The notes beneath the pieces were generated by a model. It was not told where the DNA came from. It saw only the letters and a list, made by a program, of their open reading frames with translations, and searched no databases. Positions 1 through 51,876 of a DNA stretch of 51,876 nucleotides are shown here, one piece after another. The position numbers and the translations under genes were made by a program. Each line of letters starts with the position of its first letter. Within the stretch, counting starts at the first letter, position 1. This stretch comes from Pirellulales bacterium (lineage in GTDB: Bacteria; Planctomycetota; Planctomycetia; Pirellulales; S012-138), in contig JALCBR010000023.1 in assembly GCA_028066245.1 (NCBI GenBank), positions 1 to 51,876 on the forward strand, read 5' to 3'.

Positions 1-124
1 CCGTACGCGCGGGCTGTTTTGATTTCCGCCAGCAACACACTATTAGGACACTACCCAGGAAGCCCGACGTGTGTTGACAGACGAGCAATGGTAGCGGCTG
101 GCTCCACATTTTCCGGAACACCCT

Positions 125-395
125 CCTTCGCCCAAGGGCGGCCGGTCGCGGGCCGATGACCGCGAGTGTTTGGAAGGCATCTTGTGGCTGCTCCGTCACC
201 GCAAGAACCGCGTGAAGCCTTTGCGGAATGACGGCCGCCGACTGCGACGTTACCGGCACCGTGGATCGTGGAACGCACCAATGCTTGGCTCCACTGCTAC
301 CGCGGTCTGGCCACGCGCTGGGCATACTATCCATTCATCCACACGTCGGGTTGGTCTACGTCAGCTTCATCTATATGGCACTACAACGGTTTTGA
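125..395 (+). pseudogene. IS5-family transposase remnant
   Basis: Two pieces of an IS5/IS4-type DDE transposase survive with the middle missing. The first (about 125-215) reads GGRSRADDRECLEGILWLLR, matching the usual N-terminal GGRPRADDR..LEGILWVLR signature. The second (about 262-395) reads IVERTNAWLHCYRGLATRW, the conserved C-terminal end of this family. It then shifts frame once and finishes as HVGLVYVSFIYMALQRF before a TGA at 393-395. The DDE catalytic core is largely deleted, so the product cannot be active. No terminal repeats could be assigned. Family recognition is from motifs read by eye; the left boundary is uncertain. Confidence 0.7.
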
Positions 396-403
396 AACGA
401 CTT

Positions 404-1555
404 CTAGGACTCGCGCAGGGCAGATACGATCTCCGCACGGGCGGCCGTCCAAGCCGGAACAATACCAGCGATGATCCCGGTGATCACGGCAACAAGGCAT
501 CCGGTTGCTGCCAGTCCCAATGTCGGTGCAAAGTTGATGACCACCGCCTCCGCGCCCACCGCCAGCCGAGTCACCTTTAGCACGAGCATCGCAGCGCCAA
601 CGCCGAGTATGCCACCGATTGTGGCCAGAGTTGCGCTTTCGCTGAGCACCAGCCAGAATACACGGCCTGAGGTGAAGCCCAGCGTCTGCAACACGGCGTG
701 TTCTTTGATGCGATCCTGAACGGACATGATGGTGGTGGTTGCCACGAGTGCCAACACAAGTCCGACGCACGCGAACCCGAGATATTGAGACATGTCGATC
801 AGTTGTGTCAGGTCGCCCAAGCTCTTGGTTTGAAACACTCCTTTGGCGCGCGTGTCGGTCTGTTTTGGACCAGACATCAACACGCTGTCAATCTCGCGGC
901 TTTTCTCGCCAGCGTCCACGTTTGGTTCCAGCAAGACTTCTAACTGTGTGACCAATCCATCCATGTTGGCACCAGGCCGGCGCTGCAACATTTCCAAGTG
1001 TGTGTAGATGTAGTGTTCTTCCGCAGGATCCTCCGCGGTATAGATCCCTGCGACACGGACCTCCACGCTGTTTTCTGTCCCCATGCTGAACGATTGACCG
1101 ACTGTGATCCCGCGGCGTTCCGCGACCGCTTGACCTACAACAGCAGCATCCTGAAACGTCTCGAAGTCACTCCATGAGCCGTTAACGAGTTTAAAATCCC
1201 GGATGGATTTCAGTTTCTTCGGCGGCAAGCCGTAGAAGACAATGACGTCCAGGCTGGCGCGGCAGTTGTTGGTCAACACGGAGATCGGAACAACTTCACG
1301 GATGCCGGGAAGTTCCGCGATCCGAAGTTCGTAGTCTTCTGGCAACAAGCTTGTTGCCGGGCAAAACTTGTTGGCTTGAAACACAATGAGAGAGCTTTTG
1401 GCCTCTTGCCGGCGGCGGAGATCATTCATTCCTTCCTGAATGGCGCCGGTGAAGCAAAAGACAAACAACGCCACCGCCGCACCGCTCACTGTAAGAATGG
1501 TTCTTGAGCGATGTCGCCAAAGGGTTTTTGCGATGAACGGAATGAATTTCAGCAT
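404..1555 (-). CDS. FtsX-type ABC transporter permease
   Basis: A 383-residue inner-membrane permease of the MacB/FtsX/DevC type. It has one N-terminal membrane helix (TILTVSGAAVALFVFCFTGA), a large periplasmic domain of about 220 residues, and three C-terminal helices with the usual cytoplasmic stretch (VQDRIKEHAVLQTLGF) that contacts the ATPase. I chose the ATG at 1555 (MLKFIPFIAKTLWRHRSR), which starts 13 bases after the ATPase stop. An upstream ATG at 1597 would overlap the ATPase gene and add an unlikely polar leader. The periplasmic domain has two cysteines (KFCPATS, NNCRAS), matching the cysteine-rich flavour of the cluster. It is the last gene of the leftward export cluster. The substrate is unknown. 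Confidence 0.88.
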   Translation of the reverse strand: MLKFIPFIAKTLWRHRSRTILTVSGAAVALFVFCFTGAIQEGMNDLRRRQEAKSSLIVFQANKFCPATSLLPEDYELRIAELPGIREVVPISVLTNNCRASLDVIVFYGLPPKKLKSIRDFKLVNGSWSDFETFQDAAVVGQAVAERRGITVGQSFSMGTENSVEVRVAGIYTAEDPAEEHYIYTHLEMLQRRPGANMDGLVTQLEVLLEPNVDAGEKSREIDSVLMSGPKQTDTRAKGVFQTKSLGDLTQLIDMSQYLGFACVGLVLALVATTTIMSVQDRIKEHAVLQTLGFTSGRVFWLVLSESATLATIGGILGVGAAMLVLKVTRLAVGAEAVVINFAPTLGLAATGCLVAVITGIIAGIVPAWTAARAEIVSALRES

Positions 1556-1568
1556 GGATTGCTTTGAG

Positions 1569-2297
1569 CTAGAGAGTGGCGACTCCGGGCGGCGCATCGC
1601 CCGGTTCCGCAGCGGAGGTTTCCGTCAACTCAATCAGCTTTCCGTGATCGAGCGTCAATTGCCTGCCAGCGACTACGGCAGCCTCACGGTCATGTGTGAC
1701 CATCAGTAACGTTATGTCCAATTCAGCGTTCAAACGTTTGAGCAGATGCAAGATTTGATCGCTGGTTTCCGGGTCAAGATCGCCGGTCGGTTCATCGGCG
1801 ACGACGACTTTGGGATGCGCGACGATGGCCCTGGCAATGCCGACGCGCTGCTCCTGACCGCCGGAAAGCTGTCGCGGGTAATGCCCGGCTCGGTCCGTGA
1901 GGTCGACGGCTTGCAGCGCGACATTCACGCGGCGTCTTCTTTCGCTGCGCCCCATCGGCAGCAACAGCAGCGGAAGTTCCACATTCTCATAGGCGGTGAG
2001 GACGGGAATCAGGTTGTGCGTTTGAAAGACATAACCAATGTTGGCGGCGCGCCACTTCGCGGTCGCAGCGCGCGACATCCGTGGCACGTCAGCTCCGTCG
2101 ACCAGGATGCTCCCGCCATCGGGCTTGTCGATGCCAGCAATCAGGTTCAACAGCGTTGATTTCCCCGTTCCGCTGGCTCCCATCAGAGAGAGGAACTCGC
2201 CTGCGGCGATATCAAGAGAAACACCATCGAGCGGCGTGATTGTCTCTCCGCCTTTGTGGTAGCGTTTGGTTACGTTGTTGATCTGTACCAAAGTCAT
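1569..2297 (-). CDS. ABC transporter ATP-binding protein, LolD/MacB/DevA type
   Basis: A 242-residue ATPase subunit that powers the neighbouring FtsX-type permeases. Walker A is GASGTGKST (about residues 40-48), the Q-loop lies in VFQTHNLIP, the signature is [14 protein letters not shown], Walker B is [12 protein letters not shown], and the switch histidine is in VTHDREA. The [14 protein letters not shown] pattern and the Q-loop context are typical of the LolD/MacB/FtsE group rather than importers. It lies between the HlyD-type adaptor gene and the second permease in the same orientation, so the three probably work as one tripartite export pump. The ATG at 2297 directly precedes the normal family N-terminus. 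Confidence 0.95.
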
Positions 2298-2361
2298 GGT
2301 CTTGGAGGTCGTAAAATTTGCCTGTGATGGAAAACTGCAATTGCCTGACCGGTACCGTCAC

Positions 2362-3960
2362 TCACAACGAAGTTGCGGGTGAGCCTGTCTTGCTCATTCT
2401 CCTGAGTGAAACATCTGTCGATTCCGGCGGCTCGTCACCAATCACGCGAATGCGGTCTCCGTCCTCCAGTCCTTCAAATCCCGTCGCCAAGATTCGGCTG
2501 GCGCGGTTGAGCCCGGACTGCACTTCAACCATGCCGTCAGGCGTTTCGGTTCCCAGCTTTATCGGGATCTTGCGGGCGCGTGCTTCCGACTGATCCGCCA
2601 GCCAAACGAAAGGTGATTCTCCACCACGATCTTGAACGAGATTTCGTGGAACGTAGATTCGTTCTTCCTCCGAAAGTTCTTGTGTGGCCGACGACTCCAT
2701 GGCTAGGAACGACGCGTCAACCAGCATCTCCGGCTTGAAGTACTCTGGCACATCTGACAGCGCGACCTTAACTTCCAATGTGTTCTTCTGGATGTCAGCT
2801 TCAGAACTGATATACAGCACGTGACCCGAGATTGGTTTGGAGATCGATGCATTGTTAATTAGCACCTCCTGCCCCAACTTCACCTTGGGGACATCGTCAA
2901 AGCGCACATCAACCCGTACTTGTAGTCTGTCGGGCCGATACATGGTGATAACGGAATTTGAAGCATGGCCGCCGGAATTAGTCGTGCCGCCGACTTGCGC
3001 GCCCAGGTGTCCCTTCAAGTGATAGACACGTCCGTCAACGGGCGCATAGACAGTCATGCGATCCAATCGCAATTGCGATTCATCGACGGCAACCTCTGCC
3101 TGGCAAACACGGGCCTCGGCAGCTTTGACCTGGGCCGCGGCCTGATCCCGCGCCGCGATCTCGTCAACCAGCATATCCAAGAGCGCTCGCAGCGCATCTC
3201 GCCGCTTCACCAACGCAGCGTGTTCAGCTTCCCAGGAAGTTTTGCGTTCCCGCAGCGCTTCCACGACGGCGATCGCCGAGGCCAGGTCTGCTTCGGCCTT
3301 TTCAATCAAGCGGCCCACAACGGCGCCCCGGGCGGCTTCTTTACCGTCGTAGTTCCGTTGGGCGAATTCACGTTGAGCCTCAGCTTGACGGATTTCATAC
3401 GGGAGGTTCTTCAACTGCGTGGCGATCTTGGCAAGTTCGGCCTCGGCCTGGCGCAGGGGTGCTTCCAGATGGACCGGCTGCTCAAAACGAGTCAGCGCCG
3501 CGGCGTAGCCCGCCTCAGCGTTGTCCAGTTCCGCTTTGCGCAGCCTCAGATCTGCCTCCGCGGAAGCCAACGCCAGTTGAGCGTCATTGTTAATCAGTTT
3601 AGCGACCGGGTCGCCGGCTTTGAGCTCCTGGTCATCCACGACCAAGAGTTCTTTGATCACTCCCTCCGCCAGAGCGGGCACATGAATCGGTGTGGGACGA
3701 GGTTCAATCCACCCAGAGGATTCAAACAATTTTGTCCCAGCGGGTTCAGCAGTCGCCCGAGTGAGTTGGACCGGGACGACCGTCACCTCTGTCGGCGGAA
3801 AGATCAGATCCCAGGCTGACCAACCTAAAATGGCGGCACTGGCGACCAAGAGAGCGATGGGAATCAAGTACCGCGACAGCCAGTGACCGTCGGAGCGCGG
3901 CGACTGCGCCGCGCTGCCGCGATCAATGGCAAGCTGTTTGAGGTCAACTTGGGTTTGCAT
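2362..3960 (-). CDS. HlyD-family periplasmic adaptor (membrane fusion protein)
   Basis: A 532-residue adaptor anchored by one N-terminal membrane helix (about residues 30-50, LIPIALLVASAAILGWSAWD). A first lipoyl/barrel half follows (ELKAGDPVAKL), then a long alanine/glutamate-rich helical hairpin of about 180 residues with heptad character, then the second half (MTVYAPVDGRVYHLKG) and a beta-barrel/proximal domain (GTETPDGMVEVQSGL). This is the layout of HlyD/DevB/MacA adaptors, which bridge an inner-membrane ABC pump to the outer envelope. It sits 26 bases downstream of the lipoprotein gene and upstream of the ATPase. The hairpin is longer than in MacA, closer to DevB-like proteins. Confidence 0.92.
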   Translation of the reverse strand: MQTQVDLKQLAIDRGSAAQSPRSDGHWLSRYLIPIALLVASAAILGWSAWDLIFPPTEVTVVPVQLTRATAEPAGTKLFESSGWIEPRPTPIHVPALAEGVIKELLVVDDQELKAGDPVAKLINNDAQLALASAEADLRLRKAELDNAEAGYAAALTRFEQPVHLEAPLRQAEAELAKIATQLKNLPYEIRQAEAQREFAQRNYDGKEAARGAVVGRLIEKAEADLASAIAVVEALRERKTSWEAEHAALVKRRDALRALLDMLVDEIAARDQAAAQVKAAEARVCQAEVAVDESQLRLDRMTVYAPVDGRVYHLKGHLGAQVGGTTNSGGHASNSVITMYRPDRLQVRVDVRFDDVPKVKLGQEVLINNASISKPISGHVLYISSEADIQKNTLEVKVALSDVPEYFKPEMLVDASFLAMESSATQELSEEERIYVPRNLVQDRGGESPFVWLADQSEARARKIPIKLGTETPDGMVEVQSGLNRASRILATGFEGLEDGDRIRVIGDEPPESTDVSLRRMSKTGSPATSL

Positions 3961-3986
3961 ACGAACGCTCGCAATCGTTTGGACGG

Positions 3987-4505
3987 TTACTCACCGCCGG
4001 ATTCCTTACGGACATAGATTCCGTTTGCCAAGACACGGAGGTTGCCGCCTTCGTCACGTTGGACGGTTCCCTCAACCACAACTGTTTCCAGTTCCTTCAA
4101 GCCGAACGCCGTGCGGGCATCCGCGTTGACAGTCTTTCCCTCGTCGCTGATCTTCACAGACGCCATGAATTCCGAAAGGTCGCCCGAGCAGCAGTAATCC
4201 CAAGGCGTTGGACAGTTGTGATCATCAGCGCAAGGCAGTTTGGACATGTCAGTCAACGTGAAGGACGCTCGTCCTTCCACCCATGGGTCTGGGCTTCCGC
4301 CGATGCGACCAACCAGCGTGATCTCTTCGCCATCGTTGTCGGCTTTAAAAGCATCGTGAATGTTGATGGGGTTTTCCGGCTCCGCAGCTAGAAAGTATTG
4401 TGAGACATCCACATTGGACGCGATTGTGGTCTCTTGTGGGTCGTCGCCGCACCCGGCTGCAAACATTGCGGACATCAAGCACGCGATCAAAAAAGTACGC
4501 TTCAT
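3987..4505 (-). CDS. Cysteine-containing lipoprotein in ABC export cluster
   Basis: A 172-residue lipoprotein. The N-terminus MKRTFLIACLMSAMFAAGC is a type II signal with the lipobox AAGC. The mature part contains short beta-strand-like runs (EEITLVGRIGG, ETVVVEGTVQRD) suggesting a small OB-like beta barrel. In the middle is a distinctive cysteine cluster, PCADDHNCPTPWDYCC, which could bind a metal or form disulfides. The gene lies between a permease and the HlyD-type adaptor and is cotranscribed by position, so it is probably an accessory subunit or substrate-handling factor of that exporter. I do not recognise a named family, and the OB-fold idea is inference from strand pattern only. Confidence 0.85.
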   Translation of the reverse strand: MKRTFLIACLMSAMFAAGCGDDPQETTIASNVDVSQYFLAAEPENPINIHDAFKADNDGEEITLVGRIGGSPDPWVEGRASFTLTDMSKLPCADDHNCPTPWDYCCSGDLSEFMASVKISDEGKTVNADARTAFGLKELETVVVEGTVQRDEGGNLRVLANGIYVRKESGGE

Positions 4506-4636
4506 TTCAAAGTCCTTTCTTGCGAAACATCCCTGGTAGTCATCACCGCGCCGTTCCGTAACGCGTTGTTCTGATGGTGAATTGTGGTCCGTTGCCTCTT
4601 CTCGATCTCGTTTCTCTGCGGTGTGGATCGGTCTTG

Positions 4637-5827
4637 TCAGGCCGACTTCAAGCCTTCCACAATCGGCTTCCGCAAACCGCGGATGGCTGCTGGGATAGTG
4701 CCTAATAAGCCCAACAGAAACCCCACACCGCAGCCGATAAGGATGGCGACGTTATCAATCTGCAGATGAAATGCTCCCATCGTGAAGCGAATGGCCGCCC
4801 CGTTGATCAACAGCAATGACAAGCCTGTGGCCGTCAAACTGGCTGCCGCGGCCAGCAACAGTCCTTCTTGCAACAAGCTGAGCAAGATAGCCGTCCGGCC
4901 AAAGCCAATGGTTTGTAACGTCGAGAGTTCTCGAATTCGGCCGATCACTGCCCCGTACATCGTATTGAGTCCTGCCAAAACGCCAGCACCGGCGACCAAT
5001 GCCACAACGAGCCAAGAGAGATACATAATTGGCGCGTAATCTTTCTGCAAAGCCGCGTAGTAGTTGTCTTCGCTCATGGCTTGTAGTTCCAAATCAAGGC
5101 GGTCCTGGCAAAACTCCTCTAGGTTCGCTGACTCTCCGTCAGGTCCCCAAGCGAGCGCTACCAGGCTGAGATCTTGCCGCTTCATGGCTTGCTGCAATTC
5201 CTGTAGATCACACCAGATTTCCGATTCGAATGCGGAACCAGCGGACGAGAAGACCCCGCTCACTCGCCAGGCGCGGCCTTCCATTTCGATAGAGGATCCC
5301 ACAGTGAGTTCCTCTTCACGGACACCAAGCTTGGTGGCGGCCAATCGTCCGACGATGACCTCACCCAACTGTGGCCAATCTCCGGTTTCCAACTCGACGC
5401 GCCTTCGTACGAGCAAGACGCCAGGGGTCACCCCACGGACGAGCCCGAGTGATTTAACATCGCGTGCATCGCCTTCACGATCGGGAAATCCAATTTCTGT
5501 TCCCAAGTACAACTCCGGCGAAACGGCTTTCTTGCCGTAACGCACGGCGACACCTGGAACGCTCGCCGGAACCAAGTCGCTGGTTCTCATCGCAATGGAT
5601 GAGTATTCCAGGTTGGCGCCCATGCCTTGTGAATAGACGACGGCCGTGTTCTTGTCCCCACTGACCACCAGCGATTTTGTCAGTCCGCGAATGAAACCCA
5701 CTACGACGAAGACCATAAGAATCACCGTCGTCAGGCCGACAAACGTCAAGCCTGTACGCAGCGGTCGGCGGAACAAGTTCCGTACGGCGTACTCCCAGGG
5801 AAGTCGACGGAAGAGCATGTGCAACAC
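4637..5827 (-). CDS. FtsX-type ABC transporter permease (first of two)
   Basis: A 396-residue permease of the same architecture as the one at 404-1555. It has an N-terminal helix (TGLTFVGLTTVILMVFVVVG), a periplasmic domain (about residues 50-270), and three C-terminal helices, with RIRELSTLQTIGFGRTAIL as the cytoplasmic coupling segment. Two different permeases with one ATPase imply a heterodimeric transmembrane unit, as in LolCDE, rather than the homodimer of MacB. The stop is 131 bases upstream of the lipoprotein gene. The start MLHMLFRRLPWEYAVRNLFRR gives the typical short basic cytoplasmic N-terminus. Confidence 0.9.
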   Translation of the reverse strand: MLHMLFRRLPWEYAVRNLFRRPLRTGLTFVGLTTVILMVFVVVGFIRGLTKSLVVSGDKNTAVVYSQGMGANLEYSSIAMRTSDLVPASVPGVAVRYGKKAVSPELYLGTEIGFPDREGDARDVKSLGLVRGVTPGVLLVRRRVELETGDWPQLGEVIVGRLAATKLGVREEELTVGSSIEMEGRAWRVSGVFSSAGSAFESEIWCDLQELQQAMKRQDLSLVALAWGPDGESANLEEFCQDRLDLELQAMSEDNYYAALQKDYAPIMYLSWLVVALVAGAGVLAGLNTMYGAVIGRIRELSTLQTIGFGRTAILLSLLQEGLLLAAAASLTATGLSLLLINGAAIRFTMGAFHLQIDNVAILIGCGVGFLLGLLGTIPAAIRGLRKPIVEGLKSA

Positions 5828-5986
5828 TGACAGATTAAGAATTCAGAGGCCGGACAAAGACACGTTTCACCGGCGCGAATCGCGACTGGGAATCCGTGAG
5901 CGAGCCATACGTGGTCAGCATCAGCCGAACGCATGGACAGGCGGTACGTACAGAGAACGCCCAGAGGGTAGGCGCAAGAGCGACCG

Positions 5987-6421
5987 CTAATTCCGCAGCG
6001 ACATAATCCAGCAACGGATCAACCGCCCGGAGCGAGGTGGAGGTGGTAGAGCATCCCCCCAACTTTCCCCGACCGCGGCTTGCAGAGATTGCTGGCAGAT
6101 CTCGACCGCACAGACATGCGTGAGCAATTTGAGATCATCTCCCGCAGGAGGATCTACCTGGTTCAAAACCGCACCACTACTACAAAGACATTGGCAAATC
6201 GATCGTGGTTTTGGTTGATCTCCCGGGCTTGGATTCTCACCTACAGGTCTTGCCAACTCCGTTTTCGATTTCGAGCAGCAACCATGGCTTTGCTTAGCCA
6301 GCGCTTGCTTTGTGACTTCCACTTGGGCCTGTTGTCCACAGCATGCCCCCACAGCGCCACTCGCCAAGGTGCAATTCACCGGGCAGGCGATAAGGACAAT
6401 GATGAGGAGGTATTGCAACAC
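5987..6421 (-). CDS. Secreted cysteine-rich protein
   Basis: A 144-residue protein whose first 22 residues form a signal-peptide-like segment (LQYLLIIVLIACPVNCTLAS). The mature part holds several cysteine pairs: ACCGQ, GCCSK and CQCLCSSG, plus later single cysteines. Such spacing suggests metal binding or disulfide bonding outside the cytoplasm. It starts with GTG at 6421; a TTG is the next codon. There is no strong ribosome-binding site, so the exact start is uncertain. It is the first gene of the leftward run leading into the ABC export cluster and is divergent from lysA. I know no named family for it. Confidence 0.6.
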   Translation of the reverse strand: MLQYLLIIVLIACPVNCTLASGAVGACCGQQAQVEVTKQALAKQSHGCCSKSKTELARPVGENPSPGDQPKPRSICQCLCSSGAVLNQVDPPAGDDLKLLTHVCAVEICQQSLQAAVGESWGDALPPPPRSGRLIRCWIMSLRN

Positions 6422-6766
6422 GGATCAGCTTGACGAAGTGGACCAAGTTGGCTTGGGAACGTTGTTGACCTTGGCACGTAAGCCCTTTCAAGATGCTCTC
6501 TATTTTGTTCGTCCGGGCGGCAGTATGCAACCGCAGTTGTGCTGACATTGAACTGAACAAGCGGTCAGGTGCTACGGCATCGCTCATATGCCGCTGCCGT
6601 GTGACTCTGGCAGGGCACTTCGCTTGAAGTTCTCAGTCCCAAGGCTACAAAGAGGGCTCAGCGTGCATTGCTGTCAGCACACCAGCCCGCTCTGTGGGTA
6701 GGGGGGCACCAATCGCTGAAATTACGGGCTCTTCCTGCCAAGATTTCTGTGACGTCCACTTCGACA
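6422..6766. other. Intergenic region between divergent genes
   Basis: About 345 bases between the leftward cysteine-rich gene and rightward lysA. It must hold both promoters, but I could not assign convincing -35/-10 elements. Open frames crossing it look non-coding (no family motifs, biased composition). No RNA gene or repeat was recognised. Confidence 0.4.
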
Positions 6767-8017
6767 ATGCTTTCTACTCAAACCCGCTCCGCAATCGCCG
6801 GCGTACCGGTTCGTGAATTGGCCAACAAATTCGGGACGCCGCTGTTCGTCTATGACGCAAAAGTCATCAAGCAGCAGGTGGCCAACTTCGCCGCTTTCGA
6901 TGTGATTCGCTATGCTCAAAAAGCCAACTCCAATCTGGCAGTGCTGCGGTTGATGCGGAAGTTGGGCGTGGTGTTGGACGCCGTCAGTGCGGGCGAAGTT
7001 CTACGAGCATTGAAAGCTGGCTTCGAGCCACGATCCGATCCACCACAGATCGTCTACACGGCCGACATCTTTGATCGCGAGGCGTTGGACGTCGTCGTAA
7101 AGCACCAGGTGCATGTCAATTGCGGATCGCGTGATATGCTGGATCAGCTTGCGCAACACGCAGGCGGACAACAGATTACGTTGCGAATCAACCCAGGATT
7201 TGGCCATGGGCACAGCCAAAAGACAAACACAGGCGGAGAACAGTCCAAACACGGTATCTGGCATGAAGAGTTAGAAGCGACTCTCGCACAAACGAAGGAC
7301 TTGGGGCACACCGTAACCGGGCTGCATCTGCATATCGGGTCCGGAAATGACCTGGAGCACCTGGCTCAAGTCTGTGTGGCCATGAAGGATTTGGCATTGC
7401 GGGTTGGGGCTTCCCTGCTGGCAATCAGTGCCGGGGGCGGAATTTCGATCCCTTATCGGAGTGAGCAGCAACCGGTCGATACGGCCGCCTACTTTGAGCT
7501 ATGGAATGGAACTCGCCGTGAACTGGAAGGGGAATTCGGCCATCCCGTGAAGCTGGAGATCGAGCCGGGACGGTACCTGGTCGCGGAAGCCGGTTTCCTG
7601 ATCGCGGAGATTCGGGCGGTCAAGCGGATGGGGAACAACACCTTTTACCTGGTCGATGCCGGCTTCAACAATCTAGCCCGCCCCATCCTGTATGGGGCCT
7701 ATCATCCGATGTCGATCGACGCGGCCGATCCTCAAGACGGCACACAACCAGTGATCGTTGGCGGACCGCTGTGTGAATCGGGTGATATCTTCACGCAGGA
7801 GGAGGGCGGATTCGTTTCCCAGCGAGACCTCCCATTGGCCAGAGTGGGAGACTATCTGATCATCGAATGTGCGGGAGCGTACAGCTCTGTCATGGGGAGT
7901 AACTACAACTCCAAGCCTTTGGCGGCAGAAGCGATGATCGATACGGAAGGCGTGACGCTCATTCGCCGACGGCAGACATTTGAACAAATGGTGCAAGACG
8001 AGAGCACCGACAGCTAA
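6767..8017 (+). CDS. lysA: Diaminopimelate decarboxylase
   Basis: This enzyme decarboxylates meso-diaminopimelate to L-lysine, the last step of lysine synthesis, in the cytoplasm with PLP. The product is 416 residues, the family's usual size. The PLP lysine is K52 in RYAQKANSN. The glycine-rich phosphate-binding region lies around ISAGGGISIPY, the barrel end is at LEIEPGRYLVAEAG, and the active-site cysteine motif is GGPLCESGDIF. The family start fits the ATG at 6767 (MLSTQTRSAIAGVPVRELANKFGTP); the frame is open upstream to 6668 but those residues do not resemble the family. It stands alone, away from other lysine genes. Confidence 0.93.
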   Translation: MLSTQTRSAIAGVPVRELANKFGTPLFVYDAKVIKQQVANFAAFDVIRYAQKANSNLAVLRLMRKLGVVLDAVSAGEVLRALKAGFEPRSDPPQIVYTADIFDREALDVVVKHQVHVNCGSRDMLDQLAQHAGGQQITLRINPGFGHGHSQKTNTGGEQSKHGIWHEELEATLAQTKDLGHTVTGLHLHIGSGNDLEHLAQVCVAMKDLALRVGASLLAISAGGGISIPYRSEQQPVDTAAYFELWNGTRRELEGEFGHPVKLEIEPGRYLVAEAGFLIAEIRAVKRMGNNTFYLVDAGFNNLARPILYGAYHPMSIDAADPQDGTQPVIVGGPLCESGDIFTQEEGGFVSQRDLPLARVGDYLIIECAGAYSSVMGSNYNSKPLAAEAMIDTEGVTLIRRRQTFEQMVQDESTDS

Positions 8018-8598
8018 CGAGCGACAACGCACAAACGTCTGCAAAAACCGCAAGTACCTACAGAACCAACTGTCCAGGCAGCATCATCCGCGGCGAATTC
8101 GGCCGACAACGCCAAGGCAAGTGACTGGGTATTCAAACGGGTGATCTCCCGTGTCCCATCCGCCCGCGTTTCGACGGGAACCGGCCACAATCGCCTTCGC
8201 CGCACTCGTGCCTGCAAACGTTGTCATTCTCAGAAATCAAGCAGAACACTGCTTTTTTACCGGCAATTCCTGGACCGGCTGTTATGGCTGAGTACAATTG
8301 TTCCGATTGCAAGTGGATCGCGCACATGGTCGGAGACGCCCTTGTTGGGCTATGGTCTCGGCCGGCAGCAGAGCATTTGATGGGGCGTTATGAAAGATGG
8401 GTCTTCGCGTCTGGGTTGTCCCTTTGATCTCAGGCGTCGTTTTTTGCCATCTCTCTTCCTCACCGATGCATGTCTCGCCGGACCCACCAATGCAGCCGGA
8501 GCTTGATGCGCGACAACAGTCAGCGGACGACTTCCGTTTCACGACCAAGATGAGTCTCAAAATCGGCGCTCACACTTGTCAGCGCCGGCTGTTTGTCC
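8018..8598. other. Gene-poor stretch after lysA
   Basis: No convincing gene was found here. Short open frames on both strands (up to about 90 codons) have no recognisable motifs, overlap one another and lack ribosome-binding sites. Together with the broken frame that follows, this looks like decayed coding DNA. Confidence 0.4.
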
Positions 8599-9036
8599 TC
8601 ATGAGTCAAAGCTGATCTGAAACACCGGCACGAAGTTTCGCGCAGAGTTTGTGACACCTTGGTCTTGCGATGAGAGTGCATTCCATGATGGATAGACTGA
8701 ATTCTCGGCCTCATTCAGTAGGTCGAATCGGTCGTTGAGCGAGTAGCCCACGTGACCAAAAGTGAGTTGTCCGGCGCATCATGCTTCGTAAGCGGATAAG
8801 TTTCACAGATCAGACTTGTTTCCGTGCCACGAATCTTTTTCCAAATGCGGACTGACGATCACGACTGTTTCGGAAGGTGGTAAGATTGCGTACTTTTGCT
8901 CCGGCAATTGGCCTTCAACCGCGAATGCGCCGCCGGACAAATGACATCTTCAGGCAGGCACCCTGAGTTGGGTCCACGCGTCGATGCCGTTTTCCAGACA
9001 CTCGGAGGTTTCACGTACAATCCCGTAAATCAAATC
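8599..9036 (-). pseudogene. Probable decayed protein-coding gene
   Basis: One minus-strand reading frame runs from 9036 to a stop at 8599-8601. It reads like real protein in three blocks: GIVRETSECLENGIDAW, then EGQLPEQKYAILPPSETVV, then LTFGHVGYSLNDRFDLLNE through SARNFVPVFQISF. It is broken by three in-frame TGA codons, at 8950-8952, 8803-8805 and 8779-8781. No start codon region could be found upstream. The final block, ending in alternating hydrophobic residues and a near-terminal phenylalanine, is reminiscent of an envelope beta-barrel end, but I cannot name a family. The coding origin is inferred from composition only. Confidence 0.35.
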
Positions 9037-9170
9037 GCATCATTTGGCTCGGCACAAACCTTGCCTGAGCCGTTACTGCGCGTTGGCTTCTGAGCGATTC
9101 TCCCGATCACGGGAAGCCAGCTCCGCAACCCTTGGAACAATCGTTTCGCCCTCCCTCCCCAGGAACGCCC

Positions 9171-10730
9171 ATGTTTAATGCCCTGTTGGACGACCTCGAT
9201 GAGGATCGCTCACCTAGCGCAGATGAAGCCGTTGAACTTGTTGCTGACAACGCTGAAATCGACGATGAAGTCGAAGATGGTGATGACTCCAATAAAGACG
9301 CTGAAGAAGATGCCGGCGATCTTTCCGCCGAAGAGATACTTGGGACGGACGAGAGCGAGTCATGGTCGGACGATCCCGTCCGCATGTACCTGACGCAAAT
9401 GGGCGAAATCCCACTGCTAACTCGGCAGCAGGAAATCGCACTGGCCAAAGAGATCGAGATCACTCGCTGCCAGTTCCGTCGCAAGTTGCTAGAGTGCGAT
9501 TACGTCATTCAGAGCGCGTTCAAAACCTTGAAGCGCGTGCATGACAATGAGCTTCCGTTTGACCGTACCGTGCAGGTCTCCGTCACGGATCATCTTGAGA
9601 AAGAGCAGATCCTGGGACGCATGCCCTATAACTTGGCGACTGTCGAGCAGTTGCTGGCCAAAAATCGCGAAGACTACGCAATCGCGACAAGCAAGCGGTT
9701 CAAAATGCAGGATCGGCGTGACGCTTGGTGCCGGCTTGGTCGCCGTCGCCGCCGTGCCGTGCAGTTGATTGAAGAGTTGGGTTTGCGCACGCAGCGCGTC
9801 GAACCGTTCATTCGCATGGTCCGAGAGTTCAGCCGGCGTGCCGATCAACTGCAAGCCACGCTGAAGAAGATGAAGAAAGACCGCGTACCAATGGCCGAAC
9901 GCCAGGCGGCGATCTCCGAGTTTCGCACGATCCTTCGTGCGACGCAGGAGACACCCACCAGTTTGCGCAACCGCGTACGGTATCTGCGGAAAGTCTATGC
10001 CAAGTATCAGCGAGCCAAACGAGGTCTCTCCGAAGGTAACCTGCGATTGGTCGTCTCAATTGCCAAAAAGTATCGCAACCGGGGCCTGAGCTTCCTGGAT
10101 TTGATTCAGGAAGGGAACGCTGGCTTGATGCGTGCGGTTGATAAGTTTGAGTATCGCCGTGGCTTTAAGTTCTGTACCTACGCAACCTGGTGGATTCGCC
10201 AGGCAATCACCCGGGCAGTCGCGGATCAAAGCCGGACAATTCGCATTCCGGTTCACATGGTGGAGACCATGTCCAAAGTGCGGAATGTTTCCCGCAAACT
10301 TCTGCAAGAGCTTGGGCGCGAGCCGACGATCGAGGAAACGGCTCGCGCGGCCCAGTGTGCGGTGGATGAAGCCCGCCGCGTGATGGCCATGAACCGCTAT
10401 CCGATCAGCCTTGACCGGCCGGTGGGTAATAGTGAAGACAGCCAATTTGGTGATTTGCTGCCTGATTCCGGTGCGGAAAGCCCCGCTACAGGCGCCGCGC
10501 AGGAAATGCTCCGCAGCCGCATCCATCGGGTGCTCAAGACGCTCAGCTATCGCGAACGCGAGATTATCAAGCTGCGTTACGGATTGGGTGATGGCTACAG
10601 CTACACGCTGGAAGAAGTGGGGCATATCTTCAAAGTCACCCGTGAACGTATTCGCCAGATCGAGGCCAAAGCCGTTCGCAAACTGCAACAGCCCAGCCGC
10701 AGCCAGGAGCTTTCCGGCTTCCTTGATTAG
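9171..10730 (+). CDS. rpoD: RNA polymerase primary sigma factor (sigma-70, RpoD/SigA type)
   Basis: The 519-residue housekeeping sigma factor directs RNA polymerase to promoters. After a very acidic N-terminus (about residues 1-60) come region 1.2 ([17 protein letters not shown], about 66), a long charged non-conserved region (about 95-270), region 2 ([18 protein letters not shown] to [18 protein letters not shown], from about 288), region 3, and region 4 ([36 protein letters not shown]). These match group 1 factors almost residue for residue. I chose the ATG at 9171, which has AGGA ten bases upstream. An in-frame TTG at 9132 would add 13 residues without a good ribosome site. A strong terminator follows. 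Confidence 0.93.
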
Positions 10731-10768
10731 ATACACGCTGCGGACGAGCAAGCCTTGTGACAAGATAC

Positions 10769-10805
10769 AAAGAAACGCTCGGATCCGATTCCGGGCGTTT
10801 CTTTT
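10769..10805 (+). terminator. Rho-independent terminator of the sigma factor gene
   Basis: A perfect 9-bp stem AAGAAACGC/GCGTTTCTT (10770-10778 with 10795-10803) encloses a short loop that itself pairs partly (CGG/CCG). The 3' arm is T-rich and runs into TTTTG. It begins 39 bases after the rpoD stop. Confidence 0.8.
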
Positions 10806-11061
10806 GCGCGCAGCGAGCATGAAACAAGGACGAGTGTCGCTGCATTGTCAGAAAACACTGCTCAACAAATCAACAGAACGAGTGCACAACGCCCATTCGT
10901 CGGAGACTTCATCGAACTTTCATTTGGTGTCTGACGCTGCGGTGATGCTAGAATCCCACTGCCTGTATGTGGAGCGGTCTGTTGATGATAGGCGACATGA
11001 ACCATGTGCAGGCACGAATTCCCGTACGAAAGCCCTGCTCCTCTTGATGTGAGTCTCCAGC

Positions 11062-12648
11062 ATGTTCGATTCCAGCGAATTGCGCAAGGCTGTTGTGGCA
11101 GAAGGCGGGCTCAGTCGCCGGTTGTTCCTGGCCTACGGCGCTGCGCTCTCGAGCGTTCCGGTGTTGGGCCAAGTCGCTCAGGCAACCACGCGGCTCCGCG
11201 GCACGGACGACCCTTTCACGTTGGGAGTTGCTTCCGGGGATCCGGACGAACAGGGCATGGTGCTTTGGACCAGGCTCGCGCCGAACCCGCTTGATCCTGA
11301 TGGGGGCATGCCGGCAGCGGCCGTCGAAGTGGAATGGATGGTTGCGGAAGACGAGGCGATGAACAATATCGTGGCGGCCGGAAAAACGCTGGCAACGCCG
11401 CAACTAGGGCATTCCGTGCACGTGGAAACGCGCGGTCTGAAACCCGATCACTGGTACTGGTATCGGTTCCGTACCGCCGACGCGGAAAGCCCTGTTGGTC
11501 GTACACGAACGATGCCCGCTCCGACATCGCTCCCGGAACGGCTGAACTTCGCCTTCGTTTCCTGCCAACACTACGAGGAAGGCCTGTTCACCGGCTACGA
11601 GCAGATGAAGCGCGATGATCTCGATCTTGTCATTCACCTGGGCGACTACATCTATGAGTATGCCGGAATTGACGGTCGCGTGCGCAAGCACGTGGGCAGT
11701 GAGGCCAAGTCGCTGGCAGACTACCGTGTTCGGCTATCTCAATACCGCGCTGATCCGCTGCTTTCGCAGATGCACGCCCAATGCCCTTGGCTTGTCACCT
11801 GGGATGATCACGAGTTCGACAACAACTATGCAGGTGGTATCTCTGAAGAAATCAGCGCTGATCCGACGGAGTTTCTGCTACGACGGGCGAATGCTTATCA
11901 GGCCTATTACGAAATGATGCCGCTGCGAAGATCGTCATTGCCGCAGGGGCCGGACATGCGGCTCTACCGCGGGGCCAAGTTCGGCCGGCTGGCGGAGTTT
12001 CAAGTGCTGGATACAAGGCAGCACCGCACAGATCAACCCAACAGAGATCGTTCATCTCCACTCAATGATTTCGCCTTGAGCCGCGAGAATTCACTCTTGG
12101 GACGCCAGCAAAGGAATTGGCTCAAATCATCGCTCATCCAGTCACATGCCACTTGGAATGTGCTCGCGCAACAAGTCATGATGGGGATGGTCGGTTTCGG
12201 GCGGACACAAGAATCGCTCCGGTACTCGATGGACCAATGGCCAGGCTATACCTATGAACGGATGCGGCTCATCGAATTCCTGGACGAACGTCGCATCCCC
12301 AATCCCGTGGTGCTGACGGGCGACATTCACTCCAACTGGGTCAATGATTTGCGCATTGACGACCGCAAAGCGGATGATCCTGTCGTGGCGACGGAGTTTG
12401 TTGGCACGTCAATCTCCAGTGGCGGAAACGGCCAAGTAGCACCGCGCAACCTGGATCAATTGCTGAAGAACAATCCATGCGTCAAGTTCCACAACCAAGA
12501 GCGAGGATATGTCCGCTGTCATGTCACGCCAAAGACGTGGACGTCTGATTACATGGTCATCAGCGATGTAACCCAACCCGGTGGCACGGTCACTTCACGA
12601 GCGTCGTACGTTGTGGAAGCCGGGCGGGCCGGGGCGCAGCAAGCGTAA
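11062..12648 (+). CDS. PhoD-family alkaline phosphatase/phosphodiesterase
   Basis: A 528-residue exported metallophosphoesterase that probably releases phosphate from organic esters outside the cytoplasm. The N-terminus carries a Tat-type motif (SRRLFLAYGAAL, from residue 18). It is followed by a PhoD N-terminal beta domain (FTLGVASGDPDEQGMVLWTR) and the catalytic domain with metal-binding motifs FVSCQHYEEG, HLGDYIYEYAG, TWDDHEFDNNY and LTGDIHSNW. Length and order fit the family. PhoD enzymes normally use Fe and Ca and are induced by phosphate limitation; I see no obvious Pho box upstream. It is flanked by the sigma factor terminator and by tadA. Confidence 0.92.
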   Translation: MFDSSELRKAVVAEGGLSRRLFLAYGAALSSVPVLGQVAQATTRLRGTDDPFTLGVASGDPDEQGMVLWTRLAPNPLDPDGGMPAAAVEVEWMVAEDEAMNNIVAAGKTLATPQLGHSVHVETRGLKPDHWYWYRFRTADAESPVGRTRTMPAPTSLPERLNFAFVSCQHYEEGLFTGYEQMKRDDLDLVIHLGDYIYEYAGIDGRVRKHVGSEAKSLADYRVRLSQYRADPLLSQMHAQCPWLVTWDDHEFDNNYAGGISEEISADPTEFLLRRANAYQAYYEMMPLRRSSLPQGPDMRLYRGAKFGRLAEFQVLDTRQHRTDQPNRDRSSPLNDFALSRENSLLGRQQRNWLKSSLIQSHATWNVLAQQVMMGMVGFGRTQESLRYSMDQWPGYTYERMRLIEFLDERRIPNPVVLTGDIHSNWVNDLRIDDRKADDPVVATEFVGTSISSGGNGQVAPRNLDQLLKNNPCVKFHNQERGYVRCHVTPKTWTSDYMVISDVTQPGGTVTSRASYVVEAGRAGAQQA

Positions 12649-12762
12649 AGCCAGGCATTTGGTAACATTGCGGGCCTCAGTACATCGGAATTGTCAGAGT
12701 ACGATTCCGTGACGATGGAACCGCGCATGGTGTTTCACGCTACTTTGTTGTCAGGTCAGAGA

Positions 12763-13263
12763 ATGATCTCGCCCATTGACGAAAACGAAGCCCTTCGCCT
12801 GGCCGACCACGAGTTTTTCATGCGGCGGGCTCTGATGCAGGCCGAAGCCGCGATGGAAGCTAGCGAAGTGCCAGTAGGCTGCGTGATCGTCCGTGAGGGT
12901 CGTGTGATTGCTGAAGCATCTAATGCCCGGGAAACACTCAGTGACCCAACTGCGCATGCCGAAATGATCGCTATCACTCAGGCAGCTCAATTGGTGGGCG
13001 ACTGGCGGTTGGAGGGGTGCGCACTCTATGTGACCTTGGAACCGTGCTCCATGTGCGCTGGCGCGATCTTGCAAGCCCGTGTTCCGTTAGTCGTCTATGG
13101 TGCTGCCGACCCCAAAGCTGGCGCCGTGGATTCACTGTTCACGCTGCTTAATGACTCACGACTGAATCATCGATCCGATACGATTGCCGGTGTCTTGGCC
13201 AAGCCGTGCGGAGAAATTCTCACGCAGTTCTTTCGTGAACAACGGAAGCTGGGAAAGAAGTAG
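12763..13263 (+). CDS. tadA: tRNA-specific adenosine-34 deaminase
   Basis: A 166-residue zinc deaminase that converts adenosine 34 of tRNA-Arg(ACG) to inosine, an essential wobble modification. The cytidine/deoxycytidylate deaminase fold is shown by PTAHAEMIAI (zinc histidine H65, proton-shuttling E67) and EPCSMCAGAI (zinc cysteines C95 and C98). The C-terminal FFREQR-type tail (ILTQFFREQRKLGKK) is typical of TadA. I chose the ATG at 12763 (MISPIDENEALRL), which gives the usual length; the frame extends 24 codons further upstream with no family similarity. Confidence 0.93.
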   Translation: MISPIDENEALRLADHEFFMRRALMQAEAAMEASEVPVGCVIVREGRVIAEASNARETLSDPTAHAEMIAITQAAQLVGDWRLEGCALYVTLEPCSMCAGAILQARVPLVVYGAADPKAGAVDSLFTLLNDSRLNHRSDTIAGVLAKPCGEILTQFFREQRKLGKK

Positions 13264-13282
13264 CGCCTGGAGCGTAACCGCC

Positions 13283-13687
13283 ATGTCAAATGATCCAGAC
13301 CAGCAGTCTCTGTATCATCCGGAAAACCCAGCGGCAATTGCGCCGGTCCATCAACAACCGGCCTTTCGATCCCATGCTCCTGCGTCTCGGCAGTTCGTGT
13401 GGGGCATGGTGGGCAACGCAATCTCAATCCTGTTAGCGATCGCCGCACCCGTAACTGGATTTTTCTTCATTTTGTTAACGCCGCTAGGGATCGCGTTCGC
13501 GGTGATGGGGACAACGTACTCGTCAAGCGTATTAGCGGAAGCGCGGGCCGCCGGTATGGAAGGTCAGTTCAAGAAACTCGGGCTGACATGTCGGATTGTT
13601 GGTTACTCGGCTATGGCCGTCCATGTGCTTTCGGGCGCGGCATGGTTGGCGACGAATGTACTCGGTGTGTCACCGATTCTCTGGTAG
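13283..13687 (+). CDS. Small two-helix membrane protein
   Basis: A 134-residue protein starting with ATG at 13283, 20 bases after tadA. The first 40 residues are polar and proline/glutamine-rich (SNDPDQQSLYHPENPAA). A membrane hairpin follows (VGNAISILLAIAAPVTGFFF through LLTPLGIAFAVMG), then a short cytoplasmic or periplasmic loop and a last helix (VGYSAMAVHVLSGAAWLA). It resembles short DUF4190-like membrane proteins in general shape only. The function is unknown; coupling to tadA is by position. Confidence 0.7.
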   Translation: MSNDPDQQSLYHPENPAAIAPVHQQPAFRSHAPASRQFVWGMVGNAISILLAIAAPVTGFFFILLTPLGIAFAVMGTTYSSSVLAEARAAGMEGQFKKLGLTCRIVGYSAMAVHVLSGAAWLATNVLGVSPILW

Positions 13688-13698
13688 AGAAATGTGTA

Positions 13699-14334
13699 TT
13701 ATCGTGGTTGCCTGGGACGGCGCGACCGTTTGGCCTGCCCTTTGCGATCCTTTTCCTCGGGTGATAACTCATCATCAAGCGGTGAGACGCCAAGCTGAAT
13801 CACGCGGCGTGTGAATTCAGCCAGATTGTGAACCTCCAATTTCTTCATCGCACTGGACTTGTGATTATCCGCTGTGTTGGGGCTACGATAGAGAATGGCT
13901 CCTGCCTCAGCGACCGTGCATCCCAAGGAGATCAACCGTGCGACTTGCCGCTCGGCTTTCGTCAGTGGTCGCCGCGGTTGCAGCGCTGTTTTCTCAGAAA
14001 GGGCGCTCGCCGGATCAGCCGCATTCCGAGTTGACGGCAAGCTGTGCTGAAGCGTTAATTCAACATTTCCCGCTTGGGGATTAACGCGCTGAAGTTGCCC
14101 AGGCTCGTTCTCTGCCGTGTTCCCTTCGCCGGCTGCGGGTAGCAGCGGTACAGTTTGGGAAAGGCTGCGGCAAGGAAAGATCGCCGCAGGGCCTGCGCCA
14201 TCCTGTGGCGCATTGCTTTGGTTTTGGTCATTCGCGCACGGCCTCGACATTGCCTGCCCCTCGCAGTGAACTCTGAAGAGTTGCCCTATCACTACCGAGT
14301 CTGCAGGCGCCGGAAAGTGCCTGCATATCTGCAT
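13699..14334 (-). CDS. LuxR-type HTH protein without receiver domain
   Basis: A 211-residue protein whose C-terminal part (about residues 122-185) is a LuxR/FixJ helix-turn-helix: LTKAERQVARLISLGCTVAE, then AILYRSPNTADNHKSSAMKK. The first 120 residues are low-complexity, rich in proline, alanine and glutamine, with no receiver or ligand domain visible. A second ATG at 14250 (MSRPCANDQNQ) is an equally possible start. It ends in a basic tail (KRSRRPRQPR). Probably a DNA-binding regulator; targets are unknown. It is convergent with the small membrane protein gene, 11 bases apart. Confidence 0.72.
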   Translation of the reverse strand: MQICRHFPAPADSVVIGQLFRVHCEGQAMSRPCANDQNQSNAPQDGAGPAAIFPCRSLSQTVPLLPAAGEGNTAENEPGQLQRVNPQAGNVELTLQHSLPSTRNAADPASALSEKTALQPRRPLTKAERQVARLISLGCTVAEAGAILYRSPNTADNHKSSAMKKLEVHNLAEFTRRVIQLGVSPLDDELSPEEKDRKGQAKRSRRPRQPR

Positions 14335-14582
14335 GCGTAGCTTATCGGGTGGGGGTGACAGAACTTGACAGGGCGCGCTGAATCGATGGGCTCATTTTTT
14401 GTGTTTCACCGATGCGCAAAAAAAGTGCCATTCCTGTAGCGATTGCGAATCCCTCTGAAGAATTCTCACGGCCCGTTGAATCTCTTCTCAAGTTGCTATG
14501 ATGGCCGTGCCCAGTTGTTCAAGACGCATGACAACCGGCAATCGGCGAGAGATCACGGTCACCCAGCGAGGACACCATAAGC

Positions 14583-14927
14583 GTGTTAATCCCGATTCTG
14601 ATCATGATTGCCGTAGCGTTGGACACCGTGATCCTGGTAGGGCTGATGTTGCTGACAAGAGCGCACGAAGATCAGGTCCGGCTGCGCTCCGCTTTGGTTC
14701 TCGCCATAACCTTGGCGATGTTCAACACGTCAGTCTTTGCCAGCACGCGTTATTGGTGGGGCGAATGGGGAGTGCCTGTGGCGTTTGTTGTACTGCCAGT
14801 CTTTGATGGGCTGGCTCTAAAGGTTGTGGGCAAGTTGACGAGGCGGCAGGTGTTCCTCACAATCGGCGTCTTGATCTGCTACTGGATCGTGCGGGAGTTT
14901 GCCGCGCTCGCGTTGTTGGCTGACTAG
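14583..14927 (+). CDS. Small integral membrane protein
   Basis: A 114-residue protein that is almost entirely membrane-embedded, with about four helices: LIPILIMIAVALDTVILVGL, SALVLAITLAMFNTSVFA, PVAFVVLPVFDGLALKVV and VFLTIGVLICYWIVREF. It starts at GTG 14583 with GAGGA about ten bases upstream. No family was recognised. It lies between the divergent LuxR-type gene and the convergent apbE gene. Confidence 0.65.
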   Translation: MLIPILIMIAVALDTVILVGLMLLTRAHEDQVRLRSALVLAITLAMFNTSVFASTRYWWGEWGVPVAFVVLPVFDGLALKVVGKLTRRQVFLTIGVLICYWIVREFAALALLAD

Positions 14928-14982
14928 CGGCCTGTCAATAATCGATGGGTTGCGTGAATTCCGAGCCTGGAACTCAAATGAT

Positions 14983-16098
14983 TCACTGCACAACTGGAAG
15001 CTCGTCAGATTTCTCCAACGTTCTCCAGCCTTGCGATGTCACTTCCCTGGCAGTTTCATCTCTGTCAGGTCTCTCCACGAGGAGAGCTTCCGTATCGTCC
15101 AGTTTGGCGATCAGGCACAAGCCCTTCTCGGCACCCATCACAGAAAGCGCAGATGCCAGGCTATCTGCCGTGATGCCATCGGGCGCAACAACCGTTACGG
15201 CCAATTGGTTCATCAGTCCAACCCCCGTATGGGGATCGACAATGTGCGAGTAGCGGACGCCGTCGATCTCAACAAATTGCCACGTATCCCCACTTTGAGC
15301 TACGGCTGCATTGGCCAGGTGGATGTAACGTCGTGGTTCATCAACAGCTGTGTTCTCGCTGCGCGGCGCGGCGATCTCAATTTGCCAACCCTCTTGGTCC
15401 GGCGGAGCGTCACCCACGACGATATCTCCACCAGCATCGACAAGCGCTCGCGTGAAACCATGTTCTCGCAAAACGGTGATCGCTTCATCGGCGGCGTAAC
15501 CTTTAGCAATGCCCCCCAAATCCAGTTTCATGCCTGGGTGGACGAGTTGAACCATCTGATGATCATCACTCAGATAAAGATGCTGATAGCCGGTGGATCG
15601 TAAGGCGACCATCAATCTCTCTTGCGGCGGAAGCTTATGCTGCCGCCGGACGCGGCGCCATAGCCGAACAATCGGCCCAACAGTCACATCAAACGCCCCT
15701 TGCGTGCGTTTTGCCAGTTGTTGCGCGTGCGTGAGCACCTGCCAAAGTTCGTCGCTGACAGGGACTGGTTGGGCATGAGGGCTGCCTGAAGAAAGCCTGG
15801 AAAGTTCGCTTCTTTCGTCGTAGTCACTGAGGATCACGTTGAGCGCGGCGATTCTCGCAAAGGCCGCCTGCGCGGCCGTGTTTGCGGCCTCTGCATCCTC
15901 TGCGTAGAATATCAACGTAAACTTCGTTCCCATCTCAATTTGAGAAAAGGAATATCGCTTCAGGAGTGGTTGCGATCGGCGCGCGGACCGTTCCCCTTGG
16001 GTGTGATCGGCAAGTGTTGATTGATAAGTTCCGCTGAACACAAGAAAAACGCAAACAGCAACAACCCTGATCAAAGCAAGCGCTGGCCTTCGCCACAT
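14983..16098 (-). CDS. apbE: FAD:protein FMN transferase (ApbE)
   Basis: A 371-residue exported flavin transferase that links FMN covalently to threonine of target proteins such as Rnf/Nqr subunits. Family motifs in order are FSQIEMGTKFTL, ILSDYDERSELSRLS, GAFDVTVGPIVRLW, LDLGGIAKGYAADEAI, ALVDAGGDI, GVRYSHIVDPHTG and APDGITADSLASALSV, which together form the FAD and magnesium site. The chosen start (ATG at 16098, MWRRPALALIRVVAVCVFLVF) gives a normal signal peptide. The frame is open to 16269 but that would overlap the divergent gene. No flavoprotein target is adjacent. Confidence 0.88.
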   Translation of the reverse strand: MWRRPALALIRVVAVCVFLVFSGTYQSTLADHTQGERSARRSQPLLKRYSFSQIEMGTKFTLIFYAEDAEAANTAAQAAFARIAALNVILSDYDERSELSRLSSGSPHAQPVPVSDELWQVLTHAQQLAKRTQGAFDVTVGPIVRLWRRVRRQHKLPPQERLMVALRSTGYQHLYLSDDHQMVQLVHPGMKLDLGGIAKGYAADEAITVLREHGFTRALVDAGGDIVVGDAPPDQEGWQIEIAAPRSENTAVDEPRRYIHLANAAVAQSGDTWQFVEIDGVRYSHIVDPHTGVGLMNQLAVTVVAPDGITADSLASALSVMGAEKGLCLIAKLDDTEALLVERPDRDETAREVTSQGWRTLEKSDELPVVQ

Positions 16099-16220
16099 GC
16101 AAGAAATGCATCCGGTGAAAGTGCAAAGTTGTCGGTCACAGCAAGATGGCAATTGCCAACTTGCAGACCTTATTCTCACATTGAGGTCAGTAGCGAGACT
16201 CATTTTTTTGGCAAGATCCG

Positions 16221-17387
16221 ATGCGCAAGACACTCCCCCATATAGATTCTCAGTCTCACCCGCAAGCACGTCGCTGGCAAGTTTTCTCTCTCGGTCTCTT
16301 CTGCATGGCGACCTTGTGCGTACTCACCATGGTGCTTTCTTCCGCCGCGCACTCGGCGTCAGCACTCGCCGCGAATCCGCAAGACGGTCGCAAGGGTGGA
16401 TCGGAAGCGAAAGCCGTTTCCCAAATCAGGGTCGACAATGCGTCGGACGCGACAACAGAGGAGGACATGCGCCCGTACACGGACCAGATCAATGGAACTA
16501 AAGTCACTTTTGACATGGTCCCTATCCGAGGTGGCAAATTTCTGATGGGCAGTCCAGATTCGGAAGCTGACCGAAGCGATGCCGAAGGCCCTCAGCACGA
16601 AGTTGAAATCGCTTCCTTTTGGATGGGCAAGCATGAAGTGACGTGGGACGAATACAACATCTATACGTTCTCGCTTGACATCAAACGCCGCGAAGTCTTC
16701 AACTTGGAAGCCACCGAAGGCGACCTGCTGGCTGACGCCGTTGCCCACCCCACGAAACCGTATGTTGATATGTCCTTTGGGATGGGCAAGGACGGCTTTC
16801 CGGCAGTTTGCATGACGCAGTATGCGGCCAAGAAGTACTGCGAGTGGCTTTCCGCCAAGACGGGACACTACTATCGTCTGCCAACGGAAGCTGAGTGGGA
16901 ATACGCTTGCCGCGCCGGCACAACCACGGCTTATTCCTTTGGTGGAGGCACTGACAACATCGACGAATACGCCTGGCATCTTGATAACTCTGGCGAAAAG
17001 TACCACAAGGTCGGCGAGAAGAAACCGAACCCTTGGGGCCTGTTCGACATGCACGGCAATGTCTCGGAATGGGTGTTGGATGCCTTTGATCCGAGCTATT
17101 ACGGCAAACTTCAAGGCGTGACCTCAAACCCCCTGAATCAACCGACGCAAGAATATTCTCGGACCGTCCGTGGCGGGTCCTGGGATGATTTTCCCGAGGA
17201 TCTTCGTAGCTCTGTTCGTAAGGTTTCAGAACCGCTGTGGAAAGAGCGAGATCCGCAAGATCCGCAAAGCATCTGGTATCTCACGGACGCGCCGTTCGTC
17301 GGTTTTCGAATTGTTCGTCCGCTTGTCGAACCCAGCGATGACGAGAAGAAGAAGTACGGTCCGGACAAGTACCAAGATGGCTCGTAG
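16221..17387 (+). CDS. Exported SUMF1/formylglycine-enzyme-like protein
   Basis: A 388-residue protein with a signal sequence (QVFSLGLFCMATLCVLTMVL) and a SUMF1/FGE-sulfatase domain from about residue 99 to the end. Motifs are VPIRGGKFLMGSP, FWMGKHEVTWDEYN, YRLPTEAEWEYACRAG, NPWGLFDMHGNVSEWVLD, TVRGGSWDDFPEDLRSS and GFRIVRP. True formylglycine-generating enzymes need two cysteines shortly after RGGSW; here that stretch (DDFPEDLRSSVRKVSEP) has none, so it is unlikely to activate sulfatases. It probably binds a ligand or another protein outside the cytoplasm. The start at 16221 is the ATG directly before the signal peptide. The next gene encodes an exported oxidoreductase. Confidence 0.88.
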   Translation: MRKTLPHIDSQSHPQARRWQVFSLGLFCMATLCVLTMVLSSAAHSASALAANPQDGRKGGSEAKAVSQIRVDNASDATTEEDMRPYTDQINGTKVTFDMVPIRGGKFLMGSPDSEADRSDAEGPQHEVEIASFWMGKHEVTWDEYNIYTFSLDIKRREVFNLEATEGDLLADAVAHPTKPYVDMSFGMGKDGFPAVCMTQYAAKKYCEWLSAKTGHYYRLPTEAEWEYACRAGTTTAYSFGGGTDNIDEYAWHLDNSGEKYHKVGEKKPNPWGLFDMHGNVSEWVLDAFDPSYYGKLQGVTSNPLNQPTQEYSRTVRGGSWDDFPEDLRSSVRKVSEPLWKERDPQDPQSIWYLTDAPFVGFRIVRPLVEPSDDEKKKYGPDKYQDGS

Positions 17388-17494
17388 CACGCCGGTTTGA
17401 GAGGTTGCGAGGCTTCTGGCCCACCAAGATTGAACCCGTGACCGCGCCATCCCGCAGCGACAACGCCGTCCCACCGTATGCAGGAGCCTACCCC

Positions 17495-18832
17495 ATGCCC
17501 CAACGGAAGCCTTCCTCCCGACGCGCGTTTCTTCAATCATCCGCGGCGGCTGTCACCGGCGGTGCCTTAGTGGGCAGTTCCTTGGTTGATCTCGCTGCTG
17601 CCGGCGGCGTACACCGTCAGGGTGATGAGACGGTACGGATTGGCTTGATTGGTTGTGGCTCGCGAGGTTCGGGCGCGGTCAAGGATTCCTTTGTCGCCTC
17701 TACGTTTGAGAATGGCGTGCCCGTCAAGTTGGTGGCCATGGGTGACGCATTCGATTTCCGTCTGCAAGGTGCTTACCAGTCCATCACGCGGAGTGAGCAG
17801 TTTGCTGCAATGGTGGATGTTCCGGAAGACCGTCGGTTCGTCGGCCTGGATGCGTATAAAAAAGTGCTTGCCTGCGATGTGGACATGGTGATCCTGGCAA
17901 CCCCACCGGGCTTTCGTCCGCAGCACTTTGCCGCGGCTGTCAACGCCGGCAAACATGTGTTTATGGAGAAGCCCGTTGCGGTTGACGCTCCTGGCGTGCG
18001 AACTGTATTGGAAGCCGCTCAACTTGCCAAGGAAAAATCCCTGGGAGTGGGCGTGGGTCTGCAACGCCGTCACCAGACAAACTACCAGGAGACCGTCAAG
18101 CGATTGCATGACGGCGTGATCGGCGATATCCACACACTCCGGTGCTACTGGAATGGAGGCGGTGTCTGGACAGACCGCGGACGGGAAGCGAAGCGGCCTG
18201 AAAGGAATTCAGAGATGCGCTATCAGGTCGATAACTGGTATTACTTCACCTGGCTCTCCGGTGATCACATCGTCGAGCAGCACATTCACAATCTGGATGT
18301 CTGCAACTGGGTGAAAAACGCTTTCCCTGTCTGGGCACAAGGCATGGGCGGACGGGAAGTCCGCACAAGCAAAGACACCGGCGAAATCTTTGATCACCAT
18401 GCTGTGGAATTCCAGTACGAAGACGGTTCGCGAATGTTCAGCTTCTGCCGGCACATCCCTAACTGTTGGGATTCTGTCTCTGAACACTGCCAAGGTTCCA
18501 AGGGCGATGCCAACATTGGCGGTGCCCGAATCAACGTCAACGGCGAAACACCTTGGCGGTACCGAGGCGAGCGCAACGCGCCCTATCGGCAGGAACACTT
18601 TGACTTGATGGCCAGTATCAAAGCCGGTACGCCCTACAACGAAGCGGAAGTTGGCGCGAAGAGTTCCATGACGGCTATCATGGGTCGCATGGCCACATAC
18701 GGTGGCAAAGCCTTGCGCTGGGAAGACGCTTTGAACTCAGAAATTCGCCTTGGGCCAGAACCGGGATTCACTTTCGAGACCACGCCGCCAACGCCGTTCG
18801 TCGCAGTACCTGGTATTTCGGAGGTCGTGTGA
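17495..18832 (+). CDS. Gfo/Idh/MocA-family oxidoreductase with Tat signal
   Basis: A 445-residue NAD(P)-dependent dehydrogenase-like protein, probably acting on a sugar or related alcohol outside the cytoplasm. The leader SSRRAFLQSSAAAVTGGA is a Tat-type signal. A Rossmann fold follows (VRIGLIGCGSRGSGAVKD), then the family's catalytic-loop motif MEKPVAVDAPG and a C-terminal substrate domain (WYYFTWLSGDHIVEQHIHN). The ATG at 17495 has CAGGAG nine bases upstream, and the leader begins right there; the frame upstream to 17405 is not needed. Planctomycetes carry many such secreted paralogues; the substrate cannot be told from sequence. Confidence 0.9.
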   Translation: MPQRKPSSRRAFLQSSAAAVTGGALVGSSLVDLAAAGGVHRQGDETVRIGLIGCGSRGSGAVKDSFVASTFENGVPVKLVAMGDAFDFRLQGAYQSITRSEQFAAMVDVPEDRRFVGLDAYKKVLACDVDMVILATPPGFRPQHFAAAVNAGKHVFMEKPVAVDAPGVRTVLEAAQLAKEKSLGVGVGLQRRHQTNYQETVKRLHDGVIGDIHTLRCYWNGGGVWTDRGREAKRPERNSEMRYQVDNWYYFTWLSGDHIVEQHIHNLDVCNWVKNAFPVWAQGMGGREVRTSKDTGEIFDHHAVEFQYEDGSRMFSFCRHIPNCWDSVSEHCQGSKGDANIGGARINVNGETPWRYRGERNAPYRQEHFDLMASIKAGTPYNEAEVGAKSSMTAIMGRMATYGGKALRWEDALNSEIRLGPEPGFTFETTPPTPFVAVPGISEVV

Positions 18833-19174
18833 CTTGAGTGCCGGCAGAGTCTGATCGCCTCAACTGTGAGCGTGACTGACGAGATTAACAGGCACATCGG
18901 ACAATGTGGCCTGCTGCGGGCCCTCTGCATAGGTTTGCCCAAGCATGATGCTTGGCATCGAGGGAATCTGAATACGTGGCACTGTGTTGATGAACAACGG
19001 GGCTAGGCCTGTCGTACCGAACGAAGTTTGCCACAGTGCTCTGTTTGCCATTGTGCTCTTGTGCGGGTATCTCCTAGAGCACGCCGCGCTGGAGCCGTGA
19101 TTTCCTCGCACCTGCTCATTGCAATGAATCTTTTGATTGCGCGCCCTTGGATTGCAATATTCCGTTGCTCGCGA
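18833..19174. other. Intergenic region, no gene assigned
   Basis: A 342-base gap between two rightward genes. A minus-strand frame of about 63 codons (19051-18860) exists but has no recognisable motif or ribosome site. The gap presumably carries the promoter of the following gene. No terminator hairpin with a T-run was seen. Confidence 0.4.
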
Positions 19175-21673
19175 ATGCGACCCATCGCCCTGTTGTTAGC
19201 GCTTGCAGTTCCCCTGATTCTGAGTGTCAGGCCGGCATTTGCTGGAGGAGGGGCAGCTAACGTTGCGGTCATCATCAACGCCGAGAGTTGGGCATCGCTG
19301 ACGATTGCGAATGAATTCATTGCACTTCGCGACGTCCCGGTTGCCAACGTCGTTTACCTGAACGATGTGCCGGGATTCGAAACGGTGGATGTTGACGTTT
19401 TTCGTGCCAAGATTCTTGCGCCTGCGCTGGAAGCCTTGGAGCGGCGCGGGCTCGGTGCGCAGATTGATTATCTCGTTTACTCGTCAGACTTTCCCTATGG
19501 TGTCAATCTGGCAAAGGATATTGGCAACGCCAAGGTTCACCAGGTCGTCACCAAAGTTGGCTCGCTGACAGGCTTAACCTATCTCTGCCAACTGGTGCGT
19601 GGCAAACAGCTTTACTACCTGGATATCAACAGCAATCGCTATTATCGGCCGCTTGATACCGTTAACCCCGGTGAGGAATTCACCAACGATGAGTCCGCGA
19701 TCCAGAAAACGGCCACGGCGATCGAGTTGATCCAACAGGGAAAACACAGGCAAGCAGCTGATATCTTTACGGAACTGACGGAAAAGCACCCCAAGTCTGT
19801 GTTAGCCGCGTACTCCCTTGCCTGCTGCGAAGCCCAGCTTGGCAATCCGGTACAAGCAGTCAAGCACCTGGAAAGAGCGATTGAATTGGGGTGGTGGAAT
19901 ATCCAGCACACTCAAGCTGATGAGAACTTGGCCAACCTGCGAGATCGTGACGATTTCAAACAGCTCATTGCCCGGATGAAAGATCGCGTGATTAATGTCG
20001 GCGAATCGCAAGGCTTTCGTACGATGTATGCGTGGGATGAGTCGTTTCAAAAAGCGGCTCCCAATCGCGGCATCCGTTACTTGATCTCCAGTATGTTGGC
20101 CGCGACGAGTGGCCGCGGCACATCCGTCAATGAGGCGCTGAAATCTCTGCGCCGCGCCAAATCAGCTGATGGCACGCGGCCAGACGGCACAATCTATTTC
20201 ATGGACAACAAGAACATTCGGGCCGAAACTCGATCTTGGGGTTTTGCGTCTGCGAAGAGCCTGCTCAAAGACTTAGGCGTTAATGCGGAGATTATCAACG
20301 ACGGTACGATCCTGCCGCGAAACAAGCGATCCATCGCAGGGTTGATGGCCGGATATGCCAGCTTCAATCTGAAGGACTGGGGCAGCACGATTGTTCCGGG
20401 GGCGTTCTGCGAGCACCTAACCAGCTACGGCGGAGTGCTCAAACAGGACGCTGATCAGATGGCGCTTTCGGAGTGGATCGCCGCCGGTGCCACAGGCTCC
20501 AGCGGAGCCGTCACGGAGCCCTACGCGCTGCAATGGAAGTTCCCTACGCCTTTTATGCACGTGCACTATGCTCGCGGGAGCACACTTGGCGAAGCTTACT
20601 ACCAATCGGTGCAGATGCCTTACCAACTGTTGTTGGTCGGTGACCCGCTCTGCACGCCGTGGGCCGCTGCTCCCCAATTCCGCGTGGAAGGTGTTCGTAG
20701 CGGAGAGTCTGTCACGGGTCGCCTTTCATTGACTGCTCAGGCAACGGATGGAAAGGAATTCAAGCAATTTGAGTTCTACATTGATGGTCGCCGGGTCGGC
20801 ATGATCAAGCCGCAAGGTACCTTTGAAATGGACACCACCAAGGCGCCTGATGGCCATCATGAATTGGGTGTCGTTGCCATCGCAGACAATTCACTGGAGA
20901 CCCAGGGTATCCAGACAATTCCACTGACGTTCGCCAACCATGACAACAATGTGACCTTGTCGACGGCTAAGCCTGGCGTCATTTACGGAGAACCTGTCTT
21001 ATTGGATGTCAAAGCCACAGGCGCTGATGAGGTTGTCGTGCTCCAAAACGGCCGCCTCGTCGGACGGCTGGCAGCGAATGACGGCGATGTCGCTGAGACG
21101 GTCGATGTCGTGACGAATATGTTGGGCATGGGTGACGTGGAGTTCGTCGCCGTGGCGATGTTTGGAAACAAACCCACGGATCAGGCGATCAGCCGGCCGG
21201 TCAAAGTGACGATCTTTCCTCCCAAAGCCATGCTGGGAGTTGCTCGGCCACGTGGTGAATTGACTGCCGGTGTACAGGTTACCAACGCTGCCTCGCAAAC
21301 CACATTGATTGACAGCCTGGGGAAAGCTGAATGGCTCAAAACAGCGGACGTGGGCGATGGCGAATTCACCATCAACACATTCATCTCAGTCCCTGGTGAT
21401 GACTTGTATCAATTTCAGTGTCGCTCTGACTCGAAAGTCTCCATCACTTTGGACGATGTGCCACTCACACGACCGCAGGGCGAAGGAGGCGACGGAAAAT
21501 GGAAGTATGCTCCGCTACACCTCAGGCGTGGGTGGCACAAGTTGGAGATCAAAGTTGGCAACAAAGCCGGAGACGCAAAGCCCAATGGCTTTGGAGAGCG
21601 GATCGACGTTCGCTTTGGCGGGCACGGCACGCGCAGTCTGGATGGTACGTTCTGTCGAGCCATCAAGGAATGA
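19175..21673 (+). CDS. TIGR03790-family exported protein with TPR-like insert
   Basis: An 832-residue secreted protein. A signal peptide (RPIALLLALAVPLILSV) is followed by the TIGR03790 type of start (NVAVIINAESWASLTIANEF, then VPVANVVYLNDVP) and the GSSGAVTEPYALQWKFPTPF region near residue 445. Between them (about residues 187-252) is a short TPR-like helical insert (ADIFTELTEKHPKSVLAAYS; AVKHLERAIELGW). The C-terminal third looks like beta-sandwich repeats ending in a PA14-like segment (LYQFQCRSDSKVSITLDDV). The family has no known function. I chose the ATG at 19175 because the signal peptide begins there. The TIGR03790 assignment is from memory of its sequence pattern. Confidence 0.8.
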   Translation: MRPIALLLALAVPLILSVRPAFAGGGAANVAVIINAESWASLTIANEFIALRDVPVANVVYLNDVPGFETVDVDVFRAKILAPALEALERRGLGAQIDYLVYSSDFPYGVNLAKDIGNAKVHQVVTKVGSLTGLTYLCQLVRGKQLYYLDINSNRYYRPLDTVNPGEEFTNDESAIQKTATAIELIQQGKHRQAADIFTELTEKHPKSVLAAYSLACCEAQLGNPVQAVKHLERAIELGWWNIQHTQADENLANLRDRDDFKQLIARMKDRVINVGESQGFRTMYAWDESFQKAAPNRGIRYLISSMLAATSGRGTSVNEALKSLRRAKSADGTRPDGTIYFMDNKNIRAETRSWGFASAKSLLKDLGVNAEIINDGTILPRNKRSIAGLMAGYASFNLKDWGSTIVPGAFCEHLTSYGGVLKQDADQMALSEWIAAGATGSSGAVTEPYALQWKFPTPFMHVHYARGSTLGEAYYQSVQMPYQLLLVGDPLCTPWAAAPQFRVEGVRSGESVTGRLSLTAQATDGKEFKQFEFYIDGRRVGMIKPQGTFEMDTTKAPDGHHELGVVAIADNSLETQGIQTIPLTFANHDNNVTLSTAKPGVIYGEPVLLDVKATGADEVVVLQNGRLVGRLAANDGDVAETVDVVTNMLGMGDVEFVAVAMFGNKPTDQAISRPVKVTIFPPKAMLGVARPRGELTAGVQVTNAASQTTLIDSLGKAEWLKTADVGDGEFTINTFISVPGDDLYQFQCRSDSKVSITLDDVPLTRPQGEGGDGKWKYAPLHLRRGWHKLEIKVGNKAGDAKPNGFGERIDVRFGGHGTRSLDGTFCRAIKE

Positions 21674-21703
21674 TGCCGCCACATGCGTCGCGCAAGCGAA
21701 TGC

Positions 21704-22165
21704 CTATTGCGCGAGCCAATTGACTTTGCGCAGTCGAAGTGAGTTCTCGATCAAGACTAACAGCACATTGGGATCGAACGGCTTGCGAAGAAAGTAGGTG
21801 CAGCCTGCGGCGCGTGCCCTGCGCACAATACTTGGGTCTGATTCGCTACTGAGTACGATGACAGGAATCTCGTTCGTTGATGAGTCGTCCGTCAGGTGCT
21901 CACAGACGCTCAACCCGTCGGCATCAGGGAGGTTGGCATCCAGCACGATCAGCTGCGTTGGCTGACAACTCGCCATTCGCATAGCTGCCGCGCCGTCTCC
22001 CGCCGTGGCCACGGTAAACCCCTGGCGTGACAAGCTTGCCGAGAGCGATTCCAAAGCGCGCGGATCGTGATCGACGAGTAGAATCTGCCGACCGTTTCGA
22101 GAAGGAATGGGTTGCCGTTGTGAGCGTGTTCCCGGCTTCCAGCTTGGTCTGATTGTCGCCGTCAT
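21704..22165 (-). CDS. Single-domain response regulator
   Basis: A 153-residue receiver-domain protein. The acidic pocket is LLVDHDP, the phospho-accepting aspartate is D76 in LIVLDANLPDADG, the switch serine is in VIVLSSESD, and the conserved lysine is in FLRKPFDP. No output domain follows, so it probably acts by protein contact, as CheY or a phosphorelay carrier does. An unstructured 25-residue basic N-terminus precedes the domain. The ATG at 22165 is preferred; the frame is open to 22216. No histidine kinase gene is nearby. Confidence 0.85.
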   Translation of the reverse strand: MTATIRPSWKPGTRSQRQPIPSRNGRQILLVDHDPRALESLSASLSRQGFTVATAGDGAAAMRMASCQPTQLIVLDANLPDADGLSVCEHLTDDSSTNEIPVIVLSSESDPSIVRRARAAGCTYFLRKPFDPNVLLVLIENSLRLRKVNWLAQ

Positions 22166-22399
22166 CCACTGATTCTCCGAATGCCTTGGTCTGCCAGAAA
22201 CGTTGCCCGGCCGCAACGCAGGCTGCGCGCCTTTGAGAACGACTGAACTCTAGGGCGCAAATGAGGCCGGTCAAGAAATGCCCGCGATTTCCGCCGCAGG
22301 GCCTACCACCTGCACGGAGCAGCCGGAGCTAGAGCACCTGTCTGCTGTTCCGCTTGCCCGGATGGACGCTGTCAAGTCGTCACGAGATGGGAACCCAGA

Positions 22400-22444
22400 C
22401 ACCCTGCTCTCGGGCGTACGGGCGAAATTGTCATTGGTCAAATT
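22400..22444 (+). repeat. Left arm of a perfect 45-bp inverted repeat
   Basis: These 45 bases, beginning CACCCTGCTCTCGGGCGTAC, are the exact reverse complement of 22607-22651. The first mismatches lie at 22399/22652 and 22445/22606. The spacer between the arms is 162 bases. Confidence 0.95.
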
Positions 22445-22606
22445 CGGGGTGTTTCGGGCTGACGGGCGCGCTGCCGAGCGCCATAGGGGGTTGATGGTTA
22501 ACATGCTGCTGAACGTAACGTCGGGATTGGCGGTGATGTTTGCGGTGCCGTTGCTGGTCCATTGCATGGGCGTGAAGCGTTTGCGCCACCTCTCGGAGGT
22601 GGAAAA

Positions 22607-22651
22607 AATTTGACCAATGACAATTTCGCCCGTACGCCCGAGAGCAGGGTG
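22607..22651 (-). repeat. Right arm of a perfect 45-bp inverted repeat
   Basis: Exact reverse complement of 22400-22444. Just inside this arm is a small hairpin (CCACCTC/GAGGTGG at 22586-22602) followed by six A residues. Confidence 0.95.
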
Positions 22652-22892
22652 CGCGCAGACGCTGCAATTCAATCACGCGTCCGCAAAGCGATGGACCCTG
22701 AGACGAAGGGGGATCATCGGGGAGGTGTTCTCGAGCGCCTTTCTTCTTGAGGCGTGCCCGCGCGGCGAAAACGGGACAAACTCGACCATGATAACTTCGC
22801 CGTACATGTGAGAACGTGGCGTGTGGCCTCCCATCGCGGAACGATTTGACAGCGTTCGTCCGGGCGAGCGGAACAGCCATCAGACAGGCGCT

Positions 22893-23246
22893 CTATTCCT
22901 CGGCATCGTCCGATTCGTCATCCTCTCGGCGGATCAGTTGGCCCAACCACCAACCCCAAGTGATGTAGTGCAGAAATGCAATCAGAAAGACGCCGCCAAC
23001 GATAGCGATGGCAACAGGCGCGACGCCTCCAAAGGGAATTGCCAACAGGACGAACAACGTCAGCAAGATGATTCCTGAAAACGACGCCAGCAGAATGCTC
23101 ATGCAGCCCCGCTGTTGGGCGGCTGTGGGTTCTGGCGGTCGTTGAGGTCGGACCGGTACTTGCGGCACGCCAGGACCTGACGGCTCACCCGCCTCGTTCG
23201 CAGAGGAATCCGCCGGCGGGAATTCTGAAGGGGAAGTCGAATTCAT
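22893..23246 (-). CDS. Small membrane protein with proline-rich N-terminus
   Basis: A 117-residue protein. The first 48 residues are polar and proline-rich (GPGVPQVPVRPQRPPEPTAA). Two membrane helices follow (ILLASFSGIILLTLFVLLA and VAIAIVGGVFLIAFLHYI), then a short WGWWLGQLIRRE segment and a very acidic tail (DDESDDAEE). I chose the ATG at 23246 (MNSTSPSEFPP); the frame opens at 23300. It lies downstream of the recombinase gene in the same direction. No known family. Confidence 0.65.
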   Translation of the reverse strand: MNSTSPSEFPPADSSANEAGEPSGPGVPQVPVRPQRPPEPTAAQQRGCMSILLASFSGIILLTLFVLLAIPFGGVAPVAIAIVGGVFLIAFLHYITWGWWLGQLIRREDDESDDAEE

Positions 23247-23359
23247 CGCACCAATGTAACCAGCGCGTGGCACGTCCGACAGCCTACCTCGTGCCGGCAT
23301 GGCGTCTGACCACCATCGCAGTGGTCCAGCTGGTGAGGAGCTTTTGCGTGATTATACCT

Positions 23360-24283
23360 TCAGCCAGCACGCTGTCGGGCGGCACTGGCCCGGGGATGAG
23401 CCTGCTCGTAGATCGAAATCAGGTGCGATGTGGTGACATGCGTGTAGATTTGCGTCGTCGCCAGACTCTTGTGGCCCAGCAATTCTTGCACGCTGCGGAT
23501 GTCCGCACCGGAATCGAGCAAGTGTGTGGCAAAACTATGGCGCAACGTGTGCGGTGATGTCCGTTGATCCAACCCGGCGATCTTCAAGTGCTTTTCCAGC
23601 AATCGCCCAACGCTGCGAACTGTAATGCGCTTGCCAAATCGATTAACAAAAACCGGAGCCGAGGGGCCTTGCGCTTCCGCGACGTGGAGTTCACGCTTGC
23701 GCATCCAAGCCTTTAGCGCACGCTTTGCGAACGAGCCGACGGGGGCCATCCTCTCCCGTCTTCCCTTACCCCGAACCCGCAGCAGTCCAGCAGCGAAATC
23801 CAGGTCAGAATCATTGAGGCCAACGACCTCACTTACCCGCAAGCCTGCAGAGTACATGGTTTCCAGAATCGCTCGATCACGCAGTCCGTCATCGCGGTTT
23901 TCCGGAGGAGTTTGCAGCAAGCGTCCCAATTCCTCCGTCGACAAGAAGTGCGGCAGCTTGCGTTGGCGTCGCGGGTTTCTTAGTGGTTTGGCTGGGTTGT
24001 CTTGTCGCCAACCCTCTCGCTGTCCAAAGCGAAAGAAGCTGCGCATCGAAGCCAGGCGGCGTGCAATCGTTGCCGGCGAGTAGTCGCAGGCATGCAAGTG
24101 CGACAGATAACCGCGCAAGTCAAGCGTTGTCACCTCTTCGGGATCGGGAGCCTCGCCACCGCTCGCTTCAACAAGATGCTCGCAAAGCGCTGAGAGGTCT
24201 TCGCGGTAACTCTTAACCGTGTAGTCCGATGCGTGTCGCTCAACACGCAAATAGGTCAAGAATCGCTGAACCGCCGAATGCAT
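23360..24283 (-). CDS. xerC: Tyrosine recombinase, XerC/XerD type
   Basis: A 307-residue site-specific recombinase that probably resolves chromosome dimers at dif together with a partner. The N-terminal SAM-like DNA-binding domain (about residues 1-95) precedes the catalytic domain with all expected residues: R149 (SAGLRVSEV), K173 (VRGKGRRER), H245 and R248 (SPHTLRHSFATHLL), H271 (LLGHKSLATTQ) and the nucleophile Y280 (QIYTHV). Length and spacing match housekeeping Xer proteins rather than phage integrases. XerC versus XerD cannot be settled by eye; the C-terminal HPRA segment favours XerC. Confidence 0.88.
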   Translation of the reverse strand: MHSAVQRFLTYLRVERHASDYTVKSYREDLSALCEHLVEASGGEAPDPEEVTTLDLRGYLSHLHACDYSPATIARRLASMRSFFRFGQREGWRQDNPAKPLRNPRRQRKLPHFLSTEELGRLLQTPPENRDDGLRDRAILETMYSAGLRVSEVVGLNDSDLDFAAGLLRVRGKGRRERMAPVGSFAKRALKAWMRKRELHVAEAQGPSAPVFVNRFGKRITVRSVGRLLEKHLKIAGLDQRTSPHTLRHSFATHLLDSGADIRSVQELLGHKSLATTQIYTHVTTSHLISIYEQAHPRASAARQRAG

Positions 24284-24396
24284 TGATGCGCGTTAGATAG
24301 TCTCGTGGCTTTCGCCGGCAAGGTGGAAAACATCATCAAGAAGATCAGGACGACAACTCTCAGTCTGTGACTAGCGGCCACCAGTTTGCGTACCGG

Positions 24397-24633
24397 CTAG
24401 GCCCAGTCGTCATCTTCGGTTGCTTCGGCTGGCATTTCAAAGCGAGCCGATTCTGCTTCGTGACGCACCTTTTGACTCAGGACTGCGGCGTCATACCAAC
24501 TAAAGGAAAGCTCGGGGTCAGAGGCGTAGCGTCCCATGCTGCGCAGGACTTCACCGCGATTTTCGTCGTTGTAGAGGAATACGTAGCGCTCCTCGCCCTT
24601 GACTAACGCTACGACATTGATGTCATTCTCCAC
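24397..24633 (-). CDS. Conserved small acidic protein
   Basis: A 78-residue soluble protein (INVVALVKGEERYVFLYNDE, then LRSMGRYASDPELSFSWYDA). The mix of short strands and helices and the clean N-terminus look like a genuine folded domain. I recall similar short proteins in other planctomycetes, but know of no function. It lies between an envelope lipoprotein gene (98 bases upstream) and the Xer recombinase gene (113 bases downstream), all leftward. Confidence 0.75.
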   Translation of the reverse strand: MENDINVVALVKGEERYVFLYNDENRGEVLRSMGRYASDPELSFSWYDAAVLSQKVRHEAESARFEMPAEATEDDDWA

Positions 24634-24731
24634 GCGCTCTCTCCTTCTGGTCGCCGTCTGCGGGTTGAGTACGAGAACGGACGATGCCTGGGTGTGCGGA
24701 TCCTTCCTCTGTCCGTCGTCTGCTTGTGCGC

Positions 24732-25733
24732 TTATCGGCGTTTAGACCACCGCCACGTTACTCGGGTTTCGTCAGCTCCCCCGCGCGCTGAAAGCATGTC
24801 TTGAATGTGCATGCGACTACAGAAGCGAATGAAGTCACCGCTGCGCTGTACATATCCTTGCCATCCATCCATGCGCTCATCTTGATGGACACGGCTATCT
24901 CGCTTGAGCGCGGCAATCACTGCCGGATCGTTACCATTGAACGAAGATGTGTGGCGCAGCACAGGAGTTGTCGATGTCGCTTGCGGTGCCGTTGCATCGG
25001 GAGCAATCGTCACGCGCGGAGTACTTGATAGACTTAAGGGATCTTGCGTAGTTGGACCTGCTGGTACATTCGCTATTCCTGTCAACGTTCCAGAGGGAGC
25101 ACCACTTGGACCGGGCGAAGGGACGGGCAACTGCTGTGGCTGCACTGCTGGAGATGATTCTTGGATGTCACCTCCGGCAGACTCTCGGGAGGCTTCCACT
25201 TGCTGTCGCGCCTGGGCGAACTCGGCTTCATACCGCAAGCGCGCGGGGATCAGGAGTTCGTGCTTGGAACCCAAAGGCAGACCGTAACCCGCAATGATCT
25301 CCGCTAGCGAAGGATCCGCTGCGTACCACTCTGTCGTCAAGGAATAGCGCGGCGGGTAGAAGGGGTCATAGTCCGTGACGGCGCCGATAACCACCGCGTC
25401 AACTTCCAAGATCTGAGCTAGTTGCCGAACATGCTCGCCCTGGTTGAGCGCCAACTTGTAGGTCCGCAACGTTTGCTCGGTGACACCTATGGGAACAACT
25501 TCGAAACCCGGAATCTGCTGCAACTCATTGAAGTAAGCCAACGCGCAGGCACGCCCGTCCAGCGTGGGTTCCGTGCTTAAGTTGAAGAATGGCGCCACGG
25601 CAACCTTTTGCAACTCCGGATAAGGATTGCGTACCCGGGGCTCGTGAACCATCTCTGGCCAAGTCTGGCACCCGCATGCGGTGAGTGCTGTGCTGGCTGC
25701 CAGCAGAGAGAAGAGAAGGGCGCGGGAGGTCAC
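24732..25733 (-). CDS. LpoB/CsgG-like envelope lipoprotein
   Basis: A 333-residue lipoprotein. The signal ends in the lipobox LTAC (ALLFSLLAASTALTAC). Residues about 30-170 show the pattern of the LpoB/CsgG-like fold: LQKVAVAPFFNLSTEPTLDG, a helix (ACALAYFNELQQ), GFEVVPIGVTEQ, and ILEVDAVVIGAVTDYDPFYP. A Pro/Gln/Ser/Thr-rich linker follows (SPAVQPQQLPVPSPGPSG), then a helical C-terminus (DPAVIAALKRDSR) and basic tail. Proteins of this fold report on or activate envelope machines. I chose GTG at 25733 because the signal peptide begins there; the frame is open to 26111, which would bury the signal peptide. Confidence 0.78.
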   Translation of the reverse strand: MTSRALLFSLLAASTALTACGCQTWPEMVHEPRVRNPYPELQKVAVAPFFNLSTEPTLDGRACALAYFNELQQIPGFEVVPIGVTEQTLRTYKLALNQGEHVRQLAQILEVDAVVIGAVTDYDPFYPPRYSLTTEWYAADPSLAEIIAGYGLPLGSKHELLIPARLRYEAEFAQARQQVEASRESAGGDIQESSPAVQPQQLPVPSPGPSGAPSGTLTGIANVPAGPTTQDPLSLSSTPRVTIAPDATAPQATSTTPVLRHTSSFNGNDPAVIAALKRDSRVHQDERMDGWQGYVQRSGDFIRFCSRMHIQDMLSARGGADETRVTWRWSKRR

Positions 25734-26267
25734 CGTAGAACTCTGATGTGAGACGCATCCCCCGCGAAACAGAACGCTCCGGCAGCACCTAAGAGATACG
25801 TGGGAGTCCGTTCCGCCCGCATTATCGTCACAAACTGTAAGGCACTTGAAGTTTTTCTGACCGACAAACTCCCCTGCGTTTTTGCTGTATTCGGCAACCA
25901 TTGCGGGGCTAGCACGGCCGTTGCTTGCAGTAAGAGCGCTAAAATCGAAAAAAGGCTTTCGTTCCGGGCAATCAGCAACCGAAATCAAATCAACAGGTGT
26001 CCAAGTGCTTGCGCCGCGCGGCGTTTTTCGCGAGGTCAGGCGAGTGGAATCGCGGCAGGCAGGCTCATTACTTTCAGTCCATTGAGCGCCGCCCCGTCTT
26101 GGGCAACACAAGAACGAACGGACTGGTCGATTCGCCGGCTCGTGCTCGCACCGATGTGGCTATTCCACAGCAGGTGCCGAGGGCGCGGCGCGTTAGGCCG
26201 GCGAAGAGGCGCTCCCCGTGGCGCCTGGCAATTTGTCAAGGATGCATACACATCGAGGAGGGAACCG
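25734..26267. other. Divergent intergenic region
   Basis: A 534-base region between the leftward lipoprotein gene and the rightward BON-domain gene. Open frames continue into it from both sides but lack family-like composition. AT-rich patches at about 25850-25965 may hold promoters; none could be assigned with confidence. A strong Shine-Dalgarno sequence ends it (GAGGAGGG, 26255-26262). Confidence 0.4.
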
Positions 26268-26960
26268 ATGCGACACGTGATTCTGGCTCTTGCGGTGCTG
26301 GCGTTTTGCGCGCCGACGTCGGTGGAGGCGCAGGAGAGCGACCAGGTCGTCGCCGACCAGCTCGCCAACTCGCTCAAGGCCTCTGGCCAATTGAGTGGCT
26401 ACCAAATCAAAGTCAGCTATGGCAGCGGTGTTGCCATGCTGGAAGGCTGGGTTGCTGACCAGCAGCAAATGGATGCGGCGGTCGCCGTGATCAATCAGCA
26501 GCCGACAGTCGATTCAGTCGTCAACAAGCTCAAGATTGAAGACACTCAGCCCGTCATTCGGTCAGTTCAACATCAGACCCCGATGCCGTTGGCACGCCCG
26601 GTTTCGCATCAGCAGCCGGTCAGCTTCTCAGCTCTCTCGCGTCGTCAGGACGCTCCGGCTGCGGCCGTTCCGCAGCCTGCGGTTCAAGGCGTTCCGCAAG
26701 GAGTTCCGCAGGGCGGTTATCCCGGTATGTACGATCAGCCTTACATGCCTAACTACGCTTGGCCTTCCTACGCGGCTTATCCCAACTACGCTGCTGTTGG
26801 ATATCCCAAGCAGTATTCACCAGCCGCTTGGCCATACATTGGCCCGTTCTATCCCTATCCGCAGGTTCCGCTCGGTTGGCGGAAAGTCACCTTGGAATGG
26901 GATGACGGCTGGTGGTTCCTCGATTTCTCGGACCAGCGTCACCACGGCCATGCCCGCTAG
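26268..26960 (+). CDS. Exported BON-domain protein with Pro/Tyr-rich tail
   Basis: A 230-residue protein. A signal peptide (RHVILALAVLAFCAPTSVEA) is followed by a single BON domain (about residues 28-85: LANSLKASGQLSGYQIKVSY, VAMLEGWVADQQQMDAAV, VVNKLKIED). BON domains bind membranes or other envelope components. The rest is a low-complexity region rich in Pro, Gln, Tyr and Gly with VPQG repeats, and a C-terminal aromatic segment (WRKVTLEWDDGWWFLDF). The ATG at 26268 has GAGGAGGG six bases upstream, which settles the start. A strong terminator follows. Confidence 0.85.
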   Translation: MRHVILALAVLAFCAPTSVEAQESDQVVADQLANSLKASGQLSGYQIKVSYGSGVAMLEGWVADQQQMDAAVAVINQQPTVDSVVNKLKIEDTQPVIRSVQHQTPMPLARPVSHQQPVSFSALSRRQDAPAAAVPQPAVQGVPQGVPQGGYPGMYDQPYMPNYAWPSYAAYPNYAAVGYPKQYSPAAWPYIGPFYPYPQVPLGWRKVTLEWDDGWWFLDFSDQRHHGHAR

Positions 26961-27014
26961 GCGACGGTTGAAGACAACATCTGGCTGAGATGATCGGCTC
27001 ATAAGAGCTTGCAA

Positions 27015-27053
27015 ACGCCCTGGCCGCTTCCCGTAGTGGCCAGGGTGTTTTTC
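27015..27053 (+). terminator. Rho-independent terminator after BON-domain gene
   Basis: Stem CCCTGGCC/GGCCAGGG (27018-27025 with 27038-27045), extended by further pairs on both sides, followed by TGTTTTTC. It lies 55 bases past the stop. Confidence 0.85.
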
Positions 27054-27253
27054 TTTGGCGCTCCACGGCAGCACTGCCCGCACATCGCTGAATCGCCGCA
27101 CAATCCAAAAAAGTCGCAAGTTCGTCACAGATTGACACGATAACTAGGTTAGCTCCGCTCTCGAGAACCACGAGTCCAAGTTCTCCGACGGACAACACAC
27201 AGATCATTGGGACAATTCACGCCACGACTTGTTGACCGGTCGGGGGACACTCC

Positions 27254-27829
27254 ATGTCGAAGAAGACAATCATCGTCGCCGCAATCTGCAGCATGACTTG
27301 CGGCATGTTCTCCGGCTGCCAAACGCAGACGGGATTTCAAGTCGGTATGTGGGGTTACCCCATTCCTGTGAGCCCCTATTTCCAGGATGAACTGGAAGAC
27401 GATTGGTGGGAAAAGGAGCGGTACGATCGAGTGCCCATCCTGGGTCCCATTACGTCTGGAGGCCCCCCACGGGCTTTGGATCCCCCCTCGGACGACGAAA
27501 TCATGCGTGCGATGCCAAGCGTCGAAGGTGGCATTCCATTTTTGCATGAAGAACAGAGAAACAACGTGCGGATTGTGAAGACGCTGATTGCAGATTACGT
27601 CGATCCACCCCGCTTCTACCCGTTGGTTGGTTGGGCTCAGCACCACCATGCTCAGTACAAGTGCACGGTTTACTACTCCAGTGCAACTCGAGTTGGCTGG
27701 CCGATTCCGTACACGATAGCCGATGAAGACGCTCAGGAAGTCATCTACATCGATCACAACCACTTGCACATGGTTGGCGGCGCGGATGGCGGACCTGACA
27801 GCAACTATCCCCCGGCTCCAAACCAATAG
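27254..27829 (+). CDS. Small lipoprotein of unknown function
   Basis: A 191-residue lipoprotein with signal KKTIIVAAICSMTCGMFSGC (lipobox FSGC). The mature protein is acidic and rich in Pro, Tyr and Trp (DELEDDWWEKERYDRVPILG), with a histidine-rich patch near the end (WAQHHHAQYKCTVYY; YIDHNHLHMVGG) that could bind a metal. I know no named family, but this type of short lipoprotein is common in planctomycetes. It sits between two terminator-like hairpins and is probably a single-gene unit. Confidence 0.8.
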   Translation: MSKKTIIVAAICSMTCGMFSGCQTQTGFQVGMWGYPIPVSPYFQDELEDDWWEKERYDRVPILGPITSGGPPRALDPPSDDEIMRAMPSVEGGIPFLHEEQRNNVRIVKTLIADYVDPPRFYPLVGWAQHHHAQYKCTVYYSSATRVGWPIPYTIADEDAQEVIYIDHNHLHMVGGADGGPDSNYPPAPNQ

Positions 27830-27855
27830 TCACACCGGGCGACAACAAAAAACTC

Positions 27856-27888
27856 GCGGCAATCCCGGCAATTTGCTGGGGTTGCCGC
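27856..27888 (+). terminator. Terminator-like hairpin after the lipoprotein gene
   Basis: An 11-bp stem GCGGCAATCCC/GGGGTTGCCGC (27856-27866 with 27878-27888, one G-T pair) lies 26 bases past the stop. It lacks a downstream T-run, so it may be only a weak or Rho-assisted terminator. Confidence 0.5.
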
Positions 27889-27907
27889 TTCGCTGCGCAA
27901 CGGCTTC

Positions 27908-30900
27908 ATGAAGCACTCGCTCCTGATGCAAAGAACCTGCGTATCGATACTCGCAGCCGCGCTCACTTATTGCTGCGTGACGGCCCCGCGCGCAGATGCT
28001 TCAAGCGATCCAGCATCGTGGCAAGATGACGCCGATGTTCAATTTGCGCTGGCCACCGGGCACTATGTCCGTGGAAACTATGAATTTGCCGCTGAGGAGT
28101 TGCAAGTCTTTGTCGATAGCTACTCGGCAGACGGGCGAGTTGCCGAAGCGCGATTCTATCTGGGGGAATCGCTCTCCCAATTGCGTAGATTCACCGAGGC
28201 AACCTCGGCTTATCGCCAGTATCTGCAAGATCGACCCCAGGGCCAACACGCACGCGTGGCCACGTTCCGAGTCGCAGAGTGCTTGTATTTTGACAGGGAC
28301 ACCGCCGCGGAAACGGCACTGCGAGAGTTCACCGAGAATTGGCCTGATGATGAGTTGAACAGTTTTGCTTTGGCCTACGCGGCCAACTGTGCGGCCGCAC
28401 GGGATGACGCTGCCGGTGTCGAGTCATATCGCGCGGCTCTCCAGCGATACCCGCAATCGCCCTTGGCAGATGATTGCCGGATTGGCCTGGCCAGGTCGCT
28501 GGATGCGGTTGGCAAGACAACAGAAGCTCAACGCATCTTTCTGGCGCTAGCGGATAAACCTCAGCCGCTGATCGCCGCCAAAGCTAGGTATTTCCTCGCC
28601 CGCAGTTACTTTGCCGCGAAAAACTATGCCGCCGCGGAGACGACGTTCCACAACTTACTGGAGAAGTTTCCCTCCGGTGACTGGGTTCCCTTCGCCAGCT
28701 TAGGTCTCGGACGGGCGATCTTTGAGCAAGCACGCCTTGCTGACGCTTTGGCAGCGCTGGAGCCACTCACTGACGACGCCTTGGTTGGCGCTGACGCGCA
28801 ATATTGGCTAGGCATGACGCATAAGACGGCTCAGCGATACGCCACGGCGGCCAAACTGCTCCTACCCATTGCGTCTAAGAATCCGCAACATGATTTAGCG
28901 GATGACGCGTTGTTTCACGCGGCCGACGCACTGCGCGTCGCGGCCGAGTTGGATATGACGCTAGCCGCTCACTCTGCCGACACACGCGCAGTCTATGAAC
29001 GGCTGTTGGAGCAATACCCGACGAGCGCGTGGCGAAACGAAACCTTGATCGGGCTTGCGCGTCTGGCACTGGCTTCAAAGAAACAACAGCAATTGGAACG
29101 CTATCTTGCCCCGCTTTATGACGCACCAGACTTGGCCGTCCGGTCCGTGGCGCGGCGAATCTTCGCCAGGGGACTCCTTGACGATGGACGATCCGAGCGA
29201 GCAATTACTGAACTGGAAGAGCTCATCGAACTTCAAGCTCACGATGCCCATGCAGCATTTTCGCAATACCTGTTGGGGAATGCCTACACTCACGTTGGCC
29301 GTCATCATGAAGCGTTGGCCGTCTTGGAGAAAATCGAGCCGCAGCCGTCCGAAGAGAGATTCAACCTGCGAGCGGAGCTGGCCTTCGCCAAGGCGCGTTC
29401 ACATCTAGCACTGCAAGAGTTTGAATCGGCCGCGCAAGCACTGGACGAGTTCTTGGATGTTGTCGATGCGGAAGATGATCGCCGGAAGCTGGCTGCCGGA
29501 GAGTTGGTAGCGTGCTTGATCGAAATCACCTTGCCTGAGGAACTGTGGAACCGCAATCAACAGGTTCTCGATGCGCTCAAACTTTGGCGATCGTTGCCTC
29601 GGCAATCGGAGGATCACGATCAACTCGCCTTGCGTGTGGCCGAGTGTCTCTATGAGGCAGAGGCTTATGATTGGGCTGCCGAGGTCTTCACGGAGAACCT
29701 GTTAGAGGCAGAGACCAACACAGATATTGATGCAAGCTATCAAGCTCGTTTCCGGTCTGGGCTTGCGTGGAGCCTGCATCGAGACGGCCGAAGCGGTCAG
29801 GCCGTAACGGAATTCCAGCAGCTCATCGAGACCGCTGCGGAAACGGATCTTGCCGCGGAGGGGGCGATGGTGCTCGCCAAGCTCCACACGGATAAGCAAC
29901 AGATCGAAGAGGCGCTGAAGGCATACAGTCATGTCATTGAACACCACCAGACAAGCCGTTTGCGCGCCCAAGCAATGCTGTCCAGCGCGACGTTGCTCCG
30001 CGAAACTCAACAAACTGTAGAAGCCGCGCTCTTCTATGAGGAGTTCTTACGGGACTATCCTGATCACCTGCAGCGTGATGAGGCGCTCTATCAATCGGCG
30101 TGGCTGGCAGTGGACTTGCAGCGCGCAGATGCATCGATCAGCTATTTCTCGCAATTGCACAAAGAATGCCGGACAAGCGAGTACTGGCCGGACGCGACAT
30201 ATCGTGTCGCCGACGCTCACTTCGCTGCCAATGAGTTGGAGCAAGCGAACGATGTTGTTAGCGCGCTGTTACAACATGAGGATCAGCGCTTACGGGCGTA
30301 CGCCTTGTTCTTGCAAGGGAGAATCGCCTGGGAGGGAGAGCGCTACGATGAAGTTGTGGCAGCAATGGACTCGCTCGCTGAGGAGTTTCCAAAACATGAG
30401 CTTGTGCTTCCGGCTGGGTACTTCGCAGCCGATGCGTTCACCATGAAAAATGAAATGCAAGCGGCGGCAAAACGCTGGGAATCGCTGACGCGCGTCACTG
30501 ACAACATCGCTTCAACGTCGGGACGAGAGTGGTCCGCGAAAATTGCCTTGCGGCACGCCCAGACACTGGCCGCATTGCAACGTTGGTCGCAGGCACGTGA
30601 GATCGCCGAAGCTTCGCTCGACGCCTCGCCGGACTTCGAGTTCAACTACGAGCTTCATTTCGTGGTCGGCCGCGCGCTGGCGTCCGCCGCACAGTTGACC
30701 GATGCACGCGGGGCCTACGCCCAGGTGCTGTCATCCCCTTCCGGAGCCAAGACGGAAACGGCTGCCAAAGCACAGCTGATGATTGCCGAAACCTATTTTC
30801 ACCAAGAAGACTACAGGCAGGCGGTGCGAGAGTATCTCAAGGTCGAGATCTTACACGGATTTCCGCCATGGCAAGCTGCCGGCTTGTTTCAGGCCGGCAT

Positions 30901-31012
30901 CTGCTACGAAAAACTCGGCAAACCGGACCGCGCGCAGGAGCAATACCGGCGACTGGTCCGTGATTTTGCCGACACTGAATATGGTTCGCGCGCCCACCAG
31001 CGGCTGAGGTAG
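27908..31012 (+). CDS. Large exported TPR-repeat protein
   Basis: A 1034-residue protein with a signal peptide (CVSILAAALTYCCVTAPRA), then wall-to-wall tetratricopeptide-like helical repeats. Examples are ATGHYVRGNYEFAAEELQVF, ARFYLGESLSQLRRFTEA, AKARYFLARSYFAAKNYAAA, AQYWLGMTHKTAQRYATA and the final YEKLGKPDRAQEQYRRLV. It resembles a giant relative of CpoB/YbgF, the TPR protein encoded next to Tol-Pal genes, and by position heads the ExbB-ExbD-TonB-like run that starts about 100 bases after it. ATG at 27908 is used; a second at 27926 would shorten the leader by six residues. Probable role: periplasmic scaffold. Confidence 0.85.
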   Translation: MKHSLLMQRTCVSILAAALTYCCVTAPRADASSDPASWQDDADVQFALATGHYVRGNYEFAAEELQVFVDSYSADGRVAEARFYLGESLSQLRRFTEATSAYRQYLQDRPQGQHARVATFRVAECLYFDRDTAAETALREFTENWPDDELNSFALAYAANCAAARDDAAGVESYRAALQRYPQSPLADDCRIGLARSLDAVGKTTEAQRIFLALADKPQPLIAAKARYFLARSYFAAKNYAAAETTFHNLLEKFPSGDWVPFASLGLGRAIFEQARLADALAALEPLTDDALVGADAQYWLGMTHKTAQRYATAAKLLLPIASKNPQHDLADDALFHAADALRVAAELDMTLAAHSADTRAVYERLLEQYPTSAWRNETLIGLARLALASKKQQQLERYLAPLYDAPDLAVRSVARRIFARGLLDDGRSERAITELEELIELQAHDAHAAFSQYLLGNAYTHVGRHHEALAVLEKIEPQPSEERFNLRAELAFAKARSHLALQEFESAAQALDEFLDVVDAEDDRRKLAAGELVACLIEITLPEELWNRNQQVLDALKLWRSLPRQSEDHDQLALRVAECLYEAEAYDWAAEVFTENLLEAETNTDIDASYQARFRSGLAWSLHRDGRSGQAVTEFQQLIETAAETDLAAEGAMVLAKLHTDKQQIEEALKAYSHVIEHHQTSRLRAQAMLSSATLLRETQQTVEAALFYEEFLRDYPDHLQRDEALYQSAWLAVDLQRADASISYFSQLHKECRTSEYWPDATYRVADAHFAANELEQANDVVSALLQHEDQRLRAYALFLQGRIAWEGERYDEVVAAMDSLAEEFPKHELVLPAGYFAADAFTMKNEMQAAAKRWESLTRVTDNIASTSGREWSAKIALRHAQTLAALQRWSQAREIAEASLDASPDFEFNYELHFVVGRALASAAQLTDARGAYAQVLSSPSGAKTETAAKAQLMIAETYFHQEDYRQAVREYLKVEILHGFPPWQAAGLFQAGICYEKLGKPDRAQEQYRRLVRDFADTEYGSRAHQRLR

Positions 31013-31109
31013 CTTGAGAGCAAGCAAGATAGCAACGCATGCACGCATGCCCAACGAGCGTGCTCGAGCGGACAAGGAGGTCCGCCGCAAGGATTCACTA
31101 GGGACGGCC

Positions 31110-31955
31110 ATGTTGTTTCACAAATCATCGCACCGTTGGCGACTGGCAGCCATGATTCTGCCGTTGTTCGCCATTCTCATCGCCTGGATGCATCTCTCGG
31201 CCCAAGCTCAGGACAATTCTCCAGGCGGAGCGTCTGAGGTTGCCACGAATTCATCAAGCGATAGCGAATCCGCAAGCACTCCCGGGACATTGCTGGGGAT
31301 GATCCGCAACGGCGGTCCATTGATCATCCCGATCGGCATTTGTTCCTTTGTCCTAGTGATCTTTATCTTTGAGCGGGCAATGAGTTTGCGCCGCGCACAT
31401 ATCATTCCCAAGCCGTTTGTGAAAAAGTTCTTGCATCAACTGCGGGAAGGCCAGCTCAAGCCACAAGAAGCGTTGGAGACATGTGAAGAAAATGGCAGCG
31501 CTATCTCGCAGGTCTTTGCCGGAGCAGTTCGCAAATGGGGCCGGCCGGCCGTCGAGGTTGAACAGGGCGTGCTCGATGCCGGTGAACGCGTTGCCAACCA
31601 TCTCAGACGCCATCTTCGCGTCATTAACGGAGTCGCAACTGTGACACCGCTGATGGGGCTGTTGGGGACGGTGATGGGCATGATCCGAGCCATGGATGAG
31701 ATCGCCATCCATCAATCCGCGGGAAGTGGTGGTACGCCCTTTGTGGCCGGAGGAATTAGCCAAGCGCTCATCACCACGGCCGCCGGGCTGACCGTCGCTA
31801 TTCCTGCTTTGATCGCGTACCTGTACTTCGTGGGGAGTGTTGACCGACGCGTGATGGAAATTGACATGCTTGGCCAGGAAGCTGTCGATTTGATCGCGGC
31901 GGATGGTGGAGTCGACCTCAAGCGGAAATCCAGTTCGCGAAAGAAAGCCGCCTGA
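31110..31955 (+). CDS. exbB: ExbB/TolQ/MotA-family proton channel protein
   Basis: A 281-residue inner-membrane subunit. A first hydrophobic segment (MILPLFAILIAWMHLSAQA) looks like a signal sequence, as in ExbB forms with an extra periplasmic N-terminus. Then come TM1 (PLIIPIGICSFVLVIFIFER), a long cytoplasmic part, and the conserved core ATVTPLMGLLGTVMGMIRAM and GISQALITTAAGLTVAIPAL with TM2 and TM3. With ExbD it forms a channel that converts proton flow into mechanical work. The ATG at 31110 has AGGGA eight bases upstream; the frame opens earlier at 31014. Between the TPR gene and exbD. Confidence 0.93.
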   Translation: MLFHKSSHRWRLAAMILPLFAILIAWMHLSAQAQDNSPGGASEVATNSSSDSESASTPGTLLGMIRNGGPLIIPIGICSFVLVIFIFERAMSLRRAHIIPKPFVKKFLHQLREGQLKPQEALETCEENGSAISQVFAGAVRKWGRPAVEVEQGVLDAGERVANHLRRHLRVINGVATVTPLMGLLGTVMGMIRAMDEIAIHQSAGSGGTPFVAGGISQALITTAAGLTVAIPALIAYLYFVGSVDRRVMEIDMLGQEAVDLIAADGGVDLKRKSSSRKKAA

Positions 31956-32019
31956 GGTTTCTCGAAAGACGAGAAGCCAAGCCATGATCGCTTATCCCCA
32001 AACGATAAAGCCTTAAAAG

Positions 32020-32451
32020 ATGCCACTTAAAGTCCATGTCGATGAACAGCCGGTGCTGAACTTGGCGCCGATGATCGACATTGTCTTCCTGCTGATCATC
32101 TTTTTCATGGTCGGGACAACCTTCACGCAATTGGATCGCGACATCGAGATTCAAGTACCGGAAGTGGCCGACAATGGCGGCCTGACCGCACCGCCTGAGC
32201 GCAAACTGATTAACGTGCATCGCGATGGACACATCACGATGGATCGCCGTAGCGTGAGCTTGGAAGATCTTGCGGACTCGTTGGAAAACGCGCGCTCGCA
32301 ATTTTCCGGTTTGGGTGTGACCATCCGCGGCGATGGTGAATCGACATGGCAACGTGTGGCGGAAGTCGCCAACGCCTGCCGTCAGGCAGGCATTAAAGAT
32401 ATTGGAATGTCTGTGCAGGTGGCCGCACAACCTGCGGCCACGCGACGCTAA
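32020..32451 (+). CDS. exbD: ExbD/TolR-family proton channel protein
   Basis: A 143-residue single-pass protein. The conserved membrane helix reads LNLAPMIDIVFLLIIFFMVG, with the proton-carrying aspartate D20. The periplasmic domain (IEIQVPEVAD; LINVHRDGHITMDRR) has the usual ExbD/TolR fold. It works with ExbB as the motor for a TonB- or TolA-like protein. Its TAA stop shares one base with the ATG of the next gene, so translation of the two is coupled. Confidence 0.95.
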   Translation: MPLKVHVDEQPVLNLAPMIDIVFLLIIFFMVGTTFTQLDRDIEIQVPEVADNGGLTAPPERKLINVHRDGHITMDRRSVSLEDLADSLENARSQFSGLGVTIRGDGESTWQRVAEVANACRQAGIKDIGMSVQVAAQPAATRR

Positions 32452-34514
32452 TGAGCTCTTCGCAGCTACTCATTTGGGCTCTGTGGATTGGCGTGGGCTT
32501 GCTCACGGTGTCTTCGATTGCGCTGATGTTCACGCGCTGGGGAAAGAACCGCCCGCTGAGAAAGTGCGTCGTTCTCTCTCTCCTGGCACATCTTAACCTG
32601 CTGGGCTACGCCTGGACCGTCCAGATTGTCGCTCACGGCATCGAGCGTCAAATCGGCGAAGAGATGCGGGTCACAATGGTGGAGGATGAATTGCTGCCGG
32701 CCGATCAGGAGCCGCAATCGCAAGCCGCTGCCAGCCCTTGGGATCAGCCATCGACTCGACCAGAGATTGACCCGCCGGTCAATCCGCAACGAATCGAGCG
32801 CGACGCGGAAGAGTCACTGCCGCATCGGGCTAATGAAGTCGTCGTGTCGTCCCTGCCAGAGTTTCGGTCGTTGCCGCAGCCGGTTGCACCAGCAAGTTTG
32901 CTCGTTCAACAATCTCTTCCTGCACCGGATTTGTCCAATACAGGCACGTCTCGCCCGGCAGAGCAGGTGGAAACGCAGCAGCCGCAAACGGCTCAACATG
33001 AGTTGAACCCGACACAGGACATGGCGAACGCGCCAGAGCGGGTTGTTGCCAACGCCGAGAGTGTGGACCCCAATCGGAACGCTGCCACACCCGATTCTAC
33101 GTTGCGTGATGTTGTGCCCCGGTTGCCGGAACAGCCACAGGCGGCGATTACCGAGAATCGCGACGCTGCACTGCGTGATCAAGCGTTGGCTAAGGCGAAT
33201 CCCATGGCAGAACCGGCCGATGTCGATGCACTTGAACAGCGACATCGGAACAACCAGCTGAGTGCGGCTGCTGCCGCACAGGTTCGAAACAGCATGGACC
33301 CTGATGAGTTGGCCGTTCATCCCAAGATGACACCGGTGCGGCCTGCCAGCAATGATTCACACGTTGGTCCTTCTCCGTTGCAGAATACGTCGCCCTTGGC
33401 GTTCCGGAACTCTCTGCCACCGGCTTATCGTTTGCGTGTCGCGAAGAACCGCTCTGAGATCATTGCCGAGCGCGGCGGTTCCGCGTTGACGGAAGCATCG
33501 GTTAAATCAGCGCTCGCTTGGTTGGGCCGCAACCAAAGCGCGGACGGACGCTGGAGCGCACAAGCCCACGGCGGAGGGCGCGAGACCATGGTCAACGGTC
33601 AAGATCGCGGCGGAATCGATATGAAAGCCGACAGCGCCATCACGGGGTTGGCCTTGCTGGCATTTCTGGGAGATGGTCACACCCATCAGCGCGGTGACTA
33701 TCAGTCGCAAGTTCAGAAGGGGCTGGATTACCTGATCCGAATTCAAGCAGCCGATGGCAATCTCTCGGACCGGGCAACACGTTTTGCTGCCATGTACTGC
33801 CACGGAATGGCAACCTACGCCCTTGCGGAAGCCTACGTGCTCTCTGGTGATGAGCGACTGCGCGAGCCGCTCCGCAAGGCGGTGCAGTTCACGTTGGCTG
33901 CTCAGTCTCCTCATGATGGCGGTTGGCGCTATCAGCGAGGTGATGTCCAAGGCGATACCAGCCAACTTGGCTGGCAGTTGCTGGCGTTGACCAGCGCGGA
34001 AGCCGGCGGGATTGAGGTGCCGCAGGCATCACGCGATGCCATGGTGCGCTACCTGAAGAGCGTGTCATTTGGCAACCATCAAGGTCTCGCCAGCTACAAA
34101 GCCAACGAGCGTGGCAGTCGACCGATGACGGCGGAAGCGCTGTTCTGCAAATTGCTCCTCGGTATGCAACGAGACAATCTCGCTTGCGAGGAAGCCGGAA
34201 ATTACCTCTTGGAAGAACTTCCGGGAGCAACCGCCAGACCGAACTATTACTACTGGTACTATGGTACGCTCTCCATGTACCAACTTGGCGGTCGGCATTG
34301 GGAAGAGTGGAACAAAGCTCTGCTTGAACAGGTACTTTCTCGACAGCGCGGCGATGGCGACAATGCCGGGAGTTGGGAAGCTGACTCCGTCTGGGGTGGC
34401 TACGGCGGGCGTGTCTATTCGACAGCGTTGGCCACGCTGTCACTGGAAGCCTATTACCGCTTCGCTCCCATGTATCAGACGGCCAAACGTCGCAGAGCGG
34501 TGAGAGTCAGATAG
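32451..34514 (+). CDS. TonB-like transducer with C-terminal alpha/alpha-toroid domain
   Basis: A 687-residue protein. It has an extra N-terminal helix (residues 5-28), a basic loop (RWGKNRPLRK), then a second helix (about 39-61) with SLLAH, i.e. S43-x3-H47, the same spacing as essential Ser16/His20 of TonB. RVTMVEDELLPADQEP follows, close to the TonB stretch after its helix. Residues about 80-340 are a disordered Pro/Gln-rich linker. Instead of a TonB C-terminal domain, residues about 345-670 form a terpene-cyclase/prenyltransferase-like toroid with QW-like turns: NQSADGRW (361), IQAADGNL (431), QSPHDGGWRY (485), QRGDGDNAGSW (632). No cyclase DxDD motif was seen, so catalysis is doubtful. Coupled to exbD by a one-base overlap. 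Confidence 0.85.
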   Translation: MSSSQLLIWALWIGVGLLTVSSIALMFTRWGKNRPLRKCVVLSLLAHLNLLGYAWTVQIVAHGIERQIGEEMRVTMVEDELLPADQEPQSQAAASPWDQPSTRPEIDPPVNPQRIERDAEESLPHRANEVVVSSLPEFRSLPQPVAPASLLVQQSLPAPDLSNTGTSRPAEQVETQQPQTAQHELNPTQDMANAPERVVANAESVDPNRNAATPDSTLRDVVPRLPEQPQAAITENRDAALRDQALAKANPMAEPADVDALEQRHRNNQLSAAAAAQVRNSMDPDELAVHPKMTPVRPASNDSHVGPSPLQNTSPLAFRNSLPPAYRLRVAKNRSEIIAERGGSALTEASVKSALAWLGRNQSADGRWSAQAHGGGRETMVNGQDRGGIDMKADSAITGLALLAFLGDGHTHQRGDYQSQVQKGLDYLIRIQAADGNLSDRATRFAAMYCHGMATYALAEAYVLSGDERLREPLRKAVQFTLAAQSPHDGGWRYQRGDVQGDTSQLGWQLLALTSAEAGGIEVPQASRDAMVRYLKSVSFGNHQGLASYKANERGSRPMTAEALFCKLLLGMQRDNLACEEAGNYLLEELPGATARPNYYYWYYGTLSMYQLGGRHWEEWNKALLEQVLSRQRGDGDNAGSWEADSVWGGYGGRVYSTALATLSLEAYYRFAPMYQTAKRRRAVRVR

Positions 34515-34546
34515 GGTGACTTCGGTGAGAATCTCAATCGTGAGCC

Positions 34547-35656
34547 CTAATAGTTGATCTTCCGGTTCCGCGCCACAATCCGCCAGCGGTCTTCGCCACG
34601 GCCGTGCCGCACCACAACGGCCGATTCATGCAAGGCAACTGTTGGGCAAACGTGCCAGGGGATGCCATAGAGGACATCTCCCACGGAGTAGTTCTCCGCT
34701 GACTCTGTTTCGATCGTCAGATGCTCCTCGTTATGCACAACGGCTCGGGCATCTTCCAAGCCAAACAACACAACGCGTGGATCAGGATTGTCGGGCGAGA
34801 CGGACTTATAGCCCAGATCGAGGGTGAGGCGATTGCCACGCGGTTTGGAGACCACACGGGTCAGCAAAACCGCCGCATGGAGAAATTCCAAGTCGGGAAT
34901 GTTCGTGGCATAGTTGGCGTCCCACAACAGACATGTTCCTGGGCTGCACTGCACGCCCTCCCGCCTCGCATGAGCGGGGAAAGTCGGCGAACCGCCAGCA
35001 ACGATTTCCGGAATCTCTGCACCTGTGGATTCCAGCTGAGAGATGAACTCCGTGACGCGCGTATATCCATCATCGCTATGGGAGATCCGTTCGGTTACAT
35101 CGCGGTTTCGCAAATGCCCGTCATAGACGTGCAGCCCGGCAGCCCGGATTCCTGGTGTGTTTGAGAGCTGTTTGTACCGTGCCACGGCCGCTTCGCCCGG
35201 CTCAATCCCGCTACGGCCGAATCCATTGTCGATATCAAGGAACACGTCCACAGTCAATTCGGCAGCGGAGAAGGCCGTGCCGATCTCGTTGATCGTAGAC
35301 TCGTCATCAGCCAAAGCTTTGAATCGAGTGGCTGGATAGGCTTTGGCCAACTCGACCAGCCGAGTGATCTTGGGTCCCACAAGCTGATGGGCCAAGAAGA
35401 CATCCGCCGCTCCGCAGCCAGCCGCCATTTCGGCTTCAGCAAGGGTTGAGCACTTAAACCGTTCAACGCCCAGTGCGATCTGTAAATCGATCACCTCTGG
35501 CATCTTGTGCGTCTTCACATGGGGGCGTATCCGATCTAGTCCACCGGCATAACCGATCATCCGCTCGATGTTCTGCCGTATCCGGTCCGGATATACCAGC
35601 AGAGCCGGCGAATCAATATCGGCGGCGTTTTCAACGTGGTACCAAGATTTGGTCAT
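34547..35656 (-). CDS. D-threonine aldolase/D-serine dehydratase-like PLP enzyme
   Basis: A 369-residue enzyme of the alanine-racemase-fold DSD1/D-TA family, which acts on D-amino acids using PLP and a divalent metal. The PLP lysine is K48 in RIRPHVKTHK. The barrel continues through DVFLDIDNGFGRSG and AGLHVYDGHLRN, with a phosphate-binding region at IVAGGSPTFP. The C-terminal domain has the metal-site pattern WHVCPTVALH (His-x-Cys). Aldolase and dehydratase members cannot be separated by eye. It lies 60 bases downstream of the cysteine desulfurase gene in the same direction, so the two may be cotranscribed. Confidence 0.88.
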   Translation of the reverse strand: MTKSWYHVENAADIDSPALLVYPDRIRQNIERMIGYAGGLDRIRPHVKTHKMPEVIDLQIALGVERFKCSTLAEAEMAAGCGAADVFLAHQLVGPKITRLVELAKAYPATRFKALADDESTINEIGTAFSAAELTVDVFLDIDNGFGRSGIEPGEAAVARYKQLSNTPGIRAAGLHVYDGHLRNRDVTERISHSDDGYTRVTEFISQLESTGAEIPEIVAGGSPTFPAHARREGVQCSPGTCLLWDANYATNIPDLEFLHAAVLLTRVVSKPRGNRLTLDLGYKSVSPDNPDPRVVLFGLEDARAVVHNEEHLTIETESAENYSVGDVLYGIPWHVCPTVALHESAVVVRHGRGEDRWRIVARNRKINY

Positions 35657-35716
35657 CGGAGTTGTTTGCGGGTGTTATCGTGAGCCCAGGGATTCTCCAC
35701 AAGACTTGCATTCATT

Positions 35717-36898
35717 CTACGACTTCTTCTCACCAGCGGCACGAAGGCTTTGCCAGCCAGCTGTCAACATTTGCGCGGCTTCGTCAACCTCAGCTTCGGT
35801 TGTGCCTCTGCCCAGTGACATTCTCACCGTTCCTACAGCAACGGTCGGCGGCAAATCGATGGCCGTCAGCGTTGCGGAACGCCGTGTGTCACCCCAGTGA
35901 CAAGCGGCGCCGGTCGAAGCGCAGATCTCCGGACAACGCTGCAAGAGTTCCTGGCCGATGACGCCTGGAAAGTTTGCGGATAGTGTGTTCGGTAGCCGCG
36001 GTGCTTGTTCGGCATTGATGGAAAACTCGCTGCCAATCGACGCGTAGAGTCGCTCCGCCAGGCGATCGCGAAGCTTCGCCATTTTGACCGGTCCGTCGCC
36101 TTCGACAAATTCGCGTGCCAGGCTCATGGCTTTGCCGAACGCAACCAGGTATGGCGTGTTCTCCGTACCCGCACGCAAGCCTCGCTCGTGTCCGGCACCG
36201 TGCATGAAAGATTCAATCTCGACGCCGCGACGGACAAATAACGCTCCGACCCCTTTGGGAGCGTAGATCTTGTGCCCAGCAATGGAGAGCAAGTCCGCGC
36301 CCAACTCCTGCACGTTGACAGGGATTTTCCCCAGAGATTGCGCCGCGTCTACGTGGAGCAATACATCGCGGTCGTGGCAGAGGTCAGCAAGTTCACGGAT
36401 GGGCTGGACAGACCCAATTTCGTTATTCGCATGCATCACGCTGGCCAACGTCGTGTTCGAGCGGATCGCGCGCGCGAATTCTTCCGTTGAGGTCACACCC
36501 TGGCGATCGCAGCCGATCACGCTGACCTCAACTCCGAACCGCTTGAGAAAATTGGCCGACTCGGTGGTGGCCTGATGTTCGACAGCGGAGATAATCAGGT
36601 GCGGACGCTCCTTAGCGGGAGTCTCCTGCAAACCGTTGATCACTCCCGCACGGAGGAACGTGCCCTTGATAGCTTGATTGCTGGCTTCCGTTCCGCCGGA
36701 AGTAAACAGGATTTCATCCGGTTCAGCACCGATCGCGGATGCCGTTTCGGAACGAGCTCTCTCAATGACCTCTCTGGCATTCCGCCCGGGCGTGTGACCG
36801 CTGGAAGGGTTGGCGTAGTTTTGTTCCAAGTGCGGCAACATCGCCGCCAGGACATCCCCGGTAATCGGAGCTGTCGAGTTGTAATCCAGGTAGATCAT
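35717..36898 (-). CDS. Cysteine desulfurase, NifS/IscS type
   Basis: A 393-residue class V aminotransferase-fold enzyme that removes sulfur from L-cysteine to supply Fe-S cluster or tRNA thiolation pathways. N-terminal signature is IYLDYNSTAPI. The PLP site includes TSGGTEASNQAIKG, VEHQATTES, HVDAAQSLGKIPV and K210 in SIAGHKIYAPKG. The sulfur-accepting cysteine is C333 in STGAACHWGD, on the long loop typical of group I enzymes (IscS/NifS). No iscU, sufU or tRNA thiolase gene is nearby, so the sulfur destination is unknown. Confidence 0.9.
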   Translation of the reverse strand: MIYLDYNSTAPITGDVLAAMLPHLEQNYANPSSGHTPGRNAREVIERARSETASAIGAEPDEILFTSGGTEASNQAIKGTFLRAGVINGLQETPAKERPHLIISAVEHQATTESANFLKRFGVEVSVIGCDRQGVTSTEEFARAIRSNTTLASVMHANNEIGSVQPIRELADLCHDRDVLLHVDAAQSLGKIPVNVQELGADLLSIAGHKIYAPKGVGALFVRRGVEIESFMHGAGHERGLRAGTENTPYLVAFGKAMSLAREFVEGDGPVKMAKLRDRLAERLYASIGSEFSINAEQAPRLPNTLSANFPGVIGQELLQRCPEICASTGAACHWGDTRRSATLTAIDLPPTVAVGTVRMSLGRGTTEAEVDEAAQMLTAGWQSLRAAGEKKS

Positions 36899-37181
36899 CG
36901 TGATTCACCGCTGGGCCAGTCCGGAATGAATTGCTGGTCTCGACCGATCAGAGTCACTCTCAGCTAGCGGATCGTAGCCCCCACCCGTGATGCTATCAAC
37001 GCCCCAACCGGCACAAACGGACCTTGGCCACGGAAACCGTGCTGCACGCACCGCAAATCTCCCATTCACGACTGAGCGAAGAACGAAGTATGATTTTGGA
37101 CGCAAACGTGCGAGGCGCCTATTTCTCACCATAGAAGTTTTCCCCTAATCATGGGGCGTTAGGGCTGCCCTTCAAACCACG

Positions 37182-37484
37182 ATGGCTGGCGAAAACCTCG
37201 ATCTCAGCAGTGAACCGGATTTGAGCACGGCGCACACAGGCGTGCGACAGCTTGGTGTCCGGCCAGACGCTCGTTATCTCTCAGCAGGACAGGAGTCTCG
37301 GGCAAACGCCCGTGATGGTCGCCGATTTGTTGGCGTAACGTTTGCATGCTGCGACATCTATGCGCGCGTTTATATCAACAGGGACGAGACAGCTTATCAA
37401 GGTCGCTGCCCCCGTTGCTGCAAACCGGTGCTGCTCAAGATCGGGCCTGGCGGTGTGGACTCCCGGTTTTTCACCGCGTATTGA
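37182..37484 (+). CDS. Small conserved protein with CxxCC motif
   Basis: A 100-residue protein. The last 55 residues look strongly constrained: FVGVTFACCDIYARVYINRD, then GRCPRCCKPVLLKIGPGGVD. The two cysteine groups (ACC and CPRCC) could make a small zinc ribbon. The N-terminal 45 residues are polar and probably disordered. I recall near-identical C-termini in other planctomycete genomes, but no function is known. It leads a rightward set of three genes. Confidence 0.75.
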   Translation: MAGENLDLSSEPDLSTAHTGVRQLGVRPDARYLSAGQESRANARDGRRFVGVTFACCDIYARVYINRDETAYQGRCPRCCKPVLLKIGPGGVDSRFFTAY

Positions 37485-37571
37485 GCGATATCATGGATTG
37501 CGGTAGAGTTTGCCGCCCCAAGTGCGCACCTTGGGGCAACCATCCCCATCCGCAAGTCGTTCCATACACGA

Positions 37572-38114
37572 ATGGACGCCACCTTTCCGTTTGACCTGGA
37601 CGTTCCCCGCTGTACGCGGCGCTGCGCGGTCACGGATCGGGAGCTTGCGGAAGGAGAGAAGTTCTATTCCGTGCTGGTGCGGACAGGCGTCGATTACGTG
37701 CGGCAAGATTTCGCCCAAGATCAGTGGCAAGGTCCTCCGGCGGAGACACTTGCCTGGTGGCAGGCGGAGATCCCTCAGCGCAACGCGACCCGTGTAAAGC
37801 TAGCGCCCAACGAAGTCTTGTGGCAACTGTTCTTGGACTTGGCCGAGCGGCCGGAGGAAGCGGACAAGCGCTATGTGCTGACATTGTTTCTGATTCGCCG
37901 CCGCACCTTGAAGCTCAGCGAACGGTCGACCAGCGATGCCAAGATGATGAATGTCTTCCACACGCGTAGCGGAGATGAGTTTCACGTGCCTGTCATCGAT
38001 TTCGACGAGCAACGCGCGACGACAATCCAGCAGGAGCTGATGGGCCTGCTGTACGCGCAAGCTGAGTCTGATAGTGACGATCAAGCAACCGACACGGAAG
38101 CCAGCGAACTCTAG
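37572..38114 (+). CDS. Conserved hypothetical protein
   Basis: A 180-residue soluble protein. It opens with a beta-rich cysteine region (DVPRCTRRCAVTDRELAEGE, then KFYSVLVRTGVDYVRQDF), then a helical part (LWQLFLDLAERPEEADKRYV), a strand region (RSGDEFHVPVIDF) and an acidic tail. The short spacing and shared direction with the preceding and following genes suggest an operon. The CTRRC start could bind a metal. No named family is known to me. Confidence 0.78.
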   Translation: MDATFPFDLDVPRCTRRCAVTDRELAEGEKFYSVLVRTGVDYVRQDFAQDQWQGPPAETLAWWQAEIPQRNATRVKLAPNEVLWQLFLDLAERPEEADKRYVLTLFLIRRRTLKLSERSTSDAKMMNVFHTRSGDEFHVPVIDFDEQRATTIQQELMGLLYAQAESDSDDQATDTEASEL

Positions 38115-38151
38115 CACAACCGGGATGCCACTACTCAACGAGATCAACGGA

Positions 38152-39381
38152 ATGACTCGCAGACCCTTTCAGGCGCTACTCCTCACACTGCTCGCCGTGA
38201 CCGCACTGTCTAGCGGAGGCTGCCAGTGGTTTCGACAGATGCTGAACCCGCGTCCGCAGTTGATTGTGGATGAAAACCCCAACTTCAGCCAGGTCGCCAA
38301 CATTGTCAATCAAAACTCCGCCCGAGTTGTCTCGCTGCAATCCAACAGCGCGCGGATCGGCTCATCCCAAATGCCGGCGACGCTGAATGCCAACTTGGCA
38401 CTACGGCGCGATCGCCGCTTCCGGCTGAAGGCGGACTTTGCACTCAGTGGTACCGAAGTGGACCTGGGAAGCAATGACGATCTGTTCTGGGTTTGGATAC
38501 GTCGCGGCGATCCCAAGGCGTTGTACTTTTGCCGACACGACCAGTTTCACCAGTCCAATGCGCAGTCAATTCTTCCAGTACAAACGGATTGGCTGATCGA
38601 AGCTTTCGGGTTGACGACGTTTGACCCCAACCAGAACTACCTGGGCCCGGAACCGGTCGGCAGGAATCGCCTGCGCCTGACGAGCTTGGTTCAGACGCCT
38701 CAAGGGCCAATGAGCAAAGTCACAGTGGTCGATGCTCGGTACGGCGATGTGCTGGAACAACATCTGTATGACGGGAACCAGCAGTTGGTAGCCAGCGCTC
38801 TCACGAGTGACCACAGGGGATATGCCTTGCAAGACAACACACAGGTTTACTTGCCGCACGAAGTTCAACTTGAGTTTCCGAAGACCAACATGACGTTAAC
38901 GATCTCCGTCTCAAGCTATGAAATCAACCAGATTGGCGCGGACGCCAACCTGGCGCTGTGGAAGATGCCAAACATCCCGGGATATCCACTGGTCGATTTG
39001 GCTGACCCCAATCTCAGGCTGACGCCCATCGCCGGCCCATTCCCAGCGACCGGGCAGCAACAACCCGGAGCCCAGCCCAGCGGTGCACAGCAGTACGGAG
39101 CACAATACGGCGGCGTCTCGCCTGTCAGCTATCCCAGCGGTGCCTCGCAGGGCTTCCGGCCGCCCGGTGATACGTTTCCCGGAGCCAACCCTTCGGAAAC
39201 TTCAGGCGGTCATACGCGCGACGATTGGAGTAGTCCGGTCTCAGATGGTGGACTTTCCGGCAGTGCGTTCACGTCTGACAGCGTAGGTCCGGTTGGTTCA
39301 ACATTAACCGGGCAGTCCAATCACCGCGAGACAATCGTCTCACCGCCACAAAGTTATGAGCCCCAGCGGGTGCTGCGGTGA
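38152..39381 (+). CDS. LolA/LolB-like envelope lipoprotein with Gly/Gln-rich tail
   Basis: A 409-residue lipoprotein with signal FQALLLTLLAVTALSSGGC. Residues about 40-290 are long antiparallel strands (LNANLALRRDRRFRLKADF; VDLGSNDDLFWVWIRRGD; SKVTVVDARYGDVLEQHLYD), the pattern of the half-barrel shared by LolA, LolB and DUF4292 lipoproteins, so a lipid-handling role is possible but inferred. The last 110 residues are low-complexity (QQPGAQPSGAQQYGAQYGG). I chose the ATG at 38152 because the signal peptide begins there; ATG 38125 is an alternative. Its final 113 bases overlap the antisense EF-hand gene. Confidence 0.78.
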   Translation: MTRRPFQALLLTLLAVTALSSGGCQWFRQMLNPRPQLIVDENPNFSQVANIVNQNSARVVSLQSNSARIGSSQMPATLNANLALRRDRRFRLKADFALSGTEVDLGSNDDLFWVWIRRGDPKALYFCRHDQFHQSNAQSILPVQTDWLIEAFGLTTFDPNQNYLGPEPVGRNRLRLTSLVQTPQGPMSKVTVVDARYGDVLEQHLYDGNQQLVASALTSDHRGYALQDNTQVYLPHEVQLEFPKTNMTLTISVSSYEINQIGADANLALWKMPNIPGYPLVDLADPNLRLTPIAGPFPATGQQQPGAQPSGAQQYGAQYGGVSPVSYPSGASQGFRPPGDTFPGANPSETSGGHTRDDWSSPVSDGGLSGSAFTSDSVGPVGSTLTGQSNHRETIVSPPQSYEPQRVLR

Positions 39382-41200
39382 ACGGAGCATTCCAAGATTG
39401 ACTAAACTCGCCGGCGGCGCGAGCTTCTTCCTGATCGACAAGGCCGTCATCATTGGTGTCGAGCATTTTGAATTGTTCATCGGACCCAAGGAACTCGCGA
39501 CGGCTGACGTCTCCATCATCGTTGGTATCCATGGCTGCAAACCAACGGAGTGATTCCTCGTTCGTTGTGTCAACATTGACTGAACCATCGGCTCGGCGGA
39601 CTTCCACACTGATAGAAGTGGGTAACTCGCTGTATTGAATGGTCCCGTTCCCGTCTGCATCAAGTGACATGAGCCGGTCACCGGCGGATTGCATTTCGCG
39701 AGCCGTGATCCGCCCGTCACCGTTGATGTCCAATGCCGAGAAAACGGAACGTTCTTCACTCCGCACCGTGATGGTGATCTCCGTCAGCCGAGCCGCCTGA
39801 CTCCACGCCAGCGCAGTTTCGATCTCATCCGCCACCAGCATCTTGTTGGCATTGGCATCCAGAACCGAGAATCGATCACCCGCGGTAAGTGGATTGACGC
39901 TCGCCTCTTCGACATCCAAATACCCATCCTGATTTGCGTCAAATCGGCGGATGAACGACTTGGCTGCCTGCTGCGCGGCCTCCATTCCGTCAGCGTCTGC
40001 TGATCGGAACGTCAAACGCGAGCCCGAGATGTCAAAAGTCGCCTCTTCGAGAGCAGAGGATGACTCCTCAATTGGCATCAAGAGTGAGAGCGAGGAAAGC
40101 ACATGGAGACCGGCAGGGCGATGATCGCTCTCGCCAAGGTTGACGTTGATAATCAAATGCGGCGCGATTTCGCCAAGGCGCTCGACTTCCTTCGTACGCA
40201 AGTAGCCATCTCCACTCAAATCCAACAGGTTGAACAGGTCCGGATCAAGCGGAAAGCTGGCTGCGGAAAGCCCTCCGTCTAAGTAGTATCGCTCATCGAG
40301 TTCATAGGAGACAGTATTCCAGTTGAGCAAATCCGTGACATGCATGGCCAACCGCGGGGCGACTTCGCGCCCGGATGTATTGGTCGCCATTTGCGAAGGC
40401 AGGATATCTCGCAATCGAACCACGTCATCATCGTCCGTGTCATGGCGGCGGAGGAGAGCTTCTACAGTGTGAGCTTCCTCTTGTGACAAGTGACCGTCAC
40501 GATTGGTATCTATTGATCGCCACCAGCGATCCAACACGGTGCGAGTAGCGCTGCTGTCAATCGCCACTGTGGCGGCGGTGACTTCCGCATCGCCACCTGT
40601 GGTGTCCGCGCTGATATAAGCACGGACTTCCTCTGCATCGGCGAGTGTGTTTCCGTTGGAGTCCCATTGTTCGATCTGCGACGGCAAGTCCATGTCCGAC
40701 GCAGGCGGTTGATTCATTCTCAACCCCAGGAACCGCGCGTCTTGCAAAGCTTGTTTCCAGGTCAGCGGCTCTGCGCCATCTGCAATTTGCAGCAGACGGT
40801 CGATCAAGCCTTCCAACGCAGTTTGGTAAGGCATTCCGTCAATCGAGATGACCAATTCGACGATGGCAGGTCCCTGCGGCGTAAGAAAGAGGAACCGTTC
40901 TGTGGCTTTGGTCAGGTCGAATGGTTTGGCAGTAGTTTTTGCAGTCTGGTTGCCGGATTGTGAGCTGGCGTTGACGAGGTCGGTGCCGCCGCCGGTCGCT
41001 TGAGGAGATTGGTGTGCGGAAGTCTCGCCAAAGTTTGGAGATTCTGTTGAGTTTTGCTTCTCGAACGGCTGCTTCGGTTTTTCGCTTCCTTGCCCATGGA
41101 TCGATTGTGTGCGTTTCTGTGGAGGAGAATCTTCCCCACAGCCAGTCAGGAAAGCCAGGAACAGGAAAGCCAGGAACAGCAGCTTGCCGAAAGTAAACAT
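39269..41200 (-). CDS. EF-hand lipoprotein with about ten calcium-binding loops
   Basis: A 643-residue lipoprotein. The signal FGKLLFLAFLFLAFLTGC ends in the lipobox LTGC. After a Ser/Gln-rich linker, EF-hand loops recur: WDSNGNTLADAEE (weak), DTNRDGHLSQEE, DTDDDDVVRLRD, DLSGDGYLRTKE, DANQDGYLDVEE, DANANKMLVADE, DINGDGRITARE, DADGNGTIQYSE, DTNDDGDVSRRE and DTNDDGLVDQEE. Probably a calcium-binding envelope protein. I chose the ATG at 41200, where the signal starts; the frame opens at 41368 inside the upstream gene. It follows the DUF1549 gene by 125 bases. The last 48 or so residues after the final EF-hand lie mostly in the antisense overlap. Confidence 0.88.
   Translation of the reverse strand: MFTFGKLLFLAFLFLAFLTGCGEDSPPQKRTQSIHGQGSEKPKQPFEKQNSTESPNFGETSAHQSPQATGGGTDLVNASSQSGNQTAKTTAKPFDLTKATERFLFLTPQGPAIVELVISIDGMPYQTALEGLIDRLLQIADGAEPLTWKQALQDARFLGLRMNQPPASDMDLPSQIEQWDSNGNTLADAEEVRAYISADTTGGDAEVTAATVAIDSSATRTVLDRWWRSIDTNRDGHLSQEEAHTVEALLRRHDTDDDDVVRLRDILPSQMATNTSGREVAPRLAMHVTDLLNWNTVSYELDERYYLDGGLSAASFPLDPDLFNLLDLSGDGYLRTKEVERLGEIAPHLIINVNLGESDHRPAGLHVLSSLSLLMPIEESSSALEEATFDISGSRLTFRSADADGMEAAQQAAKSFIRRFDANQDGYLDVEEASVNPLTAGDRFSVLDANANKMLVADEIETALAWSQAARLTEITITVRSEERSVFSALDINGDGRITAREMQSAGDRLMSLDADGNGTIQYSELPTSISVEVRRADGSVNVDTTNEESLRWFAAMDTNDDGDVSRREFLGSDEQFKMLDTNDDGLVDQEEARAAGEFSQSWNAPFTAAPAGAHNFVAVRRLSRGDWTARLMLNQPDLRCQT
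41147..41176 (-). repeat. 15-bp tandem duplication in a signal peptide
   Basis: The unit CAGGAAAGCCAGGAA (plus strand) occurs twice back to back (41147-41161 and 41162-41176). In the EF-hand lipoprotein it encodes LFLAF-LFLAF, so the duplication lengthens the hydrophobic core of the signal peptide in frame. Confidence 0.9.
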
Positions 41201-41325
41201 CTGTGGAACGGGCGAAAGCACCCCGTCCAACCCGAAACTTGTCAACCGGCTGGCGAGAGAGGAATGCCGGCCGATGGCGTCTTCCGCAATTGGTTGATCG
41301 CACATCAGTTTATCCGCCCACCGCT

Positions 41326-42933
41326 TCAATGATTGAAGGTAAACTCCGCGCTGTTGACGATGGCCCACAGGACATCACCAAGCGCCTGTTCTTGGCTTCC
41401 TGTTGCGCCGCCGGAAGAAACATACTCAGCAAATTTGGAACGCTCTGTCTCGTAGGGACGCCTTGAAAGCGTTGCCAAGAAAAGAATCTCCACCCGCTGA
41501 CCATCGCTGAGAAATGGCGCTGTTAGCCCGGCCAACGTCCCCGTTGCCCCCAACTCTGTGCCACTAGTCACGGTTTGCCCGTTCATGATTGAAAGCGCTT
41601 GGGGGATGCCGGAACGGTACTCATCCGCGCCTGCTCCCACACCACGAAAACGGGCCACGAACTCTGCCCGGGCGGGATCGCGCTGAAACAAGATTGCGTT
41701 CTCATCGGGAGATGGTTCGTTGATGTCCGCTCGCAACCGCGTGGCCATCAATAACGCATCATACAGTTGTTCTGCGGAAAGATTCTTGATCGCCATCCGG
41801 GCAAAGCGCGATGTCATCTCATACGTGTCGTCCGTTTCAGACCGGCTGGTCAATTGATATGCCTGCGAATTTGCCAGCGTGCGGTAGAGCTCTCTCAAGT
41901 CATATTCGGAGGCCACGAAAGAGTCTGCCAGGTCCTGCAACAACTGGGCATGTTGCGGCGTCTCCACAAGATCCAGATTATCGATGGGCTCTGCCAGCGG
42001 CCGTCCAAACAACTGTGCCCAAACGCGATTGACGGTTGCCTTGGCGAAATACGGATTACTGTTGGATGCCAGCCAGATGGCCAACTCGCGCCGGCGGTTG
42101 CTCACATTCGCGTCCGGCTGTTGTCCGCCCAAAAACGTCGGCGGAACAACCGTCTCGGTCTCTGGCAACGTCACCTCACCTTCATCAACGTCGCGCAGCC
42201 TGGCGCCGCCTAGCATGGGGATATCGCCTATCATGTTGGGCGCATCCGGCTGCACACGGGCAAAGAACGCGGCGTACCCCCAAAACTCCTCCTGCTTCCA
42301 ATCGGCAAAAGGATGATCGTGGCATTGGGCGCAACCGATTTGTACGCCCAAGAAGATGTCGGCCGTACTCGCAGCGATCTTTTCTGGCATGACATCCAGC
42401 GACGTATAGAACACCGCAGGCCCAGCCTCGTCACCTTCCCCATCAGCAACCAACAAATCCGCAACCAGGTTGTCATACCGCAAGTTGCTAGCGAATCGCT
42501 CACGCAGCCATTCGTGGAAAATCCCCTGATCTCCACCCAATCCAAACGGGTCCTCTTCCTCAGGCAGGAGGAAGCCGACCCAGGTGTTCGCCAGGTGGCT
42601 GGCATGGCGCGGACTGGCAAGCAAGCGTTCGATTCGCCGCCGCCGCTTGTCTGGTTTGGTGTCTGCTAGGAAGGAACGGACGTCAGAAACACGGGGAAGC
42701 GTGCCAGTCAAATCCAATGTCACCCGCCGCAAGAATTCGACGTCAGTCGCGTTATCGGCAGGTGTGATCCCAGCCTCTGACCAAGATTGTGACAGCAATT
42801 GGTCAATCCGTCGGGACATAGCTCCGCTGACCCGATCATCTGGGCGACTGTCTTGCCCTGTCGCGGCCTCGTCGATTCCAATCGTCGCCAGGCCCGCAAC
42901 AATTGCAGTGCAACCATACAGAAAGGTCCGCAT
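41326..42933 (-). CDS. DUF1549/DUF1553 planctomycete protein
   Basis: A 535-residue exported protein (leader RTFLYGCTAIVAGLATIG). DUF1549 covers about residues 40-230: EFLRRVTLDLTGTLPRVSDV, DNLVADLLVADG and the hallmark IGCAQCHDHPFADWKQEEFW, whose CAQCH could bind c-type haem. DUF1553 follows: NSNPYFAKATVNRVWAQLFG, DLRELYRTLANSQAYQLTSR, and a C-terminal NGQTVTSG and VEILFLATLSRRPYETE. The family is greatly expanded in planctomycetes and usually adjoins a DUF1501 gene. Here there is none and no extra cytochrome domain; an EF-hand lipoprotein gene follows instead. The function is unproven. Confidence 0.92.
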   Translation of the reverse strand: MRTFLYGCTAIVAGLATIGIDEAATGQDSRPDDRVSGAMSRRIDQLLSQSWSEAGITPADNATDVEFLRRVTLDLTGTLPRVSDVRSFLADTKPDKRRRRIERLLASPRHASHLANTWVGFLLPEEEDPFGLGGDQGIFHEWLRERFASNLRYDNLVADLLVADGEGDEAGPAVFYTSLDVMPEKIAASTADIFLGVQIGCAQCHDHPFADWKQEEFWGYAAFFARVQPDAPNMIGDIPMLGGARLRDVDEGEVTLPETETVVPPTFLGGQQPDANVSNRRRELAIWLASNSNPYFAKATVNRVWAQLFGRPLAEPIDNLDLVETPQHAQLLQDLADSFVASEYDLRELYRTLANSQAYQLTSRSETDDTYEMTSRFARMAIKNLSAEQLYDALLMATRLRADINEPSPDENAILFQRDPARAEFVARFRGVGAGADEYRSGIPQALSIMNGQTVTSGTELGATGTLAGLTAPFLSDGQRVEILFLATLSRRPYETERSKFAEYVSSGGATGSQEQALGDVLWAIVNSAEFTFNH

Positions 42934-43304
42934 CGTTCGATCCCAACAAAATGCAGAGTTCTACACAACCTGGATTGACTCCAGATCCAGGTGACCCCGA
43001 GGGCGCATTAGGGGCGCACCAGCAGGCCGCCAAATCCCCGCCCAAGGTTCAACAATCAGTATAGCGGTGTTCAAACACCCAGAACCAGCAACTTCACCGG
43101 GCGGGCCTCGCACGCCGGCCCCCCAAAGATCTCGCTGGGTACGTAAACCGCGTCCCACTAGACGGTGCCGCACATTTGTCAATAATAGTGGGTTTACTTG
43201 CAATTCCCAGGTAGGAGCGGCTGACTGTTCCGACGATTCGGGGGATGACGCGCCGCCGATCCGAACCTGATGAGTCAACGTCTAACGGTACACAGGAGTG
43301 ATCG
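42934..43304. other. Divergent intergenic region
   Basis: A 371-base region between the leftward DUF1549 gene and the rightward isomerase-like gene. It should hold both promoters; none could be assigned. It ends with a good ribosome site (CAGGAG, 43293-43298). No RNA gene or repeat recognised. Confidence 0.4.
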
Positions 43305-44327
43305 ATGCAGAAGAATTTCAGCACCAAGGAACTTGGATTTACCGCTCCTCAGAATGAGCAAATTGAAATGGCGATGACGTACGAGTTTACGTCCATCGAC
43401 CTCGACATCAACGAATTCGGCCGCCAGGTGCAGTCTCGCGGGATGGAAACAGCCCGGCGTTTGATCGACAGTGCCAAGATCAGCGCCAAGGTGGGCGAGG
43501 CAGAATTCGGCATCGGAACGTTTCGGTTGCCATTTGCAATCAATGAAGATGATGGGCTGTATCAAAGTGATATGAAGCGGCTGCCGGGCCTCGCTCGGGC
43601 CGCTCAAGAGATTGGAGCGCTGCGATGTGTCGTCAAGGTTGAGCCGTTTAGTGACACGCTCTCCATGCAAGAGAACTTTGAACTTCACCGCAGCCGTTTG
43701 GCCGAAATCGCTGCGGCCTTGGGCGAATGTGAAATCAAGCTCGGTGTGGAGTTTGTCGCGCCCGCTTCTGCGCGGCAGGACAAGAAGTTTGAGTTTATTC
43801 ACACGTTTGATGAGCTAACTTCGCTCGTTGACGGTATCGCAAATGTTGGCGTCGTCATTGATGCCTGGCACCTCTATGTCACGGGTACCGGACCGGAAGT
43901 ACTTCAGAAAGTGGCCGTGGACAATATCGTCTGCGTTCGTCTGGCAGATGCTCCTGCGGACATTGCTGCGGCGGATCTGACTTTGCAAGACCGGATGCTG
44001 CCTGCGGAGTCCAACTCCGTGGATTGTGCGGCGTTCGTCAAGCAGTTGGATACCATGGGCTATCAGGGGCCGGTCACGCCGATGTGTGACGGCAACAATT
44101 TTCGCGGTGAGCGACGGGACCTGGTGGCCGAAAAGGCCGGATTGCGGATGAAGAAGGTCTGGATCGCCGCTGGGCTGGCACCGCCGGAACTGGAATCTCT
44201 CTACGCTGTTCCTGCACAGACTGCCGATGACGCAGCGCAAGACGCTGAAGGGGACGCAGCACCTGATGCATCCGCCGAGGAAAACGTCAGCGCTGAGGCA
44301 AGCCAGACTGAAGCGGCTTCCGCATAG
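43305..44327 (+). CDS. Sugar-phosphate isomerase/epimerase-like TIM-barrel protein
   Basis: A 340-residue protein of the xylose-isomerase-like TIM-barrel (AP endonuclease 2) family. Barrel features are YEFTSIDLDINEFGRQVQSR, a glutamate strand CVVKVEPFSDT, LGVEFVAPASARQ, ANVGVVIDAWHLYVTGTG and CVRLADAPADI. The paired Glu and Asp-His residues fit a metal site. The last 35 residues are an acidic, alanine-rich tail (DDAAQDAEGDAAPDASAEEN) not typical of the family. The start at 43305 has CAGGAG seven bases upstream. It precedes the voltage-sensor gene by 91 bases in the same direction. Confidence 0.82.
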   Translation: MQKNFSTKELGFTAPQNEQIEMAMTYEFTSIDLDINEFGRQVQSRGMETARRLIDSAKISAKVGEAEFGIGTFRLPFAINEDDGLYQSDMKRLPGLARAAQEIGALRCVVKVEPFSDTLSMQENFELHRSRLAEIAAALGECEIKLGVEFVAPASARQDKKFEFIHTFDELTSLVDGIANVGVVIDAWHLYVTGTGPEVLQKVAVDNIVCVRLADAPADIAAADLTLQDRMLPAESNSVDCAAFVKQLDTMGYQGPVTPMCDGNNFRGERRDLVAEKAGLRMKKVWIAAGLAPPELESLYAVPAQTADDAAQDAEGDAAPDASAEENVSAEASQTEAASA

Positions 44328-44418
44328 TCCGTCGCGTGTGCCGATCCAACGGAGCACGTTTGACGACTCGTTGAAAATTCCGCTCTTACGACGGCAAGTC
44401 CCTGTACATTGATGGTCG

Positions 44419-47400
44419 ATGGCCTTTGATTCTTCCGCTGACGCCAGCCAATTGCCGCCGCCGTCGGATGGTCTCAACAGGCCGACAAACGCGATCACGA
44501 ATCCAGCGTTGCGCTCCCGTCTGCAGCAGTTGACTGCGGATGAATCCGAGGTTCTCGAGCAGCTTGTCGGTCCCTCTGCGCAGTCCTCGACCGTTGCGAA
44601 CGTGTACGGAACCGGCCTCCAGCGCGAAGTCAGGGCTTGGCGGAATCTGTTGCGGGACTACGGTCTTACAGACCAGGCAGCCGGTGCAGATCAGCTCTTG
44701 ATCGAGTTCGGCAGAGACCGAGCAACTGATTGGTGCAAGGAAAACCTGGAGTGTCCACTGCCAAGTGATCCAGACGTCCTCTTGCGACGTCTGGCCCGCA
44801 CCACATCGCTCCAGCTCAGTTTGCCGGCCAACCACGACGCTCAACATCTTGAAGTTCAATTCCAGGCGGTTAGAGATCGCCTGCGAAGTGAACTGCTCAG
44901 AGTTCTTGAGCAGGTCCCTCCATCAGACGGCGCTCGGCAACGCTGGGTGAGTGCTTTGGTCGATCGAGCGGACGCCACACTGACTGCCATTGACGAAACC
45001 GCGCCTGACGCTGCCGCTTGGCAGTTGCGCGTCGTGTGGATGGACATCCAATGGCATCGCGATCACGTCGAGACCGATACCGGATCAGGACGGAGAAGAT
45101 TGAGCCGACGGCTCCGCAGACTGCGCGCAGAACGTCAGGAACGCCAGTTGCAATCAAAACTGGAGCAGAAGTTCAGCCCCAGAAACGTTGCACGATTTGA
45201 GCGGGCCATCTTTTGGCTCATTTTTTTCGTGCTCGGGCTGATCGTCGTGGAGTTTATGTTCGATTTGTCCGAGCGGACGCTTGTTGTCCTCCATGTCGCT
45301 GACGGGGTGATCTGTTGCGTCTTCTTATGGGAGTTTTTCTACAAGCTGGCACTGGTCGAAGAGAAGTGGCTTTGGTTCCGCCGTCATGCGCTGATCGATC
45401 TCTTACCATCGATCCCCTTTGGACTATTGACCATTGCAACTGCTTCACCAGCAAACTCTGTTCGCGCTGGCCGCGCCGTCCGCCTCGTGCGCGTCTCAAG
45501 ATTGGTTCGTTATGTTCGGATCTTGCGTCCGCTGGTGCGGATGATTCGAGCTTTTGGCTTTCTCGTGCGAGGTCTGGACCGGCTGGCCCGCAGCTATGGA
45601 CGGGTTCTCAATCGAAATATCATTCTGTTTCCCACGCGTGAGGAACGGCAGCGCGGCCGGGAAGAACAGGAAAGTCCACAATGGCAACTGCGTACGCGGC
45701 GCGTGGAGATTGAGACTCGTTGGCGCGAAACGCTGTCTCAAGCCGAGCCCGAACACCGCGACGAGATCGCAGCCGCTCGATTGGACGTTTTCGCCGAAGC
45801 TCTCCGACGCGAGAAACAGATCTCGCACGCAATCCGCGATATCTCCGATGAAGAAGCACCGCCTATTGGAGAAGTGCCTGCAGAGTTGGCGCTTAGGCGA
45901 ATGGCGTCCACAACACCTCAAGAAGTGAGGATGGTGTTGGGGGACGAGCTCACGCGCCGCGTGGCACGCATGGTGCGAACCTTTTCCTGGCCTCCATTGC
46001 GCTGGCTGCCGGTCTTTTCGGCATTCGCGCCACGAATTTCCCGCCGGATGTCTGACGAGGAAGTGGTGGCCGCGGCGGCGCATTCCGCTTCCCAGCCGTT
46101 GGGAAAGTACTACGCTCGCTATCTGTGGTTTGGCGACCTCTACGGCACCGTTACCCCATCGCAGTTTCTTGATCGGCTGGGGGGAATGTTGGTCAAGGCC
46201 TCCTTCCGGCCCACATACCGTCTGGCGCTCTTTGGCGGGCTCTTCCTACTCACGCAGCAGCTGATCGGCTTGATCCCGCTGCTAAAGAACATTCGCGATG
46301 CGTTAGCTCAGATTGTCGGCACGCCGCTTGTCATCTTAGGAGGAGTTTGCGTGCTTGTGCTGGGTGTCGGGTGGTGGCTCAAGCGGCTGGCTCGCGAGGC
46401 AACGGAGTTCTACGAGCGGGCCGCCCAGGCACAGTTTCTCGGCCTGACGGAGGATTTCCGCAGCAGAAACGTGGACCCAGACTCAGAGATCATTCACGAG
46501 CGGGTGCTGAGATTTGAGTGGAACCTGATGGCCAATGGTAACGAACCGCTACTGGACCGCGCAGCGCGGATCGACGAGTTCCGTCAGCGAGTGCACATGT
46601 CATTGGTCGGCAACAATTCAGAACGCGGTAAGTCCTTCAACTTGCTGGAACGCACAGCTTTAATCTATCGCGACTCGTTGGACGGCGCGATGTTCGCCGA
46701 TACGGACACGCGTGCAACTGGGCAGTTGCTGGGAAACTTGTCCGTTCAACAAGCATTGCAGCTTTCTTCACGTGTAACACGGCGCGACAAGAAATCCTTG
46801 CGGGTTCTCGATCTCGAACGGCAGAAATCTCTCTTTGGCGGGCCGTACCTGTGGTTCAATTTCATCTCGCGATCGATCGCCCATTCCGCGGCGGTCCTGA
46901 TCGTGGACTACAACAAAAACGCAATCCCTCTGGCCGAGCTTGACTTGGCTTCGCCCACTGAGCGGCAACGGTACGAAGCCTGGGTGTCCGCGGAAAGCGA
47001 ACTTTTCAACACCGATGATGTGCCCTCAAGCTGGGAGTATTCAACGACCGCGTTCACGGCGTTGCATTTCCTTGACGATATGGAAGCACGTGACGCTGAC
47101 GTAGCTCGCCGATTTGGCGAAAATGTGCGTGACAAGATGCGCCGAGACCGGGGGTTACTGTTCCGTCGAGTGTTTGGCACCTACCCGCTCCACCGTCGGC
47201 AAAAAGAGCTACGCTTGCTCAACGTGTACGTGCTGTACGACAAATGGCTCGGTGGTGGCAAGGCGGTTTTTTTGCCCTTGGTTTTCTTCTTCCGAGGTTG
47301 CAAGGCAGTCGCCCGATCATGCCGGTGGGTCATCAAGGCGATCAAGGAGGTCCGCAATCCTAACCGTCGCGCGCGGTATGATGACGCTGCTGACGCGGAC

Positions 47401-48423
47401 TTTGCGACCGCTGTGCGGAAGATTGATCGCATGCGAGGGCCGATCACGCGGGCCACAATCACATTACGCGCGAAGTTTGATCCTGCCTATGTCGGCATTC
47501 CGCTCCCCGGCGAAACGACTGACAAGGCGATAGCTCCGCAGTTTGAAGAGGATCTGAGATTCCTCGACGCCGACCCGGAGTTTGTTCGCCAGCTTCGCGA
47601 TTTCCGCCGCCGCGCCGTCAGAGACATCAGGCGTTTGCAAGGATTAATCGATGCCGGACTGTTGGCGCAGCTGGAACAGGTCGCGAAAGTTCCCGCCGGA
47701 TCGTTTCAAACGGATGAGCATCGTCGAGCGGCGGCAATTGTCTATGCGGCGGACTATGAGGGAATCCGCACTCTGATCTCCGGCATGGACGTGTTGGAAC
47801 GTGTTGCCACGGCTGCTCCGGCCATGCACCTGCCAGCGGCAAAAACGTGGTTCGCCTGGCGGCGAAAGTCATTGTTCAAACGCTGGTGGAAACAAATTGG
47901 ACAGCGGTTGACGCCGACCGGGTCAGAAGACGATTCGCAAACTTTCCCGCAAGCAGCCAACGCAGAAGACTTGGCAGATGGGCCTGCGGCGCACTCGTCC
48001 TCGGTAGTTTCAACATCTCCACAAAGCACCAGCTCTGAAGGGGGCAAACGCGCCGACGTCGCACGTCAGGCAGCTTGGCGTGCCATTCACAACAACCTGG
48101 ATGGTGCAGGATTGGCCATGCTCGCTTGGGGAAAACACGGAGCACACGCGGAAGGCATTGGCCGACAACGCTTGGCCAATATCCTCCGTCACCCGAACCG
48201 GATTAGCGAGCACCTCGTCGCGTTGCGAACAATTCAAACGTTGGCCATGTTGGATATCGTCCATTATCGTTCACACGTGTTTCGCTTGGGCGAATATGCG
48301 GCGACGGAGGGCACTGCTGACGACCTACTCATCTGGAGAGGATCACCGGGAACGGACGAAGCCGATCAGGCAAGGACTGCGCTGATGGAAGCCGGCCAAG
48401 AATCGCATGAGGTACTCGAGTGA
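44419..48423 (+). CDS. Giant voltage-sensor-domain protein without a recognisable pore
   Basis: A 1334-residue protein. After a 260-residue helical N-terminus comes a four-helix voltage sensor: S1 about 263-283; S2 about 287-312 with D295, F302, E305 and K309; S3 with D327 (HALIDLLPSIPF); and S4 with arginines at 349, 352, 355, 358, 361, 364, 367 and 370, then 374 and 377. The D-x6-F-x2-E spacing and S3 aspartate match the gating charge-transfer centre of Kv channels. No S5-filter-S6 with TxGYG follows. A second membrane hairpin lies at about 602-620 and 632-654. The C-terminal 680 residues are mostly charged helices with no family I recognise. Start is the first ATG after the isomerase gene. 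Confidence 0.85.
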   Translation: MAFDSSADASQLPPPSDGLNRPTNAITNPALRSRLQQLTADESEVLEQLVGPSAQSSTVANVYGTGLQREVRAWRNLLRDYGLTDQAAGADQLLIEFGRDRATDWCKENLECPLPSDPDVLLRRLARTTSLQLSLPANHDAQHLEVQFQAVRDRLRSELLRVLEQVPPSDGARQRWVSALVDRADATLTAIDETAPDAAAWQLRVVWMDIQWHRDHVETDTGSGRRRLSRRLRRLRAERQERQLQSKLEQKFSPRNVARFERAIFWLIFFVLGLIVVEFMFDLSERTLVVLHVADGVICCVFLWEFFYKLALVEEKWLWFRRHALIDLLPSIPFGLLTIATASPANSVRAGRAVRLVRVSRLVRYVRILRPLVRMIRAFGFLVRGLDRLARSYGRVLNRNIILFPTREERQRGREEQESPQWQLRTRRVEIETRWRETLSQAEPEHRDEIAAARLDVFAEALRREKQISHAIRDISDEEAPPIGEVPAELALRRMASTTPQEVRMVLGDELTRRVARMVRTFSWPPLRWLPVFSAFAPRISRRMSDEEVVAAAAHSASQPLGKYYARYLWFGDLYGTVTPSQFLDRLGGMLVKASFRPTYRLALFGGLFLLTQQLIGLIPLLKNIRDALAQIVGTPLVILGGVCVLVLGVGWWLKRLAREATEFYERAAQAQFLGLTEDFRSRNVDPDSEIIHERVLRFEWNLMANGNEPLLDRAARIDEFRQRVHMSLVGNNSERGKSFNLLERTALIYRDSLDGAMFADTDTRATGQLLGNLSVQQALQLSSRVTRRDKKSLRVLDLERQKSLFGGPYLWFNFISRSIAHSAAVLIVDYNKNAIPLAELDLASPTERQRYEAWVSAESELFNTDDVPSSWEYSTTAFTALHFLDDMEARDADVARRFGENVRDKMRRDRGLLFRRVFGTYPLHRRQKELRLLNVYVLYDKWLGGGKAVFLPLVFFFRGCKAVARSCRWVIKAIKEVRNPNRRARYDDAADADFATAVRKIDRMRGPITRATITLRAKFDPAYVGIPLPGETTDKAIAPQFEEDLRFLDADPEFVRQLRDFRRRAVRDIRRLQGLIDAGLLAQLEQVAKVPAGSFQTDEHRRAAAIVYAADYEGIRTLISGMDVLERVATAAPAMHLPAAKTWFAWRRKSLFKRWWKQIGQRLTPTGSEDDSQTFPQAANAEDLADGPAAHSSSVVSTSPQSTSSEGGKRADVARQAAWRAIHNNLDGAGLAMLAWGKHGAHAEGIGRQRLANILRHPNRISEHLVALRTIQTLAMLDIVHYRSHVFRLGEYAATEGTADDLLIWRGSPGTDEADQARTALMEAGQESHEVLE

Positions 48424-48472
48424 CGTGAGCAAACGCTTAGGCAAAAAGCCCACGATGCGTTCAAAACAGCGG

Positions 48473-49498
48473 CTATGCTCCGCGTGCCAGCACGGCGGCT
48501 CCGTGCAGCACCACGTCTTCTCCCAACGCGGCGGGACGAATCTCAAAAGAATTTGCCAAAGGTGGAAAGACATAACGTTGCGCCGCTTTGCGCAACGGGC
48601 GGAAGAAGAGATCTTCGCCTGCAAGTGACACACCGCCACCAACAACCACGACGCGTGGTGCGCACAGCGTCACCGCTTGAGCGATGCTCCAGCCAAGGGC
48701 CGTGACTGCGCGATCAAACACATCTGCCGCCAAGCGGTTGCCGGCTTCAGCAGCCAAAGCCACATCGCAAGCGTTCAGTTTTGTGAGATCGGCGTCGCAG
48801 CGGTCCAGTAGGTCCGCCGCGTCGGCCTCGTCAGCTTCCTCCGCTTCGATCAGCCGCTGCCGAACAACTTCCGGGCTGGAGGGGGCTTTACCAAAACCCG
48901 CTGTCAGCCGATAGATTTCAGGAGACGTTAATCTTGATCGGACCGCTTCAGCAATGCTCCAACCGCTGGCAATTGACTCGACAGTTTGTTCGGCGGAATC
49001 AGCCGCGAAACCTGGTCGCAGATGTCCAAGCTCGCAAACAGCCGGAGCATGGCCGCAGAATATCTCGCCGGCATGAACGAGCCCACCGCCCACTCCGCTC
49101 CCCACCGTGACGTAAAGCACGGGATCACAGCCGCGTCCCGCTCCCAACCGGGCTTCTCCCAGCGCGGCCACGTGAGCGTCGTTCTCAACGATTGCTGGGA
49201 GATCAAATTCTCGCCGCGCCCATTCAGCGAGCGGAAATCCATCCCAACCGCTGACGTGGTGGCTCTTGACGACCGTTCCATCGTCCGAATTGACCGGCCC
49301 TCCAAATCCAATTCCAGTTTGGCTTAACTGGTGCTCGCGAGCCAAGCGTTTTCCGGCGGCCGCAATTGTTTCCAAGATTCCGGTGGCGCCGGCGGATTGA
49401 TCGACCACAAACCTTTCTTGCGCAACAAAGGCCGTGCCGTCTCCAACTCCCACAGCCAATTGCAGCTTCGTGCCGCCAATTTCAATTGCCAAAATCAT
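48473..49498 (-). CDS. ROK-family sugar kinase (glucokinase-like)
   Basis: A 341-residue protein of the ROK/actin-like ATPase fold, probably an ATP-dependent hexose kinase. The N-terminal phosphate loop is AIEIGGTKLQLAVG. The catalytic aspartate region is IVENDAHVAALGEARLGAG, followed by YVTVGSGVGGGLVHAGEIF and the ELGHLRPG motif. The C-terminal adenosine region is APRVVVVGGGVSLAGEDLFF. ROK proteins normally carry a CxCGxxGCxE zinc motif after GH; here that segment reads RPGFAADSAEQTVESIASG with no cysteines, so the zinc site is missing. No HTH domain, so not a repressor. Convergent with the voltage-sensor gene. Confidence 0.85.
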   Translation of the reverse strand: MILAIEIGGTKLQLAVGVGDGTAFVAQERFVVDQSAGATGILETIAAAGKRLAREHQLSQTGIGFGGPVNSDDGTVVKSHHVSGWDGFPLAEWARREFDLPAIVENDAHVAALGEARLGAGRGCDPVLYVTVGSGVGGGLVHAGEIFCGHAPAVCELGHLRPGFAADSAEQTVESIASGWSIAEAVRSRLTSPEIYRLTAGFGKAPSSPEVVRQRLIEAEEADEADAADLLDRCDADLTKLNACDVALAAEAGNRLAADVFDRAVTALGWSIAQAVTLCAPRVVVVGGGVSLAGEDLFFRPLRKAAQRYVFPPLANSFEIRPAALGEDVVLHGAAVLARGA

Positions 49499-49590
49499 AA
49501 GCGCGGGGCGCGAAGAGATTCTAGTGACACGAATCCGAGGCTCACCATTCCCTGGTTGCCTTCTCGCGAGTCGAAGAGCTTGCCTGCATC

Positions 49591-50751
49591 CTAGCGAATT
49601 CCACCAAAAAGCAGGAAGCGTTCCTCCGATGCATTGACGAAATCCGCATCGAGCTCTCGCAGACGCTCCAGCGAGACCGCCGCATCGTCCTTGTCCGAGG
49701 TAAGCAGATATGCGACGACAGCATGTCTGGTCGACACGTCATAGCCATCTCTGTCGAAGAGCGAAACAACCTTCGGCAGTTTATCCCACGCTTCCCAGCG
49801 TGCCAAATCAATGATGGCTTCCGTTGCAAAAGCTGGGCGATCAAGTAGGCAAGCCACGGCGGATGCAATGGCCTCCGTATCAGGCTGCTCGCCAAACTCA
49901 TAGTAGAACCGCACTGCCGAGAGCGCATTGCGGACATGCCCGTTGGCTGCCTGAGGGTTTGCCAAAAACTTCTCTCGAATCAGCTCCAAGGCCGTGTTCT
50001 TTTCGGCGAGCAACAAGGCTCCCATGACGCCGTCAAGTCCACGACGGAAGTCATCGCCAGGATTATCGACCCAATCGCGAAGAAACTGAACATTCTCCTG
50101 TTGATCTTGCTTGCTTCCGCGGGACAGCGCCAACGCCAACGCATAGAAGCCTTTGCGATCGTCCGGGACACCGCGATCTTTCAGCCACGTCTTCAGCAAA
50201 TCACCGTCAAACGTATCACCAATGGCCGCCACATCGCTATACGGCGCATGGGCAAATTCCATATACGCATCTTCGGCAATCTGCTCGTCCGCATCTTCTA
50301 GGAACCTTGCGAAATACCGTAGGCGCTCCTCAGGAGGGCGGCGAAGATCCGGCGCTGCACGCAGGTAGTCATAAGCGGGTTTGCTGATCGGCAGGTCACT
50401 CCATTGGATTTGCTCCGCCTCCGCGCCGCTTGAGGCGGTTGTCTGACCGAAGAGCAATATGAGATCACCAGGCGACACCTTGGCGCTTGGCGATATTTGG
50501 ACTTTGCCCGGGACCTTGTGCCCATGGGCAACTTCAACAAGCCGCAGGGTCGCCCTTTGTGCATCGGTGACGGTAACTTCCGCCAGGGCTACAATCTGCG
50601 CTGGCTCGCGCAACTGGCTCCACGTGGGGCGGACGGCGTCACAAAAAGGACACGCCATCACGGTAATGTCCGTGGCAAACAGCAGTAGCGCGGCGAGAAG
50701 ACTAGACGCGAGATGTCGTTGACGGATTGATCGCATAAGGCCAATCGCCAT
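49591..50751 (-). CDS. Exported protein with CPFC motif and helical repeats
   Basis: A 386-residue protein with a signal peptide (SSLLAALLLFATDITVMA) directly followed by CPFCDAVRPTWSQLREP, a CxxC pair at the mature N-terminus. A small beta domain follows (IVALAEVTVTDAQRATLRLV; SPGDLILLFGQ), and the C-terminal 230 residues are helices resembling HEAT/ARM repeats (EDAYMEFAHAPYSDVAAIGD; EAIIDLARWEAWDKLPKVV). The first ATG (50751) is used; ATG at 50736 is also possible. I know similar secreted CPFC proteins in planctomycetes but no function. It may share a transcript with the following ROK gene. Confidence 0.78.
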   Translation of the reverse strand: MAIGLMRSIRQRHLASSLLAALLLFATDITVMACPFCDAVRPTWSQLREPAQIVALAEVTVTDAQRATLRLVEVAHGHKVPGKVQISPSAKVSPGDLILLFGQTTASSGAEAEQIQWSDLPISKPAYDYLRAAPDLRRPPEERLRYFARFLEDADEQIAEDAYMEFAHAPYSDVAAIGDTFDGDLLKTWLKDRGVPDDRKGFYALALALSRGSKQDQQENVQFLRDWVDNPGDDFRRGLDGVMGALLLAEKNTALELIREKFLANPQAANGHVRNALSAVRFYYEFGEQPDTEAIASAVACLLDRPAFATEAIIDLARWEAWDKLPKVVSLFDRDGYDVSTRHAVVAYLLTSDKDDAAVSLERLRELDADFVNASEERFLLFGGIR

Positions 50752-50793
50752 GATGACGCCCCGCAGGTCCGGTCAACAAGGTTTTCGTTCGCT

Positions 50794-51747
50794 CTATTTG
50801 GCCCAGTCCGCGTCAAGCCGATAGATGGACATTATCATGCCGTCAAAATCAATGACTTCAACGGAGAACGTACCTTCCACGGCAATGGGGCGCGTCGTGT
50901 ATTCCGTGTCCTTGCCGGGCCTCATCTCGACGCGAACGCAGTCATACAGCGCCGCGCCTGGACCAAAGCAGCATTCCATATTGTCCCGGACAAGAATGAA
51001 CGATTTTGGGCGTCGCATGGTCGTGGGGAAGATGTACCCACGAATGCGGATCGGCTTGCCGGCCAGACTTTCGATGACCTCTCCGATCATTCCACGCTTG
51101 AATTCTCCCCCGACCTCCATCTCGAATTTGATGTCATCGAAAGTTAACTCGTAGACGCCGTCTGCCCCGCGTTTGCTTTCAAGTTCAGCCTGAGTGATGG
51201 GAACAAACTCTGTCCCATCTGCACCCGGAGGCGTGTCGGTTCCAGAATTGGTGGACACGCCACGCTGGGTTGTGCCGGCATTGGTCATCCCGCCAGCGTT
51301 GGTCGTCCCGCCGATTCTGTCGTTGTCAGTGGACGCATCGCCATCGCTACTTGCATTGGTCGTATTCGAGCCGTCCCCGGTTGCGTCGGTGTTATTTGAA
51401 TCACTAGCGCTGGAATTCGTGCCATCGGTGCCAGAGGTCGAATCGTCAGACGCGTTGCTGTTTGTGTCTGCGGTCTCGCCGTTGCCCAGGGCGCCATTTG
51501 AAGCGGAATTGCCGACGGGATCACCGCCAAGATTGGCGGCAGAAGCATCACCCGTTTTGGAGAGGTCCGCGCCGCCAGCGTCCGTGATGGTATTGTCCCC
51601 GCTGACAACATTTGTAGCGCCTTCGCGTCCTACGGATGCTGTTTGCTCCGCATCGCCACAGCCAGTGAAACCGACGAAGGTCAAGACCCAAGCCCACGCG
51701 GTTAGAAGAGCTGCTCGCCTTTTCGCCGCGCGATTAGGTCTATTCAT
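50794..51747 (-). CDS. DUF3299-like lipoprotein with Ser/Thr/Asn/Asp linker
   Basis: A 317-residue lipoprotein (LTFVGFTGC lipobox). Residues about 35-185 are a low-complexity linker dominated by Ser, Thr, Asn, Asp and Gly. The C-terminal 120 residues look like the DUF3299 OB-like domain: ELTFDDIKFEMEVGGEFKRG, IRIRGYIFPT, FILVRDNMECCFGPGAALYD and AVEGTFSVEVID, with the conserved CC pair. Such domains occur beside LolD/FtsX-type ABC transporters in other bacteria (recalled, not checked). Its ATG overlaps the stop of the gene upstream (ATGA), so the two are translationally coupled. Confidence 0.82.
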   Translation of the reverse strand: MNRPNRAAKRRAALLTAWAWVLTFVGFTGCGDAEQTASVGREGATNVVSGDNTITDAGGADLSKTGDASAANLGGDPVGNSASNGALGNGETADTNSNASDDSTSGTDGTNSSASDSNNTDATGDGSNTTNASSDGDASTDNDRIGGTTNAGGMTNAGTTQRGVSTNSGTDTPPGADGTEFVPITQAELESKRGADGVYELTFDDIKFEMEVGGEFKRGMIGEVIESLAGKPIRIRGYIFPTTMRRPKSFILVRDNMECCFGPGAALYDCVRVEMRPGKDTEYTTRPIAVEGTFSVEVIDFDGMIMSIYRLDADWAK

Positions 51748-51876
51748 CGCACCTGGTCCACGTCAAGAGTGTAGAAAACGTACCCAACAGTTGTATCAGA
51801 ACGGGGCACCTCATCCAACACTTTGAACTTTCCGGCCAGTTTGAGCATGCTTTTGGTGTACGTCACAGTTACACGC
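51744..51876 (-). CDS. Partial gene cut by the window edge (C-terminal 43 residues)
   Basis: A minus-strand frame is open from the right edge to a TGA at 51744-51746, reading YTKSMLKLAGKFKVLDEVPR, then VGYVFYTLDVDQVR at the end. The stop overlaps the ATG of the DUF3299-like gene by two bases, a typical operon junction, which supports real coding. Too little is present to name a family. Confidence 0.65.
   Translation of the reverse strand, partial: RVTVTYTKSMLKLAGKFKVLDEVPRSDTTVGYVFYTLDVDQVR

Follow-up and report, generated by a model that had tools for sequence, protein, structure and literature searches.

A 2023 review holds that a K+, Na+ or Ca2+ pore goes with every voltage-sensor domain (VSD) known from prokaryotes, and that neither bacteria nor archaea have yielded evidence of Hv1-type proton channels (PMC10377628). 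The pore-less VSD proteins known in eukaryotes include, besides Hv1 and the voltage-sensing phosphatases, TMEM266 (HVRP1), an animal protein of unknown function that proved to be a working voltage sensor (PMC6392501), and SLC9C1, the sperm Na+/H+ exchanger, whose VSD controls a partner within the same chain that is not a channel (PMC13095418). A search of mainly open-access published literature found nothing specific on planctomycete or pore-less bacterial VSDs and no account of the family described here. The planctomycete protein described here shares with the prokaryotic voltage-gated K+ and Na+ channels (KvAP and the planctomycete TVGYG and TGGFG channels) the S1-S4 fold, the D/E-F-E residues of S2, the S3 aspartate and the S4 arginines at i+3 spacing, whereas it lacks their S5-P-S6 pore and filter and has about 950 extra residues after S4. 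A pore-less VSD is common to this protein, Hv1 and TMEM266, although TMEM266 is an animal protein with no reported relative of the planctomycete cytoplasmic domain. SLC9C1 has a transporter and a cyclic-nucleotide-binding domain, neither of which was seen here. The voltage-sensing phosphatases (Ci-VSP/TPTE), in which a VSD is likewise followed by a cytoplasmic module, offer a model for the possible working of the protein; however, the 1334 residues contain no CX5R motif, as had already been noticed, Foldseek and Pfam gave no PTEN-like fold, and the planctomycete protein has an extra transmembrane hairpin. With moderate confidence, we regard it as a putative voltage-to-cytoplasm transducer.

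The gene lies at positions 44419-48423 on the forward strand of the window, the whole 51,876-nucleotide stretch of a Pirellulales contig that was analysed. It is an open reading frame, uninterrupted from ATG to stop, present as a single copy in the host genome, and its 1334-residue product could be aligned with 95 homologues across the Planctomycetota. The N-terminal cytoplasmic region (residues 1-222; 44419-45084) shows low conservation and is helical where modelled (AlphaFold2 helices at residues 138-216). The product contains a genuine S1-S4 VSD. The Pfam Ion_trans profile matches residues 260-376 (E=4.5e-5) with its positions 4-122 of 241, i.e. with its S1-S4 part only; the score of 23.2 is just under the gathering threshold of 25 bits, and 19 of 20 homologues match the same profile, with a best E-value of 8.4e-10. 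When a profile of 43 homologous VSDs was compared to the PDB, only channel VSDs were matched, first Kv3.1 (E=2.2e-7) and then Nav, Kv2.1, HCN, Kv4 and KvAP, with the best-scoring alignments in S2-S4; Hv1 was not among the top matches. An AlphaFold2 model of residues 135-1334, built without templates (mean pLDDT 84.5, pTM 0.83), was matched by Foldseek to the isolated KvAP sensor 1ors_C (probability 1.00, TM 0.66 normalised to the target) and to 2kyh (probability 0.99). Foldseek matches of the full model other than KvAP had TM values of about 0.05-0.1 and were disregarded. Both the profile comparison and the structure prediction, which had been proposed as checks on the first reading of the sequence, thus came out in its favour, with the limit that the outer half of S4 (about 345-364) is of low confidence in the model (block pLDDT 55-64).

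Hydropathy and the model place S1 at residues 260-282, S2 at 285-312 and S3 at 316-342, S4 being weakly hydrophobic. In the model, S1 and its cytoplasmic lead-in form one long helix (residues 223-280; 45085-45258), also delimited by hydropathy and column counts; E261 and E278 are acidic in most members. S2 (45271-45354) carries D295, F302 and E305, the residues of the gating-charge transfer centre, and S3 (45364-45444) carries D327 together with P333 in the motif IDLLPSIPFG. The original prediction had picked out these same four residues, and the profile alignment bears it out: D295, F302 and E305 stand opposite the E, F and E of Kv S2 (302 opposite the phenylalanine, 305 opposite the inner glutamate; Kv3.1 and Kv1.2 were aligned), and 327 stands opposite the S3 aspartate. 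Among the 95 distinct aligned members, residue 295 is always D, 305 is an acid throughout (73 E, 22 D), 302 is F in 68 and L in 27, and 327 is acidic (D or E) in 88. P333, R377 and D387 are invariant across the same alignment. These column counts show a predicted charge-transfer centre under strong purifying selection. S4 is followed by a helix with the motif RGLDRLARS..LNRN (residues 384-400; 45568-45618), at the position where S5 starts in channels; within it R384 is kept in 86 and N398 in 80 of the 95 members.

S4 itself (residues 349-377; 45463-45549) has the eight arginines at exact three-residue spacing that had been reported for it (349, 352, 355, 358, 361, 364, 367 and 370), and the two further ones are R374 and R377. 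An i+3 run of at least eight arginines occurred in just 2 of 20,000 shuffles of the same protein, which has 158 arginines among its 1334 residues. Across the 95 members, R or K makes up 74.7% of the register 349+3k but just 0.8% and 0.4% of the two remaining registers, which is the pattern of a putative gating-charge ladder kept by selection. The ladder is not uniformly maintained. R349 is kept in just 26 of the 95 members, the inner R358, R367 and R377 being best conserved, and 16 of the 56 members placed in a tree have at most four of the eight arginines in the register. Fifteen of these fall in a single clade of 17 rows, from Isosphaeraceae-type planctomycetes, in which the outer S4 arginines have been lost, while D295, E305 and D327 are kept in all 16 reduced members. 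Since these members have so few register arginines, full voltage sensitivity is presumably dispensable for the role of the domain there. Full ladders of seven or eight arginines are found to either side of the midpoint root of the tree, which serves for drawing only; we infer that the full sensor is probably ancestral and that the ladder was reduced secondarily. With respect to orthologues, the original prediction therefore stood in part: the acids at 295, 305 and 327 and the S4 register are conserved among the 95 members, but one clade shows the loss of S4 arginines that it had itself named as evidence against a sensor.

Because that clade has lost its outer arginines, a passive role has to be weighed, in which the VSD fold would serve as an anchor in the membrane or as a scaffold for protein interactions and would do no physiological voltage sensing, as with S1-S4 in many TRP channels. 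The poor retention of R349 relative to the inner arginines would also fit such a role. We nevertheless consider it unlikely, as the S2 and S3 acids are invariant even where arginines have gone, the i+3 register is strict, with less than 1% basic residues in the other registers, and full ladders are found on both sides of the tree.

The second membrane hairpin, originally placed at about 602-654, was recovered by hydropathy at about 600-655 and is taken here, from hydropathy, column counts and loop lengths, as residues 597-655 (46207-46383). It consists of TM5 (about 599-620), a short outer loop and TM6 (about 633-655, with G641, C644, G651 and W653). The loop is variable, with lengths of 11-57 residues (15-18 residues in 44 of 59 members) and no conservation of sequence. 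No PDB homologue of residues 597-655 was found. One could regard this hairpin as S5/S6-like, giving 4+2 = 6 transmembrane segments after a 220-residue insertion, so that oligomers of the protein would form a pore lacking a K+/Na+ filter and the protein would be a voltage-gated channel of a non-canonical kind. The six segments are in the right order and TM6 is glycine-rich and strongly conserved at G641, G651 and W653; however, the outer loop is usually too short for a re-entrant P-loop and is unconserved, and a profile comparison of the hairpin with the S5-P-S6 of real channels gave no similarity (hhalign probability 0.4%), on which ground the assignment as S5-S6 was rejected. Such a pore is improbable.

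As originally noted, there is no selectivity filter either: TxGYG, GYG, GFG and TLES motifs are absent from the 1334-residue protein, and no K+ or Na+ filter of the TxGYG, TGGFG or TLESW type was found in any of the 95 aligned members. As a control, the same VSD profile was run on 13 genomes, where it found eight other VSDs outside the family, among them an ordinary K+ channel of the host genome (on contig C83); all eight carry TVGYGD or TGGFGD after S4. A six-segment voltage-gated cation channel has a pore with a filter after S4, whereas here the filter motif is missing throughout the family, the hairpin has no S5-S6 homology and the Ion_trans match ends at profile position 122 of 241. Judged by these comparisons, the protein is shown to have no canonical pore. 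Its nearest pore-bearing relatives by VSD score are TGGFG channels of 404-424 residues, which share the post-S4 motif WRGMDKL and may possibly be the source of the planctomycete pore-less VSD. Two of these planctomycete six-segment channels, L187 (G142:C233) and L188 (G365:C3), combine the unusual filter TGGFGD with a long arginine-rich S4 and WRGMDKL after it.

The original prediction had left two functions side by side, a voltage sensor coupled to an output and a proton channel; a real VSD and the lack of a canonical pore, both part of that prediction, are supported, and the proton channel has lost ground. That the protein would be a bacterial Hv1-like voltage-gated proton channel, with the VSD as the proton path and the remainder serving assembly or regulation, is very unlikely: the pore-less VSD, whose charge-transfer centre is intact, and the long helices, which might form dimers, would suit it, but in 59 members no acidic residue stands anywhere in S1 262-277, the region that corresponds to the mid-S1 site of the Hv1 selectivity aspartate, and this speaks against it. 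In addition, Hv1 is absent from the top VSD-profile matches and is not known to have a cytoplasmic part comparable to the very large one of some 950 residues found here.

The putative output part begins after the hairpin. The original prediction of an unknown output module is supported. Conservation is densest in residues 735-1060 (46621-47598), an all-helical cytoplasmic domain in the AlphaFold2 model, with 29 invariant columns among 25 divergent members and the motifs GPYLWF, DYNxxAIP, FGTxPLH and RKIxRMRxP. The whole of residues 655-1334 was modelled as all-helical (pLDDT 84.2, pTM 0.85), and a further conserved helical segment near the C-terminus (residues 1214-1310; 48058-48348) stands out as separate tblastn blocks of 42-53% identity with a pLDDT above 90. 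A PDB fold search with residues 655-1334 gave no match (best E-value 0.03; TM at most 0.17 among the 50 best), nor did a viral fold library searched with the C-terminal domain (best E-value 0.34); the best hits of both searches had TM values of about 0.1. PDB sequence searches found no relatives of residues 735-1060, and Pfam, NCBIfam and PADLOC contained no family for the cytoplasmic part; the PADLOC search likewise gave no match to anti-phage defence profiles. The clustered invariant basic residues R1000, K1001, R1004, R1006 and R1017 hint at an anionic ligand, for which the RKIxRMRxP-type motif is possibly the site. Apart from fragments at contig ends, the domain was met only in fusion with the VSD. 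Its profile picked up long ORFs that contain the VSD, those fragments, and otherwise a single stretch full of stops (E=7e-4), so that by this survey no VSD-less copies were seen and the predicted fusion is shown to be obligate.

In the putative voltage-to-cytoplasm transducer, depolarisation or hyperpolarisation would drive S4 past F302, on a path between D295 and E305/D327. From S4 the displacement would be relayed, via the conserved helix that follows it (R377, R384, D387) and via the hairpin in the membrane, to the cytoplasmic domain, whose binding or activity would change. More tentatively, the proteins might make up a family of direct voltage transducers that is widespread among planctomycetes, and be the first bacterial proteins with a VSD that drives a cytoplasmic effector of new fold and not a pore, in a membrane-voltage signalling pathway analogous to the voltage-sensing phosphatases; this broader proposal is plausible, and we hold it with some reserve. 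The statement that all known prokaryotic VSDs are accompanied by pores (PMC10377628) is contradicted by this family, in which a conserved, pore-less bacterial VSD is joined to a new domain. The family is an evolutionary parallel to the voltage-sensing phosphatases, TMEM266 and SLC9C1 and provides concrete, testable proteins with which to ask whether bacteria can convert membrane potential into signals inside the cell without any flow of ions. Its build, a pore-less VSD joined to a large cytoplasmic domain, suggests that some bacteria may read membrane voltage directly into a response.

The distribution of the family across the Planctomycetota is patchy. With the cytoplasmic-domain profile it was detected in 56 of the 392 genomes sampled, the stretch broken by stops mentioned above being additional to these. 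Among 398 genomes sampled from the host's own class, the whole protein has matches in 47. In 12 of them the match is to the VSD only, and those that were read are ordinary channels; the remaining 35 genomes contain the family. Cultured species with a homologue include Tautonia sociabilis and Aquisphaera insulae. When 84,980 species genomes were scanned with motifs from the cytoplasmic domain, 52 loci were recovered; almost all of them carry the label Planctomycetota or uncultured bacterium. Three family records are labelled otherwise, namely L092 (Myxococcales), L124 (Nealsonbacteria) and L126 (Deltaproteobacteria), and these may reflect transfers, or else mislabelled bins or other labelling errors. 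One of them, L092, clusters with L096 on a long branch (1.76). In L120 (parts of 878 and 212 amino acids) and in L104 (near the C-terminus) the gene is split in two frames, by assembly error or decay.

No gene neighbour is shared family-wide. The neighbours that recur are housekeeping genes restricted to particular lineages, coding for M18/M19 peptidases, a MutY-type glycosylase, a TrmE-like GTPase, glycogen phosphorylase, PGI and a sulfatase; since the surroundings vary across the family in this way, the gene seems to function either by itself or together with products of genes at other loci. In the window itself, the reverse strand codes for a 699-residue protein, predicted to be secreted and lipoprotein-like, with five stretches of EF-hand type (39269-41368; Pfam EF-hand_7, E=9e-26) and for a 535-residue DUF1549/DUF1553 (PSCyt2-PSD1) protein (41326-42933), which is shorter than expected for such planctomycete proteins. 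Elsewhere in the window, also on the reverse strand, a HlyD-type membrane-fusion protein is encoded between two MacB/FtsX permeases (404-5827), apparently as one export operon.
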